Of a stretch of 64,000 nucleotides of DNA, positions 1 through 64,000 are shown piece after piece (within the stretch, counting starts at the first letter, position 1; every line of letters starts with the position of its first letter). The notes beneath the pieces were generated by a model. That model ran no database searches and was not told the DNA's origin. It saw only the letters and a program-made list of their open reading frames with translations. Made by a program: the position numbers and the translations under genes. The stretch covers positions 1 through 64,000 of the forward strand of contig JAJDAD010000092.1 of NCBI GenBank assembly GCA_029262055.1. The letters are read 5' to 3'. This stretch comes from Candidatus Zhuqueibacterota bacterium (lineage in GTDB: Bacteria; Zhuqueibacterota; Zhuqueibacteria; Oceanimicrobiales; Oceanimicrobiaceae).

Positions 1-1
1 C

Positions 2-124
2 ACCATCCACACCGGAAAGCTCGAAGGCATCAACAACAAAATCAAGGTCATCAAAAGAAAAGCATATGGATATCACGACCTACGATACTTCGGTCTCAAA
101 ATTATTCATGCAACTAGCAGCTAA
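2..124 (+). mobile_element. C-terminal end of an ISL3-family transposase (cut by window edge)
   Basis: Frame 2 reads 40 residues to a TAA at 122-124, with no start in the window. It contains the segment EGINNKIKVIKRKAYGYHD followed by LRYFGLKIIHA, which is the characteristic end of ISL3 (IS204/IS1001/IS1165-type) DDE transposases: the acidic catalytic residue of the last DDE position lies in the K-L-E-G-x-N-N-K-I-K stretch. The rest of the gene lies left of the window, so whether the element is intact cannot be judged. It is the only transposase trace seen in the 64 kb. Confidence 0.8.
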
Positions 125-126
125 AA

Positions 127-138
127 GTCAGAAGAACC
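127..138 (+). repeat. possible right terminal inverted repeat of the ISL3-type element
   Basis: The bases GTCAGAAGAACC follow the transposase stop by two bases. ISL3-family ends generally begin GG(T/C)TCTT on the outer side, and the reverse complement here, GGTTCTTCTGAC, fits that pattern. If so, the element ends near 138 and the AT-rich 8 bp after it (139-146) would be one copy of the target duplication. The left end is outside the window, so this is inference. Confidence 0.4.
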
Positions 139-211
139 TTATTTAGATGATAGATGTGCCGGTGAAGAAGTTAATTGTGATAAGTAGAACAACCCAAGAA
201 GGAGTTTATTC

Positions 212-640
212 GTGAGTAGAACATTAGCTATTCTGAAACCTGATTGCACCGGACGCAAACTGATAGGACAGGTGCTGGCCCGAATTGAAAGTGCCGGCTT
301 CAAAATCCTTGCGACCAAGATGGTGCGTATGACCGGGGAAACTGCCGGACAGTTTTATGCCGTACATCGCGAGCGTCCCTTTTATGGCGAGCTGGTTGAG
401 TTCATGAGTTCGGGGACAGCGGTCCCGGTAGTGCTGGAAAAAGAGAATGCGGTCAGTGCCTTTCGCAACCTGATTGGCGCCACCGATCCGGCCGAAGCCG
501 ATGCCGGCACCATCCGCCGTGATTTTGCTGAAAGCAAGCAGAACAATATTGTGCACGGGTCAGATTCGGATGAAAACGCCGCCATCGAGATTTCATTCTT
601 TTTTTCTGAGAAGGAAATTGTAGAGAATGGTCGTGTGTAA
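212..640 (+). CDS. ndk: nucleoside diphosphate kinase
   Basis: This 142-residue protein has the full length of bacterial NDK. It transfers the gamma-phosphate of ATP onto NDPs through a phosphohistidine. The opening TLAILKPDC and the active-site segment NIVHGSDS, with the catalytic histidine followed by GSDS, are both present, and the C-terminus (EISFFFSE) is typical. The start is GTG at 212, eight bases after AAGGAG at 199-204. It stands alone between the IS fragment and the promoter of the lipid operon. No clear promoter was found for it; the IS end lies only about 70 bp upstream. Confidence 0.97.
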
Positions 641-668
641 TACCGTATTGAGCACGCCAGTTTTGTGC

Positions 669-697
669 TTGACTCTTGACAATTTATTAATTATATT
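669..697 (+). promoter_or_regulatory. sigma70-type promoter of the yceD-rpmF-plsX-fab operon
   Basis: TTGACT at 669-674 and TATATT at 692-697 are separated by exactly 17 bp, giving a start of transcription near 704, about 24 bases before the ATG at 728. A second TTGACA at 676-681 has no -10 at workable distance. Spacing and both hexamers are close to consensus. Confidence 0.75.
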
Positions 698-727
698 CGC
701 GTTTTCCGGCTTTACTGCAGGACCAAA

Positions 728-1240
728 ATGAAAGTTGGGATTCAGTCTTTAAAGGGTGGACTCAACGCTTTCACGTTCGACGTTGACGTCGCAGACATTG
801 AGTTTGATGACGAAAATTTTGAATTGGTGCAAGTGAATGTCCGCAGCAAAGTCGACAAGAATGAGCAGAGCGTTGTCGTCACCTCAGATGTGACATCAAT
901 CATAAAGTTGACCTGTGACGCTTGTCTTGAATCCTTCTCTGGCACATTAGAAGATAGCTATGTTCTACTCTACGCTTCTGACAAGGATGCCATGGAACCG
1001 GATGACGAAGTCAGGTTGATCTCCAGCGGGACTCAGTTTATTGACTTGACTGAGGGGCTGCGAGAATCCATTCTTGTGTCTTTGCCCATACGTTTCAAAT
1101 GTTCCGACAACTGCAAAGGCCTCTGCGACCAGTGCGGTTGTAATTTGAATACCTCGCAGTGTAGTTGTGGCAAAGAATCGACGGACCCAAGATGGGACCA
1201 GCTCAAGGGGCTTCTGGGACAAGATAGGCCGTCGAGCTGA
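728..1240 (+). CDS. YceD/DUF177 family protein, metal-binding, 23S rRNA accumulation factor-like
   Basis: The 170-residue protein matches the YceD/DUF177 family in length and in its cysteine pattern: CDACLESF near residues 65-72 and CKGLCDQCGCN near 130-140, followed by further cysteines in CSCG. Family members are encoded directly upstream of rpmF and plsX in very many bacteria and are implicated in 23S rRNA accumulation in E. coli and plants. The same order is seen here, with rpmF 30 bases downstream. A weak CAGGA precedes the ATG. The molecular role is not settled. Confidence 0.85.
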   Translation: MKVGIQSLKGGLNAFTFDVDVADIEFDDENFELVQVNVRSKVDKNEQSVVVTSDVTSIIKLTCDACLESFSGTLEDSYVLLYASDKDAMEPDDEVRLISSGTQFIDLTEGLRESILVSLPIRFKCSDNCKGLCDQCGCNLNTSQCSCGKESTDPRWDQLKGLLGQDRPSS

Positions 1241-1270
1241 CCATCTTTAAAATAGCTTAGGAGAACAAAA

Positions 1271-1453
1271 GTGGCTTTACCGAAGCGGAAGATATCCAAG
1301 TCTCGAGGGAGAAAGAGACGTACACATTGGAAGCTCAGCACTCCAAATGTAGCTGAGTGTTCACATTGTCACCAGCCTATGTTGCCGCACCGAGCCTGCC
1401 CGAATTGTGGTTATTATGCGGGAAGATCGGTGTTCATTCCAAAAGAGGCCTAG
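1271..1453 (+). CDS. rpmF: 50S ribosomal protein L32
   Basis: A 60-residue basic protein opening ALPKRKISKSRGRKRR and containing a zinc ribbon: CSHCHQPM followed by CPNCGYYAGR, that is two CxxC pairs. Both are hallmarks of bacterial L32 of the zinc-binding (C+) type. Translation starts at GTG 1271 after TAGGAG. It lies between the DUF177 gene and plsX, the classic rpmF-plsX arrangement that couples ribosome synthesis with phospholipid synthesis. Confidence 0.96.
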   Translation: MALPKRKISKSRGRKRRTHWKLSTPNVAECSHCHQPMLPHRACPNCGYYAGRSVFIPKEA

Positions 1454-1517
1454 TACCTTCTCTGGGAACAGTGGATGTGCGCGGTAAGGTGCGTGCCGTA
1501 GGAATTAAGGAAGCCCC

Positions 1518-2537
1518 ATGAGAATTGCTGTCGACGCCATGGGTGGAGATTACGCACCAGAGGCCGTCATTCACGGAGGAGTTGAGGCTGCCAGGGCGGG
1601 AAAAGGGGAATATGAAATAGTCTTTGTGGGTGATGAGCCTGTCATCCGCAACTATCTTTCCCGCCACTTTCGAATTCAAGAACTGAAAACAAGTGTAATT
1701 CACGCCTCACAGTGTGTTGAGATGCATGAATCGCCGCTGGCTGCGCTGAAAGCTAAGCCCGACGCATCGATTGCGGTGGCGATGGCCTTGCATAAACGCG
1801 GTGAAGTTGATGCAGTCGTGAGTGCGGGACACACAGGGGCCGTTATGGCTTCTGGACTGTTTTGTTTGGGTAGAATTAGTGGTGTCCGGCGCCCGGCGAT
1901 CGGGTCTCTGGTACCTCATGGCCAGGGTGTCACGTTTCTGATCGACGTTGGCGCCAACCTCGAGTGTAAGGCCGTGAACCTTCTCCAGTTCGGTTTGATG
2001 GGAGACATTTATATGAAAAATGTCTACCATTTACAGAATCCGCGAGTCGCCCTGCTCAATATCGGCGAGGAAGCAACCAAGGGACGCAGTGTGATGCAGG
2101 AAGCACATAATTTGCTTGTGCAGTCCAAGCTGAACTTTGTGGGCAATATCGAAGGACGCGACATCATGGGCGGTGAAATCGACGTAATCGTTTCGGATGG
2201 CTTTGTCGGAAACGTCGTCCTGAAGTTTGCAGAGAGTTTCAATGGTGTCTATTCAAAGACGCTGAAGCGCAAAATCGGCAAGAAGGTATTTTCAAAAGTG
2301 GGTGCCTTTTTGCTTAAACCCACATTTAACCGGTTGCGCAGGATTTACGACTACGAAGAATATGGCGGCGCCCCTTTGCTTGGTATCAACGGGACGTGTG
2401 TCATCTGCCATGGGGGCTCGACGCCCAAGGCCATAAAGAATGCTGTAAGCGAAGCTTTTACAATGATCCGCCAAAACGTTAATCAGAAGATTAGCGATGC
2501 ACTTGTAGTTGCGAGCGAGGAAGAGCATGCAGAATAA
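1518..2537 (+). CDS. plsX: phosphate acyltransferase PlsX
   Basis: A 339-residue protein of normal PlsX length that opens MRIAVDAMGGDYAPEAVI, the family signature, and continues with SAGHTGAVMASG and LIDVGAN. PlsX makes acyl-phosphate from acyl-ACP and phosphate as the acyl donor for PlsY in phosphatidic acid synthesis. An AAGGAAG ribosome site lies before the ATG. The end overlaps fabH by 11 bases, so the two are translationally coupled. The gene sits in the promoter-669 operon. Confidence 0.97.
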   Translation: MRIAVDAMGGDYAPEAVIHGGVEAARAGKGEYEIVFVGDEPVIRNYLSRHFRIQELKTSVIHASQCVEMHESPLAALKAKPDASIAVAMALHKRGEVDAVVSAGHTGAVMASGLFCLGRISGVRRPAIGSLVPHGQGVTFLIDVGANLECKAVNLLQFGLMGDIYMKNVYHLQNPRVALLNIGEEATKGRSVMQEAHNLLVQSKLNFVGNIEGRDIMGGEIDVIVSDGFVGNVVLKFAESFNGVYSKTLKRKIGKKVFSKVGAFLLKPTFNRLRRIYDYEEYGGAPLLGINGTCVICHGGSTPKAIKNAVSEAFTMIRQNVNQKISDALVVASEEEHAE

Positions 2538-3516
2538 TACAGGCTCCATGATCTTGGGCACCGGGGTGTCTATCCCCCCAAAGGTTCTGACCAACGGCGA
2601 TCTAGAGAAGATTGTGGATACCAGCGACGAATGGATCCAGACTCGCACCGGAATGCAAGTGCGCCACATCGTCGACGACAAACTAAACAACTCTGATCTT
2701 GCATCCGAGGCTGCCCAAAATGCTCTGCAAGCGGCCGGCGTAGCAGCCGAAGAAATCGATACAATTGTGGTTGCAACCGTTACCGGGGACGTGACTTTCC
2801 CGTCAACGGCGTGTTACGTACAGGACAAGATAGGTGCGATAAACGCTGCGGCTTTCGACATCCAGGCAGCGTGTTCCGGTTTCATATTCGGACTCGGAAT
2901 CGCCGACAGTTTCATCAACACCGGGCAGGGCAAGAAGATATTGGTGATCGGTAGCGAGGTATTGACCCGGATAGTGGACTGGAAGGATCGTTCTACCTGC
3001 GTTTTGTTCGGGGACGCAGCCGGCGCAGCCGTGATTGGACCCTCGAATGGCGACGGCCGTGGAATTCTCGCGACATTCATGAAGACGGACGGCAGGCTCA
3101 CTGAACTTCTCTGTATGCCGGGTGGCGGTAGCAAGTTTCCCGCCGAAGTAGCGCTGCGCGAGAATCTCAACAACATCAAGATGGAAGGGCCGGAAGTTTT
3201 CAAGGCAGCCGTGCGCGCGATGGGGGACGCAGCCATGCACATCATGGAAAAAGCCGGCATATCTGCCGAGGATATCGACCTGATGATCCCGCATCAGGCA
3301 AACAAACGAATCATCGATGCCACCGCCAGGCGCATGAAGTTGCCGGCGGAAAAAGTATATGTAAATCTGCAAGACTACGGCAATACCTCAGCCGCATCTA
3401 TTCCGGTTGCTCTGGACGAAGCGAAAGACAAGGGTCTTCTAAAAGAGGGAGATGTCTGTGTGATGGTTGCCTTTGGCGGCGGATTTACCTGGGGTTCGGC
3501 AGCAATACGGATCTGA
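2527..3516 (+). CDS. fabH: 3-oxoacyl-ACP synthase III
   Basis: The initiating condensing enzyme of type II fatty acid synthesis (acetyl-CoA plus malonyl-ACP). With the ATG at 2527 it is 329 residues. The catalytic Cys116 is in FDIQAACSGFI, the histidine in MIPHQANKR and the asparagine in DYGNTSAAS, so the Cys-His-Asn triad is complete. The ATG at 2527 is preceded by GAGGAAG, which is why it is preferred over the in-frame TTG at 2509. The start lies inside the last codons of plsX. Confidence 0.97.
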   Translation: MQNNTGSMILGTGVSIPPKVLTNGDLEKIVDTSDEWIQTRTGMQVRHIVDDKLNNSDLASEAAQNALQAAGVAAEEIDTIVVATVTGDVTFPSTACYVQDKIGAINAAAFDIQAACSGFIFGLGIADSFINTGQGKKILVIGSEVLTRIVDWKDRSTCVLFGDAAGAAVIGPSNGDGRGILATFMKTDGRLTELLCMPGGGSKFPAEVALRENLNNIKMEGPEVFKAAVRAMGDAAMHIMEKAGISAEDIDLMIPHQANKRIIDATARRMKLPAEKVYVNLQDYGNTSAASIPVALDEAKDKGLLKEGDVCVMVAFGGGFTWGSAAIRI

Positions 3517-3543
3517 CGTTCGGTTTAGTAGGAGAAAAGGACA

Positions 3544-4452
3544 ATTAAGACCGCTTTCGTGTTTCCAGGCCAGGGGGCCCAGTTTGTAGGGATGGCCCGT
3601 GACCTTTACGACAGTTCTGACGAGATCAGAAATCTCTACGCGACATCATCCGAAATCCTCGGTTTTGATCTTGCGCAAAGGTGTTTTGAAGGTCCCGAAG
3701 AAGAGCTTAAGCAGACCCGTGTCACACAGCCTGCCATTTTCGTCCACAGCGCTGCGCTCCTTCACTTTTTACGGAACTCTGACCTCAAGCCGGACATGGT
3801 TGCCGGCCATAGTCTTGGCGAGTATTCCGCCCTCTATTGCGCCGGAATTCTCAGCTTTGAACAAGGTCTCGGTCTGGTGAAGGTCCGCGCCGAACTCATG
3901 CAGCAGGCTGGTGAAAAAAATGCCGGCACAATGGCGGCGATCATCGGGCTGGACGATCAAGCTTTGCTCAAGGTCTGTGAAGACGCAAGTACTGCCGGAG
4001 TCGTTGCGGTCGCCAATTTTAACTCACCATCCCAAACCGTCATCTCGGGAGCGGTCGCCGGGGTTGAAAAAGCGATGGAGTTGGCCGCGGAAGCCGGAGC
4101 AAAACGGACGGTGCCACTGGTTGTTGGCGGCGCGTTTCATTCACCGTTGATGGATTATGCAACCGACGGCCTGAAGCAGGCGATCATGCAAGCTGAATTC
4201 GCGCCAGCCAGGGTTCCGGTCTACTCAAATGTTCTTGCCGAACCTCTTGTCGACCTGAACCAGATAAAGGATCTGCTGGTCCGGCAAATGACCAGTCCTG
4301 TGTGCTGGGCTCAAATTGTTGGCAATATGATTCGGGACGGCGCCACTGAGTTTTATGAGATCGGTCCAGGCTCCGTACTGACCGGGCTCCTCAGGCGTAT
4401 CGACCGTAGCGTTACCGGAAAAGCTTTGAACGAATTAGAGAAAGTCATCTGA
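3544..4452 (+). CDS. fabD: malonyl-CoA:ACP transacylase, probable ATT start
   Basis: This enzyme loads malonyl groups onto ACP. GHSLGEYSALYC holds the catalytic serine, GGAFHSPLM the histidine, and the protein opens with the family's AFVFPGQGAQ strand. Reading frame: a stop TAG at 3529-3531 is followed by GAG AAA AGG ACA ATT AAG ACC GCT TTC GTG. The only canonical codon, GTG 3559, falls inside the conserved first strand and lies 24 bases from the AGGAG at 3530-3534. ATT at 3544 is nine bases from that site and gives the normal N-terminus (I/M-KTAFVFPGQG), 302 residues. The family call is certain; the start is inferred. Confidence 0.95.
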   Translation: MKTAFVFPGQGAQFVGMARDLYDSSDEIRNLYATSSEILGFDLAQRCFEGPEEELKQTRVTQPAIFVHSAALLHFLRNSDLKPDMVAGHSLGEYSALYCAGILSFEQGLGLVKVRAELMQQAGEKNAGTMAAIIGLDDQALLKVCEDASTAGVVAVANFNSPSQTVISGAVAGVEKAMELAAEAGAKRTVPLVVGGAFHSPLMDYATDGLKQAIMQAEFAPARVPVYSNVLAEPLVDLNQIKDLLVRQMTSPVCWAQIVGNMIRDGATEFYEIGPGSVLTGLLRRIDRSVTGKALNELEKVI

Positions 4453-4453
4453 A

Positions 4454-5197
4454 ATGCTGCCACTTGAAAACAAGACTGCAATTGTAACAGGCGCTTCCAG
4501 AGGTATTGGCCGGGCCATCGCTTTGAGATTGGCCGGCGAAGGCGCAACATTGGTGGTAACCGCTACTTCCGTGGAGGGTGCGCGCAACACCGCGTCTGCA
4601 ATCGTTGAGGCCGGTGGCAAAGCCCGGGCAGCGGCAGTGAATGTTGCAGAGTTCTCCCAAGTCGATTCTTTGCTGAAAGAGACCAAAGACACTGAAGGCA
4701 GTATTGATATTCTGGTAAACAATGCCGGCATTACGCGGGACAATCTTCTGCTCCGCATGAGTCAGGAACAATGGGACGAGGTTCTTGCCGTCAACCTGAA
4801 AGGGACCTTCAATTGCATTCGTGCTGCCAGCAAGGTCCTGATGAAGCAGCGTGCGGGAAAGATCATAAACATCACTTCTGTGGTCGGTGTTATGGGCAAT
4901 GCAGGTCAGGCCAACTATTGTGCCTCTAAAGCAGGCGTAATAGGGCTGACGAAATCTGTTGCACGGGAATTGGCGCCGCGCAATATTCAAGTAAATGCGG
5001 TGGCGCCCGGTTTCATTGCCACGGATATGACCGCGGACTTGCCGGAGGACGTGAAAGACGGCCTGCTTGGCAGCATTCCTCTCGGGCGGCTTGGCGAGGC
5101 CCGGGATGTTGCAGCCGTCGTTTCTTTTCTGGCCTCCCCGGATTCGGATTACATAACCGGCCAGGTGCTGCATGTAGACGGCGGCATGGCCATGTAG
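4454..5197 (+). CDS. fabG: 3-oxoacyl-ACP reductase
   Basis: A 247-residue short-chain dehydrogenase that reduces beta-ketoacyl-ACP with NADPH. The cofactor loop TGASRGIG lies at residues 12-19, NNAG at 89-92, and the catalytic Ser142, Tyr155 and Lys159 are in ITSVVG and YCASK. The C-terminus HVDGGMAM is typical of FabG. The ATG begins one base after the fabD stop, so the two genes are probably coupled. Confidence 0.97.
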   Translation: MLPLENKTAIVTGASRGIGRAIALRLAGEGATLVVTATSVEGARNTASAIVEAGGKARAAAVNVAEFSQVDSLLKETKDTEGSIDILVNNAGITRDNLLLRMSQEQWDEVLAVNLKGTFNCIRAASKVLMKQRAGKIINITSVVGVMGNAGQANYCASKAGVIGLTKSVARELAPRNIQVNAVAPGFIATDMTADLPEDVKDGLLGSIPLGRLGEARDVAAVVSFLASPDSDYITGQVLHVDGGMAM

Positions 5198-5199
5198 AG

Positions 5200-5229
5200 T
5201 TGAACACGGTTGCTAATTTTTGATAAAGT
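5200..5229 (+). promoter_or_regulatory. possible internal promoter for acpP
   Basis: TTGAAC at 5200-5205 and TAAAGT at 5224-5229 are 18 bp apart in the 73-bp gap before acpP. An extra promoter for acpP would fit the high demand for this carrier protein, but the -10 match is only moderate. Confidence 0.4.
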
Positions 5230-5270
5230 AAAGTAAGGTATCTGTCAGCTAACCTAGGAGGGTAAATTAA

Positions 5271-5513
5271 ATGGCTTTGGAAGACAAAGTTAAAGACATA
5301 ATTGTGGAGCAACTCGGGGTTGACGCCGATGAGATCAAGGAAGGTGCCTCTTTCATCGATGATCTGGGTGCCGATTCCCTGGATACTGTCGAACTGGTAA
5401 TGGCCTTCGAAGAAGAGTTCGAGATTGAAATCCCGGATGAAGACGCCGAAACCATGACCACTGTCGGTGACGCCCTCAAGTACTTGAATGGAAAAGTCGG
5501 CTCGGCTGACTGA
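5271..5513 (+). CDS. acpP: acyl carrier protein
   Basis: An acidic 80-residue protein with the phosphopantetheine attachment motif [13 protein letters not shown]; the serine is residue 36. It carries the growing acyl chain for all the enzymes encoded around it and probably for PlsX. A strong AGGAGGG precedes the ATG, the best ribosome site in the operon. Helix II-III charge pattern and length are typical. Confidence 0.98.
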
Positions 5514-5536
5514 TTCAAACAAAACTACCATCTGCC

Positions 5537-6787
5537 ATGAATGACAAAACTAAACGCGTTGTCGTCACCGGAATGGGTGTGATTTCGCCCGTCGGGAACG
5601 ATCTCACCACTTTCTGGCAGACGCTGCTGGATGGCAAAGGCGGCGTCGCAAGCATCACTAAGTTTGACACTTCCAGCTTTGCAACCCAATTCGCTGCGGA
5701 AGTCAAGGGCTTTGATCCGGAGGATCACATTGACCGCAAGGAAAGCCGGCGTATGGACATATTTACACACTATGCCATCGCCGCCGCAGACGAAGCGGTC
5801 AAGCGCTCCGGTCTCGACTTCGATTCTGAAGCCAAGGACCGCGTTGGCGTGATCACCGGTTCGGGGATTGGCGGTATGACCACGTTTGAGGCCCAGTCGA
5901 AAGCGCTGCTGGAGCGCGGCCCGCGCCGGATTAGCCCGTTTTTTATCCCGATGATGATTCCTGATATTGCCCCCGGCTATATCTCAATTCGATTTGGTCT
6001 AAACGGGCCTAACTTTGCCACTGTATCCGCCTGCGCGTCGAGTTCGCATGCGATCGGCGAAGCCTTCCGGACAATTCAGCGCGGAGGGGCAGACGTCATG
6101 ATCACCGGAGGCTCGGAGGCTGTCATCACCCCCTTGGGGGTCGGTGGTTTTAATGCCATGAAAGCCCTGTCGACCCGGAATGACGCGCCCGAGAAAGCAA
6201 GCCGCCCCTTTGATTCTGACCGGGACGGATTCGTGATGGGCGAAGGTGCCGGCATGCTTGTCCTGGAAAGCCTTGAGCATGCACAGTCCCGCGGTGCTGA
6301 CATTCAATGTGAAATAGTCGGTGTCGGCTACAGTGCGGACGCGCATCACATTACTGCGCCCGCACCAAACGGCGAAGGCGCGGTTCTGTCCATGCGCAAT
6401 GCGCTTGCCCACGCAGAAATGCAGATCGACGAGGTGGACTATATCAATGCGCATGGTACTTCGACCCCGCACGGCGATGTTGCAGAGACAAATGCCGTGA
6501 AGCATGTTTTCGGCGAGCACGCAAAGAAAATGAACGTGAGTTCTACCAAGTCCATGATCGGGCACTTGCTCGGAGCCTCGGGTGGGGTTGAGTTTATAAC
6601 TGCGGCTATGTCCGTCCGGCATGATATCGTGCATCCGACCATCAATCTGGAAAATCAGGATCCGGCCTGCGACCTAAACTACACGGCGAACAAAGCTCAA
6701 GAAAGAGTTGTCAAGGCTGCTCTTTCTAACTCGTTTGGTTTCGGTGGACACAATGTTTCAATCGTATTGAAGAAATTTCAAGAGTAG
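5537..6787 (+). CDS. fabF: 3-oxoacyl-ACP synthase II
   Basis: The elongating condensing enzyme, 416 residues. The catalytic Cys166 is in TVSACASSSHAIGEA, with the two histidines in NAHGTSTPHGD and SMIGHLLGASG. GFGGHN near the C-terminus is also typical. It follows acpP after 23 bases and precedes rnc, an acpP-fabF-rnc order common to many phyla. Confidence 0.98.
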   Translation: MNDKTKRVVVTGMGVISPVGNDLTTFWQTLLDGKGGVASITKFDTSSFATQFAAEVKGFDPEDHIDRKESRRMDIFTHYAIAAADEAVKRSGLDFDSEAKDRVGVITGSGIGGMTTFEAQSKALLERGPRRISPFFIPMMIPDIAPGYISIRFGLNGPNFATVSACASSSHAIGEAFRTIQRGGADVMITGGSEAVITPLGVGGFNAMKALSTRNDAPEKASRPFDSDRDGFVMGEGAGMLVLESLEHAQSRGADIQCEIVGVGYSADAHHITAPAPNGEGAVLSMRNALAHAEMQIDEVDYINAHGTSTPHGDVAETNAVKHVFGEHAKKMNVSSTKSMIGHLLGASGGVEFITAAMSVRHDIVHPTINLENQDPACDLNYTANKAQERVVKAALSNSFGFGGHNVSIVLKKFQE

Positions 6788-6817
6788 GTGTCATAAATAG
6801 ATCCTCAACAGCTTCGC

Positions 6818-7570
6818 ATGTTCAGCCAATTTAAACTTCGTATTAAGGATTTCTTTTCACCACCTGAGAACGGTCACCAGATAGATTTTTCCGCTCTTAA
6901 AGAGATGCTCGGCTACGATTTTCAGAGCGAGAGACTCTTTGTGCAGGCGTTCAAGCACCGCTCCTATCTTCCCGTAAACCAGGAACAACGTATCGATTCC
7001 AATGAGCGCCTGGAGCTCTTGGGAGACGCCGTTCTGGGTTTGGTCGTAATTGACTTTTTGTATAAGCGTTACCCCCGCAAGGAAGAGGGTGAACTCACGA
7101 ACATGAAGTCCTTGATCGTGAGTCGTAGAGTGCTGGCAAAAGTCTCCCGCGCACTGCGGCTGGGTGAGTTCTTTTTGCTGAGTGAGTCCGAAGAGAGGGC
7201 AGGCGGCCGGAACCGGGCATCGATCAACTCCGATGCGTTCGAGTCCGTCCTGGGTGCTATTTATCTGGACGGTGGACTAGAAAGCGCCAGGGTTTTTGTC
7301 GAGGAAAAACTGCTGTGCAATTTTGAAGATATTATCCAGGATGAGCTGCACACGAACTTCAAAAGCATGCTGCTTGAATATGCGCAGAGCAAAAACCTGG
7401 GATCACCCTGCTATGCTGTCAAGACGATTGACGGCCCGGACCATCAACGCGTATTCACCATTCAGGTGAAACTGCAAGACGACGTTCTCGGTGCGGGTAC
7501 TGCTAAAAGCAAGAAACGCGCAGAACAACTTGCCGCACAAGAAGCCCTGAAGGGCCTCTACCTGATCTAA
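6818..7570 (+). CDS. rnc: ribonuclease III
   Basis: Double-strand-specific endoribonuclease: an N-terminal RNase III domain with the signature NERLELLGDAVLG (residues about 67-79) and SDAFESVLGAIYLDGG, then a double-stranded RNA-binding domain ending KKRAEQLAAQEALKGL. The ATG at 6818 gives 250 residues but lacks a ribosome site. An in-frame ATA at 6797, right after an in-frame TAA and six bases after AGGTG (6786-6790), would add seven residues and may be the true start. Last gene of the lipid operon; it meets the thiolase gene tail to tail with no spacer and no visible terminator. Confidence 0.96.
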   Translation: MFSQFKLRIKDFFSPPENGHQIDFSALKEMLGYDFQSERLFVQAFKHRSYLPVNQEQRIDSNERLELLGDAVLGLVVIDFLYKRYPRKEEGELTNMKSLIVSRRVLAKVSRALRLGEFFLLSESEERAGGRNRASINSDAFESVLGAIYLDGGLESARVFVEEKLLCNFEDIIQDELHTNFKSMLLEYAQSKNLGSPCYAVKTIDGPDHQRVFTIQVKLQDDVLGAGTAKSKKRAEQLAAQEALKGLYLI

Positions 7571-8833
7571 CTAATCCCCTGCATTTTCCAGCAGCATCGC
7601 CGCCGCCATCGCGCCGGCTGCGCAAATACTCACCAGGCCGTAGCGCGCTCCTCTGCGCTTCAACTCGTTTGCGAGCGTCGTCACGATTCTGGCGCCGGTC
7701 GCTGCAAATGGGTGTCCGACGGCAATGGAACTGCCAAGCGGGTTGAGCCTTACCGGGTCGATCTCACCGATGGCTTGTTCTTTCCACCCATCTTTCCAGG
7801 CCTTTTGGTTGCAAGCGACTTGCCCTCCAAACGCCTCGTGAACTTCGACAATATCTATTTCCGATAATTTGATGCCGGTACGGCGCAGAAGTCTGGGGAC
7901 GGCGACACACGGAGCCATGAGCAAGCCGTCCGATGGGTCGATGGCGGCGTACTCGAAGTCTTTGATGAAAGCCAATGGTGTGCGGCCTTCCTGCTTCGCA
8001 CGCTCTTCGGACATCAGGAGGACAGCAGACGCGCCGTCGGTTAGTGGACTGGAGTTGCCGGCGGTCAGTGTGCCGGCGGAACTTCGGTCGAAGACCGGGC
8101 GCAATGCAGCGAGCTTTTCCAGGGTCGTGTCAGGGCGGATCAGGAGATCACGATCAAGGCCGTCCAGCGGGAAAATCTCCGACGCCAGGCGTCCGTCCTC
8201 TGTTGCTTTGTGCGCATTCTGGTGGCTTCGGTAGGCAATCTCATCCTGTGCTGCACGCGGGATCTGCCATTCTTTGACCATGAGCTCAGTATGTTCGCCC
8301 ATGGAAAGTCCCGTGGATGGTTCTGCGATTGCCGGAGCCTGCGGCTTGAAATGCCCGGGTCTGACTTTCGAAAAGATGCCGATGCGTGCTCCCATTGTTT
8401 TCGCATTTGTAGCGTCCAACAGGATGCGTGCAAAATCTTTCCGGAAAAGAATCGGTGGGTTGGACATGGACTCGGTGCCACCGGCGATCCCTATTGCGGT
8501 GTGGCCTCTGGCGATGGAATCAGAGATGGCGGTGATTGCATGAATGCCGGTGATGCAGTTGTTCGATACCGTGTGTGCCTTTGTTTCTTTCGGCAAGGGT
8601 GTGTTAAAGACCACTTCACGCGCGAGGTTAGGAATCTCCGGATTGACGATAACCGTACCGTAAACCAACTCATCAACAGCAGCAGGTGATATTTCAGTGG
8701 TCTGCAGGAGTCCTTTTACTGCATGGACTCCGAGGTCAAGTGCCGAGTGATTTTTGAATCTGGTTCCGGCTTTCACAAACGGCGTACGGACGCCGCTGAT
8801 TACTGCAACTCGCGCCGGATTTTCCCGTGTCAT
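7571..8833 (-). CDS. thiolase family acetyl-CoA acyltransferase (FadI/FadA-like)
   Basis: A 420-residue thiolase that cleaves or forms beta-ketoacyl-CoA. The acyl-accepting Cys93 is in VSNNCITGIHA and His374 in VGHPFAATGAR. The second catalytic cysteine, C404, is present, but it sits in CAAGAMA where most thiolases have C-x-G-G-G, so the last loop is altered. A good AAGGAG precedes the ATG. No partner beta-oxidation genes are nearby. It follows the small membrane protein gene on the same strand by 40 bases. The exact substrate is unknown. Confidence 0.9.
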   Translation of the reverse strand: MTRENPARVAVISGVRTPFVKAGTRFKNHSALDLGVHAVKGLLQTTEISPAAVDELVYGTVIVNPEIPNLAREVVFNTPLPKETKAHTVSNNCITGIHAITAISDSIARGHTAIGIAGGTESMSNPPILFRKDFARILLDATNAKTMGARIGIFSKVRPGHFKPQAPAIAEPSTGLSMGEHTELMVKEWQIPRAAQDEIAYRSHQNAHKATEDGRLASEIFPLDGLDRDLLIRPDTTLEKLAALRPVFDRSSAGTLTAGNSSPLTDGASAVLLMSEERAKQEGRTPLAFIKDFEYAAIDPSDGLLMAPCVAVPRLLRRTGIKLSEIDIVEVHEAFGGQVACNQKAWKDGWKEQAIGEIDPVRLNPLGSSIAVGHPFAATGARIVTTLANELKRRGARYGLVSICAAGAMAAAMLLENAGD

Positions 8834-8873
8834 AGTAACTTCTCCTTTCAGTGGTCGTTTGCCCGCCCTGCCG

Positions 8874-9083
8874 CTAACAGCCTAACAGGCCACGAGTAGC
8901 AAAGTAGGGCAGAACTAGATAGAGTAGAGAGTCGCGCACCAAATAGAAGACGAACACAAGTACTACCACCCGCCATCCTTTTTGTCTGATAAATTCTTTC
9001 AGGCCATGTTCGCGCCAAATCGCAACCCACTCGCGGATGAACGCAGGTTTCAGAAACCGGCTCAGTCTCTCTTTGAGTGCTAT
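8874..9083 (-). CDS. small single-span membrane protein, probable ATA start
   Basis: A 69-residue reading frame that I do not recognise by name. It has a basic amphipathic N-terminal half (KERLSRFLKPAFIREW, then EFIRQKGWR) and one hydrophobic span, VVVLVFVFYLVRDSLLYLVL (residues about 39-58), with an arginine-aspartate pair inside it. An in-frame TAA is followed by CGA CGA ATC AAC TCC GGA GGC ATC ATA GCA, so no ATG, GTG or TTG precedes the conserved-looking part. GGAGG ends four bases before the ATA at 9083. It lies between a nuclease and a thiolase gene. The protein-like composition and the ribosome site support it; the function is unknown. Confidence 0.65.
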   Translation of the reverse strand: MALKERLSRFLKPAFIREWVAIWREHGLKEFIRQKGWRVVVLVFVFYLVRDSLLYLVLPYFATRGLLGC

Positions 9084-9137
9084 GATGCCTCCGGAGTTGA
9101 TTCGTCGTTAGAAGTCGTGCTGGCTGGTCGCTGCCGC

Positions 9138-9491
9138 TCAGTATTCCTGGTAGCGGGCATGACCGGCTTCCACCAGCAGGTCGTTTATATTGATGTACTT
9201 GTCGCCATCGTCACACCAGATTTCAGCAATGTAGCGCCCAAATTTGCCCTTCTTGTCTTTCAAGGTTTCGAGAATGACGTCCTTGTCCTGAATTCTGCTG
9301 CGCAGAAAATCGCGGGACGCCAGGCCTGCCTCGCGCTCGCTACCCCGCAATTCAGGCGCGTTGATGCGCGACAGGCGCAGTTTTTCATTCCTAATCCAGG
9401 TGCCGAGACCAAGGTCGATATCGACACGAACCGTGTCTCCATCGTACACACTGATGACTTTGGCGCGGTAGTGATATAATTGACTGTCCAT
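9138..9491 (-). CDS. thermonuclease (SNase-like) family nuclease
   Basis: A 117-residue single-domain SNase protein. YDGDTVRVDID carries the calcium-binding aspartate, LRLSRINAPEL the arginine and glutamate equivalent to Arg35 and Glu43 of staphylococcal nuclease, and GKFGRYIAE the Arg87 equivalent. The calcium ligand Asp40 is replaced by Asn (INAPE), a change common in bacterial relatives. There is no signal peptide, so it is predicted to be cytoplasmic. GGGAGGTGAGCAATG gives a clear start. Confidence 0.85.
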   Translation of the reverse strand: MDSQLYHYRAKVISVYDGDTVRVDIDLGLGTWIRNEKLRLSRINAPELRGSEREAGLASRDFLRSRIQDKDVILETLKDKKGKFGRYIAEIWCDDGDKYININDLLVEAGHARYQEY

Positions 9492-9520
9492 TGCTCACCT
9501 CCCTGCGGCTTGACCTTCAG

Positions 9521-9548
9521 AATATAGGCGATTCCGTACCAAATGCAA
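9521..9548 (-). promoter_or_regulatory. promoter of the nuclease - small protein - thiolase unit
   Basis: Read on the minus strand: TTGCAT (9548-9543), 16 bp, TATATT (9526-9521). This lies 30 bp before the ribosome site and ATG of the nuclease gene. Confidence 0.5.
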
Positions 9549-9665
9549 TCCATTTTTGCCTGTGCCCGCAATCACTTTGCGGTTGCGTTCGGTTGGCATT
9601 ATCCATAAGTTTTCGGACACCACTGCTATAAACTTCTGTAAAGTCCATAAGCAAGGGGAAACCGG

Positions 9666-11363
9666 ATGACTGTCAAAATATCCACTCTCTGTCTGTGTAC
9701 GTTTTTGCTGATCGGCTGCAGTTCGGAGCGGTACGCCGACATCATTTTGTATAATGGAAAAATCTACACTGTCGATGGTCGAATGTCGGAAGCACAAGCA
9801 GTTGCAGTCTCGAGCGGGAGGTTCCTGGCTGTCGGAAACGACGCACAAGTGCGCTCCGTTGCCGGACCCGACACCCGCTTTCTCAATCTCGAAGGGAGAA
9901 CGGTTTTTCCCGGTTTCATCGATAGCCACTATCACTTTATTGGCGTGGGCCGACGTGAGTACTATCTCAATCTGGACGGGACCAGGTCTATGCGCGATTT
10001 CTTGTCGAGAGTGAAAACGGAAGTCGACAGCAAGGGCGGCGGCGAGTGGATTGTCGGAAGAGGTTGGATAGAGGAAGACTGGCCGTCAAAGCGATTCCCG
10101 ACCTGCCAGGATTTGGACAAAATTGCTCCTGACAATCCGGTGATTCTGACGCGTGCGGATGGCCATGCGGTTGTGGTCAACAGCAAAGCTCTGATGATGG
10201 CCGGAATAGACCGGCATACAGCCGACCCGCAGGGTGGGGAAATCCTGAAAGATGCGCAAGGCAACTGTAACGGATTGCTTCTGGATAAGGCCATTGGCCT
10301 GGTTACACAACACGTGCCGTCCGACACGAGCACTGAAATGACCAGAAGATATGCCCGCAAAGCGGATGAGCTGGCGCTGGCCTATGGCATGACCCAGGTG
10401 CACGACACGGGAACAAATTTCCGAACAGTTGATGTTTACAAGGAAATGTATGCCGAGAATGACTTGAAGATTAGAATCCGCGCCTACATCCGTGGACCCG
10501 GAAAAGACACGGACCTGCTCCTGGAGCAAGGACCGGAAATCGGTCTGTTCAATGACAAACTTAGCGTGCGCGGCATCAAAATCACCCAGGATGGCGCTTT
10601 GGGGTCGCGCGGCGCGGCTTTGCTGCAACCTTACAGCGATGCCGAGACCAGCGGCTTCCTGATTTTTAAGGACGAACAAGTCTACCCGACCATAAAAAAA
10701 GCTCTGGAGAATGGTGTCCAGATGGCAATCCATGCTATTGGGGATTCCACCAATCGCAATGTGCTGAATCTGTTTGAACGTGCCTTTGCTGAGGTGCCCG
10801 CAAGCCGTAGAGTCGACCAGGATCCGCGGTTTCGGATTGAGCATGCTCAGATCGTGCACCCGGATGATCGGCCCCGCTTCAGACAATTGGGCGTCATTCC
10901 TAGCATGCAGCCTAGCCACGCCATCGGTGACTTGCATTTTGCGGGCCGTCGGCTCGGGATGGATCGCATGCAGGAAGGCTATGCCTGGCGCGCATTTATC
11001 GACCAGGGCAACTACATCCCGGCCGGCTCCGATGCCCCGGTCGAGGAGGGTAACCCGATGATCGAGTTTTACGCGGCCGTGGTCCGGAAAGACACAACCG
11101 GCTTCAACGGGGAAGGTTGGTTCCCACAGTATCGCATGACGCGCGAAGAAGCGTTGCAGGCGCTTACCATCTGGGGTGCACGGGCTGCATTTTCGGAAGA
11201 CTTAACCGGCTCGATTGAGGTTGGAAAATATGCCGATCTTGTTGTATTGGATCGGGATCTGATGACCGCTCCCGAGGATAGACTCTTTGATACAGAGGTT
11301 CTGCTGACCATGGTAGGCGGTGAAGTAGTCCATGAGAGCAGTGATTTGCGCGACTCTTTTTGA
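9666..11363 (+). CDS. amidohydrolase family lipoprotein (YtcJ-like)
   Basis: A 565-residue member of the Amidohydro_3 (YtcJ) family of metal-dependent hydrolases. The N-terminus has a lipobox, FLLIGC with Cys18, so it is probably anchored in the envelope. Family motifs are VFPGFIDSHYHF (metal-binding His-x-His), IHAIGDSTN, RIEHAQIV and PAGSDAPVEEGNP. The substrate is not predictable; related enzymes act on N-substituted formamides, amides or cyclic imides. It is followed by a two-component pair after 27 bases, apparently in the same transcript. Confidence 0.85.
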   Translation: MTVKISTLCLCTFLLIGCSSERYADIILYNGKIYTVDGRMSEAQAVAVSSGRFLAVGNDAQVRSVAGPDTRFLNLEGRTVFPGFIDSHYHFIGVGRREYYLNLDGTRSMRDFLSRVKTEVDSKGGGEWIVGRGWIEEDWPSKRFPTCQDLDKIAPDNPVILTRADGHAVVVNSKALMMAGIDRHTADPQGGEILKDAQGNCNGLLLDKAIGLVTQHVPSDTSTEMTRRYARKADELALAYGMTQVHDTGTNFRTVDVYKEMYAENDLKIRIRAYIRGPGKDTDLLLEQGPEIGLFNDKLSVRGIKITQDGALGSRGAALLQPYSDAETSGFLIFKDEQVYPTIKKALENGVQMAIHAIGDSTNRNVLNLFERAFAEVPASRRVDQDPRFRIEHAQIVHPDDRPRFRQLGVIPSMQPSHAIGDLHFAGRRLGMDRMQEGYAWRAFIDQGNYIPAGSDAPVEEGNPMIEFYAAVVRKDTTGFNGEGWFPQYRMTREEALQALTIWGARAAFSEDLTGSIEVGKYADLVVLDRDLMTAPEDRLFDTEVLLTMVGGEVVHESSDLRDSF

Positions 11364-11390
11364 GACTTGACATTCGTTTCAGGACAAAGC

Positions 11391-12878
11391 ATGACACAGA
11401 CTACGTCAAGAAAACTACACTTAAGCCTCCGGCAGAAAGCCATTCTCGGGATTGGTTTTACATATTTTGCGATCGTGGCTGTCTTTGCATTCTTTGCCTT
11501 CAAGAACGAGCAGAAAATCGTTAAGGACGAAATGACCAACAGCTCTATGGGCTGTACCAGGCTGTTTGCCAAGATGGTCACCGAACCCTTTCTAAATGAT
11601 GATATTGAAGCCATCAAGATGCACGTGGCTCAGGCAGGGCCCATGGCAAAACTCAGTCACGGGCGAAATGTCTCTTACGTTATCATCCAAAACGATGCCG
11701 GCGAAGTGATAGCGAGTAGCGGTGGCGCGCAAATCGAGACCCTGTTGTCGACCGAACTCAATCGTAACGCCTTTAATGCTGAGTCCGAAATGATTCAGCA
11801 ATCCGGGTCGGTCGTTGATGTCGCCATCCCAATTTTTTCAGGTGGGATCAAGAAAGGAGTGGTGCGTCTGGGGATTTCCACCAAGGAGATGGAAGCAAAG
11901 ATCTTAAATAGCCGGCGCTGGGCTTTGCAGTTTATGCTGGGTGCAATATTCATCGGGACGGTATTGGGCCTCTTTGTCGATCATAAGGTCAAGCGCAACC
12001 TGCAAAATTTGACCGAAACAGCCACTCGAATGGCTGGTGGTGACATGAGCCAGCGCGTAGATATCGAGACCGGGGATGAAATGGAGTCCTTTGGCGACGC
12101 ATTCAATGAGATGGCCGACCAGCTTCAGGAAACGCACGAGCACCTCGAACAAAAAGTTGCGGAAAGAACCCGGGAACTTCGTGAGTCACAGGCACAACTT
12201 GTTCATCAGGAGAAGATGGCCAGTCTCGGTGTTTTGGCTGCAGGCCTGGCGCACGAGATCGGCAATCCGCTAACAGCCATATCGTCCGTGGTGCAGATGC
12301 TGCAACGGAAGTCCAAAGATGGGAAATTCAGCGAGCAGATGCAGCTTGTAAATGAAAACATCAGCCGAATCTCAAAAACGGTTCGCGAACTGGTGGATTT
12401 TTCGCGACCGGTTAAGTCTGAACGGCGCACTATCCAGATCAACGATCTGATTCAAAAAGCGTTGGGTATTCTCAAGTATGATAATCGGGCCAAAGACCTC
12501 AAGATCGTAACAACTCTCGACAGCGAACTGCCTGCGATCACTATGATTGAAGACCAACTCTTGCAGGTTTTCATCAACTTGATCCTGAACGCTTTTGACG
12601 CAATGGAGAGTGGTGGCCGCCTGACGATTACCTCTGCCAGCGCGGGTCAATTTGTGGTGATTTCGATTCAGGATACCGGCAGCGGAATCCCACCGGAACT
12701 GAAAGGTAAGGTTTTTGAGCCGTTCTTTTCGACCAAGCCGGTAGGAAAAGGGAGCGGTTTGGGCCTGTCGGTTAGCTATGGCATCGTTCAGAATCTGGGT
12801 GGAAAAATCGAAGTTGAAAGTACGGATAGCACGGGAACTCAGTTCACAATATCGTTGCCTTTGAAAACCACGGAGTAA
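11391..12878 (+). CDS. membrane sensor histidine kinase, NtrB-like
   Basis: A 495-residue kinase: membrane span at about 17-38, a periplasmic sensor domain of about 140 residues (40-178), a second span at about 179-196, HAMP to about 250, a coiled linker, then HisKA with phospho-acceptor His288 in LAAGLAHEIGNPLTAISS and a HATPase domain with NLILNAFDAM, DTGSGIPPE and GKGSGLGLS. ATG 11391 is chosen over the in-frame TTG 11367 because TCAGGA lies six bases before it. It is four bases from its response regulator. The ligand sensed is unknown. Confidence 0.93.
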   Translation: MTQTTSRKLHLSLRQKAILGIGFTYFAIVAVFAFFAFKNEQKIVKDEMTNSSMGCTRLFAKMVTEPFLNDDIEAIKMHVAQAGPMAKLSHGRNVSYVIIQNDAGEVIASSGGAQIETLLSTELNRNAFNAESEMIQQSGSVVDVAIPIFSGGIKKGVVRLGISTKEMEAKILNSRRWALQFMLGAIFIGTVLGLFVDHKVKRNLQNLTETATRMAGGDMSQRVDIETGDEMESFGDAFNEMADQLQETHEHLEQKVAERTRELRESQAQLVHQEKMASLGVLAAGLAHEIGNPLTAISSVVQMLQRKSKDGKFSEQMQLVNENISRISKTVRELVDFSRPVKSERRTIQINDLIQKALGILKYDNRAKDLKIVTTLDSELPAITMIEDQLLQVFINLILNAFDAMESGGRLTITSASAGQFVVISIQDTGSGIPPELKGKVFEPFFSTKPVGKGSGLGLSVSYGIVQNLGGKIEVESTDSTGTQFTISLPLKTTE

Positions 12879-12882
12879 GTTT

Positions 12883-14241
12883 GTGCCCGCAAAACTGTTG
12901 GTGATCGACGATGAAAAAGCCATTCGGGAAACACTATCGGAATTACTGACTGAAGAAGGCTACGTTTGCGAGGTAGCCGCGGATGGCGAGACCGCGCTTC
13001 AGAGAATTTCGCAGAAGACCTTCGACCTTGTTGTTTCTGACCTTCGGCTGCCCGGAATCCAGGGACTGGACGTGCTGCAGGAAACCCTGAAAATAAGTCC
13101 GCAGACAGTCGTTGTCATCATCACGGCCTACGCCTCAGTTGAAACCGCTGTGGAAGCCCTCACAAAAGGTGCGACCGATTACCTGGTCAAGCCGTTGATT
13201 CTGGATGATGTTCTTTTCAAGATCAAGCATCTTCTGAAATACCGGCAGCTTGCCATCGAAAATCAGATCTTGCGGCAGGAAGTAGAGGAAAAATACGACT
13301 TCAGCAAAATCATCGGTGACAGCCGGAAGATGCAGGATGTCTTTGAGTTGATCCGGAAAATGGCGCCGACGAACAGCAACGTCCTGATTCTTGGCGAGAG
13401 TGGTACTGGCAAGGAGCTGGTCGCGCGTGCTTTACATTTCAACGGACCTCGCAAGGCAAATAGATTTCTGCCGGTTAATTGCAGCGCGATTTCTGAACAA
13501 CTTGTGGAAAGCGAATTTTTCGGGCACAAGAAAGGCGCCTTCACAGGAGCAATTCAAGATAAGAACGGTTTTTTTAAGTCTGCTGATAAGGGCACTCTGT
13601 TTCTCGACGAGATCGGTGAAGTCCCCTTGCACCTGCAATCGAAGTTGTTGCGTGCCATCCAGGAGAAGGAGATCTACCCGGTTGGCAGCGAGCGGCCGAT
13701 CCAGGTCGATGTCAGGATAATCGCGGCCTCCAATCGCAACCTCGAAGATGAGATGACAAAGGGGAATTTCCGCGAAGATTTGTTTTACCGGCTGGACGTG
13801 GCCGAAATCAAGCTGCCTCCGCTCCGTGAACGGCCGGATGATATTCCTCTTTTGATAAAGCATTTCATCAAAGTTCACAACGTCGAGCTCGGCAAGCAAG
13901 TCAAAGGTGTTGACAATGAGACCATGAAAATGCTGCTCAACCGTGCCTGGAAAGGAAACATTCGCGAACTGGAAAATATGATCGAACGGGCTTTGATTCT
14001 TTGTGAAAGTGAGTTTATCTCTGCGAGAGACCTTCCGGCGGATTTTACCTCCGGGAAGACGGCATTTGAAGTAGAAGATGATTTGAAAAAAGCGATGAAA
14101 AACTATGAGCGTGTCCATATTGTGAGCAGCTTAAACAAGGCCGGCAATAACAAGCGCCGCACTGCCAGAATGCTGGGCATCAGCGAATCCTCTCTTTACA
14201 GAAAAATGGAAGAGCTCGAGATTCCGTTTGGGCAACAATAA
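12883..14241 (+). CDS. sigma54-dependent response regulator, NtrC family
   Basis: A 452-residue activator: receiver domain (acidic pair D9-D10, phospho-acceptor Asp53, Thr81, Lys103), AAA+ domain with Walker A GESGTGKE at 171-178, the sigma54-contacting GAFTGA loop at 218-223 and Walker B LFLDEIGE at 239-246, and a C-terminal Fis-type helix-turn-helix (NNKRRTARMLGISESSLYRK). It therefore activates sigma54 promoters in response to the adjoining kinase. The start is GTG. A perfect inverted repeat follows the stop codon, and a possible sigma54 promoter lies 150 bp downstream, so the neighbouring cupredoxin locus may be its target. Confidence 0.95.
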   Translation: MPAKLLVIDDEKAIRETLSELLTEEGYVCEVAADGETALQRISQKTFDLVVSDLRLPGIQGLDVLQETLKISPQTVVVIITAYASVETAVEALTKGATDYLVKPLILDDVLFKIKHLLKYRQLAIENQILRQEVEEKYDFSKIIGDSRKMQDVFELIRKMAPTNSNVLILGESGTGKELVARALHFNGPRKANRFLPVNCSAISEQLVESEFFGHKKGAFTGAIQDKNGFFKSADKGTLFLDEIGEVPLHLQSKLLRAIQEKEIYPVGSERPIQVDVRIIAASNRNLEDEMTKGNFREDLFYRLDVAEIKLPPLRERPDDIPLLIKHFIKVHNVELGKQVKGVDNETMKMLLNRAWKGNIRELENMIERALILCESEFISARDLPADFTSGKTAFEVEDDLKKAMKNYERVHIVSSLNKAGNNKRRTARMLGISESSLYRKMEELEIPFGQQ

Positions 14242-14261
14242 GTCTCCCAATAATGGGAGAC
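14242..14261. repeat. perfect inverted repeat directly after the ntrC-like gene
   Basis: GTCTCCCA-ATAA-TGGGAGAC begins at the base after the TAA stop. It has no T-run on either strand, so it is a poor terminator. The size (two 8-bp arms, 4-bp centre) suits an operator, and its place about 150 bp upstream of a sigma54-like promoter is where an activator of the NtrC family would bind. Function is inferred. Confidence 0.55.
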
Positions 14262-14344
14262 AGTCTCACAGATTTAGGAGATCACATGGAGCAAATGACC
14301 TAACAGGCACAAAGCAGCACCAAAGAAAGTCTGGTATAAATATC

Positions 14345-14377
14345 AACCACTTAGGGTGTCCTAAGTGGTTTTTTTTT
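14345..14377 (+). terminator. rho-independent terminator after the two-component genes
   Basis: AACCACTTAGG (14345-14355), a GTGT loop, CCTAAGTGGTT (14360-14370), then an uninterrupted T-run. The 11-bp stem is perfect. It insulates the kinase-regulator transcript from the locus starting at 14444. Confidence 0.93.
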
Positions 14378-14392
14378 GCCCAGTCCCAAGGG

Positions 14393-14408
14393 TGGTACGC
14401 AAGTTGAA
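14393..14408 (+). promoter_or_regulatory. possible sigma54 promoter of the cupredoxin locus
   Basis: TGGTAC (14393-14398), five bases, TTGAA (14404-14408) resembles TGGCAC-N5-TTGCA with correct spacing, but the C of the -12 GC is an A. It lies 15 bp after the terminator and 36 bp before the ATG at 14444. No sigma70 promoter was seen in the same gap, and a sigma54 activator is encoded just upstream. Confidence 0.4.
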
Positions 14409-14443
14409 GGGGGTGAGGCAACAACTTAAACCCTGGAGGACCC

Positions 14444-15112
14444 ATGAAAGATATTTTCAAACTAAACACAGGTTTTATGACCATCGCGCTTCTAAGTGTT
14501 GTGATGGCTCTTAACACACAAATTTTTGCCAACGGCGGCGGTAAGATTCTCGGGAAGGTGAAATTAGCCGGCGCAACCGGTAAAGCCCTGACCAAACCGG
14601 AACTGCTGGTTTCAGCCAAAGGCGGCGTTCAGAATGTTGTGCTGACAATCGCGGGCATCGAAGGCGATTTCAAAGCAGATCCCATCACCATCGACCAGAA
14701 AAACAAAGCATACGTTCCCAGAATTTCCGTAAGCATGGTCGGAAGCGAGCTGACCTTTTTGAACAGCGACGCGATTTTGCACAATGTTCACGGCTATAGC
14801 GGCGTGGAGACGTTGTACAATTTTGCCATGCCTAAGTTCTTGAAGAAGAAAGCGACAAAGCTGGAAGAATCCGGCTTGAAGAAGATTCGCTGTGATGTGC
14901 ACCAGGAGATGATAGCCTACGTTGTGGTTACGGACAACCCACACTACTCTATCACAAATGAGGCCGGCTTATTCCAAATCGATGGCATTCCAGCAGGAAC
15001 ATACAAGATCAAAGCCTGGCATGAGAAGCTCGGCAGTCTCGAACAGGAAGTCACAATAACCAATGGTGAAAAAAGCGCTGTGATTTTTGAGTTTTCACCT
15101 GAAGGGAAATGA
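14444..15112 (+). CDS. exported cupredoxin-like protein with a carboxypeptidase-regulatory-like domain
   Basis: A 222-residue exported protein (hydrophobic leader, cleavage near residue 29 before NGGGK). A type-1 copper site can be read directly: His113 in LHNVHGY, then Cys150, His153 and Met156 in CDVHQEM. The tail VTDNPHYSITNEAGLFQIDGIPAGTYKIKAWHEKLG is in pieces typical of a small beta-sandwich found in carboxypeptidase regulatory-like domains. The family is known near respiratory or methylamine-type genes as a periplasmic copper protein. CTGGAGGA precedes the ATG. It is first in a three-gene row with an outer-membrane protein and a large exported protein; electron transfer or copper handling is plausible, not shown. 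Confidence 0.8.
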   Translation: MKDIFKLNTGFMTIALLSVVMALNTQIFANGGGKILGKVKLAGATGKALTKPELLVSAKGGVQNVVLTIAGIEGDFKADPITIDQKNKAYVPRISVSMVGSELTFLNSDAILHNVHGYSGVETLYNFAMPKFLKKKATKLEESGLKKIRCDVHQEMIAYVVVTDNPHYSITNEAGLFQIDGIPAGTYKIKAWHEKLGSLEQEVTITNGEKSAVIFEFSPEGK

Positions 15113-15138
15113 CTTACGAATCATGAGGAGAGTTTAAG

Positions 15139-16443
15139 ATGAATCCTATAAAATCAATTTGCATGTTCGGCGTTTCATTGAGTGTGTTTGCGTTTTTGTC
15201 GGTGGCTCCGGTTCAGGCTCAGGATACAGAAGACGTTGATGATCTCGAGAAGGAGTTTGCAGAATTTGAAAACCAGAAGCCCGCATTGCCGGATTTTACC
15301 GGAGATGAGTACGATTTCCTGGAGTACGGTGTCGACCAGGACTACATGAAGATGGAACGCTATCGCACCAAGAATCAAATCCTGACCTTTATTCCGCCGC
15401 TGTACCAGCCTGCTTTTGTCGGACATGGCTATGTCCTGCCTCCCAACACCTGGCGGGCGGCCCTGCACGCACATTCGCTTCGAGTCAAGGCCAGTGACTT
15501 CTTCAAACACGGCGACCAAGACTTGGTTCACCAAGATCACAGCATCGAGCGGTTGAAATATGATTTCGATTTTTTCTATGGCCTGGATTACGACATGACG
15601 GTACGAGTCAATGTGCCGATTTGGTCGACCCGTTCTCTCGGTTCGGTCCATCCCGCTGGTGTGGCGCCGATCAACCTTCATGTCGAGGGCAACAGCACAA
15701 AGATTGGCGACGTTTCGGTTTTTCTGAAGCGCAAATTCTTCGACCAGGGCAACCGCTGGCTGAATTTAGCAGGCGTGGTTGGCGCCATTCTGCCGACCGG
15801 TTCGGACAGCGAGAAGTTTGATGATCGACTCATTTTGACCAATCCGGCTAATCCTAATGGTGTGGTCGCTTTCAATGGCGGCCCATTCCAGCGTTTCTCA
15901 GATGACGGTAACCTGCCTACGACACTGCAACCCGGAATCGGAAGATTTGGCGGGATCCTGGGTCTGATGGGGACAAAGCAATTGGGGCGCAGCGCTTTTC
16001 ATTTCGGTACGCTTGCGCGTTTCAACGACCTGACTGCCGGTGACAATGATATCGAATACGGCAACGAGGTTTTCTATTTCGCTTCTTATGTCAAGCCTGT
16101 TGGGAGTGACAGAGTGAGCGTTGAACTGGCGTTCAACGGAAAATGGAAAGGCGACGACAAGTATCCCGGCATTTTCACGCATCCGATGACTGCTGACCCT
16201 TCAGGGTTTGGCGCACCGATTATGACAGTGAATCCCGAGACCGGAGAAATGGCGGTTCAGATGTTTACCACACCTCGTCCGGCTTTCAGTGGGGGCTGGA
16301 TTGGTTTTCTGAGTCCGAGCGTCGTTTTGAATCCTTATTCGCAGCTTCGGTTGGAGTTCTCGACCATGATTCGCGTGATCAAGCCGGACCTCGGTCCTGC
16401 GCCCAAGCTGATGTTCAGGGGCGGTATTACAACGACCTTTTAA
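15139..16443 (+). CDS. outer-membrane beta-barrel protein (phenol MetA-pathway/transporter-like)
   Basis: A 434-residue exported protein: signal peptide ending APVQAQ (residue about 27), an acidic stretch, then alternating aromatic strands such as YDFDFFYGLDYDMTVRVNVP, KIGDVSVFLKRKF and VSVELAFNGKW, closing in GGITTTF with the C-terminal phenylalanine expected of outer-membrane barrels. The strand pattern and the LPTGSDS turn resemble the putative 'MetA-pathway of phenol degradation' barrels. TGAGGAGAG precedes the ATG. It is 26 bp after the cupredoxin gene. Substrate unknown. Confidence 0.7.
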   Translation: MNPIKSICMFGVSLSVFAFLSVAPVQAQDTEDVDDLEKEFAEFENQKPALPDFTGDEYDFLEYGVDQDYMKMERYRTKNQILTFIPPLYQPAFVGHGYVLPPNTWRAALHAHSLRVKASDFFKHGDQDLVHQDHSIERLKYDFDFFYGLDYDMTVRVNVPIWSTRSLGSVHPAGVAPINLHVEGNSTKIGDVSVFLKRKFFDQGNRWLNLAGVVGAILPTGSDSEKFDDRLILTNPANPNGVVAFNGGPFQRFSDDGNLPTTLQPGIGRFGGILGLMGTKQLGRSAFHFGTLARFNDLTAGDNDIEYGNEVFYFASYVKPVGSDRVSVELAFNGKWKGDDKYPGIFTHPMTADPSGFGAPIMTVNPETGEMAVQMFTTPRPAFSGGWIGFLSPSVVLNPYSQLRLEFSTMIRVIKPDLGPAPKLMFRGGITTTF

Positions 16444-16498
16444 AGGGCGAACCAACCTAGCCGCAGAGAAAATGAATTCCGCAATTGAGGAGAAAACC

Positions 16499-18496
16499 AT
16501 GTCGAAGAAAGCGAAGATTTCAATCGCCCTGACCGCTGTGATGCTGATGCTAGTAAGTGTCGGGACATCATTGGCGAGTGCACAAGAGTTGAGCGATTTC
16601 GAGAGTAGGAGAAGTGACATTTACAGCTCTAGCCAAAGAGCGTACACGCAATACAAAAAACCGATTGAAGCCAAAGTTGTTGACCGCCGTTTTGTTCCCA
16701 GGGAGGCGATGTTCATGGCCAACCAGAGCATGCTGTCGGGGACCTTTTTCTTTGAAGACGCAGTGGAGGCTGGTTTACCGGTCGTCAATGACAAGGATTT
16801 CTTTTATATGACGTCGGTAGAGGCTTATTGGTATTCGCGCTACAATCTGTCGATTTTACTAGGCAAAAGCCGGATGGGCGTGCACCTGGTACACGGGCCT
16901 TACCTGACCTACAAAGCGTTGAAACAAAAGGACGAAGTCTTCTACAATCGCGACCGGGCGGAGCGCGAACTCGCCAACCGCGAAGTACTTCTGGGTCAAG
17001 TTATCCCGATGTACCTGGCGCGCACGGGTTTTCCACGCCGGTTTGAAGACGCCTCTCCAATCATGCTTGAATTTGCCTCCGGCGATCCAGTTCTCCCCAG
17101 GTCAGTCGATACCAACGACGACTTCGAAGGTGGCAATGGCCAGCCTGATTTTGAAGATTCCTATTTGACCCTCAGATGGAACGCCAATAAGATTGACAAA
17201 AGCATCGACATTGGAGGTGTCGGACAGACATTACTCAAGCAGGCGTTGTGGATGGAGTATTTCTTCACTCAAAATCACGACAACGGTCGCTTGCTTGGCA
17301 ATGATGCCGAAGAGGGGTTTCGCGGCGCTATGCTCAACCTGATGTCAGTTTCCAAAATGATGATGCTGAAATCAGCTCTATTTTATGACGGCAACAAGCT
17401 GACCGGCATTAACCCGGTCAATTACAATCCGGACGAAAAACTGTTGTACTTGCCGCACCGTCTCGGCGTGCGTTTGATTCAGCCCGGCGACATTCCGCCG
17501 CGACCGGAGTGGTTTTCGGTGAAAGACAAGTCCAGCCAGTTGTTTGACCAGGCCTCCATGCTGTGGGCCACCTCCGAATATTTCTACTTTTCCGATCCCA
17601 ATGTGGAGGACAATTGGAACAACGTGTTCGGAGAGGACACACCATACGATGGCTCGATCATGGAACAGCAATTTGCTACTGCTTTATCCAGCGGTCTTTC
17701 GAACGTATTGCTGAAAAATATCGAGAAGATGCACTGGGACGAAGCCAATGGCTCTTTTGTTTCTCAATGGCTGCCAAAGACGGGACAGGGTAGCAAAGTC
17801 AATCTCCTTGATGCCGGCACGGCGATGCTCGCGCTAGCCAACTACAGTCGCCATTTGGAGTATGATTCTGCTTTGCACGCAAAGGCGCAACGGTTGTTGG
17901 GAGCGCAGGCTGATTTTCTGGTCGATAGACTACAGAATAGCGACGGGTCTTTTCCGGACGGTTACGACTTTAGCGGGCAGCGGGCCCTTGGTCAGGAAAA
18001 GACTCTGACATCACAGGGAATGGCAATTCAAGGCTTGATTCACGCGTACAAGGAGCTGAAGAATGACAAGTATTTGCGGGCAGCCCTGAAGGCGTACCGT
18101 TTCATGAATGAAAAACTGTGGCATGCCGGTGTTGGCATTTATCGTTCCTCGGTCGGGGCAACTGAGTCTGTTTACACGCCGATAACGTTTGGCGCAGTTT
18201 ACGGCGCAATGCGGGCGGTCATACTGCAGACCAAGGATATGAAAGAAGTGGAACGGTTCAAACAACTCTTTGTGCAGGCGGTCAATCGCAGCGGCATTAT
18301 GCTGGCCGAAGAGGTCGACACCGGTGAAAAAGACCCGACGCAAGTCGATGGTGATGGTGACGGAATTCCACAGTTTCAGTACGCCAAAGATGGCAAACGA
18401 GGCGTGGCGGCGGTCTTCGCTTCCAAAGTTCTGATCAAGACTCCGGCGGAAGCAGCGATTAGTACAGCTGCGGTTGGACTGCTTGAGCGAGATTAG
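16499..18496 (+). CDS. large exported alpha-helical protein of unknown function
   Basis: A 665-residue protein with a signal peptide (ISIALTAVMLMLVSVGTS, cleaved after ASAQ). I do not recognise the family. The C-terminal half has spaced helix pairs and turns such as NSDGSFPDGYDFSGQ, LTSQGMAIQGLIHAYKEL and LRAALKAYRFMNEKLWHAG that recall an (alpha/alpha) toroid as in six-hairpin glycosidases or cyclases. DGDGDGIPQ near residue 625 looks like a calcium loop. GAGGAGAAAACC precedes the ATG at 16499, preferred to the upstream ATG at 16472. It closes the three-gene locus and may act with the barrel protein. Confidence 0.65.
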   Translation: MSKKAKISIALTAVMLMLVSVGTSLASAQELSDFESRRSDIYSSSQRAYTQYKKPIEAKVVDRRFVPREAMFMANQSMLSGTFFFEDAVEAGLPVVNDKDFFYMTSVEAYWYSRYNLSILLGKSRMGVHLVHGPYLTYKALKQKDEVFYNRDRAERELANREVLLGQVIPMYLARTGFPRRFEDASPIMLEFASGDPVLPRSVDTNDDFEGGNGQPDFEDSYLTLRWNANKIDKSIDIGGVGQTLLKQALWMEYFFTQNHDNGRLLGNDAEEGFRGAMLNLMSVSKMMMLKSALFYDGNKLTGINPVNYNPDEKLLYLPHRLGVRLIQPGDIPPRPEWFSVKDKSSQLFDQASMLWATSEYFYFSDPNVEDNWNNVFGEDTPYDGSIMEQQFATALSSGLSNVLLKNIEKMHWDEANGSFVSQWLPKTGQGSKVNLLDAGTAMLALANYSRHLEYDSALHAKAQRLLGAQADFLVDRLQNSDGSFPDGYDFSGQRALGQEKTLTSQGMAIQGLIHAYKELKNDKYLRAALKAYRFMNEKLWHAGVGIYRSSVGATESVYTPITFGAVYGAMRAVILQTKDMKEVERFKQLFVQAVNRSGIMLAEEVDTGEKDPTQVDGDGDGIPQFQYAKDGKRGVAAVFASKVLIKTPAEAAISTAAVGLLERD

Positions 18497-18944
18497 CCTT
18501 TGCTTTGATCCTTTTTGCGAGAGCTATCTTGGTAAACAGGCGGGGCAATTTGTCTCGCCTGTTTACTTTGAAGAGGGCTTGCTGCAACATGCGGCCAATT
18601 CACCAGTCTATGACGAACACGGGCTCTGAGTGTTGGCCTTGATTCTAGTGGAACCTGAAGTCTCCGTATCCCGGCGGCGTGCCGCGGCCGGGATTTTCGT
18701 ATCTGAAGACGACCGGGGAAACAGGCGATTAGTCTCGCCTCTGGGCCGACGTTGCAATTTCCTCGCCGCGCTTATCGTTCGCAGGTCGACTTTGCATGTT
18801 TTTGAGCTTGTATCTGAATAGGTACTTCGCTACATTTATGGCCCTATCCGCAACTACTTCTTTGTGCGTGAATCGAATTCTTTTGTGGCGATGGAATATA
18901 GATTTAGACCATACTGTTATCAGTCTTGAGTACATAGGTTATCC
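18497..18944. other. 448-bp non-coding gap with two hairpins
   Basis: No convincing gene is present. An 11-bp perfect inverted repeat, GTAAACAGGCG (18532-18542) and CGCCTGTTTAC (18556-18566), follows the 16499 gene. A second one, ATCCCGGC (18668-18675) and GCCGGGAT (18687-18694), is followed by TTTTCG. Parts of the first hairpin recur: AAACAGGCG again at 18719-18727 and TCTCGCCT again at 18733-18740. The last 100 bp before the PorV-like gene are AT-rich and probably hold its promoter, which I could not define. Confidence 0.6.
18532..18566 (+). terminator. hairpin after the three-gene secreted locus, possible terminator
   Basis: An 11-bp perfect stem with a 13-base loop, 36 bp after the stop codon. 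Only TTTG follows the stem, so termination would be weak; the second hairpin at 18668-18697, which has a TTTT tail, may back it up. Confidence 0.45.
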
Positions 18945-20009
18945 ATGCAGACAATCCGACATTTATTCGTTTTCACAATTCTGTGTGTCTGGTCCAACTC
19001 CGGCATTGGCGGCGATCTGGTTGGCGCCAAGTATGCCGGTGAGTTTCTGAACCTCGGTGCAGGTGGCCGGTCGTTGGGAATGGGTGGTGCATTTGTGGCC
19101 GTGGCACGAGATGTCACCTCGGGATATTGGAACCCAGCCGGTTTGTCCCACTTGAAGTACCCCCAGTTCATGCTCATGCATTCCAGCCAATTCTCCGGCG
19201 AAGTGAATTATGACTACGGCAGCGTCGGTCTTCCGGTTGGGGGTAGAAATAGCGTGGGCCTGAGCTTGATACGAGTTGGCGTAGACGACGTCATCAAGAC
19301 CAGATTGCTCAACCCGGATCTGGCCATCGGCGAAATCGACTCGACCAGTGGCGTGCGCAACGTACCGATAGAAGATGGTGCGTTCAACGCTGCGGATTAC
19401 GCGCTCTACCTGACCTATTCGAAAAGAAGTGGCGGCAATTTTTCTTACGGTGGAAATGTCAAGCTGGTGCATCGTGGTCTGGGTGACAATTCTGCCTGGG
19501 GTATCGGTTTTGATGTCGGGGTTTTGTTTAGTCCGATGACAAATTTGATGGTGGGCCTGAACTTTCAGGATGTAACCACAACTTTATTGGCCTGGGATAC
19601 GGGACGCCGCGAGTTGATACGTCCGACGCTGCGCGCCGGTGTCAGTTACCCGTTCTCTTGGGAAGCTGCCGGCGGCCGGTTTCAACCTGCTGTGGATTTT
19701 ATTTTTCGATTTGAGAACCGCCAGGAGTCTTCACTTTTCAATGTTGGCAGGACAAGTTTGGACATAAACGTGGGTTGGGAGTATGTGCATCGCGGTTCAG
19801 TTGCCTTTCGTTTTGGTTTTGCCGACTTCGCCCAATCAGAAGCCAGTGAGGTCAGTCTGGGCCAGGTCTCTGCCGGCATCGGCTTGCGCTTTCCGAAACT
19901 AAATATCGACTACGCTTTTCTGGGTCATGAAGACCTTGGAAATACGCACCGTATTTCTGCAAAACTCACGCTGGAAGAGCCGAAATTTATGAGAAAAAAA
20001 GGATTTTAA
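18945..20009 (+). CDS. PorV/PorQ family (UPF0164) outer-membrane protein
   Basis: A 354-residue exported protein with a short signal peptide ending NSGIGG. The segment AGEFLNLGAGGRSLGMGGAFVAVARDVTSG, read with its continuation YWNPAGL, is the conserved start of the PorV/PorQ (UPF0164, FadL-fold) barrel family. Such proteins in the FCB group handle or shuttle type-IX-secreted cargo, but many UPF0164 members have no known task. It is a single gene between two non-coding gaps. A second member is encoded at 29213. Confidence 0.8.
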   Translation: MQTIRHLFVFTILCVWSNSGIGGDLVGAKYAGEFLNLGAGGRSLGMGGAFVAVARDVTSGYWNPAGLSHLKYPQFMLMHSSQFSGEVNYDYGSVGLPVGGRNSVGLSLIRVGVDDVIKTRLLNPDLAIGEIDSTSGVRNVPIEDGAFNAADYALYLTYSKRSGGNFSYGGNVKLVHRGLGDNSAWGIGFDVGVLFSPMTNLMVGLNFQDVTTTLLAWDTGRRELIRPTLRAGVSYPFSWEAAGGRFQPAVDFIFRFENRQESSLFNVGRTSLDINVGWEYVHRGSVAFRFGFADFAQSEASEVSLGQVSAGIGLRFPKLNIDYAFLGHEDLGNTHRISAKLTLEEPKFMRKKGF

Positions 20010-20090
20010 CCCCTCCAGAATTACCCCGGCAAGCACGTTTGTCTGAGGCTTTTTACAAGCCGTAACCCACTAAGAAACTTGAAATTTCGT

Positions 20091-20119
20091 TTGACTCTTT
20101 ACATTTAATACCTTATAAT
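20091..20119 (+). promoter_or_regulatory. sigma70 promoter of the yicC-gmk-rpoZ-coaBC-udg-dnaB-rel operon
   Basis: TTGACT (20091-20096), 17 bp, TATAAT (20114-20119): a near-perfect promoter. Transcription would start near 20126, leaving an 86-base leader before yicC. Confidence 0.85.
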
Positions 20120-20211
20120 TTAAGTCAATTTTCGATTCGATTCTGTTGGCATTGTGCTTGGGCTCTTGAGTTCAAGTTCTAACCACATCTTCGCAAGGTG
20201 GGATGCGATAA

Positions 20212-21090
20212 ATGATAACAAGCATGACTGGTTTTGGCCGGGCAGAGGCGCGCCAAAACGGTTTCTTGGTTACAACCGAAGTACGTTCTTTAAACCATCG
20301 TTTTCTCGACATTGACCTTCGACTGCCGAAAGAGTTAGGTGTCTTTGAACGGCAGATCAAGGACCTTGTTTCCAGTCGTTTGGCTAGAGGGCGGGTGAAT
20401 GTCACGGTTACCGTACAGGGTGGAGACGTCCCCGTCGGCGGCATAACCGTCGATCGGGTGCTCGCGTCAAAGTACGTGCAGTTGGCGGAAGACCTCAGGC
20501 AGGAGTTCGGTCTGAAGGGCGCGCTTGATGTGCAACAGTTGCTGGGTTTTCCGGACATCATCTGTTTTGAAGCCCCCCGGAGCCTCGACGAAGAGATCTG
20601 GAAAACTGCCAGGGAGTCCATCGAGGCTGCTCTGGATGAACTGGGTGATATGAGGGTGCGCGAGGGCGGAGAAATCGGCGAGGACCTGAAAAGCAGACTG
20701 GACAATATCACAGGGTTGGTCGACTTAATTGAGCGGCATGCAGGCGGCAACGCAAAAGAAGCGTACGACAAACTGAAGAAGAAGGTGGAATCCATCGCGG
20801 ACAGCGAGATTGTCAACGCCGGTCGCCTGGAAATGGAAGTTGCCGTTTTGGCCGACAAGGCGGATGTCACTGAGGAGTGTATCCGTTTCAAGAGTCATAA
20901 TAAACTGTTTTCCGAGCTACTTGACAACGAGAATTCTGAGGGCAGGAGGCTTAACTTTTTGTTGCAGGAGATGCATCGCGAGGCGAATACCATCGGCGCC
21001 AAAGCCAATGACTCTCAGATTTCACACTGGATTGTTGACATCAAGGAAGATATTGAGAAACTGCGCGAACAGATTCAAAATATCGAGTAA
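20212..21090 (+). CDS. yicC: YicC/YloC family endoribonuclease
   Basis: A 292-residue protein that starts MITSMTGFGRAE, the family signature, and ends with the DUF1732 domain (KADVTEECIRFKSH, LNFLLQEMHREANTIGAKAND). YicC proteins are ribonucleases implicated in RNA turnover. AAGGTGGG precedes the ATG. In many bacteria the gene is next to gmk and rpoZ, as here; gmk starts two bases after its stop. Confidence 0.94.
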   Translation: MITSMTGFGRAEARQNGFLVTTEVRSLNHRFLDIDLRLPKELGVFERQIKDLVSSRLARGRVNVTVTVQGGDVPVGGITVDRVLASKYVQLAEDLRQEFGLKGALDVQQLLGFPDIICFEAPRSLDEEIWKTARESIEAALDELGDMRVREGGEIGEDLKSRLDNITGLVDLIERHAGGNAKEAYDKLKKKVESIADSEIVNAGRLEMEVAVLADKADVTEECIRFKSHNKLFSELLDNENSEGRRLNFLLQEMHREANTIGAKANDSQISHWIVDIKEDIEKLREQIQNIE

Positions 21091-21092
21091 AC

Positions 21093-21683
21093 ATGATTGA
21101 GCCAGGCCTGCTGGTTGTGATCTCTGCTCCATCCGGAGGGGGCAAGACCACCATTCTGCGGAAAGTGCTTGCGAGGGAAAATGGAGACTTTAGGTATTCC
21201 ATTTCCGCGACCACGAGAACTCGCAGGCACAATGAGGTTGACGGTCACGATTATCACTTCATCGGCCTGCCTGAGTTCAGGCAGAGACAGCAGGATGGCG
21301 GGTTTGTTGAGTGGGCGGAGGTGCACGGTAACTATTATGCAACGCCGAAACCGGCTATTGAGGCTTGGTTGCAGGAAGGGAGGATTGTCTTTCTCGACCT
21401 GGATGTGGATGGCGGCCTGCAAGTAAAGGAACAATTTCAGGAGAAGGCTCTGTTGATTTTTGTGAAGCCGCCTTCTTTTGCAAGCCTGAGCGAGCGTTTG
21501 GGCAAGCGTGGTACCGAGACTCAGGCCGAGATTCAAAAGCGGCTGCAGCGGTATCCGAAGGAGATAGGGAAAGCTGAATTCTATGACCATGAGGTCGTTA
21601 ACGTAGATGTGGAGCAGACGGTAGAAGAAGTTTTGAACATAATAAAAAAGCACAGTCCTATAGCAATTGGAGGTTGTAAATGA
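21093..21683 (+). CDS. gmk: guanylate kinase
   Basis: A 196-residue kinase converting GMP to GDP. P-loop SAPSGGGKTTIL, the GMP-binding TTRTRRHNEVDGHDYHF and the lid region are all present. It lies between yicC and rpoZ, overlapping rpoZ by four bases (ATGA). The position links purine nucleotide supply with the (p)ppGpp enzyme encoded later in the same operon, since guanylate kinase is a known ppGpp target in several phyla. Confidence 0.97.
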   Translation: MIEPGLLVVISAPSGGGKTTILRKVLARENGDFRYSISATTRTRRHNEVDGHDYHFIGLPEFRQRQQDGGFVEWAEVHGNYYATPKPAIEAWLQEGRIVFLDLDVDGGLQVKEQFQEKALLIFVKPPSFASLSERLGKRGTETQAEIQKRLQRYPKEIGKAEFYDHEVVNVDVEQTVEEVLNIIKKHSPIAIGGCK

Positions 21684-21991
21684 TTGAAACTCTTTCAATC
21701 AGGAAGCTGGAAGAAAAAGCCACAAATATTTATGAGGCCATCATTGTACTTGCCAAGCGTTCGCGGCAAGTAAACAGCGATCAAAAGCAGATGTTGGCTG
21801 CGGAGAGGGATTACGAGGAGGATTTTGGCGGCTATGGCGAGGAAGAGTTCGAGCCTAATTATGACGCCGATTATGAGGAGTTGCCTAAGCCGACCGCGGT
21901 CGCTCTGGAAGAATTCCTCAATGATAAAATCAGTCATAAGTACCCTGACGCCGACTCTGAGGAGGAAGAAAAAGAGGGAGGCCCTCAATAG
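21680..21991 (+). CDS. rpoZ: RNA polymerase omega subunit (RpoZ/Rpb6-like)
   Basis: A 103-residue protein whose N-terminus (LSIRKLEEKATNIYEAIIVLAKRSRQV in pieces) matches the omega/Rpb6 fold; the C-terminus is strongly acidic (EDFGGYGEEEFEPNYD and DSEEEEKEGG). Omega helps assemble RNA polymerase and forms one ppGpp site. It is preceded by GGAGGTTGTAA and overlaps gmk by four bases. The acidic tail is longer than in E. coli omega. The gmk-rpoZ-rel linkage is a conserved stringent-response grouping. Confidence 0.85.
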   Translation: MIETLSIRKLEEKATNIYEAIIVLAKRSRQVNSDQKQMLAAERDYEEDFGGYGEEEFEPNYDADYEELPKPTAVALEEFLNDKISHKYPDADSEEEEKEGGPQ

Positions 21992-22015
21992 AACCCAGTT
22001 TGCGAACTTGCAGCC

Positions 22016-23245
22016 ATGACACTTTTTGAAAAAAAAATTGCCGTAGGTGTCTCCGGAGGAATTGCGGCTTACAAGGCCTGCGAGCTTGTACGCGAACTCA
22101 AACGCAATGGCGCTCTGGTTCGGGTCTGTATGACCGAATCGGCCACAAGATTTGTGGGCCCGCTTACTTTGGCTACTTTGTCAGAGAATTCCGTCAGCAT
22201 GTCCCTGTTCGCAGATGCTGAAGTCGACGGTACGGTGCATCTGGATTTGGCGCGTTGGTGCGACGCTCTGGTGGTCTGTCCGGCAACCGCCAATATTCTT
22301 GCAAAATCCCGCAATGGTTTGGCAGATGATTTTCTGTCAACGGCACTGCTCGCGACCGAAGCCCCCATTGTTTTTTGCCCTGCGATGAATAGCGCCATGT
22401 GGGCCAAACCCGTGGTGCAGGACCATGTTAGAGTGCTCAGAGAGAGGGGGGCCAAGCTCGTAGACCCCGAATGGGGAGAGCTGGCAACCACCAGCGAAGG
22501 CAAAGGCATCGGACGCCTCGCTGAGACCGGTCGCATAATGCAGGCAATAAAGCAGGCTGTCCTGGGAAATAAACAATTGGCCGGCAAAAAGGTGCTGGTG
22601 TCCGCAGGCCCGACGCGGGAGGCTCTCGATCCTGTTCGTTTTATCACAAATTATTCGACCGGCAAGATGGGGTTTGCGTTAGCAGAGGCTGCCAAATTGC
22701 GCGGCGCCTCAGTGACGCTAGTCTGCGGGCCTAATCAAATCAATAGCATTGAGGGAGTCAATCAAATTGATGTCGAGAGTGTCGAGCAGATGCTTTCTGC
22801 GCTCAAATCTGAATACAGCGACTCTGACCTGCTACTGATGGCAGCCGCTGTCTCCGATTATCTGCCGAAGAGGAAGTCTCCCCAGAAACTGAAGAAAGCA
22901 TCGACTTCTCTTGCGATTGAACTCAGAAAGGCGCCGGATATTCTGACGGCGCTCTCCGATCCCAATGCCACCTGTGTCCGGGTCGGTTTTGCTCTGGAGA
23001 CTGAGAATGAAATAGCAAATGCACAAGTGAAGCTGGCCGAGAAGGATCTTGACATGGTTGTACTGAACAATCCTTTGCAGTCGGGAGCTGCTTTCGGCGG
23101 CGACACGAACATCGTCACCCTGATCGAAAGGAAGGGTGCTATCGAGACGCTTCCCAAGATGTCCAAGGCAGAAGTCGCTGATAAGATTCTGGACAAGATA
23201 AGTCCCTTGCTGTATGCCGATTCATCCAAAACAGTCGCTGTTTAG
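22016..23245 (+). CDS. coaBC: bifunctional phosphopantothenoylcysteine decarboxylase/synthase
   Basis: A 409-residue fusion for two steps of coenzyme A synthesis. The N-terminal flavoprotein half (CoaC) has AVGVSGGIAAYKACELVREL in pieces and FCPAMNSAMW; the C-terminal half (CoaB) begins near residue 190 with VLVSAGPTREALDPVRFITNYSTGKMG in pieces and has the synthetase motif AAAVSDYLP. It is 24 bp after rpoZ in the same operon. No strong ribosome site is visible before the ATG. Confidence 0.96.
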   Translation: MTLFEKKIAVGVSGGIAAYKACELVRELKRNGALVRVCMTESATRFVGPLTLATLSENSVSMSLFADAEVDGTVHLDLARWCDALVVCPATANILAKSRNGLADDFLSTALLATEAPIVFCPAMNSAMWAKPVVQDHVRVLRERGAKLVDPEWGELATTSEGKGIGRLAETGRIMQAIKQAVLGNKQLAGKKVLVSAGPTREALDPVRFITNYSTGKMGFALAEAAKLRGASVTLVCGPNQINSIEGVNQIDVESVEQMLSALKSEYSDSDLLLMAAAVSDYLPKRKSPQKLKKASTSLAIELRKAPDILTALSDPNATCVRVGFALETENEIANAQVKLAEKDLDMVVLNNPLQSGAAFGGDTNIVTLIERKGAIETLPKMSKAEVADKILDKISPLLYADSSKTVAV

Positions 23246-23259
23246 GCGCGTTGGCATAA

Positions 23260-23958
23260 ATGGCTGACCGTTCGCAAGTAATCGCCTCAACCAAAAGCTA
23301 CCTCGCACAGCAATCGGCCATGTATGGCGACCTTTATGCCGAAAGCTGGTCGCCGCAAGCCAAATCGCAAACAAAGGGGACAACGCTTGATTCTCTTTGC
23401 CAGGAAAAAAGAGACTGTACTGCGTGTGAACTTTCCGCTGCCAGAACAAACGTTGTCTTCGGGATCGGCCCTGCCGATGCCAAAGTCATGTGCATTGGCG
23501 AGGCGCCTGGCAGTGAAGAGGACTTGGACGGCAAGCCGTTTGTCGGAGCTGCCGGACAACTGCTGGACAAGATTCTTGCGGCCATAGGCTTTAGCCGTGA
23601 TGAGGTTTACATCGCCAACATCGTCAAGTGTCGTCCCCCGGGGAACCGCGACCCCGAACCAGAAGAGATCTCTGAGTGTCTGCCTATCCTGAACCGGCAG
23701 ATTGAAATGATAAACCCAGTGTTGATTCTGGTGCTGGGTAAGGTTGCCGCACAGACGCTGCTTGCAAAAGACGGGTCATTGAACTCAATGCGCGGCACGA
23801 GCCATGCAATACACGGCGTGCAGGCCGTAGTAACCTATCACCCTGCGGCTTTGTTGCGCAATTCCCAGTTTAAACGGGATACGTGGCAAGATGTACGCAG
23901 CTTTCGTAAACTCTATGATGAGTTGGTTGGAGACAAACCGGCGCTTGACCATTCATGA
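23260..23958 (+). CDS. uracil-DNA glycosylase, family 4 (iron-sulfur)
   Basis: A 232-residue uracil-DNA glycosylase of the thermostable family-4 type. Iron-sulfur cysteines appear as CTACEL (residues about 48-53) and in NIVKCRPPGNRDPEPEEISEC. Catalytic motifs are GEAPGSEEDLDGKPFVG and the late TYHPAALLR. It removes uracil from DNA. The last codons overlap dnaB by four bases (ATGA), so translation is probably coupled. Confidence 0.93.
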   Translation: MADRSQVIASTKSYLAQQSAMYGDLYAESWSPQAKSQTKGTTLDSLCQEKRDCTACELSAARTNVVFGIGPADAKVMCIGEAPGSEEDLDGKPFVGAAGQLLDKILAAIGFSRDEVYIANIVKCRPPGNRDPEPEEISECLPILNRQIEMINPVLILVLGKVAAQTLLAKDGSLNSMRGTSHAIHGVQAVVTYHPAALLRNSQFKRDTWQDVRSFRKLYDELVGDKPALDHS

Positions 23959-25349
23959 ATTCCAAATCGAAAAAGAATCCCCCAAGGGAAGTGCTTAGCG
24001 ACCGCATGCCGCCCCAGGCGGTTGAGGAAGAAATGGCTGTACTTGGGTCCATGCTGATCGATCGGGAAGCCGTCAATAAAGCGCTTGGCGCGCTGGAGCC
24101 CGATATTTTCTACCGGCCGGCGCATAAGCACATTTATGAAGCCATGGTCGCACTTTACGAAGAAAGTGTCGAGATCGATTACTTGACCGTAACCGACCAG
24201 CTCGAAAAGATGGAAGTGCTTGAAGATATCGGCGGCGCTTACTACGTCACTGAGCTTGCCAATGCCGTACCGTCGGCGGCCAGCATCGACTACTACGCAA
24301 AGATTGTTTTGGAAAAGGGTCTTTTGCGTAAGATGATCGAAGTGTGCAATGAAGTCATATCAGATGCTTTTGCTGCCACCGGCAATGTCGCCGACCTGAT
24401 CGACGAGGCCGAGCGCAGGATATTTCAACTCTCTGAGAAGAAACTGCGCAAGGGCTTTTTGCAGATTCATCCGATTTTGACGGAGACATTTGACCTGATT
24501 GATAGTTACCACAAGCGGGCAGGAACGGTGACCGGCGTGGCCACAGGGTTTGATGATTTGGACAAGATGACGTCGGGGATGCAAAACTCCGACCTGATCA
24601 TTATCGCCGGTCGTCCATCCATGGGCAAAACCGCTTTTTGTCTAAACGTCGCGCGCAATGCGGCGGTGGAACATGGCGTGCCCGTGGGCGTGTTTAGTCT
24701 GGAGATGTCAAACACGCAACTGGCCATGCGCATGCTTTGTGCGGAATCCAAGGTTGACGCCCACAAAGTCCGCACCGGAAACTTGCCGCAAAGTGAGTGG
24801 CCGAGGTTAAGTACGAGCGTAGGGACACTGGCGGAGGCGCCCATATTTATCGATGACACGGCTGCTCTGAGCGTGCTGGAGATCAGAGCGAAAGCGCGGC
24901 GCCTGAAAAGCGAACATGACATCGGAATGCTGATTATAGATTACCTGCAATTGGCGAAAGGACCTTCGTCTTCAGAAAGCCGTCAGATCGAGATTTCAGC
25001 TATTTCGCAATCGCTGAAAGCGCTGGCGAAGGAACTGAATATCCCGGTCGTTGCCCTGTCACAGCTATCCCGTGCAGTTGAATCGCGCGGCGGCGATCGC
25101 CGGCCCATTCTGTCTGATTTGAGGGAATCAGGCGCGATTGAGCAGGATGCCGACGTCGTCATGTTCATTTACCGGCCCGAAGTCTACGGCCCGGTAGAGG
25201 AAGAGGGAATCGCAGAGATCATCATTGCGAAGCAGAGAAATGGTCCAACCGGTACCGTCGAGTTGAAGTTTCACAAGCAGTTTGTGCTTTTCTCCAATAT
25301 GGCCAAGTATCGCGAAGAAGACATGTATGCACCCGATCCTTCTTTTTAG
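23955..25349 (+). CDS. dnaB: replicative DNA helicase
   Basis: A 464-residue DnaB: N-terminal DnaB_N domain (PQAVEEEMAVLGSMLID), then the RecA-like helicase with Walker A AGRPSMGKTAF, the EMSNTQLAMRML stretch, Walker B MLIIDYLQL and SQLSRAVESRGGDRRPILSDLRESGAIEQDAD in pieces. It is of normal length and carries no intein. It starts inside the glycosylase gene and ends two bases before rel. Confidence 0.97.
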   Translation: MNSKSKKNPPREVLSDRMPPQAVEEEMAVLGSMLIDREAVNKALGALEPDIFYRPAHKHIYEAMVALYEESVEIDYLTVTDQLEKMEVLEDIGGAYYVTELANAVPSAASIDYYAKIVLEKGLLRKMIEVCNEVISDAFAATGNVADLIDEAERRIFQLSEKKLRKGFLQIHPILTETFDLIDSYHKRAGTVTGVATGFDDLDKMTSGMQNSDLIIIAGRPSMGKTAFCLNVARNAAVEHGVPVGVFSLEMSNTQLAMRMLCAESKVDAHKVRTGNLPQSEWPRLSTSVGTLAEAPIFIDDTAALSVLEIRAKARRLKSEHDIGMLIIDYLQLAKGPSSSESRQIEISAISQSLKALAKELNIPVVALSQLSRAVESRGGDRRPILSDLRESGAIEQDADVVMFIYRPEVYGPVEEEGIAEIIIAKQRNGPTGTVELKFHKQFVLFSNMAKYREEDMYAPDPSF

Positions 25350-25351
25350 AA

Positions 25352-27505
25352 ATGGACAATGGTTACCGCAAATCCCTCAGTGATTTGTTGCGCAAACACC
25401 GGAAATTTGTCGCAACAAATAACACGAAGCTGATTACGCACGCTTTCGAGTTTAGCTGTGAGTCGCACAAGGACCAGTTGCGCAAATCCGGTGCGCCTTA
25501 TTTCGAGCATTGTTTCGAGGTCGCGAAAATTCTGGTAGACCTGAAGATGGATTCAGCGACAATCGCCGGTGGCCTGCTGCACGACGTAGTCGAAGACACC
25601 GGCATCAGCATTGATGAGGTTGAGAGCGAGTTCGGTACAGAGGTGGCTTTGCTGGTCAATGGTGTCACCAAGATCAGCGAGCTTAAGTTTGATAGTGTCG
25701 AGCACCGCCAGGCGGAAAATTTCCGCAAGATGATCATCTCCATGGTCAAAGACATTCGGGTTATTTTGATTAAATTTGCAGACAGACTGCACAACATGCG
25801 GACGATTGAATATCTAAATCCGAAAAAACGCCGCAGAATTGCCATAGAAACGCGCGACGTTTATGCACCTCTGGCGCACCGTCTCGGCATAGCGAAAATA
25901 AAGTGGGAGCTCGAAGACTTAACCCTGAAGACGCTTGACCCGGACGCCTACTGGGGACTGGTTGGAAAAGTCGCCAACAAACGCGAAGAACGCGAACGCT
26001 ACATTCGACGTATTACAACACCGATTCGCCGGGAACTTCGTGGGGCCAACCTGACGGCTGCCATAACGGGTCGCCCAAAGCACTTTTTCAGCATTTACGG
26101 GAAGATGGCGAAGCAGGACCTGCCGTTTGAACATATTTACGATTTGCTGGCCATTCGTATCATTGTCGAGAAAGTCGAGGAATGCTATTTTGTCCTTGGG
26201 ATTGTGCACAATCTTTATACGCCGGTTCAGGATCGCTTCAAAGACTACATTGCGACGCCCAAATCTAATTTCTACCAATCTCTGCACACAACCGTGATCG
26301 GGCCGGATGGAAAGATGGTAGAAATTCAAATACGAACAGATGAAATGCACAGAACGGCCGAGGAGGGAATTGCCGCCCACTGGCGTTACAAGGAAGGCCG
26401 GAAGAAGGAGGATGAACTAGACAAGCATCTGACCTGGTTGCGCCAGGTTTTGGAGTGGCAGCAAGACACTAAGGATCCTTCCGAGTTCATGGAGAATCTG
26501 CGTATCGAGCTGTTTCGCGAAGAGTGCTTTGTGTTCACCCCGAAGGGTGACCTGCACAAGCTGCCGGTAGATTCAACGCCTGTGGACTTCGCTTTTTCCG
26601 TGCACACGGACGTCGGGTTGCACTGCATCGGCGCCAAGATAAACGGCCATATGGCCTCGCTCAATCAAAAGCTGAAGAGCGGCGACTCCGTTGAGATATT
26701 GACCTCTGCCAACCAGAAGCCGAACCCGGACTGGATCGCATTTGTCAAGACCTCAAAGGCGCGCAGCCGAATCAAGCGCTGGCTGAAAGAGTCCTTTTTT
26801 GACCAGAGCCTGAAGCTAGGTGAGGAGATCCTGACCAGGCAGTTTAAGAAATATAGCATCAAGCGCAGCAGCATTGACCTGGACGAAATTGCGCAGGGTT
26901 TCAATTTTGCGAATGCCAGCCAATTGCTGGCCTCCATCGGCGCCGGCGATACTTCCATCCAAACGGTCATCAATCGGATTGCGCCTGAAAAGCACATTGA
27001 GATCAAGGAAGATTCGCTTTTCCGGAAAGTCGTCAGCAAGGCGCGTGGCGCGACCAAGGGGGTTCGCATTCAGGGCCTCGATAACCTGATGATTGCATTT
27101 GGCAAATGCTGTAATCCGGTCCCGGGTGACCATATCCTGGGCTTCATTTCCAAAGGGCGTGGGATCGTGATTCACCGTACCAACTGTAAGAACATTGTCA
27201 ATCTGGTTGACCAGGAGGATCGTAAGATTGAAGTTGAGTGGGACGTTGAGAAGGACCGTCACTTTCTCGTCCGACTTCACCTGATCGGTGAGGACCGCAA
27301 GAGTTTCTTGCGTGATATTTCTGAATCCATCTCGCAGGAAGACACCAATATCGTCCGTGTCGAAATGAACGTCAAGGATGGACTGGTACAAAGCACGCTA
27401 ATGCTCGATGTTCGTAATTTACAGCATTTGACGCGTGTGATCAAAAAAATCAATCATGTCACGGGTGTGATGACCGTCGAAAGATTGAGTGACGCCAGCG
27501 AATAA
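25352..27505 (+). CDS. rel: bifunctional (p)ppGpp synthetase/hydrolase
   Basis: A 717-residue long RSH protein. The HD hydrolase domain is intact (GGLLHDVVEDTG), the synthetase domain has RPKHFFSIYGKM, RFKDYIATPKSNFYQSLHT and the catalytic EIQIRT, followed by TGS (FVFTPKGDLHKLP), a zinc-finger/CC region (CCNPVPGD and HRTNC) and ACT. The RFKD form of the RXKD motif is that of bifunctional enzymes rather than of RelA. It therefore can both make and degrade (p)ppGpp. It is the last gene of the operon that also encodes Gmk and omega. Confidence 0.96.
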   Translation: MDNGYRKSLSDLLRKHRKFVATNNTKLITHAFEFSCESHKDQLRKSGAPYFEHCFEVAKILVDLKMDSATIAGGLLHDVVEDTGISIDEVESEFGTEVALLVNGVTKISELKFDSVEHRQAENFRKMIISMVKDIRVILIKFADRLHNMRTIEYLNPKKRRRIAIETRDVYAPLAHRLGIAKIKWELEDLTLKTLDPDAYWGLVGKVANKREERERYIRRITTPIRRELRGANLTAAITGRPKHFFSIYGKMAKQDLPFEHIYDLLAIRIIVEKVEECYFVLGIVHNLYTPVQDRFKDYIATPKSNFYQSLHTTVIGPDGKMVEIQIRTDEMHRTAEEGIAAHWRYKEGRKKEDELDKHLTWLRQVLEWQQDTKDPSEFMENLRIELFREECFVFTPKGDLHKLPVDSTPVDFAFSVHTDVGLHCIGAKINGHMASLNQKLKSGDSVEILTSANQKPNPDWIAFVKTSKARSRIKRWLKESFFDQSLKLGEEILTRQFKKYSIKRSSIDLDEIAQGFNFANASQLLASIGAGDTSIQTVINRIAPEKHIEIKEDSLFRKVVSKARGATKGVRIQGLDNLMIAFGKCCNPVPGDHILGFISKGRGIVIHRTNCKNIVNLVDQEDRKIEVEWDVEKDRHFLVRLHLIGEDRKSFLRDISESISQEDTNIVRVEMNVKDGLVQSTLMLDVRNLQHLTRVIKKINHVTGVMTVERLSDASE

Positions 27506-27605
27506 GGCTGCGTATCTGTTTCGGAATTATTCACGGGGAGTTGTAGTAGGAACCAGTTGAGTTTTAAATCAGAGGGAGAAAAAAACAAAGAGAGGAGTGG
27601 AGTTC

Positions 27606-27932
27606 ATGAAGAAAACGATTACGAAAAAAGATGTTGCCAAGCGCACAGCGAAGCTGGTTGGCGAAAAGATCTATTTGGCCGAGAAGATAGTGGACGGTGT
27701 GTTTACTTCGTTGCGTGAGTTCATGGCAGAAGCAGAACCGGAAGTCAGAATCGAGATTCGCGATTTCGGCGTCTTTGAGGTCAAAACGACCAAGCCTAAG
27801 CCCAAAGCGCGCAATCCCAAGACCGGGGAGATCATATATGTGCCAGCGCGCAGAAAAACGCACTTTAAGGCGGGCAAGCTGTTGAAGGATGTTCTGAAGA
27901 CGCCACTCGACGAGATCCAGTCTGCCGAGTGA
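27606..27932 (+). CDS. HU/IHF family DNA-binding protein
   Basis: A 108-residue member of the DNABII family (start ATG 27606, eight bases after GAGGAG; the in-frame GTG at 27597 is too close to that site). ITKKDVAKRTAKLVGEK and the beta-arm RNPKTGEIIYVPARRKTHFKAGKLL in pieces are diagnostic. It bends DNA in the nucleoid. It is slightly longer than HU (90 residues), with an extra C-terminal tail PLDEIQSAE. A 100-bp gap separates it from rel, so it may have its own promoter. Confidence 0.93.
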   Translation: MKKTITKKDVAKRTAKLVGEKIYLAEKIVDGVFTSLREFMAEAEPEVRIEIRDFGVFEVKTTKPKPKARNPKTGEIIYVPARRKTHFKAGKLLKDVLKTPLDEIQSAE

Positions 27933-27979
27933 CATACGGAATTGGGACTTGCGGCAACTTGTAGTGACAGAAAGCGATA

Positions 27980-28429
27980 ATGAATCTGGTTGAGGGCAGG
28001 GTCTTAGGTATTGATTATGGCAGTAAGCGCATTGGTATTGCCATAAGCGACCCGACCCAGGTGTTAGCGCAAGGGATTACAACAGTCACGGCCAGGTCGG
28101 CCGCAAAAGCGATCTCCGAGATTGGGAGAATCATCGAGGAGTATGATATCGTGAAAATGGTCGTGGGATTACCTCTGACTCTGAAAGGTGAGTTAGGTGC
28201 GACAGCCTTAGCTGCAAAGAAATTCGCAGCCAGGCTCAATCGTGAGTACCCCATGCCCGTGCATTGGATCGATGAACGCTTCACGAGTAAGATTGCCGAA
28301 CAAACGTTGAAGATGGCCGGCGTCTCTCCCGCAAAAAACAAAGCCCGCGTTGACCAGATCTCGGCGACCCTGATCTTGCAAAGTTATCTTGACAACCAGA
28401 GTTTGAATAAGAGTGAAAGCCATGTTTGA
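27980..28429 (+). CDS. ruvX: RuvX/YqgF Holliday-junction resolvase-like nuclease
   Basis: A 149-residue RNase H-fold protein with the first acidic motif VLGIDYGSKRIGIAISDP, GLPLTLKGE, WIDERFTS and the last aspartate in NKARVDQISA. YqgF acts in pre-16S rRNA maturation and/or junction resolution. It is 47 bp after the HU-like gene. A small hairpin without a T-run, GGCTCT-GTCTG-AGAGCC at 28430-28446, overlaps its end. Confidence 0.93.
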   Translation: MNLVEGRVLGIDYGSKRIGIAISDPTQVLAQGITTVTARSAAKAISEIGRIIEEYDIVKMVVGLPLTLKGELGATALAAKKFAARLNREYPMPVHWIDERFTSKIAEQTLKMAGVSPAKNKARVDQISATLILQSYLDNQSLNKSESHV

Positions 28430-28535
28430 GGCTCTGTCTGAGAGCCCGGCATCCGGCGGGATTCCAGGCCTTGTGGCAAATCCGCAAGAATCGATTCTAT
28501 CTTTGTGTCATTGAGTTCGAATAACGGATCGGTTG

Positions 28536-29177
28536 ATGAGTCGGAATCTGCTATTAGCGATGTTGACTGGCTTCTTACTCAATTTTGCTTACCCGCCTTT
28601 CAAATTCAGTCACGCAGCCCTGGTGGCCCTGGTCCCTTTCTTTTACTTAATTGAAAAGACAGACTTTCGCGGCGCAATTGCATGGGCTGGCCTGACCGGC
28701 CTTCTTGTCTGCTTGAGCAGTGTTGAATTGACGGCAGTGTCTACACTGTGGGAGGCACTCGCCATCCTGTTGATCAGTCCTGCTTACTTTGCACTCTACG
28801 CGGCCGCTCATCATTTGGGCTGGCGTAAATACGGCAATCGCTTTTTGATGTTTATTCCAGTCGTCTGGGCCTGCAAGGAGGGCCTGCAATATTTGGGACA
28901 CCTCGGGTTTGCAGCAAACAGTCTTGGCGCAACGCAGACGCGGAGCTTTCTCTTGTTCCCACGCGAGTCATCGTTGGCGGTGCTGGCGCTGAGTTTTTGG
29001 ATTGTCACCATCAATGTGACACTCTATTTTTTTCTAAAGAATATGCGGAACGCCAGAAGAGCGCTTTGGGCCGCTGGTTTTGCGGTTTTGATGATCTTTG
29101 TGCCTGAGCTTATTCGACTGGCATTGCCCTGGACCACCTACGATTCAACTGTTTTGGTGCTGCAAAGCAGCATGTAG
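28536..29177 (+). CDS. Lnt-like membrane protein lacking the nitrilase domain
   Basis: A 213-residue multi-span protein resembling the N-terminal membrane half of apolipoprotein N-acyltransferase: LLNFAYPPFKFSHAALVALVPFFYL in pieces, the WAGLTGLL and W-C-KEGLQYLGHLGFAANSLGATQ region, and six or so spans. The catalytic CN-hydrolase (nitrilase) domain, which in Lnt follows at about residue 220, is absent: the frame stops and the next gene begins 36 bases later. It could be a decayed lnt, or a stand-alone membrane module. The start is ATG 28536, after an in-frame TTG, with a poor ribosome site. Confidence 0.65.
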   Translation: MSRNLLLAMLTGFLLNFAYPPFKFSHAALVALVPFFYLIEKTDFRGAIAWAGLTGLLVCLSSVELTAVSTLWEALAILLISPAYFALYAAAHHLGWRKYGNRFLMFIPVVWACKEGLQYLGHLGFAANSLGATQTRSFLLFPRESSLAVLALSFWIVTINVTLYFFLKNMRNARRALWAAGFAVLMIFVPELIRLALPWTTYDSTVLVLQSSM

Positions 29178-29212
29178 GCCGTCCTGGAACCATCTTTGAC
29201 AGGGTAAAGTTG

Positions 29213-30244
29213 ATGTTTCACCGTTTCATGGTTTTGTCTTCTGTGTTGGCTATCCTTTTCTCACCCGGACGATTGCCGGCGCAGGATACCATCTTTTTCT
29301 TCCTGGGAACGTCCAAGAGTCGTCCACTTGCCATGGGTGGTGCCTTCATGTCGATTCAGGATGACCTGGCCTCTACATTCTACAATCCGGCGACCTATGA
29401 GTTGTACAAACGCAAGCAGGGCAGGCGCCTGACTTTATTTGTTAATCCGGTAGCGCCCGTGGTCGCCGGTGTCAAGAACTCGGATTTGTTTACTGGAGAA
29501 GGTGAGACGATAGACGATGTTCTCCTGTCACTTGGATTCTTGATTAAATCAGTATCCCTGTCGTTGGGGGATGTTGAGTTCGGCCTGTTGCTGGGCGAAC
29601 CGGGGCTCAATCTCCCGTCAGCTTTCAAAGACGAAACACCACTGCGCCTGACAGGATTTCGCCAGAATCATTCACACTCATTGGTGGGCAGGATCAAGCT
29701 TGCCGAGCAGGTATCGGTAGGGGCTGCGGCCAGCCTTTTGTATGGGAGTGCGCCGTCGGATCCGCGACGCCGGATTGACGAGGTTGCAATCAGTTACGGC
29801 GTCCTGCTTAAACCGGAAAAGGGTCTGCAGGTCGGTGTGTCTTTTGTGAACCTGCCGGATACGTTGCAACGATTCAGCAGTGTGGTGGAGCGGCTGGTGG
29901 ACGAGTCAGTGAACCTCGGCATCTCCTACCGGCTCCTAAACACGACATTATCAGTTGACGTGCGTAACCTTGGCGAAGAACGAGAGGTGGCCGTCAGGGA
30001 GTTCCATTTGGGTGTTGAGCATGTTATCCTGTCACACCTTGCTTTGCGTGCAGGCTGGTTCAATAACGACCAGGGTAACCAGGTGTATTCCTGGGGGATT
30101 GGACTGCTTGACGGCAATGCCCTTGTTAGTCGTGAACGACAGTTCGCTCATAGAAATTTCTTTCTGAATTATGCATTTGTATACGAGAACAACTCATTTG
30201 ACGACCAGAAGCAGCATTTTTTGTCATTGAATCTAAGACTCTGA
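29213..30244 (+). CDS. PorV/PorQ family (UPF0164) outer-membrane protein
   Basis: A 343-residue exported barrel: signal peptide ending RLPAQ, then FLGTSKSRPLAMGGAFMSIQDDLASTFYNPA in pieces, the PorV/PorQ-type opening, and amphipathic strands to the end (FLSLNLRL). It is diverged from the member at 18945. The genes downstream encode another exported protein and BamD, which fits an envelope-assembly cluster. The role in type-IX secretion is possible but not shown. Confidence 0.75.
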   Translation: MFHRFMVLSSVLAILFSPGRLPAQDTIFFFLGTSKSRPLAMGGAFMSIQDDLASTFYNPATYELYKRKQGRRLTLFVNPVAPVVAGVKNSDLFTGEGETIDDVLLSLGFLIKSVSLSLGDVEFGLLLGEPGLNLPSAFKDETPLRLTGFRQNHSHSLVGRIKLAEQVSVGAAASLLYGSAPSDPRRRIDEVAISYGVLLKPEKGLQVGVSFVNLPDTLQRFSSVVERLVDESVNLGISYRLLNTTLSVDVRNLGEEREVAVREFHLGVEHVILSHLALRAGWFNNDQGNQVYSWGIGLLDGNALVSRERQFAHRNFFLNYAFVYENNSFDDQKQHFLSLNLRL

Positions 30245-30317
30245 AAACCGTGTTTCGCACATGCAAAGACTGCCTGAAATGGTTGGAACTTTGGATCTAG
30301 TGTAAAGTTAGTATGGA

Positions 30318-30953
30318 GTGGCTCAACGATTCTTACAATCCTGGCTTTTAGTGGCGAGTGTTTTTTTTGCAACCAGTCTGCGCGCACAGGATGTTTCCAA
30401 CACGGATTTTCTCACTCTGCTTGCTGACAGCTTGTTGTCTGAGTTCGTCGATGGAAATCTCGACAGTAAGAACGGAACACGTGTAAGAATACAAGCGATG
30501 GACGCCGACAATCCCAGTAGCTGGTTTTTGCAGGACCGGCTATTAGAGGCGCTGAAACGCAAGAAATTTGAGGTTTATGTTTCACCCGCAGTCGATACAT
30601 CCACCGCGATCGGCAGTGATTATTTCCTCAAGTTCAACGCGTTACGATTCGCCATCCACTATGAGGATTTTATCGAGGAGAGTCCTTATTCTGTCCGGCG
30701 GCGGGCGCGCGCTGAGTTTTCCATGCTTCTGCTGGACGGAAGGACAGGCCGCGTCCTCTGGTCGGGGGCTACAGAGGGTCGAAAATCCGATGTCATAGCC
30801 GAAGACAGTATTAAATCTATGGAAAATGAGAATATGTCGTTTAGCATTGGAACCCGGGCAAGCGGCAGTGGGCCGAGTTTTGTGAAACCGCTGTTGGTTG
30901 CGTCAACCGCAGGTGTCGTGGTCTTTTTGTTTTATTCCATAAGAAGCCGATAA
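30318..30953 (+). CDS. exported protein of unknown function with a C-terminal membrane span
   Basis: A 211-residue protein with a signal peptide (WLLVASVFFATSLRAQ) and a C-terminal hydrophobic span (FVKPLLVASTAGVVVFLFY). The middle has an alpha/beta pattern, LTLLADSLLSEFVDG to RVLWSGATEG, somewhat like CsgG/LpoB-type periplasmic domains; I would not name it. The frame opens after a TAG at 30309 and GTG 30318 is the first start; its ribosome site is unclear. It is encoded 16 bases before the bamD-like gene. Confidence 0.65.
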   Translation: MAQRFLQSWLLVASVFFATSLRAQDVSNTDFLTLLADSLLSEFVDGNLDSKNGTRVRIQAMDADNPSSWFLQDRLLEALKRKKFEVYVSPAVDTSTAIGSDYFLKFNALRFAIHYEDFIEESPYSVRRRARAEFSMLLLDGRTGRVLWSGATEGRKSDVIAEDSIKSMENENMSFSIGTRASGSGPSFVKPLLVASTAGVVVFLFYSIRSR

Positions 30954-30969
30954 ATAAGGAGCAATTAAA

Positions 30970-31806
30970 ATAGTTAAGAGCCGAAGATTGATACGACTGT
31001 CTACATTGATGGCCGGCATGCTGATTCTGCAATTCGGGGTTGGTTGCGGATCCTACAATGTTCGTCCGGACATGCCATCCGAAGAACGCTTCGAGCTGGC
31101 CAAAACAATGTTTGCAAACAAGGACTATTTCGATGCCAAGAAGCAACTTAAGATAGTAACCCTGAACAATCCCGGCGCTGCCTATGTCGATGAGGCGCAG
31201 TTTCTTCTGGCGGAGTGCCATTTCCACTCAAAGGAATATATCCTTGCTGCTGACGAGTACAACCGCTTAACGCGCTTGTACCCCAAAAGTCCCTGGGTTG
31301 ACAATGCGCAGTTCAAGATACCGGTTTGCGATTTCAAGCTGTCCCCCAAGCCTGCCCTCGATCAAACGTATACCGTGCGTGCAGTGGAGAATTTTCAGAG
31401 ATTCATTGAGGACTACCCAGCCAGTGACTTGATCCCCGAGGCCGAGCGCTTGCTGAAAGTCTGCCGCACCAAGCTGTCCCAAAAGGATTTCAAGGCCGGC
31501 ATACTGTACCGCAAAATTGGTGACTATTACGGCGCCCAGGTATATTTCGGAAGCGTGATCGACAACTATTTCGATACACCTTTCGTGGAAGAGGCTACCT
31601 TTTGGAAGGCGGAGTGCTTGTACAAACTAGCTCGGAACGATGAGGCACGTGGCACGTTTGAGGATTTGCTGCGCAAATATCCCAAGAGCGAGTTTAATGC
31701 AAGGGCAAGAAAGCGACTTCAGGAAATAGCCGATTTGCCGGCCCCGGCGCCTGCCAGTGATGAATCATCCTCCGCGGCCGCCAAGAACACCCCACAGCAG
31801 CGCTAA
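30970..31806 (+). CDS. bamD: BamD/YfiO-like outer-membrane assembly lipoprotein, probable ATA start
   Basis: A 278-residue lipoprotein with TPR repeats (ERFELAKTMFANKDYFDAKKQL, then FLLAECHFHSKEYILAADEY in pieces, and RLTRLYPKSPWVDNAQF), as in BamD, a partner of BamA in inserting barrels. The leader has a lipobox-like GVGC. An in-frame TAA is followed by GGA GCA ATT AAA ATA GTT AAG; AAGGAG at 30956-30961 is eight bases from ATA 30970. The first canonical codon, TTG at 30988, is 26 bases away from that site and would shorten the leader by six residues. ATA is therefore the likely start. Confidence 0.85.
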   Translation: MVKSRRLIRLSTLMAGMLILQFGVGCGSYNVRPDMPSEERFELAKTMFANKDYFDAKKQLKIVTLNNPGAAYVDEAQFLLAECHFHSKEYILAADEYNRLTRLYPKSPWVDNAQFKIPVCDFKLSPKPALDQTYTVRAVENFQRFIEDYPASDLIPEAERLLKVCRTKLSQKDFKAGILYRKIGDYYGAQVYFGSVIDNYFDTPFVEEATFWKAECLYKLARNDEARGTFEDLLRKYPKSEFNARARKRLQEIADLPAPAPASDESSSAAAKNTPQQR

Positions 31807-31808
31807 CC

Positions 31809-32390
31809 GTGAAGATTGGTCTCTACGGAGGGTCGTTTGATCCAATTCATTGTGCCCACTTACTCATTGCGCAATTTGTCCTGGACGAGCTTGGGCTTGA
31901 CCGGGTGGTCTTCATCCCTTCGGCAAACCCACCACACAAGAAGGTTTACTCTGACGCCGAAGCGCGGCTTGCCATGGTCAATAGTGCGGTTACCGGCAGT
32001 CCCGGCTTTAGTGTTTCCGAGATTGAAGCACGTGCCGGCGGCCCTACTTTCAGCGTCGATACAATCGCTGCATTTAGTACGGAACATGAGATCCCGCGGG
32101 AAGATTTATACTGGATCATTGGGTCTGACAACTTTGTCGATCTGCCGACATGGAAGGACGCCCGGCGCATTCTTGACTTGGCGACCCTGGCGGTTTTTCC
32201 AAGAAATGGCGTTAACTTCGAGGATGCGCAGACGGTGTTTAAGGAAAGGGCGATCCTCCTGACTACCGCACCAGAGATCGATATCTCATCGACACTGATA
32301 AGATCGATGGTCGCGCGCGGTAGATCGGTGCGTCACTTTGTTCCTGATGGTGTGGCGGAGTTGATAGCCTCCAAACAGCTTTACCTATAG
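31809..32390 (+). CDS. nadD: nicotinate-nucleotide adenylyltransferase
   Basis: A 193-residue nucleotidyltransferase for NAD synthesis: GLYGGSFDPIHCAHL holds the HxGH-type motif (here H-C-A-H) and ISSTLIRSMVARG the ISSTxxR motif. WIIGSDNF and DLPTWK are also conserved. It starts at GTG, two bases after the bamD-like stop. Confidence 0.96.
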   Translation: MKIGLYGGSFDPIHCAHLLIAQFVLDELGLDRVVFIPSANPPHKKVYSDAEARLAMVNSAVTGSPGFSVSEIEARAGGPTFSVDTIAAFSTEHEIPREDLYWIIGSDNFVDLPTWKDARRILDLATLAVFPRNGVNFEDAQTVFKERAILLTTAPEIDISSTLIRSMVARGRSVRHFVPDGVAELIASKQLYL

Positions 32391-32413
32391 ACTGACCAGG
32401 CGGTGGTGACCAG

Positions 32414-32917
32414 ATGGTTTACTTTGTTGAGATTTCCGAGGAAAAATTCAAGGTCAGGATGCCGCAAGACGAGGCTGGCCCGTTTGCGGTCAATGGTGAG
32501 TCGATCCGGGTGGATTGGGTTCAACTGGGTCAAAGGAACCACTTCCTGCTCATCGTTGAAGATGCTTCCTATGAACTTTTTGTCGAAGACCGGGGACGCG
32601 ATTACTCGGTAACGTTGAACGGAACCAGCTTTCAAGTTGGACTGGAAGAAGAGAAAGATCGATTCATCCGTTCGCTTATTAAGACCGATGCGAAACACCA
32701 GCGCTGTGTGGAAGTGCGTGCTCCTATGCCAGGTCTTTTAAGCAAAATCCTGGTCAAAGAGGGGGACAAGGTGACAAAAGGTGCCCCCCTTTTGATCATT
32801 GAGGCCATGAAAATGGAAAATGAAATACGTGCCACCGTCGATGGTGTTGTCAGCAAGCTCAAAGCCGTCGAAGGTGAGTCCGTTGAAAAAGACACCTTGT
32901 TGCTATCCGTTGAATAA
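32414..32917 (+). CDS. biotin/lipoyl-attachment carrier protein
   Basis: A 167-residue protein: an N-terminal part of about 95 residues of unknown fold, then a biotinyl domain with APMPGLLSKILVKEGDKV and the attachment motif EAMKMEN, in which Lys133 would be biotinylated. It resembles small BCCP-like subunits of acyl-CoA or oxo-acid carboxylases. No carboxylase or carboxyltransferase gene is in this window, so its partner is unknown. It converges on nrdJ with a six-base gap. Confidence 0.88.
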   Translation: MVYFVEISEEKFKVRMPQDEAGPFAVNGESIRVDWVQLGQRNHFLLIVEDASYELFVEDRGRDYSVTLNGTSFQVGLEEEKDRFIRSLIKTDAKHQRCVEVRAPMPGLLSKILVKEGDKVTKGAPLLIIEAMKMENEIRATVDGVVSKLKAVEGESVEKDTLLLSVE

Positions 32918-32923
32918 AGACGG

Positions 32924-35365
32924 TTAGCAGCGCGACCAGCCACAGTTGTAACACATCACACACCCTGATTCATGAGCGACGCATGTTCCGCACTCGGGGC
33001 ACGAGGTGGTTTCATCTGCAACATTGAGGCCACGGGCGCTCCTCGTTGTCTCGCCGGCTTTCAGGCCGGGAGAGTGGCTCTCACTGCCTGCTTCGGGCAA
33101 AACTCCCTTTCTAACCAGATACCTTTCAAGCGCCTTTCCGATAGCATCCGGGGTTGACAGAATCAATTCGCCATCTTCCCAGACGGGATACGGACCTGAG
33201 ATTCCCTTGAGCTGCTCTATGATCTCCTGCGGCGCGATTTGGGAGCGCAGGGCTAAAGAGATAAGACGGCTAATGGCCTCGGTCTGTGCCGGTGCGTTTC
33301 CGCCGGCTTTCCCTATTGTGGAAAACACTTCGCAGATGCCATCCTCATCTTCGTTTATGGTCACAAACAGGCTACCCTCTCCGGTGCGGATTCTTTCGGT
33401 CACTCCGCGCGTGAGCCGTGGTCGCGTTCTGGGATGATAACCGGTTTCATCGGCGCGGGCCTCTCCGGGCTTGTCTGTTTTCAGGATGCCTTCCCGGCTG
33501 CCTTCACGGTAGACTGTGATGCCCTTAAGGCCGGCGCGATAGGCGGTAATGTAGATGTCGGCCACCGTTTCCTTGGTGACGTCCTCAGGCAGATTCACCG
33601 TGGAGGATAAGCTGGTATCGACGTATTTTTGAATCACGCCCTGCATCTTGACCCTGAAATATGGGTCGATTTCGTGCGCCGTGACCGTGTAGTCGGGAAG
33701 ATTGTCGTCTGTACCAAACAATTTCCGGATGAGTGGGTGGTAGACTTTGTATTCGCGGTACGACTCGCCGTCGTTGTTTTTGACCATGCGTGTGTAGCTG
33801 GTACAAAATATGGGCTCTATTCCGGAGCTGGTTTCCGACACGATAGAACCCGTACCCACCGGCGGCACCGTCAGGACGGTTGAATTCCGGATTCCGTGAT
33901 CGCGTATTCTTTCCTGGGTTTTCTTCGGCAGCCCTTTGATGAATTTACTCTTCTTGTAGCCTTTCCAGTCGAACAGGGGAAAGGGTCCCTTTTCCACGGC
34001 AAGGTCGATGGATGTTTCGTAGGCGGCATTTCTGATCGCGAGCATGATTTTTTCAGTCACCTTCAGCGCCTCATCCGAATCGTATTTGATCTTCATTTTC
34101 AGCAGCGCATCCCCGAGTCCGGTTATGCCGAGACCGACACGCCTGTCCGACGCCACCGCCTCCCGGATTTTGTCAAAGGCGTGATACTCCATGTTATAGT
34201 CAATGACGTTGTCCATGAAACGAGTGGCGATCCGGGCGGTTGCGTCCAGCTCCTTGAAGTCAAAGTTGCCGTCCTCTCCAACAAACTTCAAAAGATGAAG
34301 GTTGCCGAGATTGCAGGCTGTAAACGGTGCCAGCGGCTGCTCACCGCACGGGTTGGTGCTGGAGAGAGGATTGGCATACTCGACATTGTGAAAGTCTTTC
34401 ATCGTATCCCAGAAAATAATACCGGGTTCGGCGGAGGCGTGGGCGTTTTCTATGATCTTCATCCACAGGCTGCGGGCGCTCACGGTCTTGTACACTTTTG
34501 GTGCGATCTCTGTCTGTTGTTCGGGCAGGCAGGGCCAGCGCAGATCAAAATCCTTATTGGTCATGAGCGCTTGCATGAATTCCTTCGTGATCAACACACT
34601 GACGTTGGCGTACTTTACTTTTTCGCGATCAGAATCGTTCTTGATCGAAACGAACTTTTCAATGTCCGGGTGGTCGACCCGCAGCGTCAACATCAGGGCG
34701 CCACGTCTGCCCGCCTGCGAGATAGTGTTGGTGCTTTCGCTGAGCAGGTTCATGAACGCAGTCGCTCCCGGGGACTTGTCGACGGTTGCGTTTACCGGGG
34801 CTCCTTCCGGTCGCAACACGGAAAGATCTGTTCCGACGCCGCCTCCGGTCCGATACACCATCGCGCTCTCGTACAGACATCGGTAGATTCCATCGAGGCT
34901 GTCTGATTCAATCGGGATTACATAGCAATTGGAGAGCGTGGGTCTGCGTTTTGCATCCTCCCGGCCGGCACCATGCATGATGCGTCCTCCGGGCAGGAAC
35001 TTGAAGTCAAACAGGACTTTGAAAAACTCCTGATACCAATACTCTTTGTCTTTTTCCACGGAGGCCATGGCTTTGGCCACACGATGCCAGAGGTGCAGCG
35101 GCCCCGTTTCCTTTGGGGCGAGATACTTTGCTTTCAGTACATCAAGTGCCAGCTGGTTGTCCTCATAGTAGGTCTCAGCGTCTGCGGCTTTGGCGATTTG
35201 TTTGGATGAAATGTGGTCGGCAAACTTCGTACGAAGCTCCCTGGCCAGCTTGCTACGCGCGGTCCTGGCATTACCATTACCATTTGTGGTTGGTTTCTTC
35301 ATGCCATTCGTTTCAGAATCCTCTTGATCTTGCACATCCTGTGCTACGGCGGACTGATGCTCCAT
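32924..35365 (-). CDS. nrdJ: class II (adenosylcobalamin-dependent) ribonucleotide reductase
   Basis: A reductase of 813 residues making deoxyribonucleotides with B12 in the presence or absence of oxygen. GGRIMHGAGRED, LSNCYVIPIESDSLDGIY in pieces, NPCGEQPLAPFTACNLGNLHLL and the late NSTVLTVPPVGTGS mark the NrdJ catalytic core. The C-terminus is a cysteine-rich tail, CPECGTC then CVMCYNCGWSRC, which re-reduces the active site. ATG 35365 has GAGGAA five bases upstream; the GTG at 35377 would add four residues. It needs cobalamin, but no B12 riboswitch was recognised in its 188-base leader. Confidence 0.95.
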   Translation of the reverse strand: MEHQSAVAQDVQDQEDSETNGMKKPTTNGNGNARTARSKLARELRTKFADHISSKQIAKAADAETYYEDNQLALDVLKAKYLAPKETGPLHLWHRVAKAMASVEKDKEYWYQEFFKVLFDFKFLPGGRIMHGAGREDAKRRPTLSNCYVIPIESDSLDGIYRCLYESAMVYRTGGGVGTDLSVLRPEGAPVNATVDKSPGATAFMNLLSESTNTISQAGRRGALMLTLRVDHPDIEKFVSIKNDSDREKVKYANVSVLITKEFMQALMTNKDFDLRWPCLPEQQTEIAPKVYKTVSARSLWMKIIENAHASAEPGIIFWDTMKDFHNVEYANPLSSTNPCGEQPLAPFTACNLGNLHLLKFVGEDGNFDFKELDATARIATRFMDNVIDYNMEYHAFDKIREAVASDRRVGLGITGLGDALLKMKIKYDSDEALKVTEKIMLAIRNAAYETSIDLAVEKGPFPLFDWKGYKKSKFIKGLPKKTQERIRDHGIRNSTVLTVPPVGTGSIVSETSSGIEPIFCTSYTRMVKNNDGESYREYKVYHPLIRKLFGTDDNLPDYTVTAHEIDPYFRVKMQGVIQKYVDTSLSSTVNLPEDVTKETVADIYITAYRAGLKGITVYREGSREGILKTDKPGEARADETGYHPRTRPRLTRGVTERIRTGEGSLFVTINEDEDGICEVFSTIGKAGGNAPAQTEAISRLISLALRSQIAPQEIIEQLKGISGPYPVWEDGELILSTPDAIGKALERYLVRKGVLPEAGSESHSPGLKAGETTRSARGLNVADETTSCPECGTCVAHESGCVMCYNCGWSRC

Positions 35366-35553
35366 GTTGTTCCTCACGTGTAGAGTTTATGGTTAGAAAA
35401 GGTGATTTGGGTCTAACGGAATCTGGACTGACCTGGAAAGGGATTATATGAAATCGATGCCCTCTGTCGATGGTGGGCTTATCGAGAAATTTGTTTTAGC
35501 TTTAGGTTCAGGAGGTACTAAAGTCCAGTCCGGCATCCATTGAAGCGCGATGA

Positions 35554-35583
35554 ATATACGAAACCGGACCACTGAAAGTCAAG
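35554..35583 (-). promoter_or_regulatory. promoter of nrdJ
   Basis: Read on the minus strand: TTGACT (35583-35578), 18 bp, TATATT (35559-35554). It implies an untranslated leader of about 180 bases, long enough for a control element that I did not identify. Confidence 0.65.
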
Positions 35584-35688
35584 TGGAAAATACCAAATAT
35601 GGCCCTTTTTTAATTTGAGTATACCATGGATAGTATGTTTTTGTCGCGTAACAACTCCTCAGAAGGTAGTTTTACGGCCAAAAATATC

Positions 35689-35717
35689 TTGACAGGCAGT
35701 TAAAATATGGTTATATT
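35689..35717 (+). promoter_or_regulatory. promoter of the riboflavin operon
   Basis: TTGACA (35689-35694), 17 bp, TATATT (35712-35717). The start of transcription would be near 35724, leaving a leader of about 53 bases, too short for an FMN riboswitch. Confidence 0.8.
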
Positions 35718-35776
35718 TGTCAGTTTTTATATAAGAGTAAGTTTAAATAAAATAATAGGTAAACGAAGTTAACCGG

Positions 35777-36877
35777 ATGGATCTGGCCGATGAATCCGTG
35801 ATGCACGAAGTGTTGCGACTTGCAAAGAAAGGGCGTGGCCGTGTCTCTCCCAATCCAATGGTTGGCGCTGTGCTCGTGCGGGATGGTCAAGTGATCGCGC
35901 GAGGTTATCACCGTCGGTTCGGCGAGCACCATGCTGAAGTCGACGCGATTGGCAGGGCCGCCGGTGAAGTGAAGGGGAGCAGCCTGTATGTCAATCTCGA
36001 GCCTTGTTCACACCACGGTAAACAGCCGCCCTGTACTGAGCAGATTGTTGCGGCCGGAATCAAAGTCGTTGTCGTCGGAGGGGAAGACCCAAACCCTCTG
36101 GTAAACGGCCGGGGTCTCTCGTACTTACGGCAAAAAGGCGTGCAAGTCCGGACCGGTGTACTGGAAGCTGAATGCAAGAAAGTGAATGCCGGTTTTTATA
36201 AATTCATGCAGCAAGGCCTGCCCTATATTACTTTGAAAATTGCTCAGACAATCGACGGAATGATATCGGGCGCGGACGGGAATTCGAAGTGGATTTCATC
36301 TTCGCAATCACGAAAGTTCACGCACAAACTGCGTTCCGAAAATGATGCTATTCTGGCGGGAATAGGGACCGTCCTGAGCGACGATCCGGGACTGAACGTG
36401 CGCCTCGTACGGGGCCGGAATCCCAGGCGGATTGTTCTGGATAGCCGATTGCGGATTCCGCTCGAAGTCACCTTGCTGAACGATGACAACGCACACGAAA
36501 CGATTGTCGCAACTTCGGAGGCAGCACCTGCCGGCAAAGCAGAAGAAATAAGGGCGCGCGGGGCACAGGTTTGGCGACTGCCTTCCTGCAAAACGGGAGG
36601 CGTTCAGCTAAAAGCGTTGTGCCGGAAGCTCGCCGAAGTCAATGTGACATCCCTGCTCATCGAGGGCGGCAGCCAGGTCTTCTCTGCATTTTTACGGTCC
36701 AGGCTAGTGGACCGACTTGAAATCTTTGTTGCGCCGAAAATTTTGGGTGATGGCCTGCGAGCGCTGCCGGGGCTCAACATTGCCGGCTTGCACGACAGTT
36801 TACAATTGCTTGACTTCCGGACCCGCAGAGTCGGCCCCGACGTCCTGCTATCCGGAATCCTTGGAGAGGCCACCTAA
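35777..36877 (+). CDS. ribD: bifunctional riboflavin deaminase-reductase
   Basis: A 366-residue fusion: N-terminal cytidine-deaminase-like zinc domain (SPNPMVGAVLVRDG, HAEVDAI, and the zinc motif PCSHHGKQPPC), then the RibD_C reductase domain beginning near residue 145 (ITLKIAQTIDGMISGADGNSKW in pieces, LLIEGGSQV). It performs the second and third steps of riboflavin synthesis. It is first in the operon ribD-ribE-ribBA-ribH; ribE starts two bases after its stop. Confidence 0.97.
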   Translation: MDLADESVMHEVLRLAKKGRGRVSPNPMVGAVLVRDGQVIARGYHRRFGEHHAEVDAIGRAAGEVKGSSLYVNLEPCSHHGKQPPCTEQIVAAGIKVVVVGGEDPNPLVNGRGLSYLRQKGVQVRTGVLEAECKKVNAGFYKFMQQGLPYITLKIAQTIDGMISGADGNSKWISSSQSRKFTHKLRSENDAILAGIGTVLSDDPGLNVRLVRGRNPRRIVLDSRLRIPLEVTLLNDDNAHETIVATSEAAPAGKAEEIRARGAQVWRLPSCKTGGVQLKALCRKLAEVNVTSLLIEGGSQVFSAFLRSRLVDRLEIFVAPKILGDGLRALPGLNIAGLHDSLQLLDFRTRRVGPDVLLSGILGEAT

Positions 36878-36879
36878 AG

Positions 36880-37515
36880 ATGTTTACCGGGATTATCGAA
36901 GAGATTGGCCGTGTCGAAACGCTGCAACGGCAGGGCTCGGCAGCTACTCTGGCCATTTCTGCCAAGACTGTCCTCCAGGACATAAGTGTTGATGACAGTG
37001 TAAGCGTAAGTGGCGTTTGTTTGACCGCGACCTCGGTTTCATCCACCTCTTTCACTGTCGATGCTGTTGAGGAAACTCTTAGAAAAACCTCGATTGGTGG
37101 ACTGGGCAGCGGTTCAATCGTCAACTTGGAGCGGTCGTTACGCTTCTCGGATCGCCTGGGGGGGCACATCGTGCAAGGTCACGTGGACAGCGTCGGGACC
37201 GTTCTGGCCCTGCGCTCGCAATCTGCCGGGGCAATGCTGTCTCTGCGTTTGCCTGCTGAGAAGATGCACTACATAATTTCCGAAGGCTCCATCACTGTCG
37301 ATGGCGTCAGTCTCACAGTCGCGCGCAAGCAGGGCGTCGAGATTACGATTGCACTGATTCCCCATACTTTGGAAAAGACCACACTGGGGCGGCTTCGCAG
37401 TGGCGACAAAGTAAACATCGAAGTGGACATAATTGGAAAGTACGTCGAAAACATGCTGAAGCTTGAACGGAAAGACATCCCAGCGAGTCCGTTTGAGTTA
37501 TTCGGCCGGGATTAA
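36880..37515 (+). CDS. ribE: riboflavin synthase alpha subunit
   Basis: A 211-residue protein of two lumazine-binding repeats, each of about 95 residues. It opens MFTGIIEEIG, the family signature; DSVSVSGVCLTATSV and GSITVDGVSLTVAR are the equivalent segments of the two halves, and GGHIVQGHVD is conserved. It dismutates two lumazines to riboflavin with RibH as substrate source. Called ribC in some naming systems. Confidence 0.97.
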   Translation: MFTGIIEEIGRVETLQRQGSAATLAISAKTVLQDISVDDSVSVSGVCLTATSVSSTSFTVDAVEETLRKTSIGGLGSGSIVNLERSLRFSDRLGGHIVQGHVDSVGTVLALRSQSAGAMLSLRLPAEKMHYIISEGSITVDGVSLTVARKQGVEITIALIPHTLEKTTLGRLRSGDKVNIEVDIIGKYVENMLKLERKDIPASPFELFGRD

Positions 37516-37524
37516 AGAGCATCC

Positions 37525-38757
37525 ATGTTTGATAAGATAGAAGAGGCAATTGCGGATTACCGGGAGGGCAAGATGCTCATCGTTGTCGATGATGAAGATC
37601 GCGAAAATGAGGGCGATTTCATCATGGCGGCTGAGAAGGTAACTCCGGAAAAGATCAACTTTATGGCCAAGCATGGCCGCGGCCTCATTTGTGTGCCGAT
37701 GACCGGCGAGCGTCTGGATGCTCTGGATCTGCCCTCAATGGTGCGGAACAATACCGAGAAACTCCGCACCTATTTTACTGTGTCCGTGGACGCTGCCAAA
37801 AATATCGCAACCGGTATTTCGGCGTTCGATCGGGCGGAGACGATCCTAACCCTGGCTGACTTAGACTCCCATCCCGAGGACTTCGCCCGCCCGGGTCACA
37901 TCTTCCCGCTGCGGGCCAAAGCCGGCGGTGTTTTGGAACGTGCCGGCCATACCGAGGCTGCCGTCGATTTTGCCCGACTGGCAGGTTTGCGGCCTGCGGG
38001 AGTGCTTTGCGAAATTCTGGACGAAGACGGTAGAATGGCGTTGAGTCCCCGCCTGCGGGAGCTTGCCACCAAGTTCGACTTGAAGTTTGTCTCCATTCAG
38101 GATTTAATCGAGTACCGGCGTCGTACCGAACTTCTGATCGAGCGCAAAGTAAAAACAGTGTTGCCGTCTGCGTACGGCGATTTCATGCTTTACCTGTACT
38201 CCAGCACTTTCGATGGTCATAATCACGTCGCCCTGGTGAAAGGGGATATCAAAGGCAGTGAACCAACACTTGTGCGGGTGCATTCGCAGTGTTTGACCGG
38301 CGATATTTTTGGCTCCCTGCGCTGTGACTGCGGTCAACAGCTCGAAGTTGCTCTGGAAATGATCAGCGAAAATGGACATGGCGTTCTGCTTTACATGCGC
38401 CAGGAGGGCCGCGGGATTGGACTGGAGAATAAATTGCGCGCATACAACCTGCAGGACGAAGGCAGTGACACGGTCGAGGCCAACGAAGCCCTGGGGTTTA
38501 AAGCCGACCTGCGTGACTATGGCGTTGGTGCACAGATTCTCTGCGATCTTGGGGTGCGAAAAATCAGGCTGCTAACCAACAATCCAAAGAAAATTGTGGG
38601 AATTTCGGGATATGGTTTAGACGTTGTTGAGAGAGTCAGGATAGAGATCCCTCCGAATAAGGTGAATGCAAAATATCTGGCAACCAAGCGGGATAAACTT
38701 GGCCACCTGCTCAGTTTTGGCGACTGTGACATAACAGACCCCGATTCAGTTAATTGA
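37525..38757 (+). CDS. ribBA: bifunctional DHBP synthase / GTP cyclohydrolase II
   Basis: A 410-residue fusion supplying both precursors of riboflavin. The N-terminal RibB half has [13 protein letters not shown], the metal site motif, and [11 protein letters not shown]. The C-terminal RibA half has [18 protein letters not shown], which carries the three zinc cysteines, and [10 protein letters not shown] with the catalytic arginine. It lies nine bases after ribE. Confidence 0.97.
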
Positions 38758-38776
38758 TTAACACAGAGAACGACAC

Positions 38777-39241
38777 GTGAAAACTTTTGAAGGAAAACTG
38801 GCTGCCCAGGGCAGGAAATTCGGTATTATCGTTGGTCGATTTAATGATTTTATTGGTAAGGAGCTGCTCAGCGGAGCAACTGACTGCCTGCTACGACACG
38901 GGGCCTCTGAGTCGGATATTGAAGTTGTTTGGGTCCCCGGGTCTTTTGAAATTCCAATGACAGCCAATATACTGGCCCAGTCCGGGAAGTTCGATGGCAT
39001 CCTTTGCCTTGGCGTCCTGATTCGCGGCAATACGCCCCACTTCGACTTTATCGCTGCCGAGGCGTCTAAGGGTATCGGCCAGGTGGGAATCTCGACCGGT
39101 GTGGCCACGACCTATGGCATCATCACAGCCGATACGATTGAGCAAGCGATCGAAAGGGCCGGCACGAAAGCAGGAAACAAGGGGTGGCAGGCAGCCATGG
39201 CCACCATCGAAATGGTTGATCTGTTAAAGCAGATATCATGA
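38777..39241 (+). CDS. ribH: 6,7-dimethyl-8-ribityllumazine synthase
   Basis: A 154-residue lumazine synthase. It condenses the RibBA and RibD products. [29 protein letters not shown] with the catalytic histidine and the late [14 protein letters not shown] are typical. It starts at GTG and its stop overlaps the start of the propeller gene (ATGA), which is unusual company for a vitamin gene. Confidence 0.96.
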
Positions 39242-41496
39242 AAAGGGTTTTTCAGCGTTTGAACACAACCGTGTGGCTGCTTGGTTTTTTAGGTCTGCTG
39301 CTCAGCTCAGATGGCTTTGGGCAAGTTGCTGATTGGAGAACATTTACGAGCGTCGGAACCATCAAAGAGATGGTTTCTTTTGGCGATCTTGTTTGGGCTG
39401 GATCGGACGGAGGCGCTCTGAGCTTAGATACCAACAGTAATGAAATCACGAAGATCACCAATACTGATGGCTTAACCTCCAACGATGTTGTGGCGGTTGC
39501 GGTTGACAAATCCGGTAGCATCTGGTTTGCGCTTTTCGACGGCGTCCTCAATCGCTTTTTCCCCGAGACCGGCGAATGGGAGGTGATCGAGGACTATCGC
39601 GACCAGACCGTGAGCGATATCGTAGTCTTCGGAGACTCGCTTTATGTGGGTTTGGACATCGGCGTCAGTTTATATACAATCGACAAGAAGGAAGTAAAGG
39701 AAACCTACCAGAACCTGGGCCTTTCATCCGGAGATGATCTGGAAAAGATCGGCGCCAACAGCATCTTCATCGATGGGACTGACATCTGGGTCACAACGGA
39801 CAAAGGCATTGGCCTGTCATCGCTGACTTTGGTTAACTTGCAAGCTCCTTCGAGTTGGTCGCAGTTCAGAAGAGAAGAGGGGCTGGGCAGCCTGGTGGTG
39901 CACGACCTTGTCGTACTCGGTAATACGCCGTATGCGGCAACCGCTGCGGGTGTTTCGCGTTTGCGCGCTGGCAGGTGGGAAGACGCCGGGTTGGGAACGG
40001 GCGTCAACAAGTTGCAGGTCGTCAAGAGCAATCAGTTTTTTCCGGAGAACACGGTTGTAGCTGTCACCTCCGGCGGTGCTTTCTGGCTCGACCCTTCCGG
40101 CATCTGGCAAAGGCTGGGACCCCAGTTGAACGACGTTACGGCTATCGTCACCAATGAGTCAGGTAATGTTTGGATCGGTAGGCAGAACAGAGGCATCGCG
40201 CAATTCGATTTCAGCAGCAACGTCTGGGACCTCGTCAGTGCGGACGGTCCGGCAAGCAATGATTTCGCGGATTTGCTGGTCGACTCGCAAGGACGGCTCT
40301 GGTGTACTTCTGCCCAGAGCGGCGCAATCCGCGGAGGTGTCTTCATGTATGACGGCAACACATGGACAAACTTCTCATCCGATAACGGGTTGCCTTCGAA
40401 CGACTATCGAACCATTGTTGAAGATTCACGTGGTAGAATTTGGGCCGGAAGCTGGGGCGGCGGTGTTTCGATATTTGAAGACGATGGCGCGGGCTTCACC
40501 ATTGCAGGAATCGACACTGCGGATGGATTGCTCGCCGGCTTTAGCGCAACCAGTCCCGCTTTTGTGCTGGTCAACGGCATAACGCGAGATCAGGACGATA
40601 ATATTTGGTTACTGAACCGTCTTGCCACCAATACGCGTGTGCTGGTGGCTTATACCCCCGATGACCGCTGGGTCCACTTTTCTACCAGCGCTGGCGGGCT
40701 CACCAGCCGCTTGGTCAACAATATTGAAGTTGACCTGGCCGGCCGGGTTTGGGTCGGGACCGATGACCGTGGGATAAGTGTATTAGATCATAATAATAGT
40801 CTGTTCGACCTGTCAGATGATGACTTTTCACAGGGCCTTACGACCAGCGACGGACTGTTTGCGAACGAGATAACGGCGATGGCAGAGGATGAAGATGGTG
40901 TGTTCTGGGTTGGTTCAAACGTCGGACTGAATCTCTACTTCAACCAGGAATCCCTCGACGAGTTTAACCTGATCTCAAATGCGATCACGGCAATTGGCGT
41001 CGACGGCCGCAACAACAAATGGATTGGAACCATCAACGGTATAACCGTCCTGAGGGGGCACCTTGACAAAATCGCCGACTTCACCACCGGCAACAGCCCC
41101 CTGGTGAGCGGTAACATCCAGGCGTTCGCATTCAACTCCGAAACAGGTGAAGTCTGGATTGGGACAGACAAGGGACTCTCTCTCGCACAGACGTTTTTTA
41201 CTGCACCCAGGGAGAATCTGAGCCAACTGTCCGGTTTCCCGAATCCTTTTGTTATCGATGGCCGGCAGGTTTTCACAATCACAAATCTTGCAGAAAATAC
41301 CAGCGTAACCATATTCAATTCAGCAGGGGCTTTTGTCAGAGATTTTGAGTCATCGAACGATATTCAGGGAGCCCAGGCCATTTGGGATGGCAAAGACAAT
41401 GATGGCAATCTGGTCGCAAGTGGGGTCTACGTCTATCTGGCCCATACGGACAACGATGTCTCTGCCACCGGAAAAGTCGCCGTCATCCGGCGCTAG
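39238..41496 (+). CDS. exported two-component-regulator-propeller protein with C-terminal sorting domain (PorZ-like)
   Basis: A 752-residue exported protein: signal peptide ending SDGFGQ, then many blades with G-x-x-W-x-G-T/S signatures ([69 protein letters not shown]), a double beta-propeller as in PorZ. The last 90 residues ([11 protein letters not shown], then [18 protein letters not shown] in pieces, [27 protein letters not shown]) form a FlgD-like/type-IX sorting domain. PorZ belongs to the attachment complex of type-IX secretion; whether this is PorZ or a secreted cargo is open. It overlaps ribH by four bases. Confidence 0.8.
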
Positions 41497-41562
41497 AGGT
41501 CTGGCATATATTTGTTCACAACCTGGTCGAAAACACCTCAACTCATTTAACCTTAGCGGATC

Positions 41563-43269
41563 ATGCTAAAATCTCTCTCCGTTAAGAACTACGCTTTGAT
41601 TACCGACCTGGTCATCGATCTGAACCCCGGTCTCAACATATTTACCGGTGAGACAGGCGCGGGAAAATCGATCTTGCTCGGCGCACTGGGTAGTCTCCTC
41701 GGAGACCGGATGGATATTTCAGTGCTGCGGGACGGAGCCAAAAAAACCGTGGTTGAAGGCACGTTTCGGGTCGACCAGGACCATCCGGTAAACACTTTTC
41801 TTGCGGATGAGTCCCTCGATGCCGAGGATACGGATATCTTGCTACGCCGCGAATTGTACGACACGGGGCGAACCAGGGCTTTTGTAAATGATGTGCCGGT
41901 GCAGCTTGCCACCTTTCAGGTCGTGGGCGACTTCCTGGTAGATTTTCATGGCCAGCACGCTCACCAGTCATTATTGAAAGAGAAAAACCACCTGGGTTTC
42001 CTCGATGAATTCGGGGCATTTGAGCAGGACTTGGCGCGCGTCAGGCTCCTGCATGAAGAGTTAGTGGCTTCTCTTGACCAACTGCGGGAGCTCGAAGCAC
42101 AGCAAGCCACTTTATCCGAACTTAACGAACAATACCGCTTTCAGATCGAAGAGATCGATCGCGTCAATCCGGAGAGTGATGAAGACATCAGTCTGGCTCG
42201 GGAAGAAACGCTCATCACCCAGGGTGAGCGGCTTTTCAGTCTGGGCAACCAGTGTTACAGCGTTCTTTACGACGCCGAAGGTTCCGTCTTCGAGCAATTA
42301 ACTCAAGTCCGCAACTGGCTGACTGAGTTAACCGGCATCGATGCGGAGCTAAAGACTCACTTAAGTGACTTTGATTCCGCGCGACTCATCATTGAAGAGC
42401 TCGCCAAGCAAATCGTGTCCTACAGTGCTCGTATCGATTTCAACCCGGAGCATTTGGAGGAAACCCAGGAAAGGCTGGCAACTCTTTCAGGTCTGAAAAA
42501 GAAATACGGCCCGACCTTGCAGGAGGTACTCGACCTGCGCGAAAGGCTTGCACGTAAACTTGAGAGCCATAATCGCCTAGAAGCAGAAATCACCAACCTG
42601 ACCACTTCGGTCAAAGGCCAAAGAGAGCGATTTTCGGAAGCATGTCGAGGCCTGAGCATGAAGAGAAGTGAGGCAGCAAAAGAAGTTGAGGAGAAACTCC
42701 CGAACGTGTTGAAGTACCTCGGAATGCCCGGATCTCGTTTCAAGGTGGCTCTTGAGTATCAAAGTGATCCAAATGGCAATGCCATCGTGGACGGTCAATC
42801 CTACCGGGCTACCGCACTTGGCATGGATTTTGCTAAATTTATTATTTCAACTAATCCGGGTATGGACTTCCGTCCGTTGGCTAAAACGGCATCAGGCGGC
42901 GAGATATCGCGCGTGATGTTAGCGCTGAAATCTCTGTTGGTCAGCAGGGGGCAAGTCCCGGTATTGGTGTTCGACGAAATCGACAGCGGCGTTTCTGGCC
43001 GAATTGCCAATGCCGTCGGTAAGAAGGTGCAGGAACTTTCGCGGATTCATCAAGTCTTATGTATTACGCACCTTCCGCAAATCGCCAGCATGGCTGATAC
43101 ACACTATGTTGTCGAGAAGAAACAAAGCGGCAACCAGGTCAATACCTGGACGCGACAATTATCATCTGAAGAACGAACCGAAGCCATCGCCAAGTTGATT
43201 GCTGGTGAGACGGTATCGGAGACACATTTAAGGAGTGCACGTGAGCTTTTGCAGGATGCGATTGCATGA
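41563..43269 (+). CDS. recN: DNA repair protein RecN
   Basis: A 568-residue SMC-like ATPase for double-strand break repair: Walker A FTGETGAGKSILLGAL at the N-terminus, a central coiled-coil region of about 200 residues, the signature ASGGEISRVMLALK and Walker B VLVFDEIDSGVSG near the C-terminus, and ITHLPQIA. It lies 66 bp after the propeller gene on the same strand. Confidence 0.97.
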   Translation: MLKSLSVKNYALITDLVIDLNPGLNIFTGETGAGKSILLGALGSLLGDRMDISVLRDGAKKTVVEGTFRVDQDHPVNTFLADESLDAEDTDILLRRELYDTGRTRAFVNDVPVQLATFQVVGDFLVDFHGQHAHQSLLKEKNHLGFLDEFGAFEQDLARVRLLHEELVASLDQLRELEAQQATLSELNEQYRFQIEEIDRVNPESDEDISLAREETLITQGERLFSLGNQCYSVLYDAEGSVFEQLTQVRNWLTELTGIDAELKTHLSDFDSARLIIEELAKQIVSYSARIDFNPEHLEETQERLATLSGLKKKYGPTLQEVLDLRERLARKLESHNRLEAEITNLTTSVKGQRERFSEACRGLSMKRSEAAKEVEEKLPNVLKYLGMPGSRFKVALEYQSDPNGNAIVDGQSYRATALGMDFAKFIISTNPGMDFRPLAKTASGGEISRVMLALKSLLVSRGQVPVLVFDEIDSGVSGRIANAVGKKVQELSRIHQVLCITHLPQIASMADTHYVVEKKQSGNQVNTWTRQLSSEERTEAIAKLIAGETVSETHLRSARELLQDAIA

Positions 43270-43375
43270 CGATGTGCTTGTACAATGGACAGGGAATGGG
43301 GGGCCCGTCCAGACGAAGGCAGAGCAGTTCGACCTTTAGTCTGGTTGATCGTGGAAAAACAGAAGGAGTCAACAC

Positions 43376-44275
43376 ATGGCTGAGCTAAAACGAATTATGG
43401 GGAGCTCGATCTTTTCTTTTCTCTTGGTGGTTTGGGGTCTCTTCATGGTCTGTAGCGGCCGGGTACCGGATGTGACTTACGACGACGACATGTTTGCGGA
43501 AAGTGACGATTCGGGCTCCGTTGAAGACGGCAATGCCGAGTTGATGGATCAATTGGCAGCCCTGGACGATGAGTCCTCTCAACTTGAAGACTATCAAAAG
43601 AATGAAATCCTTGAGGCATTGGGAATCGGGCCTGAAGAGGCGGCGTTGGGAAGTCAGCGCGAGGAGGATTTCCTCAGTGAGGAGTTGTTCCTCGACCTTG
43701 AAGTAGAGATTGCAGAGTTGGAGCGAATGGCATCCCGCAAGGATCTGATTGCGGACAGCCTGCGACTGGAAGTTGAGGAAGCGAGCTATCAACTCAACGC
43801 CTTAAACAACCTGATGAACTCTGACCAAGGAAGCCCGCAGATTGCCTCGAATAACTTTTCTGCTCCGGTTTATACGCCAGACCGAACCGACTACTCCGGG
43901 AGCAACTACAACGACCTGTACCAGTCTGCGCTGGATGACGTCTATGCCCGCCGGCACCAACAGGCTATCGGAAAGTTTCAACAGCTGTTGAAAATGGACG
44001 ACAATGATAACCTGGCTGACAATTGCCAATATTGGATTGGGGAATCTTTCTACGCCCTGGGCAACTACGAATTGGCTATTGTAGAGTTTGAACGGGTTTT
44101 TGCTTTTGACGATAACAACAAGGCAGATGATGCCCAATTCATGATCGGAATCGCATATATCAAACTCGGTAATCAGCGTCACGCTGAGCTCGAACTAAAG
44201 AACCTGCTCTCTTTCTACCAGGACAGCGAATACATTTCGCGGGCGGAGCAAGAGTTCGGTGATTTGAACATCTAA
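43376..44275 (+). CDS. CpoB/YbgF-like TPR protein, probable lipoprotein
   Basis: A 299-residue envelope protein. A hydrophobic leader (SIFSFLLVVWGLFMVC) ends at a cysteine that may be a lipid anchor; then an acidic stretch, a heptad region (LFLDLEVEIAELERMAS) that is probably a trimeric coiled coil, and TPR repeats from about residue 180 (DLYQSALDDVYARRHQQAIGKF in pieces, YWIGESFYALGNYELAIVEF). The order coiled coil then TPR is that of CpoB/YbgF, the Tol-Pal partner. AAGGAG precedes the ATG. A strong terminator follows. Confidence 0.75.
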   Translation: MAELKRIMGSSIFSFLLVVWGLFMVCSGRVPDVTYDDDMFAESDDSGSVEDGNAELMDQLAALDDESSQLEDYQKNEILEALGIGPEEAALGSQREEDFLSEELFLDLEVEIAELERMASRKDLIADSLRLEVEEASYQLNALNNLMNSDQGSPQIASNNFSAPVYTPDRTDYSGSNYNDLYQSALDDVYARRHQQAIGKFQQLLKMDDNDNLADNCQYWIGESFYALGNYELAIVEFERVFAFDDNNKADDAQFMIGIAYIKLGNQRHAELELKNLLSFYQDSEYISRAEQEFGDLNI

Positions 44276-44373
44276 CGATCTCCTGTTTGTAATCAGCTTT
44301 CGAAAAAGGTAAAAGGCTTTATTTTCTACTTTCTTTTCTAAGTTTTATTTAGTACCATAGCAGCGAATTAATG

Positions 44374-44411
44374 AAGGAGTGACCACCCCAAAAGGTTACT
44401 CCTTTGTTTTT
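44374..44411 (+). terminator. rho-independent terminator of the riboflavin-recN-cpoB row
   Basis: AAGGAGTGACC (44374-44384), a 9-base loop, GGTTACTCCTT (44394-44404; one G-U pair), then TGTTTTT. An 11-bp stem with a T-rich tail, about 100 bp after the CpoB-like gene. Confidence 0.88.
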
Positions 44412-44537
44412 GCTTACTTCTTCCTGCGTTTAACTTAGAAATGTCCATAGCGCTTCTCGCGACAGTTTGTCGACCTTACCAACTTCGTCCATTCAATTTG
44501 CTAAATCCGGCCTATGGGCCAGCTGGTGCATAATCCG

Positions 44538-47500
44538 ATGAGCCAGTACATACATCTACACAATCATTCGCATTACAGCCTTCTGGATGGCGCGTGCAAA
44601 CTGGATGACTTTGTCAACGAGGCGGTCAAGAATGAAATGCCTGCGCTGGCTCTTACAGACCACGGTTGCATGTTTGGCGCCATCGAATTCTACAAATTGG
44701 CGCGCAAGAGCGGCATCAAGCCGATTGTCGGAGTTGAAGGTTACATGGCTCCGGGGAGCCGCAAGGAACGCAAGTACGCGCAGGGTGCAGCCACGCAGTT
44801 TCATATCGTACTGCTTGCCAAGAATTACACCGGCTACCAGAATCTGATGCGACTGGTGTCTATCGGGTACCTCGAAGGCTTCTACTACCGGCCCAGAATG
44901 GATAAGGAGGTCCTGAAGGCACATTCGGAAGGCATCGTGGCTATGTCAGCGTGCCTGCAGGGGGAAGTCGCCTATCATTTCCTGAAACAAGGCTACGATG
45001 CCGCGAAGAAAGTCGCGCTTGAGTATCGCGAAATATTTGGCGACGATTACTATTTGGAGGTCCAGAACCATGGAATTCATGAAGAGGACCTTGCACGCGA
45101 AGGCGTGGCGGAGCTCAGCAAAGACCTGAGCATTCCGCTGGTCGTGACCAATGACATTCATTATTTAAAGCAAGATCACTACCTGCCCCACGACTGTCTG
45201 ATCTGTCTGCAGACCGGGAAAGACCGTGACGACCCCAAGCGGCTGAAATATACCACCGACCAGATTTATTTCAAAAACCAGGCGGAGATGGCGGCTGCAT
45301 TCCCGGATTATGCCGATGCGTTGGCGCGAACTGCGGAGGTTGCGGAAAAATGTAACCTTGAGATCGATTTCAATGTTACGCATTTGCCGGTCTATGAAAT
45401 CCCTTCTGAAGATGACTCCCGGGACCTTGATGAGTACCTCGAAAAAATCACATACCAGGGCGCGCGCCAGCGCTTTGGGGAAATATCCGACGAGGTTGAC
45501 GAGCGCCTGAAGCACGAGCTGAACATCATCAAGGAGATGGGTTACTCCGGCTATTTTCTGATCGTAATGGATTTTATCAGTCATGCCAAGTCCCAGCACA
45601 TTCCGGTTGGGCCGGGGCGCGGCTCTGCCGCGGGTAGCCTCGTGTCGTATTGCCTCGAGATCACCAACATCAATCCTCTGGAATACAATTTGATCTTCGA
45701 GAGATTCTTGAACCCGGAACGGGTGACCATGCCTGACATAGACATTGATTTTTGCTATGAACGGCGTGAGGAGATCATTCAATACGTCAAGGACAAATAC
45801 GGGGAAAAGAATGTAACCCAGATAATCACATTCGGGACAATGGCCGCACGGGCGGTCATTCGTGATGTCGGCCGGGTGCTCAAGGTGAGCTACGGTGAGG
45901 TGGACAGAATCGCGAAAATGATTCCGCCCAATCCCGGCATGACGCTGACCAAAGCCATGAAGAAAGTGCCTGAATTGGGCCAGCTGGCCGAGCAGGACGA
46001 GGTCCACCGCCAACTGATCGAGTATTCCACGGTGTTGGAGGGACTTGCACGACATGCCTCGACCCATGCCGCCGGCGTGGTCATTACCCCCAGCGACCTG
46101 ACCGACTACACTCCGCTGTATAAATCGTCCCAGGGAGATGTCACCACGCAATACGACATGGTGCGCCTGGAGGAGATTGGCGTCCTGAAAATGGACTTCC
46201 TGGGGCTGAGAACACTCACCGTAATTCAAAAAGCGGTGGATGCACTGGCAGAGCGTGGCGTGCAGATCGACAAAGATGAGATCCCGCTGGACGATCCCGA
46301 AACTTACGAGCTTTTCTCGAAAGGAGAAACCGTCGGGATATTCCAGTTTGAGAGTTCCGGGATGCGCGACCACCTGAGGAAACTAAAGCCATCGGTGTTC
46401 GAAGATCTCATTGCCATGAACGCGCTCTACCGCCCGGGGCCGATGGACTGGATCGATGACTTTGTTGCCAGAAGGCATGGCCGCCAAAAGATAGACTACC
46501 TGCACCCTTTGCTCGAACCGATCTTGAAAGAAACCTATGGCATCATCGTCTATCAGGAACAGGTGATGCGGATTGCGAGCGCACTGGGTGGATTCAGCAT
46601 GGGCAAAGCGGATCTCCTGCGACGCGCTATGGGGAAGAAAAAAGCCGAGTTGATGGCTGAACAACGTGCGTTGTTTATCGAGGGCTGTGCTGAAAAACAG
46701 GTGCCGAAAAAGCTCGGAAACGAAATCTTCGATATGATGGACAAATTTGCGGGCTATGGCTTTGTCAAGCCGCATGCGACGTGCTATGCCCAGGTGGCAT
46801 TCCAAACGGCTTACCTGAAGCGGCACTACCCGGCGGAATTCATGGCATCCGCGATTACCAGTGAAATGGGCACCACCACCCGGGTTGTGGTCCTGATCGA
46901 AGAGTGCAAGAGAATGGGGATCAAAGTAAATCCACCGGATGTCAATGAGAGTCTCAAGAACTTCAAGGTGGAGGACAAGGCCATCAGGTTTGGCCTCGGG
47001 GCGATCAAGAATGTCGGCGCGGGCGCGATCGAGTGTATCGTGAAGGCCCGGCAGAGCGACGGCCCGTTCAGCAACTTGTTTGAGTTTTGTGAAAGAGTGG
47101 AGTCAAGGCAAGCCAACAAGAAGGTGCTTGAGAGCCTGATTCGATCCGGAGCGATGGATTCTCTGGAAGGGCACCGGGCGCAAAAGCTGCAGGCATTGGA
47201 AACCGCCATCAGCTACGGCCAGTCCGCCCAGGCAGACAAGATGAAAGGGCAGACCTCGATTTTTGATTCGCCTGAAGAGAATGGGGTCAGCCAGTATCCC
47301 GTTTTGCCGGTCGCCACTCCGTGGAAAGAATCCGAGCAGCTTGCGCTGGAGAAAGAGATGCTCGGCTTCTATGTTTCCGGCCATCCTTTGAACAAACATG
47401 CAAACGAAGTCAAGTCGTTTTCAAGCGCGAACCTGGAGGCCATTAACGAAGTCAAGGACGGCGCCCATGTTCGTGTATGCGGCATCGTTACTGAATTCAA

Positions 47501-47963
47501 AAGCATCTTCGACAGAAAAAATAAGCCCATGGCTTTTGTGACGATTGAAGACTTTCATGGCTCTGTAGAACTCATCGTGTTTTCCAGTGTTTTTGAGGCT
47601 GCACGGGATGCGCTGCAGGTCGATGCCATGGTTGTGGTAAGTGGCCGGGTGGGCCGAAGAGAAGAGGAAGCGACAAAGATCTTATGTGAAGAAGTTATTC
47701 CACTTAAGCAAGCATGGGAAAAGCTTGGCAAAAACCTGCACCTGAACATGGACGTGGTCGGCCTGGATGATCCGCTTCTGAACGAGATTTCGGAAGTGCT
47801 GATAAGCCATCCCGGGGAGTGCAACTTGTTTATCAGGTTGAGCACGGACGACGACCAAAAGAAAATGATAAGATCGAAGAAAATGAAAGTAAGGCCGTCC
47901 GCCGAAATGTTAAGCAGGCTGCGCGAGCTGCTAGGACAGGACAACGTCTGGATGGAGGGCTAA
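44538..47963 (+). CDS. dnaE: DNA polymerase III alpha subunit
   Basis: A DnaE1-type replicative polymerase of 1141 residues (1149 from ATG 44514). The PHP domain opens YIHLHNHSHYSLLDG; the palm has PDIDIDFCYERREEII with catalytic aspartates; HASTHAAGVVI, GIVVYQEQVM-like GIIVYQEQVM and FVKPHATCYAQVAF are conserved; a helix-hairpin-helix region and an OB domain (VRVCGIVTEFK) follow. No intein is present. The second ATG (44538) is preferred because the PHP domain then starts at residue 2; neither has a good ribosome site. Confidence 0.96.
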   Translation: MSQYIHLHNHSHYSLLDGACKLDDFVNEAVKNEMPALALTDHGCMFGAIEFYKLARKSGIKPIVGVEGYMAPGSRKERKYAQGAATQFHIVLLAKNYTGYQNLMRLVSIGYLEGFYYRPRMDKEVLKAHSEGIVAMSACLQGEVAYHFLKQGYDAAKKVALEYREIFGDDYYLEVQNHGIHEEDLAREGVAELSKDLSIPLVVTNDIHYLKQDHYLPHDCLICLQTGKDRDDPKRLKYTTDQIYFKNQAEMAAAFPDYADALARTAEVAEKCNLEIDFNVTHLPVYEIPSEDDSRDLDEYLEKITYQGARQRFGEISDEVDERLKHELNIIKEMGYSGYFLIVMDFISHAKSQHIPVGPGRGSAAGSLVSYCLEITNINPLEYNLIFERFLNPERVTMPDIDIDFCYERREEIIQYVKDKYGEKNVTQIITFGTMAARAVIRDVGRVLKVSYGEVDRIAKMIPPNPGMTLTKAMKKVPELGQLAEQDEVHRQLIEYSTVLEGLARHASTHAAGVVITPSDLTDYTPLYKSSQGDVTTQYDMVRLEEIGVLKMDFLGLRTLTVIQKAVDALAERGVQIDKDEIPLDDPETYELFSKGETVGIFQFESSGMRDHLRKLKPSVFEDLIAMNALYRPGPMDWIDDFVARRHGRQKIDYLHPLLEPILKETYGIIVYQEQVMRIASALGGFSMGKADLLRRAMGKKKAELMAEQRALFIEGCAEKQVPKKLGNEIFDMMDKFAGYGFVKPHATCYAQVAFQTAYLKRHYPAEFMASAITSEMGTTTRVVVLIEECKRMGIKVNPPDVNESLKNFKVEDKAIRFGLGAIKNVGAGAIECIVKARQSDGPFSNLFEFCERVESRQANKKVLESLIRSGAMDSLEGHRAQKLQALETAISYGQSAQADKMKGQTSIFDSPEENGVSQYPVLPVATPWKESEQLALEKEMLGFYVSGHPLNKHANEVKSFSSANLEAINEVKDGAHVRVCGIVTEFKSIFDRKNKPMAFVTIEDFHGSVELIVFSSVFEAARDALQVDAMVVVSGRVGRREEEATKILCEEVIPLKQAWEKLGKNLHLNMDVVGLDDPLLNEISEVLISHPGECNLFIRLSTDDDQKKMIRSKKMKVRPSAEMLSRLRELLGQDNVWMEG

Positions 47964-48001
47964 GTACCTGAACCGTTTCTTTATCTGAAAAGGAGAATAG
48001 A

Positions 48002-48565
48002 ATGGAACGAGTTATCAATCGGGTTAAACAGATCGTTTTGTCACCGGAGGACGCCCTGTCTGAGGTGAAATCAGAGTCCATGACCGTTGCCGGAGCCATG
48101 AAGGAGTACGTAGCCATTGTAGCTGCCATTCCGGCTGCAGCGACTTTCCTGGGCCTCATCGGGCATGCCAACTTCTTTAGAAACCTGATTTTTTCAGCCG
48201 TGATTTATGTGATGGGGTGCGTAAGTGTGTTGATTTTCGGCAAGATCGTCGACGCCCTTGCCCCACGCTTTTCTTCGACCAAATCAGACCTGAACGCCTT
48301 CAAGTTGTCGGCATATGCCTTTACGCCCGGTTTTGTTGCCGGCGTATTCAACATCAATCCCAATCTCTCGATTTTCGGGCTTCTGGGCTCATTGTACGGC
48401 ATCTATGTTTTCTATCTGGGTGCGCCGGTCCTGATGCAGACAGCCGAAGACAAGAAGGTGCTTTACACAGTTGCGTGCATCGTGGCCATGTTTGTCGTGA
48501 TGGCTATTCTTTGGAGCATCGTTACCGGGCTGGTTTGGAGCGGCACCTACGGTTATCGCTACTAA
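48002..48565 (+). CDS. YIP1 family membrane protein
   Basis: A 187-residue protein with a cytosolic start (VINRVKQIVLSPEDALSEV) and about five spans (for example IVAAIPAAATFLGLIG, LIFSAVIYVMGCVSVLIFG, FVVMAILWSIVTGLVW). The N-terminal pattern 'I-L-P-x-x-A' and the span layout fit the YIP1 superfamily, whose bacterial role is unknown. AAAGGAGA precedes the ATG. It is 38 bp after dnaE. Confidence 0.75.
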   Translation: MERVINRVKQIVLSPEDALSEVKSESMTVAGAMKEYVAIVAAIPAAATFLGLIGHANFFRNLIFSAVIYVMGCVSVLIFGKIVDALAPRFSSTKSDLNAFKLSAYAFTPGFVAGVFNINPNLSIFGLLGSLYGIYVFYLGAPVLMQTAEDKKVLYTVACIVAMFVVMAILWSIVTGLVWSGTYGYRY

Positions 48566-48600
48566 CCCGGTTGCGCCTGTAAAACGAAGTTGTTGCGGAG

Positions 48601-48663
48601 AAAAAAAAGACCTCGATGTTCTTGAAGTCAGGCTAGAAGCAGAGTCAGGCAGAACATCGAGGT
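48601..48663 (-). terminator. strong minus-strand rho-independent terminator
   Basis: The arms ACCTCGATGTTCT (48610-48622) and AGAACATCGAGGT (48651-48663) are perfect 13-mers. Read on the minus strand the stem is followed by CTTTTTTTT; on the plus strand no T-run follows. No minus-strand gene is annotated to the right, so the transcript it would end is unexplained. Confidence 0.75.
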
Positions 48664-48772
48664 ACTATTTAAGGAGGAAACTCTTAATATCTGCTTAGAG
48701 TTATCGACCGCGGCTTGCTTTCCTTGAGCTTTTTCTGTGCTCCGGCCGTAGCACTCAGGCACCGTCGTTTGA

Positions 48773-48784
48773 TTTGTTAACAAA
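48773..48784. promoter_or_regulatory. 12-bp perfect palindrome upstream of the nuo promoter
   Basis: TTTGTTAACAAA lies 15 bp before the -35 hexamer. Its TTGTTAA half resembles half-sites of redox regulators such as Rex, but the two halves here overlap in the centre, so the binding protein cannot be named. Confidence 0.4.
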
Positions 48785-48799
48785 CCATAAAGTTTATTC

Positions 48800-48828
48800 T
48801 TGACTCTATTTCTCAGGTTTCTTATTAT
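48800..48828 (+). promoter_or_regulatory. sigma70 promoter of the nuo operon
   Basis: TTGACT (48800-48805), 17 bp, TATTAT (48823-48828). Transcription would start near 48835, about 48 bases before nuoA. Confidence 0.8.
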
Positions 48829-48882
48829 TCCCACCGGAAAACGGCTCATGGCTTTTCAACCTTCAGCACTTTCAGGAATTTA

Positions 48883-49275
48883 ATGCTCTATAATTTCGCG
48901 ACGATTCTTGTTTTTCTTGTGTTCGGGTGCCTGTTCGTCGGCGTCAATCTGCTGCTGTCCCGCTTGCTGCAGACGCGCAATCCATTCCCAATGAAGGTCA
49001 GCACCTACGAATGTGGCGAGTTGCCCGAAGGCGATTCGTGGATTCAGTTCAACATTCGTTTTTACGTGATCGCTCTCATTTTCTTGATTTTCGAAGTTGA
49101 GATTGTCTTTTTGTTTCCGTGGGCGGTAGTCTTCAAGCATCTGGGGACTTTTGCCTTTGTGGAAATGATGATTTTTATAGCTATTCTGCTCGTCGGTCTG
49201 GCCTATGTCTGGGTCAAGGGCGATCTGGAGTGGGATAAACCCAAGCAAGTTCCTGCACAGGGTTTGCTTCCGTAG
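48883..49275 (+). CDS. nuoA: NADH-quinone oxidoreductase subunit A
   Basis: A 130-residue membrane subunit of complex I with three spans. The conserved loop [21 protein letters not shown] in pieces (Y-E-C-G-x-x-P, then F-x-I-R-F-Y) holds the redox-sensitive cysteine; [16 protein letters not shown] follows. First gene of a seven-gene operon. In most genomes nuoB follows; here nuoH does, after 62 bp. Confidence 0.96.
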
Positions 49276-49337
49276 ATGGTGGTAACGCAGTACCAGAATT
49301 GACGGCATAGTCTAATACTGAGGGAAAGGAACCAAAC

Positions 49338-50435
49338 TTGCCGATGCCCGTGCTCAGCGCGAATCATGCCGTAATTAACGCACTTTCAATCCTTCCAACC
49401 TTTTCCGAGACCCTTACCAACGTTTTGTTTATGGTGCTTGGCGCCGTGATCATTACGGGCTTGGCGGCGTTGCTGGCACTGGTTAGCGTCTATCTTGAGC
49501 GCAAGGTTTCAGCGCACATGCAGGACCGTCTCGGCCCGATGGAAGTGAACACCGAGATTCCTATTCTCAAAAATATCGGCCATGGCTGGGCTCAAACGCT
49601 GGCCGACGCTTTTAAGCTTTTGCTTAAAGAAGATATCGTGCCGGCCGCTGCCGACAAGAAGTTGCATTTGCTTGCGCCGTTCATTGTCTTTGCTGCGACG
49701 CTGGCTGCGTTCGCAGTGCTGCCATTCGGGCGCAACCTGATCCCAAGCGATCTAAACGTCGGCGTCTTCTATCTCATCGCAATTTCATCGTTCGTCGTGG
49801 TTGGGATTATTCTCGCCGGCTGGGCCTCCAACAACAAGTGGTCGCTGCTGGGAGCCATGCGTTCCGCTGCACAAATTGTCAGCTTTGAGATTCCCGCTTC
49901 GGTGTCCGTGCTGGTCGTAATCATGGCGGTCGGGTCACTGAACCTGGGCGAGATAGTGGAATTTCAGGAGGGCGGTATTCACCGCTGGTTAATTTGGCGA
50001 TTCTTTCCGTTCAACCTGCTGGCCTTTTTCATATTCTTCGTTGCTTCGCTGGCCGAGTTGAACCGTGCGCCCTTCGATCTGCCGGAGGCTGAATCGGAGA
50101 TCATCGCCGGTTTTCATACGGAATACAGCGGGATGAAATTCGCCATGTTCTTCCTGGCGGAATACGCGAACATGTTTTTGGTCGGTGTCATAATATCGAC
50201 CCTCTTCCTGGGCGGCTGGTCCAGCCCATTTGGCAGTTTTCTAAATTCCGCACCCTTTCAAGTGTTCTGGGTTTTTGTCAAATCTTTCGCAATCATTTTT
50301 GTTCATATGTGGCTGCGCTGGACTTTGCCGCGCGTTCGGGTCGATCAGTTGATGTACACCTCATGGAAAGTGTTAACACCCTTTGCTTTTGTTTCTATGC
50401 TCGGGGTTGGTCTCTGGATGATTCTGATTCAATAA
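49338..50435 (+). CDS. nuoH: NADH-quinone oxidoreductase subunit H
   Basis: A 365-residue subunit with about eight spans that forms the quinone chamber with NuoB and NuoD. VYLERKVSAHMQDRLGPMEV in pieces, ADAFKLLLKED, ASLAELNRAPFDLPEAESEI (two blocks) and GFHTEYSGMKFAMFFLAEY in pieces are the conserved loops with the acidic residues of the E-channel. TTG 49338, seven bases after AAAGGA, is a better start than ATG 49344. Confidence 0.96.
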   Translation: MPMPVLSANHAVINALSILPTFSETLTNVLFMVLGAVIITGLAALLALVSVYLERKVSAHMQDRLGPMEVNTEIPILKNIGHGWAQTLADAFKLLLKEDIVPAAADKKLHLLAPFIVFAATLAAFAVLPFGRNLIPSDLNVGVFYLIAISSFVVVGIILAGWASNNKWSLLGAMRSAAQIVSFEIPASVSVLVVIMAVGSLNLGEIVEFQEGGIHRWLIWRFFPFNLLAFFIFFVASLAELNRAPFDLPEAESEIIAGFHTEYSGMKFAMFFLAEYANMFLVGVIISTLFLGGWSSPFGSFLNSAPFQVFWVFVKSFAIIFVHMWLRWTLPRVRVDQLMYTSWKVLTPFAFVSMLGVGLWMILIQ

Positions 50436-50445
50436 GAAGTAAGAC

Positions 50446-50931
50446 ATGCAAGATATTATGTTTTATATGTTTGCTGCATTGACTATCGCCTCCGCCGGGG
50501 TCATGGTTTTTTCGAGGAGCGTCATTTACTCCGCCGTCGGATTGTTGTTTACTTTCTTCGGCGTCGCCGGCATTTATGTCCTTTTGGCCGCTGACTTTGT
50601 GGCCGTTGCCCAGGTCATGATATATGTTGGAGGAATTCTTGTTCTGCTTTTGTTCGGTGTGATGTTGTCACAACGCGTGACCGGCGTCAACATGCGGACT
50701 GAAACGCTGCAGACGGTTCCGGCCGCGATTGTGGCTGTGGGCGTGCTCTTCATTCTTTTCCGCGTAATAAGTAAGACAGAATGGCTTGTCAAGGCCAAGA
50801 CCACTTTCGAGCCAACGACTGCAAAGCTTGGCACATTGCTGATGACTGACTACTTGATTCCTTTTGAGATTGTCTCCGTTTTGCTCCTTGGCGCTCTGAT
50901 CGGCGCTGCTTTTATCGCGAGAAAGGGCTAA
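50446..50931 (+). CDS. nuoJ: NADH-quinone oxidoreductase subunit J
   Basis: A 161-residue five-span subunit. The glycine-rich third span with YVLLAADFVAVAQVMIYVGG (20 residues) and the following AILVLLLFGVM-like ILVLLLFGVML are typical; this is the TMH3 that switches between alpha and pi helix. It is 10 bp after nuoH. The usual nuoI between H and J is missing. Confidence 0.95.
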   Translation: MQDIMFYMFAALTIASAGVMVFSRSVIYSAVGLLFTFFGVAGIYVLLAADFVAVAQVMIYVGGILVLLLFGVMLSQRVTGVNMRTETLQTVPAAIVAVGVLFILFRVISKTEWLVKAKTTFEPTTAKLGTLLMTDYLIPFEIVSVLLLGALIGAAFIARKG

Positions 50932-50934
50932 GCA

Positions 50935-51243
50935 ATGAGCGTAGGATTGAACCATTATCTGTTTCTTGCTGCGGTCCTTTTTGTGCTCGGCCTGTACGCC
51001 GTCATCACGAAGAAAAATGCCGTGACGGTTTTGATGGGAATTGAGTTGATTCTAAACGCAGCAAATATCAACTTTGTCGCATTTTCAAGATATACTGACA
51101 CCGATATGGATGGCCAGGTTTTCGCGATTTTTGTAATTGTGACCGCCGCTGCCGCCGCTGCAGTCGCCCTGGCCATCGTGCTGAATCTTTACGAACGCCT
51201 GAAGTCCATCAATTTGGACGAAGCAGATTCATTATCCGGCTAA
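50935..51243 (+). CDS. nuoK: NADH-quinone oxidoreductase subunit K
   Basis: A 102-residue, three-span subunit (MrpC-like). GLYAVITKKNAVTVLMGIELILNAANINF in pieces holds the conserved glutamate of span 2, and the second glutamate-equivalent region AIVLNLYERLKSINLDE is near the end. It starts three bases after nuoJ. Confidence 0.95.
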   Translation: MSVGLNHYLFLAAVLFVLGLYAVITKKNAVTVLMGIELILNAANINFVAFSRYTDTDMDGQVFAIFVIVTAAAAAAVALAIVLNLYERLKSINLDEADSLSG

Positions 51244-51253
51244 CGACTCGATC

Positions 51254-53239
51254 ATGATAACAAGCGCGATTCTAATTCTCCTACTGCCGCTGGTGGCTTT
51301 CATCATCCAGATATTTGTCGGCAAACGTTTGCCCAGGAAAGGCGACTGGGTTTCGACTGGTGCCATGTTTGCGGCCCTGGCTCTGTCGGTCGGCATCTTC
51401 ATCGATGCTGTCGCACAATATGAGCCGAATAATGTTCTGGCGACTGCGACCTGGGACTGGATCAACTTTGGACCGGTTCATGTGACGTTTGGGTTTCTGA
51501 TTGACAATCTGACGGCATTTATGCTGGTGGTCGTGACGTTGGTCAGCAGCCTCGTCCATCTCTACTCCATCGGATACATGCACGGGGACCCGCGCTACAA
51601 CCGTTATTTCGCCTATCTGTCCTTGTTTTCATTTTCAATGCTCGGTCTGGTTCTGGTCGACAACCTGTTCGGTATCTACATTTTTTGGGAATTGGTGGGT
51701 CTGAGCTCGTACCTGCTCATTGGGTTTTGGTTTGAGAAAGACTCAGCGGCCAACGCCAGCAAGAAGGCATTTATCACGAACCGCGTCGGTGATGTCGGCA
51801 TGTTTGCCGGGATCATGATTCTGTTTTCCATTACCGGCACTTTTAGTTTTAACGAGGTCTTCGCGGCTGTCGCAGACGGTCATGTCGGAGGAACGCTTCT
51901 GACTGTTGCCGGAATTCTGCTTTTCTTCGGCGCCATCGGAAAATCGGCACAATTCCCGCTGCATGTCTGGTTGCCGGACGCGATGGAAGGTCCGACCCCT
52001 GTGAGCGCTCTCATTCACGCCGCCACCATGGTCGCGGCCGGCGTTTACATGGTTGGGCGGACCTTTGTTCTGTACACGCCTGACGCGCTCCTTTTCATTG
52101 CCTACATCGGAACTATTACCGCCTTTATCGCTGCCACCATCGCCATCGTGCAGATGGATATCAAACGCGTGCTGGCCTACTCAACTATCAGCCAGCTTGG
52201 CTACATGATGGTCGGGCTTGGCACGGGCGGATATACTGCTGGCCTTTTTCACCTGACGACGCATGCGTTTTTCAAAGCGCTGCTGTTCTTGGGCTCGGGC
52301 AGCGTCATCCACGCGGTTCACACTCAGGAAATGGATGAAATGGGTGGGCTGCGCAAAAAAATGCCGATCACATTTTGGACATTCCTGATCGCGACACTCT
52401 CGATTTCCGGCGTGTTTCCGCTCTCCGGATTCTGGAGTAAAGACGCGATTCTGGCTTCAGCCCTGGGGTTTGGGATGACTCATCCGGCCCACATGCCTAT
52501 TTTTGTGGTGCTGCTGCTGTCTGCCGGTGTTACGGCCTTCTATATGTTCCGAATCGTATTTTTGACCTTTACCGGTGAACCCAGAGATAAGAAAAAGTAC
52601 GACCACGCGCATGAGTCTCCCTTGACCATGACCATTCCGCTGGTAGTGCTGGCCGTTCTGTCGGTTGGCACAATCTGGTGGGGCTGGGTCGAGCACATGC
52701 TGGTTAAACCGGAACTGGCCTCTTACGGCTCGCATGTGGCATCTGCGGTGGAGCATGCCGCGGAGGAACACGGGGTCGCGCATTCTGCTCATACCATAGC
52801 CATGTTTTCTTCGGTAGTGGTTGCGACTCTCGGGATTTTGTTGTCGGCCGTCGTTTATTTTTGGAGGAAGATTTCTGCCGATGCCTGGGCCGAGAAGTTG
52901 AAGCCTATCCATACATTTCTGTGGAATAAATATTATTTCGACGAACTGTATGCCGCCACGATCATTCGAGTAACCCTATTCAAGAGCCGGTTGTTCGCAG
53001 CGTTTGATTTGAAGATCATAGATGGCATCGTTAACGGTACCGGCAGGCTGACCGCTGCTTTTTCAAGACTGCAGGGGAGCATCGATTTACGCGGCGTTGA
53101 TGGAGCTGTCAATTTCGTCGCCCGTTTTGTCGGCTATTTGGGTAGCCAGTTGCGAGGGTTGCAAACCGGAAATATTCAAGCCTACATCATGATGGCGCTG
53201 TTTGCGGTTGTCCTTCTGTTCGTATTTCAGCAGTTCTAA
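51254..53239 (+). CDS. nuoL: NADH-quinone oxidoreductase subunit L
   Basis: A 661-residue antiporter-like proton-pumping subunit. FWELVGLSSYLLIGFW has the span-5 glutamate, GKSAQFPLHVWLPDAMEGPTP (two blocks) the span-7 lysine and histidines, and MDIKRVLAYSTISQLGYM the span-8 lysine. A long C-terminal part (after about 480) would form the lateral helix that clamps the membrane arm. It is 10 bp after nuoK. Confidence 0.96.
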   Translation: MITSAILILLLPLVAFIIQIFVGKRLPRKGDWVSTGAMFAALALSVGIFIDAVAQYEPNNVLATATWDWINFGPVHVTFGFLIDNLTAFMLVVVTLVSSLVHLYSIGYMHGDPRYNRYFAYLSLFSFSMLGLVLVDNLFGIYIFWELVGLSSYLLIGFWFEKDSAANASKKAFITNRVGDVGMFAGIMILFSITGTFSFNEVFAAVADGHVGGTLLTVAGILLFFGAIGKSAQFPLHVWLPDAMEGPTPVSALIHAATMVAAGVYMVGRTFVLYTPDALLFIAYIGTITAFIAATIAIVQMDIKRVLAYSTISQLGYMMVGLGTGGYTAGLFHLTTHAFFKALLFLGSGSVIHAVHTQEMDEMGGLRKKMPITFWTFLIATLSISGVFPLSGFWSKDAILASALGFGMTHPAHMPIFVVLLLSAGVTAFYMFRIVFLTFTGEPRDKKKYDHAHESPLTMTIPLVVLAVLSVGTIWWGWVEHMLVKPELASYGSHVASAVEHAAEEHGVAHSAHTIAMFSSVVVATLGILLSAVVYFWRKISADAWAEKLKPIHTFLWNKYYFDELYAATIIRVTLFKSRLFAAFDLKIIDGIVNGTGRLTAAFSRLQGSIDLRGVDGAVNFVARFVGYLGSQLRGLQTGNIQAYIMMALFAVVLLFVFQQF

Positions 53240-53256
53240 GGAGATGGAGAGACTTT

Positions 53257-54828
53257 ATGAATAACGTATTGACCTGGATCACTTTCCTGCCTGTAATTGG
53301 GGTGCTGCTGATTTTGTTTGTGCCCAAGAACAGCAAGAATCTGATCAGGGTTATTGCCGCTGTTTTTACCGGCTTGCAGCTCGTGTTGGCTGTCTGGCTT
53401 TACATGAACTTCGATACGGGTACCGCAGAGTTTCAGTTCAAGGAGCAGTATTCCTGGATTCCATCTTTTAATATAGAATACTTCATGGGCATTGATGGAC
53501 TTAGCATTCCCATGGTGCTCCTGACAGCGTTCTTATCATTTATCTGCATCTTTGCTTCCTGGGGTATTGACAAGAGCCTGAAGGGCTACTTCGCCATGTT
53601 CCTTTTGCTGGACACTGGAATGATGGGCGTTTTTTGTGCGCTGGATTTCTTCCTGTTTTACATTTTCTGGGAGGTCATGCTTTTGCCGATGTACTTCCTG
53701 ATCGGTATCTGGGGAAGTCCTTCTCGCAAAGATCCCGATGGCATGGTGCGCGGCGGTCCATATGCGGCCATCAAGTTTTTCCTCTACACGCTGTTTGGCA
53801 GTATCTTCATGCTTATCGCCATGCTGGTAATGTACTTCAATGTCTCCGATCCGGTAACCGGCGGGCACACGTTCAACATGCTACACTTGATGGACCAGGC
53901 GAATCACGGTGGTGTTCTTGCCGATTTCAACATCCGGCTGTGGATTTACGCCGCACTGTTTATTGGCTTTGCGATAAAGGTGCCGGTCTTTCCTTTTCAC
54001 ACCTGGCTGCCCGATGCCCACGTCGAAGCTCCCACAGCGATCAGTGTCATTCTGGCCGGTGTCCTGCTGAAGATGGGCACCTACGGCATGTTGCGCATCA
54101 GTTTTCCAATGTTGCCGGACGCCATGAAATGGGAGTATTTCGCCTACGGCATGGCGATTCTGGGCTTGATAAATATATTGTACGGAGCCTTCTGTGCTAT
54201 GGCGCAGAAAGACCTCAAGAAGCTGGTGGCCTATTCGAGTATCAGTCACATGGGAATTGTGCTGTTGGGCATGTCCGGGCTGACCTCACTCGGGATGAAC
54301 GGCGCCGTCATGCAGATGTTCAATCACGGTACCGGAACGGCCATGCTCTTCCTGCTGGTCGGGGTTATTTATGACCGCGCGCACCACCGCCAAATTGACG
54401 GTTTCGGCGGCCTCGCGGTCCGGATGCCGATCTATGCCGCTATGGTCAGTCTGGCCTTTTTCGCCGGTCTCGGATTGCCGGGCTTGTCCAGCTTCATGAG
54501 CGAGGTCTTCTCTTTCCTCGGCGCGTTTGGTTCTGAACTGTTCGATTTACGCTTGATAACGATTATCTCCACGCTGGGCATCGTGATCACCGCGGCCTAC
54601 TTTCTGTGGACTTTTCAAAGAATGTTTTTGGGTGAACTAAACCCGAAGTATGCCGACCTGCCGGAAATCAACGGCCGGGAATTGTTTACCCTGATTCCGC
54701 TTGGGATCATCATTATCTTCCTGGGAGTGTATCCGGCGCCGCTTCTGGATCTCATTAAGACTTCTCTGAATGAACTGGTCGAGGTTGTGAAAGCGGCCAA
54801 CGGACCGACTTTGTTGGGACTACACTAA
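53257..54828 (+). CDS. nuoM: NADH-quinone oxidoreductase subunit M
   Basis: A 523-residue antiporter-like subunit. FYIFWEVMLLPMYFLIGIWG has the conserved glutamate, KVPVFPFHTWLPDAHVEAPT (20 residues) the lysine and channel residues, and KDLKKLVAYSSISHMGIV the second lysine site. It is 17 bp after nuoL; a GGAG site precedes it. Confidence 0.96.
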   Translation: MNNVLTWITFLPVIGVLLILFVPKNSKNLIRVIAAVFTGLQLVLAVWLYMNFDTGTAEFQFKEQYSWIPSFNIEYFMGIDGLSIPMVLLTAFLSFICIFASWGIDKSLKGYFAMFLLLDTGMMGVFCALDFFLFYIFWEVMLLPMYFLIGIWGSPSRKDPDGMVRGGPYAAIKFFLYTLFGSIFMLIAMLVMYFNVSDPVTGGHTFNMLHLMDQANHGGVLADFNIRLWIYAALFIGFAIKVPVFPFHTWLPDAHVEAPTAISVILAGVLLKMGTYGMLRISFPMLPDAMKWEYFAYGMAILGLINILYGAFCAMAQKDLKKLVAYSSISHMGIVLLGMSGLTSLGMNGAVMQMFNHGTGTAMLFLLVGVIYDRAHHRQIDGFGGLAVRMPIYAAMVSLAFFAGLGLPGLSSFMSEVFSFLGAFGSELFDLRLITIISTLGIVITAAYFLWTFQRMFLGELNPKYADLPEINGRELFTLIPLGIIIIFLGVYPAPLLDLIKTSLNELVEVVKAANGPTLLGLH

Positions 54829-54840
54829 CCAAGACCGAAC

Positions 54841-56355
54841 ATGGACTTTTCTGCAGTCGTACAAGACAACATCAACAGCCTGCTCTATTTCGTTCCTGAG
54901 CTGATTCTGACGGGTCTGATCCTGCTCCTGGTCGTTGCTGACCTCCTCTTGAAGGAAAAGCATTCGCCGTGGATGTCGATCATCGCCCTGGCCGGAGCAG
55001 TCGTCGTCATGTTCTCGGTGGTCGGACAGTATGAGCTTGGAACACGCTCCATCTTTAACAACATGCTGGTAGTGGATCCGTTTTCGCTCTACTTCAAGCT
55101 TCTGTTTTTGGCATCCGCAATCATGGTGGTCTTTCTCTCCATCGGCTCCATAGAGCTTGCGGGCAGGCCGGTTGGGGAGTACTTCACGTTGCTGATGACC
55201 CTGACGCTGGGTATGTTCCTGATGGCTTCGGCCACCAACATGCTGACGATTTTCGTATCGATCGAGTTGGTCAGCATTATGTCATTTGTGCTGGCAACCT
55301 ACCTGAAGACCAGGCGGCGTTCCAGCGAAGCGGGGTTGAAGTACGCCATCTACGGCGCCTTTTCTTCCGGGCTGATGTTGTACGGTATTTCCCTGCTCTA
55401 CGGCTTGACCGGGACTCTAAATATTTATGAAATCGGCGAGGTGCTGGCTGGTCGCGATAGTCACGGGCTGGCGTTGGTTGTTTCAGTCATCTTCATCATT
55501 GCCGGCTTTGGCTACAAAATCGCCTCCGTGCCATTTCATTTCTGGTCTCCGGACGTTTACGAGGGTGCCCCAACGCCCATCACGGCCTTTCTTTCCGTCG
55601 GGCCTAAGGCAGCCGGTTTTGCAATGCTCATTCGGTTCTTTAACGTCGCACTTGCGACTGGTGGCGGTGGTGGTAGCGAATCCTGGTCTGCAACCGCTGG
55701 TGTGGACTGGCCGCAATTGCTGGCGGTTATTTCGGCGGCCACCATGACGCTCGGCAACCTTGTCGCATTGTCCCAGACTAACATCAAGAGGCTTCTGGCA
55801 TACTCGAGCATCGCTCATGCCGGCTATGCTTTGATGGGGGTTGTTTTGCTGTCGGAGCAGGGCATTCACGCCACGATGTTTTACCTGGTGATCTACTATA
55901 TGATGAACCTCGGCGCCTTTCTGGTTGTCATAATTTGTCAGGATATCGTTGGCAGTGAAAGGATCGAGGACTACCGGGGACTTGCTTTTCGCGCCCCGAT
56001 TCCCGCCCTGGCCATGGGCGTCTTTCTTTTCTCACTCACCGGTCTGCCGCCAACCGCGGGCTTTATCGGGAAGTTCTACTTATTTGCGGGTGTGATCAAA
56101 GCCGGTACGTCTTTTTACTGGCTGGCCATTGTAGGCCTGCTCAACAGTGTGGTGGCATTATACTACTACGCCCGGATTTTGAAGGCGATGTTCTTCGAGA
56201 AAGCTGGGGAAGAAGCAACCTCGACATTACCGGTTTCACCATACTATGTGACCCTGCTGGCCGTGTTTGCGGTACCGATCATCATTCTGGGACTTTACTG
56301 GGCGCCCCTCGCCGACCTTGCACACCACTCCGTAGGGTTTCTGCGAGCTCTTTAA
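54841..56355 (+). CDS. nuoN: NADH-quinone oxidoreductase subunit N
   Basis: A 504-residue antiporter-like subunit. SIELVSIMSFVLATY holds the conserved glutamate, KIASVPFHFWSPDVYEGAPT (20 residues) the channel site and TNIKRLLAYSSIAHAGYAL the second lysine. A glycine-rich insert (GGGGGSESW) lies near residue 280. It closes the operon. The next gene is 86 bp away, with an 8-bp inverted repeat between. Confidence 0.96.
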   Translation: MDFSAVVQDNINSLLYFVPELILTGLILLLVVADLLLKEKHSPWMSIIALAGAVVVMFSVVGQYELGTRSIFNNMLVVDPFSLYFKLLFLASAIMVVFLSIGSIELAGRPVGEYFTLLMTLTLGMFLMASATNMLTIFVSIELVSIMSFVLATYLKTRRRSSEAGLKYAIYGAFSSGLMLYGISLLYGLTGTLNIYEIGEVLAGRDSHGLALVVSVIFIIAGFGYKIASVPFHFWSPDVYEGAPTPITAFLSVGPKAAGFAMLIRFFNVALATGGGGGSESWSATAGVDWPQLLAVISAATMTLGNLVALSQTNIKRLLAYSSIAHAGYALMGVVLLSEQGIHATMFYLVIYYMMNLGAFLVVIICQDIVGSERIEDYRGLAFRAPIPALAMGVFLFSLTGLPPTAGFIGKFYLFAGVIKAGTSFYWLAIVGLLNSVVALYYYARILKAMFFEKAGEEATSTLPVSPYYVTLLAVFAVPIIILGLYWAPLADLAHHSVGFLRAL

Positions 56356-56387
56356 GATTTCTTAACTGGAATTTTTTGCCGCAATTT

Positions 56388-56410
56388 GATAGTTTCTTAA
56401 TTAAACTATC
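56388..56410. repeat. 8-bp perfect inverted repeat between nuoN and the carboxypeptidase gene
   Basis: GATAGTTT (56388-56395), seven bases, AAACTATC (56403-56410). AT-rich, without a T-run; possibly an operator for the carboxypeptidase gene, which starts 31 bp later. Confidence 0.4.
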
Positions 56411-56441
56411 CGCACTCCATTCCTTCTGAGACCAAACCCCG

Positions 56442-57860
56442 ATGAGGCGTTTTACCCTGCCCTGGTTTTCGGGCCTCTTTTTTACTTTTTTGGCTTTATT
56501 CCTTTGCCAACCTGCCTTCTACAACGGTGCGTCCTTTCTTTTCAGACTCCGGCCAGATGACGCCGGCCACTTGCGGTTGCAGCGCGAGACAGGATTCTTC
56601 TACGAAGGGTCAGAGGATCTCATGGCAGCCGGCGCTGGGAACGGTCTGAGTGCGCCGCACGCTGCGCTTAATGGAAAACCTACCGATGCTTACAAGACCC
56701 TCGATGAAATCTATGCTGAGCTGGAGGATCTAAGAAAGCGATTTTCGCACTTGGTCACGCTGGAGAGGATCGGTAGTACCAGCACCTATCAGTTGCCCAT
56801 CTGGGCGGTCAGGGTTTCGCGCAACCCGAATCGTGATGAAGACGAGCCGAAAATACTGTTTACCGGTGTACATCATGCCCGGGAACCGATCGGAGCCGAG
56901 ATTTCTCTGCATCTGATGTCTGAGCTGTGTCACAAATATGGTACGGATGAGCAGGTTGCCGATTGGCTGAACACCACAGAAGTCTGGTTTGTCCCCGTTG
57001 TCAATCCGGACGGCTACAAATATGTTTTTGATAACGGTCTGACTTTCCCCTGGTGGCGAAAGAACCTGCGTGACAACGATGGCGACGGCGTTTTCGACCC
57101 GTTGCACGATGGTGTTGACCTCAACCGAAACTACGGCATCAACTGGGGTGAGGGTGGAGATGGCAAGCCAAATAGCTGGTTCTTTCGCGGCGGCGCTCCT
57201 TTTTCCGAGAATGAAACCGATGCCATTCGGAAATTCGTGACCCGTGAGAAGTTCACCATGGGCGTCTCTTACCACAGCTACGGTGAATCAATCTTGTATC
57301 CGTGGGGTAACTTTGAGCGTCCTCCGGATTTGGATCTGATTGTGGACATTGCCCAGGACATGGCCGGTAAGATTCGTCGTCAATCCGGGCATGGCGTATA
57401 CTCAATCCTGCCGCTTAATGGCAGGGCCGGACAAAGTTCTGTATGGATGTATGCCGACCTGGGTACTATTGACTTCATTGTGGAGGTAGGGACCGAGTAC
57501 TTTCCTGCCGAGGAGCATATCCCGAACATTTTACGGGAGCATACGAAGGCGGCCTTTTATCTGCTGCAACGTTTGCACGGGTCAGGCATTCGCGGGCACG
57601 TTGTTGATGCGCATGAAAAAAAACCGCTGCAGGCTGTGATTGAAGTACTTGGTTTTGAAAGCGAGCAGGTCAGGCCACGCAAGTCGGAACCCGCGTTCGG
57701 CACTTTTCACCGTGTTCTACAGCCCGGGGAATATTCTTTGCGGGTTACTTGTGCCGGGTATGAGGATAAGAGCTTACCAGGCGTGCTGGTTGAAGAAGGG
57801 CAACTGCTCGAAATTGACATAGGATTGACTCCCGTCCGCCATCCTTCCAACGGCCACTAA
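56442..57860 (+). CDS. M14 zinc carboxypeptidase with C-terminal regulatory-like domain
   Basis: A 472-residue exported or membrane-anchored peptidase (hydrophobic leader, residues 6-24). The zinc motif HAREP gives His145 and Glu148; NPDGYKYVFDN, GVDLNRNYGINWG, the third ligand in GVSYHSYGE and the catalytic glutamate in FIVEVGTEYFP follow. DNDGDGVFDPLHDG inside the domain is a likely calcium site. The last 80 residues (SGIRGHVVDAHEKKPLQAVIEV in pieces) are a carboxypeptidase-regulatory-like sandwich. It probably processes extracellular peptides. Its end overlaps the convergent nuclease gene by four bases. Confidence 0.9.
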   Translation: MRRFTLPWFSGLFFTFLALFLCQPAFYNGASFLFRLRPDDAGHLRLQRETGFFYEGSEDLMAAGAGNGLSAPHAALNGKPTDAYKTLDEIYAELEDLRKRFSHLVTLERIGSTSTYQLPIWAVRVSRNPNRDEDEPKILFTGVHHAREPIGAEISLHLMSELCHKYGTDEQVADWLNTTEVWFVPVVNPDGYKYVFDNGLTFPWWRKNLRDNDGDGVFDPLHDGVDLNRNYGINWGEGGDGKPNSWFFRGGAPFSENETDAIRKFVTREKFTMGVSYHSYGESILYPWGNFERPPDLDLIVDIAQDMAGKIRRQSGHGVYSILPLNGRAGQSSVWMYADLGTIDFIVEVGTEYFPAEEHIPNILREHTKAAFYLLQRLHGSGIRGHVVDAHEKKPLQAVIEVLGFESEQVRPRKSEPAFGTFHRVLQPGEYSLRVTCAGYEDKSLPGVLVEEGQLLEIDIGLTPVRHPSNGH

Positions 57861-59131
57861 CCTGTCTCGTGTGCTGCCTGCGCCGGGTTGTTCCTGGCTA
57901 GCTTTCTGCCGATTCTGGCTTTCCGGTACTCGAGATCTTCCTTAAATTCAAGCCAATCCTGATGGCTGCCGAGACTGTCTATGATCTCGATCTGGCGCAG
58001 AGCATTGTCCACAATCTCTTTGGCCCGCTCGAGCCGCTTGCCGCGATGTTCTTCGTACTTGGCCAGCTCAATGTGCGGAAGCGGATGAAACCTCTGCGTT
58101 GCGATACATGTTTCCCAGATCTTTGCGGCGTTTTTCCAATCCTTGAGCTTTTTGTAATTAAACCCAAGGCTGAACAAAACCTCTCGCGTGCGCTGCTCGG
58201 GCGGGCCGTTGTTTAGATATTCTTCGTATAAACGATTGGCCTCGGGCAGGTTGCCTGCGCTTTCATAAACCCGACCGACCTGAAGAATTTCGACTGCGTC
58301 CTGACATTGCGTCAGGGGATTATCGAGGATCTCGGTCGCTTTGGTCAGAATTAGAACCATGGTCAGGATATCGAGCCGGTTGTGTTCAAAGATAGGCTCC
58401 AAGGGCGTTGCATTTCTCGTGCGCAGGTATTCAAAATAAGTATATGGAATGAGGAAGCCGGGGATGTCGTCCTTGCGGGCACTGTTGATTAGCATCTCCT
58501 CGACGGTCGTCAGTTTACAATCGGTAAACCTGTGTTTCCAGAGTCTGCGTACGCAGTGCAGCAAGTCTAAATGATGCATATCGTCGAACCGGGCACGCAG
58601 TCCCTGGTAAATATGACGGGAATTGAGTAGTGGAATATCGTAAGACTTGCCGTTATAGCTCACCAAAAGGTCGAAATCTAGCAGTAGCGTGGTCAGGTTG
58701 TGGAAGAGCGCGCGCTCCTCGTCGAGGTCCCGCATGAAGAACTGTTCGATGACAAATGTGCCGGCCGTAAAGTAGCCGATCCCCACCAGGAATGCGCACG
58801 TACCCACTCCGCCTGATAATCCGGTTGTCTCCGTGTCGATGAACAGCGTTCGACTGAGGTCAATGCCGGACAACTCTTTTTGGGCGGCCAGGAGTGCGAA
58901 CCAGTGCGGAGATATATTGAGGAACGAAGTTAGCTTGCTCGGCCCGTGACGGGCGTCTGACGGGTATTGGTTCTTAATCCGGAGAAAACCGCCAAAGGGG
59001 GTAGATATGGCTTCTCCGGACAGGACTTCGGCTGCATCTGCGCGAGGTATGCCCGCCACCGTGGAACTGTTCTCCGGTGGTTTGGCCGTTGGCAGCGTCT
59101 CCAGCAGCCTGAGCCGTTCTCTTATGTCCAT
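57857..59131 (-). CDS. RNase H-like 3'-5' exonuclease with TPR-like tail (YprB family)
   Basis: A 424-residue protein. An RNase H-fold exonuclease of the YprB type occupies about 95-275: LFIDTETTGLSGG (first acidic motif), LVSYNGKSYDIPLLNSRH and HNRLDILTMV (last aspartate). The tail from about 290 contains TPR-like helices (AGNLPEANRLYEEYLNNG). Relatives in Bacillota are fused to or neighbour helicases; none is here. It is last in a minus-strand row with slipin, NfeD and DUF2905. The substrate is unknown. Confidence 0.82.
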   Translation of the reverse strand: MDIRERLRLLETLPTAKPPENSSTVAGIPRADAAEVLSGEAISTPFGGFLRIKNQYPSDARHGPSKLTSFLNISPHWFALLAAQKELSGIDLSRTLFIDTETTGLSGGVGTCAFLVGIGYFTAGTFVIEQFFMRDLDEERALFHNLTTLLLDFDLLVSYNGKSYDIPLLNSRHIYQGLRARFDDMHHLDLLHCVRRLWKHRFTDCKLTTVEEMLINSARKDDIPGFLIPYTYFEYLRTRNATPLEPIFEHNRLDILTMVLILTKATEILDNPLTQCQDAVEILQVGRVYESAGNLPEANRLYEEYLNNGPPEQRTREVLFSLGFNYKKLKDWKNAAKIWETCIATQRFHPLPHIELAKYEEHRGKRLERAKEIVDNALRQIEIIDSLGSHQDWLEFKEDLEYRKARIGRKLARNNPAQAAHETG

Positions 59132-59180
59132 TTAAAACCGATTACGTGCTGTGTTTCTTAGGCTCACTTGACTGTGCCAG

Positions 59181-59924
59181 CTACCTTCTGTCCTTCAGGA
59201 AATGTTGCAGCAGGTCGACCGGTAGCGGAAAGACGATAGTCGAATTGTTCTCGGCAGCCACTTCCGTCAAAGTCTGCAGAAAGCGCAGTTGCACTGAGAT
59301 AGGATCGCCACTCATAATTTTTGCCGCTTCCGCAAGTTTGTGTGAGGCCTGCAGTTCTCCCTCCGCGTGGATGACTTTTGCCCTTCTTTCCCGTTCCGAT
59401 TCGGCTTGCCGCGCGATAGCACGCTGCATCTCTTGTGGCAGATCGATGTGTTTTATCTCAACCAGAGTTACCTTGATACCCCACGGGTCGCTGTGACCGT
59501 CGATGATTTCCTGCAAGCTGGAGTTGATTTGTTCGCGCTCGGTGAGCATTTCATCGAGCTCCGCACCTCCGAGGACACTGCGCAGAGTTGTTTGCGCCAA
59601 CTGTGACGTGGCGTACAAAAAATCCTCAACCTCGTTGATGGCTTTGGACGGCTCCATTACGCGGAAGTACAAGACGGCATTTACCTTTACAGAGACATTG
59701 TCTTTGGTGATAACATCTTGTGAAGGTATATCCATGGCGACGGTACGCAGGCTCACTTTAACCATGCGATCGATGAGCGGGATCAGTATGATAAGACCCG
59801 GTCCTTTTGAACCCAGCAACCGGCCGAGTCGAAATATAACGCCTCTTTCATACTCTCGCAAAACCCGCACTGAGCTTGCGATAAGCATAATGAGGAAGGC
59901 CAGAACGACTCCTATAAAAGGCAT
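59181..59924 (-). CDS. slipin (SPFH/stomatin-like protein)
   Basis: A 247-residue SPFH protein: N-terminal hydrophobic hairpin ([17 protein letters not shown]), [15 protein letters not shown], then the band-7 domain with a helical tail ([26 protein letters not shown] in pieces). Slipins scaffold membrane microdomains and pair with NfeD proteases, as here, where nfeD is 58 bp upstream. CAGGAGGG gives the start. Confidence 0.93.
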
Positions 59925-59982
59925 GATTCCCTCCTGAATAAAGATTTCTGTGACAGGCTTGTAAGCAAACTCACACCAAACA

Positions 59983-61335
59983 TCAAACCTTCTTCACCTT
60001 AATCACCAGACCTTGCACAGCGATGACACTTACCCTGGCGCCTTTGCTTATGGACTCGCTGGCGGCGGCGCTCCAGATCTCTCCATGGACCTTAACCTTG
60101 CCTTCGGGCGAGAGTTTTGTTTGAGCAACCCCAACTTCGCCGACGAGCCCTTCCGCGCCAGTGGTTACCCGACGCCGGTGTGACTTGAAAGCCAGAGAAA
60201 AAGCGAAGATAAAGAATGTAGCAGTACAAGCGACAACGGTGACAATAACACCGATCGAAATAGACAGAGCCGGCGCGAAACTGTCCGGCGGTTCTTCAAT
60301 AAGCATCAACGAGCCAAGGATCATGGCGGCAACGCCTCCCACGGTGAGCATTCCGTAGCTGACAACTTTTACTTCCAGCACAAAAAGGATCAAAGCGACT
60401 ATAATGAGTAGCAAGCCGGCGTAGTTGATCGGCAAGGTTTGCAGAGCGAAGAAGGCCAGGATTAGGCAGATGCCGCCTACCACACCAGGGAGAATAGAGC
60501 CGGGATTGGACAATTCAAAGAACAAGCCGTAGATGCCAAGCATCATCAAAATGTAAGCGACATTCGGGTTGGAGATTTTATCCAGCACCCGATATCTGAA
60601 ATTCATTTCCCGCTTGACCACGGCAAGGCCCTCGGTCCTGATTTCGTATTCGCCTGCAGGAACAGAAACCACCTGGCCATCCAACTGCGCAATGAGACTG
60701 TCCAAAGATGGCGAGATAAAATTGATTACGTTGAGGTCCAGCGCTTCACGCTCCGTGATTGAAACAGCATCGCGAACCGCCTTCTCGGCCCACTCGGCAT
60801 TTCTTCCTCTTTTTTCAGCGAGGGTGCGGACCTGTGCTGCGGCATCGTTGGTTATCTTATGCTTCAATGCGGATGTGGTGTCCGGGCTGCCACCACCGAT
60901 GGTAACCGGTGTCGCCGCACCAATATTAGTGCTCGGGGCCATTGCCACCAGATGAGCCGCATAGCTGATGAAGACGCCTGCCGACGCGGCCCTGGCGCCC
61001 TGCGGTGCAACGTAGACTATCACCGGGATTTTTGCAGCAAGGAAGCTCTTGGTGATTTGACGCGTTGACTCGAGCAGTCCGCCCGGAGTATCCAGCTGCA
61101 CAATCAAGCAGTGCGCGCCCTGGTCTTGCGCGAGATCAATGGATTTCGTGATAAACTCAGCCGATACCGGACTGATGATGCTTTCGACCGTTATGACATG
61201 AATCGTGGACCCAGTATCCGCGGGCGTGCCTTGCGCAACCAGCGCCGAGCCGCCCATCAAGAAGAATGCAAGCAGATAACAGATGTAAGCTGCTGCCGAT
61301 TTGAGCTGTCTGCAAGGCATTTGTTGTACGCTCAC
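59983..61335 (-). CDS. NfeD-type membrane serine protease
   Basis: A 450-residue protein: signal peptide ([22 protein letters not shown] in pieces), a ClpP-like serine protease domain ([12 protein letters not shown], then the serine in [15 protein letters not shown] and TNIGAATPV), four or so spans and a C-terminal NfeD OB domain ([20 protein letters not shown] in pieces). It is the long 1510-type that cleaves stomatin relatives. GTG 61335 overlaps the DUF2905 stop (GTGA); ATG 61320 is an alternative. Confidence 0.9.
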
Positions 61336-61556
61336 TTTCGCGTCAAAAAGTAAAGAAGACAAGAGAAAACAATGCTGACGATAATCGAAGATGCGACTGG
61401 AAAATAAAATGTAAAATCTCTTCTCTGTACGAGAATGTCACCCGGAAGTTTTCCCAGAAAAGAGGCATATCTGGACAGAATGAGCAGGCCACCGAGAGCG
61501 GCTATTGTGAGGCCCAATATGACGAGGAGTTTTCCCAGGGAGTGCAAATTCGACAT
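61332..61556 (-). CDS. DUF2905 family membrane protein
   Basis: A 74-residue protein with two spans: LGKLLVILGLTIAALGGLLIL, in pieces, and FYFPVASSIIVSIVFSCLLYFL, in pieces, joined by the conserved GKLPGDILVQRRDFTFYFP-type loop (LGKLPGDI, then RRDFTFYFP). This loop is diagnostic of DUF2905. ATG 61556 has CAGGT upstream; a longer frame from 61598 has none. It overlaps nfeD by four bases. Function unknown. Confidence 0.85.
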   Translation of the reverse strand: MSNLHSLGKLLVILGLTIAALGGLLILSRYASFLGKLPGDILVQRRDFTFYFPVASSIIVSIVFSCLLYFLTRK

Positions 61557-61656
61557 CAAAAGTTTACCTGCCGCTGGTTGGGTTAACACCGTAAACAACG
61601 CTCTGATTGGGGCGAGCTAGTATTAAGGTAAGGAATGCGCGTTCGAAAATCAATGT

Positions 61657-61670
61657 ATTTGCATGCAAAT
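61657..61670. promoter_or_regulatory. 14-bp perfect palindrome upstream of the DUF2905-nfeD row
   Basis: ATTTGCATGCAAAT is perfectly self-complementary and lies about 100 bp upstream of the DUF2905 start. It could bind a dimeric regulator of that row or of the small RNA; no binding protein can be named. Confidence 0.4.
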
Positions 61671-61732
61671 CAAATTGCAAAATATCGTCGGCCGAATCCA
61701 CGTACAAAAGCGGCGGCGCGGTTGGATTTGTC

Positions 61733-61761
61733 TTGACTTTCAAGGCGATTATTCATAAAAT
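61733..61761 (+). promoter_or_regulatory. sigma70 promoter of the small RNA gene
   Basis: TTGACT (61733-61738), 17 bp, TAAAAT (61756-61761). The predicted first base is near 61768, just before the AAAAATCCC that pairs with the RNA's 3' end. Confidence 0.75.
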
Positions 61762-61767
61762 TGCTCA

Positions 61768-61965
61768 ACAAAAATCCCTGTGTTTTTCTCGTAGTGGGAT
61801 AAAATCAAAGATCGAATATGTATCATTTGGGAGCTTAGCTCTGGGCATGGATTGCAAGCCTCAGTTTCTTCGGAAACTTTAGTGGAAGCGAAAAATGTTC
61901 AGGCGGTGCCCACCGTGTCTAACGCGGTTCTTTGATGACCACGCGAGAACCGGGGATTTTTTTTT
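61768..61965 (+). ncRNA. ssrS: structured small RNA, candidate 6S RNA
   Basis: About 195 nt from its own promoter to a nine-T run. The two ends pair: AAAAATCCC (61770-61778) with GGGATTTTT (61953-61961). A long inner stem can be drawn from GGGCA (61843-61847) with TGCCC (61907-61911) and GCCT (61858-61861) with AGGC (61901-61904), capped by GTTTC-TTCG-GAAAC (61864-61877). A terminal hairpin CGGTTCT/AGAACCG (61925-61931, 61946-61952) precedes the T-run. Size, single-gene setting, end-to-end stem and a single long arm suit 6S RNA, which binds RNA polymerase holoenzyme. It lacks recognisable 4.5S, tmRNA or RNase P motifs. That it is an RNA gene is fairly sure; the 6S name is inference. Confidence 0.5.
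61925..61965 (+). terminator. terminator of the small RNA gene
   Basis: CGGTTCT (61925-61931), 14-base loop, AGAACCG (61946-61952), GGGA, then nine T. Convergent to comM, on the other strand. Confidence 0.8.
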
Positions 61966-62101
61966 GTGCCTGTCTGACTTCCCCAGTTGACCTACCACGC
62001 TTTATCCCGGCTTATTGATTAGCAAGATACGAGCTTCCATCCGGCAAGCGGCAGAAGGAGTGCCTGATTGACAGGGTGATAGAAGAAGCTCTGCTTGCCC
62101 T

Positions 62102-63643
62102 TTACAAGCCAGTGCCCATGGTTCTATCCAGGCTGCGATATTGAATCGCCTCACTGACAAACTCTGGCTTTATCCCGTCACAACCTTCAAGATCCGCGAT
62201 GGTTCTGGACACTTTTAGAATGCGGTCGTAAGCTCTGGCCGACAGTCCCAGTTTTGTGATTGCCATTTTCAACAGCTCTTGCCCCTGCACATCTATTTGA
62301 CAGAACTCCTTTATCTCTTTCGATTCCATCCGTGCATTGCAGAACAGATGTGGTTTACCGGCAAATCTTTCTTGCTGCACCGTTCGTGCCTGCACGACCC
62401 GCAGGCGAATAATTTCCGACGATTCAGATGTTGCGTCGCTCGTGAGTTCTTTGAACTTAACCGCCGGCACTTCGATCTGGATGTCTATTCTATCGAGCAA
62501 CGGTCCGGAGACCCGGGCCATATATTTCTGAATTTGCTGCGGGGCGCAACTGCACTCATGATTTGGGTCGGAGAAATAGCCACAGAGGCAGGGATTCATC
62601 GCAGCAACCAACATGAACTGCGCCGGGTAAGTCAGGGACAACATGGCCCTGGAAATGGTGACCAAACCGTCTTCCAGCGGTTGGCGCATGACCTCCAGGA
62701 CATTTTTCTTGAACTCGGGGAGTTCATCCAGGAACAGAACGCCGTGGTTCGAGAGGCTAACCTCACCTGGTCGTGGAATATGTCCGCCACCGATGAGGCC
62801 TGCGTCGCTTATCGTGTGGTGCGGTGAGCGAAACGGACGCGTTCCTATCAAAGCGGCGTCAGGTGGAAGCAGGCCCGCCACGGAATGGATCTTTGTGGTC
62901 TCCAGGGCTTCGTCCAGGGTCAGGTCGGGAAGAATCGACGGGAAACGTTTGGCCAGCATGGTCTTGCCGGAGCCTGGAGGTCCGACCATGAGCAGATTGT
63001 GACCACCGGCGGCCGCGATTTCCAGAGCGCGTTTGACGTGTTCCTGCCCTTTCACGTCAGAGAAGTCAATCAGGTAATCACGACTTTTGGAGAAAAGCCC
63101 GTCGATGTCAATTTCAAAAGGGCGTTTTTCCACGGCGCCATTGAGGAAGTCGACGGTTTCGTTCAGGTCCGAGACCGGGATCACGGCTAAATCTTTGCAA
63201 ATAGCCGCCTCTTTTGCGTTGACTTTTGGCAGGAGAATCCCCCGTTTTCCGGCCTTTCTGGCGGCCATGGCCATGGGCAACGCTCCGCGAATCGGGCGCA
63301 GGCTGCCGTCGAGAGACAGCTCTCCGAGAATGATGTAGTTTTCCAAGTCCTCAAAGGAAACCAGGCCGATGGCGGCCAACACTCCGACCGCAATGGGCAG
63401 ATCGAAGGCTGAACCTTCTTTTTTGATGTCAGCAGGGGCGAGATTAATGGTGATGCGTTTTTGCGGAAATCGAAACCCGGAGTTCTTGATTGCGGCGTTA
63501 ACGCGTTCTTTGGATTCTCTGACCGCCCCTTCGGGCAACCCCACAATGGTCAAAGCCGGCAGCTGCCCCTCCAGATGTGCCTCCACCTCGACCAGATACG
63601 CGTCGATTCCCAACGCCGCAGAACTGATGACCTTTGAAAACAT
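62102..63643 (-). CDS. comM: ComM/YifB family Mg-chelatase-like AAA+ ATPase
   Basis: A 513-residue protein: N-terminal Lon-like domain ([29 protein letters not shown] in pieces), AAA+ domain with Walker [15 protein letters not shown] near residue 220, Walker [18 protein letters not shown]-like [17 protein letters not shown] and a C-terminal Mg-chelatase helical domain ending [15 protein letters not shown]. ComM is a branch-migration helicase for integrating foreign DNA in natural transformation; many non-competent bacteria also have it. GTGAGG precedes the ATG. Confidence 0.95.
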
Positions 63644-63675
63644 TTGAGTGCCTCACGGTAGGTTGTTGGATGATG

Positions 63676-63704
63676 ATTTTACGAAAAGGCAGTAAGACAT
63701 TCAA
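63676..63704 (-). promoter_or_regulatory. promoter of comM
   Basis: Read on the minus strand: TTGAAT (63704-63699), 17 bp, TAAAAT (63681-63676), 33 bp before the comM start. Confidence 0.6.
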
Positions 63705-63851
63705 ACAAAATGTCGCCTGACCGGAACCCGCGGCCCGTCATGTAAGTTTCTTAACTATAATATCATGTTACACCAACGTATAATGCTGCCGGCAATCGGT
63801 AGCCAACGTCCAGAACCTATGGTCTAAAACCTGTCGCAGTTCTTTGATAAG

Positions 63852-63888
63852 AGCCGAAATAAGCTGATCTGTTTCGGCTTTTGTTGTT
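63852..63888 (+). terminator. plus-strand terminator with no annotated gene upstream
   Basis: AGCCGAAA (63852-63859), 12-base loop, TTTCGGCT (63872-63879), then TTTTGTTGTT. The only gene upstream, comM, is on the other strand. Confidence 0.7.
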
Positions 63889-63918
63889 ATGCAGGGTTCA
63901 TGTTGCGCAAAAAGCGGT

Positions 63919-63947
63919 TTGACTCACAGCGGACAAATGTCTAAGAA
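63919..63947 (+). promoter_or_regulatory. promoter for the gene right of the window
   Basis: TTGACT (63919-63924), 17 bp, TAAGAA (63942-63947). The -10 match is weak but spacing and -35 equal those of the other promoters here, and a ribosome site lies at 63990-63999. Confidence 0.5.
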
Positions 63948-64000
63948 CTGCCCTAGACGTTCAACAGACATGTTAACACCAATCCCCCAGGAAAGGAGTG

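Follow-up and report, generated by a model that had tools for sequence, protein, structure and literature searches.

The window, the whole stretch of 64,000 nucleotides analysed here, encodes three consecutive exported proteins on its plus strand. The first gene (14444-15112) specifies an amicyanin-like type-1 cupredoxin with a carboxypeptidase-regulatory-like domain as fusion partner, the second (15139-16443) a 434-residue probable outer-membrane beta-barrel, and the third (16499-18496) a 665-residue protein of an uncharacterised family. We use "big" as a working name for this last protein and its relatives, and refer to the three genes as the trio. Gaps of 26 and 55 bp separate cupredoxin from barrel and barrel from big, respectively, and a purine-rich ribosome site lies immediately 5' of each gene. 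No credible terminator was found between the trio genes in the window sequence, and a single operon is the best reading of this arrangement. Directly after it, an inverted repeat with 17-nt arms and no T-run (18532-18566, strand-neutral) possibly marks the 3' end of the operon.

Upstream on the same strand lie genes for an amidohydrolase (9666-11363), a sensor histidine kinase (11367-12878) and an NtrC-type response regulator (12883-14241). An earlier, sequence-only reading of this DNA had listed a two-component pair, a palindrome, a terminator, a sigma54-like element, a copper protein, a barrel and a large exported protein, all of which are present in the window sequence. We found no paper on this gene set. 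Elsewhere in the window, a short thermonuclease-like ORF, judged by eye only, occupies the minus strand between a thiolase gene and the amidohydrolase gene (9138-9491), and a 6S RNA (Rfam RF00013; 61772-61960) scores barely above the gathering threshold.

Proteins of the trio

The cupredoxin domain carries the ligand set of type-1 (blue) copper proteins, His...Cys-x2-His-x2-Met. Its four residues, H113, C150, H153 and M156, are those named in the sequence-only reading and are invariant in the cupredoxins of four relatives. The best matches of the domain are to amicyanin (PDB, NCBIfam), and pseudoazurin also matches. The C-x2-H-x2-M loop is shared with amicyanin (MauC), but the trio protein scores only 24.3 bits against the amicyanin equivalog TIGR02657 (cut-off 110.2), far under the value for a true amicyanin, and differs from MauC in its fused carboxypeptidase-regulatory-like domain. 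No mau genes were recognised around the operon among the window ORFs searched with Pfam. A related cupredoxin on Sinorhizobium pSymA (L076:7953-10402) adjoins SCO, a metallophosphoesterase and a SoxA/TsdA-type cytochrome.

The 434-residue protein has a signal peptide and a C-terminal Phe, both read directly from its sequence. Amphipathicity of its strands is weak (z of 1.5 in the window protein and 2.9 in its relative). Nothing credible matched in Pfam, at E up to 10, or in the PDB, and an AlphaFold2 model from the window sequence and its closest counterpart was too poor for use (pLDDT 28). The earlier assignment as a barrel is thus supported by signal peptide, terminal Phe and a weak strand signal, and gains nothing from Pfam or structure prediction; we regard the protein as a probable outer-membrane beta-barrel.

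For big, no Pfam or NCBIfam family reaches its cut-off with the cupredoxin-linked forms. The alignment of the family holds some 50-odd invariant positions, including W227, W251, W356 and D619-x-D621, as well as three invariant histidines, H129, H320 and H412. Profiles of the family match cellobiose 2-epimerase (5e-11 for the first profile, 4e-9 for a wider one), GH76 mannanase and glucuronyl C5-epimerase, each via helical hairpins, single ones in the case of cellobiose 2-epimerase and GH76. All these matches to toroid enzymes are short and confined to helical hairpins at about residues 430-560. The toroid-like helices described earlier are therefore supported for this part of the C-terminal half, and the rest of the 665 residues lacks such support. 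Here too, the AlphaFold2 model from two sequences was too poor for use (pLDDT 32).

Relatives of the trio in Bacteroidota

On a contig of a Saprospiraceae MAG (L008), cupredoxin, barrel and big occur in the same order, with identities of 52, 71 and 71%, respectively. Synonymous divergence between the two loci has reached saturation or come close to it, and the trio linkage must therefore be old or have moved as a block. For the cupredoxin, a dN of 0.41 and a dS of 3.2 indicate purifying selection; barrel and big show dN values of 0.21 and 0.22 with saturated dS. Downstream of the L008 trio lies a c-type cytochrome, class-I-type and diheme-type. The second heme domain of this cytochrome (L008:7007-8143) is in another frame, which reflects either two genes or a frameshift, from assembly or true.

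Three further loci, namely L048 from the same MAG, L049 (G465) and L089 (G1149), encode big followed by cupredoxin, without the barrel. In L048 and L049 the pair is followed by a diheme cytochrome c that carries a membrane helix at its C-terminus; in L089 the contig ends after the pair. In the tree, the cupredoxin-linked members of big form one clade (support 100/98), and the T9SS-type members form another.

These loci support the claim that the genes form one envelope system: the trio is found in the same order in a second phylum, and big and cupredoxin are paired at three more loci. Under the check proposed earlier, co-occurrence of the three genes, the grouping holds up, although the barrel is present at just two of the five cupredoxin-linked loci, those of the window and L008. 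Taken together, these findings show the trio to be a genuine exported unit that has been conserved.

Control region

The kinase combines sCache_3_2, HAMP, HisKA and HATPase domains (Pfam) in a ZraS/AtoS-like layout, and its sensor is an extracytoplasmic single-Cache domain. The regulator contains the three parts of an NtrC-type sigma54 activator: a receiver (Response_reg, D53), an AAA+ domain with the GAFTGA motif (Sigma54_activat, KKGAFTGA) and a Fis-type helix-turn-helix (HTH_8). The label NtrBC, which the pair had been given, is loose for this sensor, since NtrB senses in the cytosol and ZraS and AtoS sense outside it.

The perfect palindrome reported earlier is the dyad GTCTCCCA-ATAA-TGGGAGAC (14242-14261, strand-neutral; 8-bp arms, N4 spacer), the sole match in the 5.7 Mb genome at up to two mismatches. 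A second, imperfect dyad that the earlier reading did not contain lies 21 bp further on (14263-14282, strand-neutral; 3 mismatches). Its quality was matched or beaten in 7 of 20,000 shuffles of the 180 bp following the first dyad. A spacing of 21 bp amounts to two helical turns, as expected for a bound pair of NtrC-type activator dimers. The response regulator probably uses the perfect dyad as its upstream activator site. The intrinsic terminator of the kinase-regulator unit was likewise found again (14345-14370, plus strand), with an 11-bp stem and a T-run.

About 120 bp downstream of the dyads, the plus strand bears a sigma54-like -24/-12 element, TGGTACGCAAGTTGA (14393-14407). Written as TGGTACG-N4-TTGA, it fits in spacing and in the -24 GG and lacks the -12 C, its final base being A. 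The relaxed pattern has a chance expectation of 0.10 per 64-kb window; measured against a strict TTGC at one mismatch, the element is no better than chance. The rpoN gene is located on the same contig as the trio. At the threshold of the scan, no sigma70-like site was detected on the plus strand between 14100 and 14443.

Because the dyad is unique and has a tandem copy, the putative promoter is near consensus and rpoN is present, sigma54 control of the trio is plausible, for this genome only. The proposal of NtrBC/sigma54 control thus has local support but none from the comparison with relatives. The Saprospiraceae trio has neither the dyads nor the regulator genes nor a sigma54-like site, and no candidate better than four mismatches precedes the L008 or L048 versions. 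L048 and L089 adjoin a gene for a CRP/FNR-type regulator rather than a kinase-regulator pair. Judged by these upstream regions, sigma54 control is not conserved among the relatives.

The CRP/FNR-type regulators (L048:7977-8702 and L089:3475-4233) precede big and share four conserved N-terminal cysteines (CxxC...CxC), which makes them possible iron-sulfur sensors. A second CRP-type gene follows in L048. Upstream of big, L048 also holds a perfect dyad, ACATGACA-TC-TGTCATGT (ACATGACATCTGTCATGT), which is partly kept in L089.

With its periplasmic-sensor kinase, GAFTGA regulator, tandem upstream dyads and sigma54-like promoter, the window arrangement resembles ZraSR and AtoSC. However, the dyad sequence is its own, and we know of no target operon described for systems of this type that is like the trio operon.

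Distribution of the stretch and of the big family

The big gene is absent from seven genomes of the same family, and the kinase has no match in them at E ≤ 1e-60. In six same-family genomes in which the YicC region was read, the genes for a PorV-like protein and YicC are neighbours, and neither the kinase-regulator pair nor the trio is present there; the gene preceding PorV reads as mutS in most of the six. Because these genomes lack the trio, the pair at PorV-YicC and a kinase match, the stretch from kinase to big is accessory to this genome by comparison of gene content, without a compositional sign of recent arrival. GC3 of the trio is 0.57-0.60, against an average of 0.60 over the window, and recent transfer is unsupported by composition. 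Relatives of big occur in 5 of 82 genomes of the phylum. The barrel is found only in the window genome, with no paralogue in 81 genomes of the phylum. This patchy distribution suggests transfer or loss.

Longer forms of big, of about 700-760 residues, are encoded at eleven further Bacteroidota loci and at several in the phylum of the window. The two that were tested, in L009 and L010, end in a T9SS sorting domain. Secreted relatives lie near cytochromes with 16-31 CxxCH motifs (L090, L094), near an NQR operon (L092, L093) and near a type II NADH dehydrogenase, NDH-2 (L071, L092). The L090 region (3737-16185) is unusually heme-rich, with a T9SS-type relative of big among four cytochromes of 23, 16, 31 and 24 CxxCH.

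Beyond these phyla, big is a lipoprotein on a plasmid of Anoxybacillus (Bacillota), and the gene after it specifies a propeller-diheme cytochrome. This cytochrome (L074:12045-14000) is itself a lipoprotein, in which a YVTN beta-propeller is combined with a diheme cytochrome of MauG/RoxA-like type. On Aeromonas plasmids, big stands alone between a mobile element and glgC, with pgi near. Across about twenty big loci, roughly half have a redox gene nearby, a pattern rather than a proven enrichment.

Discussion

The trio recurs in another phylum, cytochromes, NQR and NDH-2 neighbour relatives of big, and the copper ligands are invariant. For these reasons we interpret the trio as an exported redox module, in which big would exchange electrons with the amicyanin-like cupredoxin and the chain would continue to cytochrome c. 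Our confidence in this interpretation is about even, and it is the most economical account. Here, big would act as an extracytoplasmic oxidoreductase, or as an electron acceptor or donor. From the cupredoxin, electrons would go to c-type cytochromes and on into respiration. The part of the barrel would be to position the module at the outer membrane or to let its substrate in. The kinase-regulator pair would probably switch the trio on from the tandem dyads (14242-14282) via the sigma54-type promoter. The order of the genes, the persistence of the trio across phyla, the copper ligands, the repeated linkage of big with cupredoxin and in part with cytochrome, and the dyads can be read from the sequences, whereas the redox activity of big, the direction of the electrons, the role of the barrel and sigma54 control are all inferred.

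The logic of the trio may be compared with that of dehydrogenase-cupredoxin-cytochrome chains. As in the chain of methylamine dehydrogenase, amicyanin and cytochrome c551i, the gene of an exported partner is linked to that of the copper protein, and relatives add a c-type cytochrome gene. Unlike the MauC system, the trio comes without a recognised methylamine dehydrogenase or TTQ. The sequence-only reading had suggested that an external substrate might be processed or taken up in a copper-dependent way; the neighbours of the relatives point instead to electron transfer.

Several observations count against the redox interpretation. No cytochrome adjoins the window operon, and big contains no CxxCH and no flavin, FeS or other recognised cofactor domain. 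The one distant resemblance of big is to carbohydrate-active toroid enzymes, roughly half of its relatives have no obvious redox neighbour, and the putative sigma54 control is not shared by the relatives.

The main rival is that big is an exported carbohydrate-active enzyme, such as an epimerase, glycosidase or lyase with an (alpha/alpha) toroid, whose sugar product the barrel moves in or out, with the cupredoxin as an accessory that, for example, supplies electrons for oxidative sugar cleavage. The hairpin matches described above, a weak GH127 match in one relative, the glgC and pgi neighbours in Aeromonas and the T9SS tails on several relatives, common in secreted enzymes, all speak for it. 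Big indeed shares helical hairpin repeats in its C-terminal half with the toroids of AGE/cellobiose 2-epimerase, GH76 and glucuronyl C5-epimerase. However, the matches span only 40-90 residues of a repeated hairpin and no active site, and the motifs YxYS, GxH, RW, PH, MH and D-x-D-x-D-G-x-P are the family's own. Next to the cupredoxin-linked members, no genes for the use of glycans were noted, whereas redox genes do neighbour relatives of big, and the linkage of cupredoxin and cytochrome would be left without explanation. We consider this reading rather unlikely, though a serious rival.

Copper handling is quite improbable. It would have the cupredoxin and big, with its three invariant histidines, store or traffic copper, the barrel pass it, and the kinase sense periplasmic metal as ZraS/CusS-type kinases do. 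The type-1 ligands, these histidines, the envelope-sensing kinase and an RND transporter (ACR_tran) in L089, about 5 kb off on the opposite strand, would agree with such a role. Yet none of the loci read has a recognisable copper ATPase, CopZ, PcoB or multicopper oxidase beside it, amicyanin-type domains carry electrons in known cases, and the cytochrome neighbours fit poorly.

Least probable, and very unlikely, is an outer-membrane conduit akin to porin-cytochrome complexes (MtrAB, Pcc, Pio/Mto), in which the cupredoxin replaces the periplasmic cytochrome and electrons pass to or from an external acceptor via surface-exposed big: a barrel is encoded next to an exported electron carrier, and relatives of big are T9SS-tailed and in some cases lie among the multiheme cytochromes, but the barrel is restricted to two loci and no homology was found for it, the window operon encodes a copper protein and no CxxCH protein, L008 has only a class-I-type cytochrome, and a single-copper carrier alone cannot span a membrane. 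Cupredoxin clusters expressed by Sideroxydans during oxidation of solid magnetite may offer a parallel in kind, which does not imply homology to the trio (PMC12016527).

Within the preferred interpretation as an exported redox module, a further step would make big a new exported redox enzyme, an (alpha/alpha) toroid with a three-histidine metal site that works, in several phyla, with a cupredoxin, a cytochrome or a multiheme protein. We consider this unlikely, and to our knowledge no role in respiratory electron transfer is known for the toroid fold. If big is redox active, its family would add to extracytoplasmic respiration a component not described before, one that occurs in Bacteroidota, in the phylum of the window, on a Bacillota plasmid and on Aeromonas plasmids. 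With Anoxybacillus and Aeromonas as cultured hosts, big can be tested now. All in all, the trio resembles a module of respiration type, located at the cell surface and so far unstudied.
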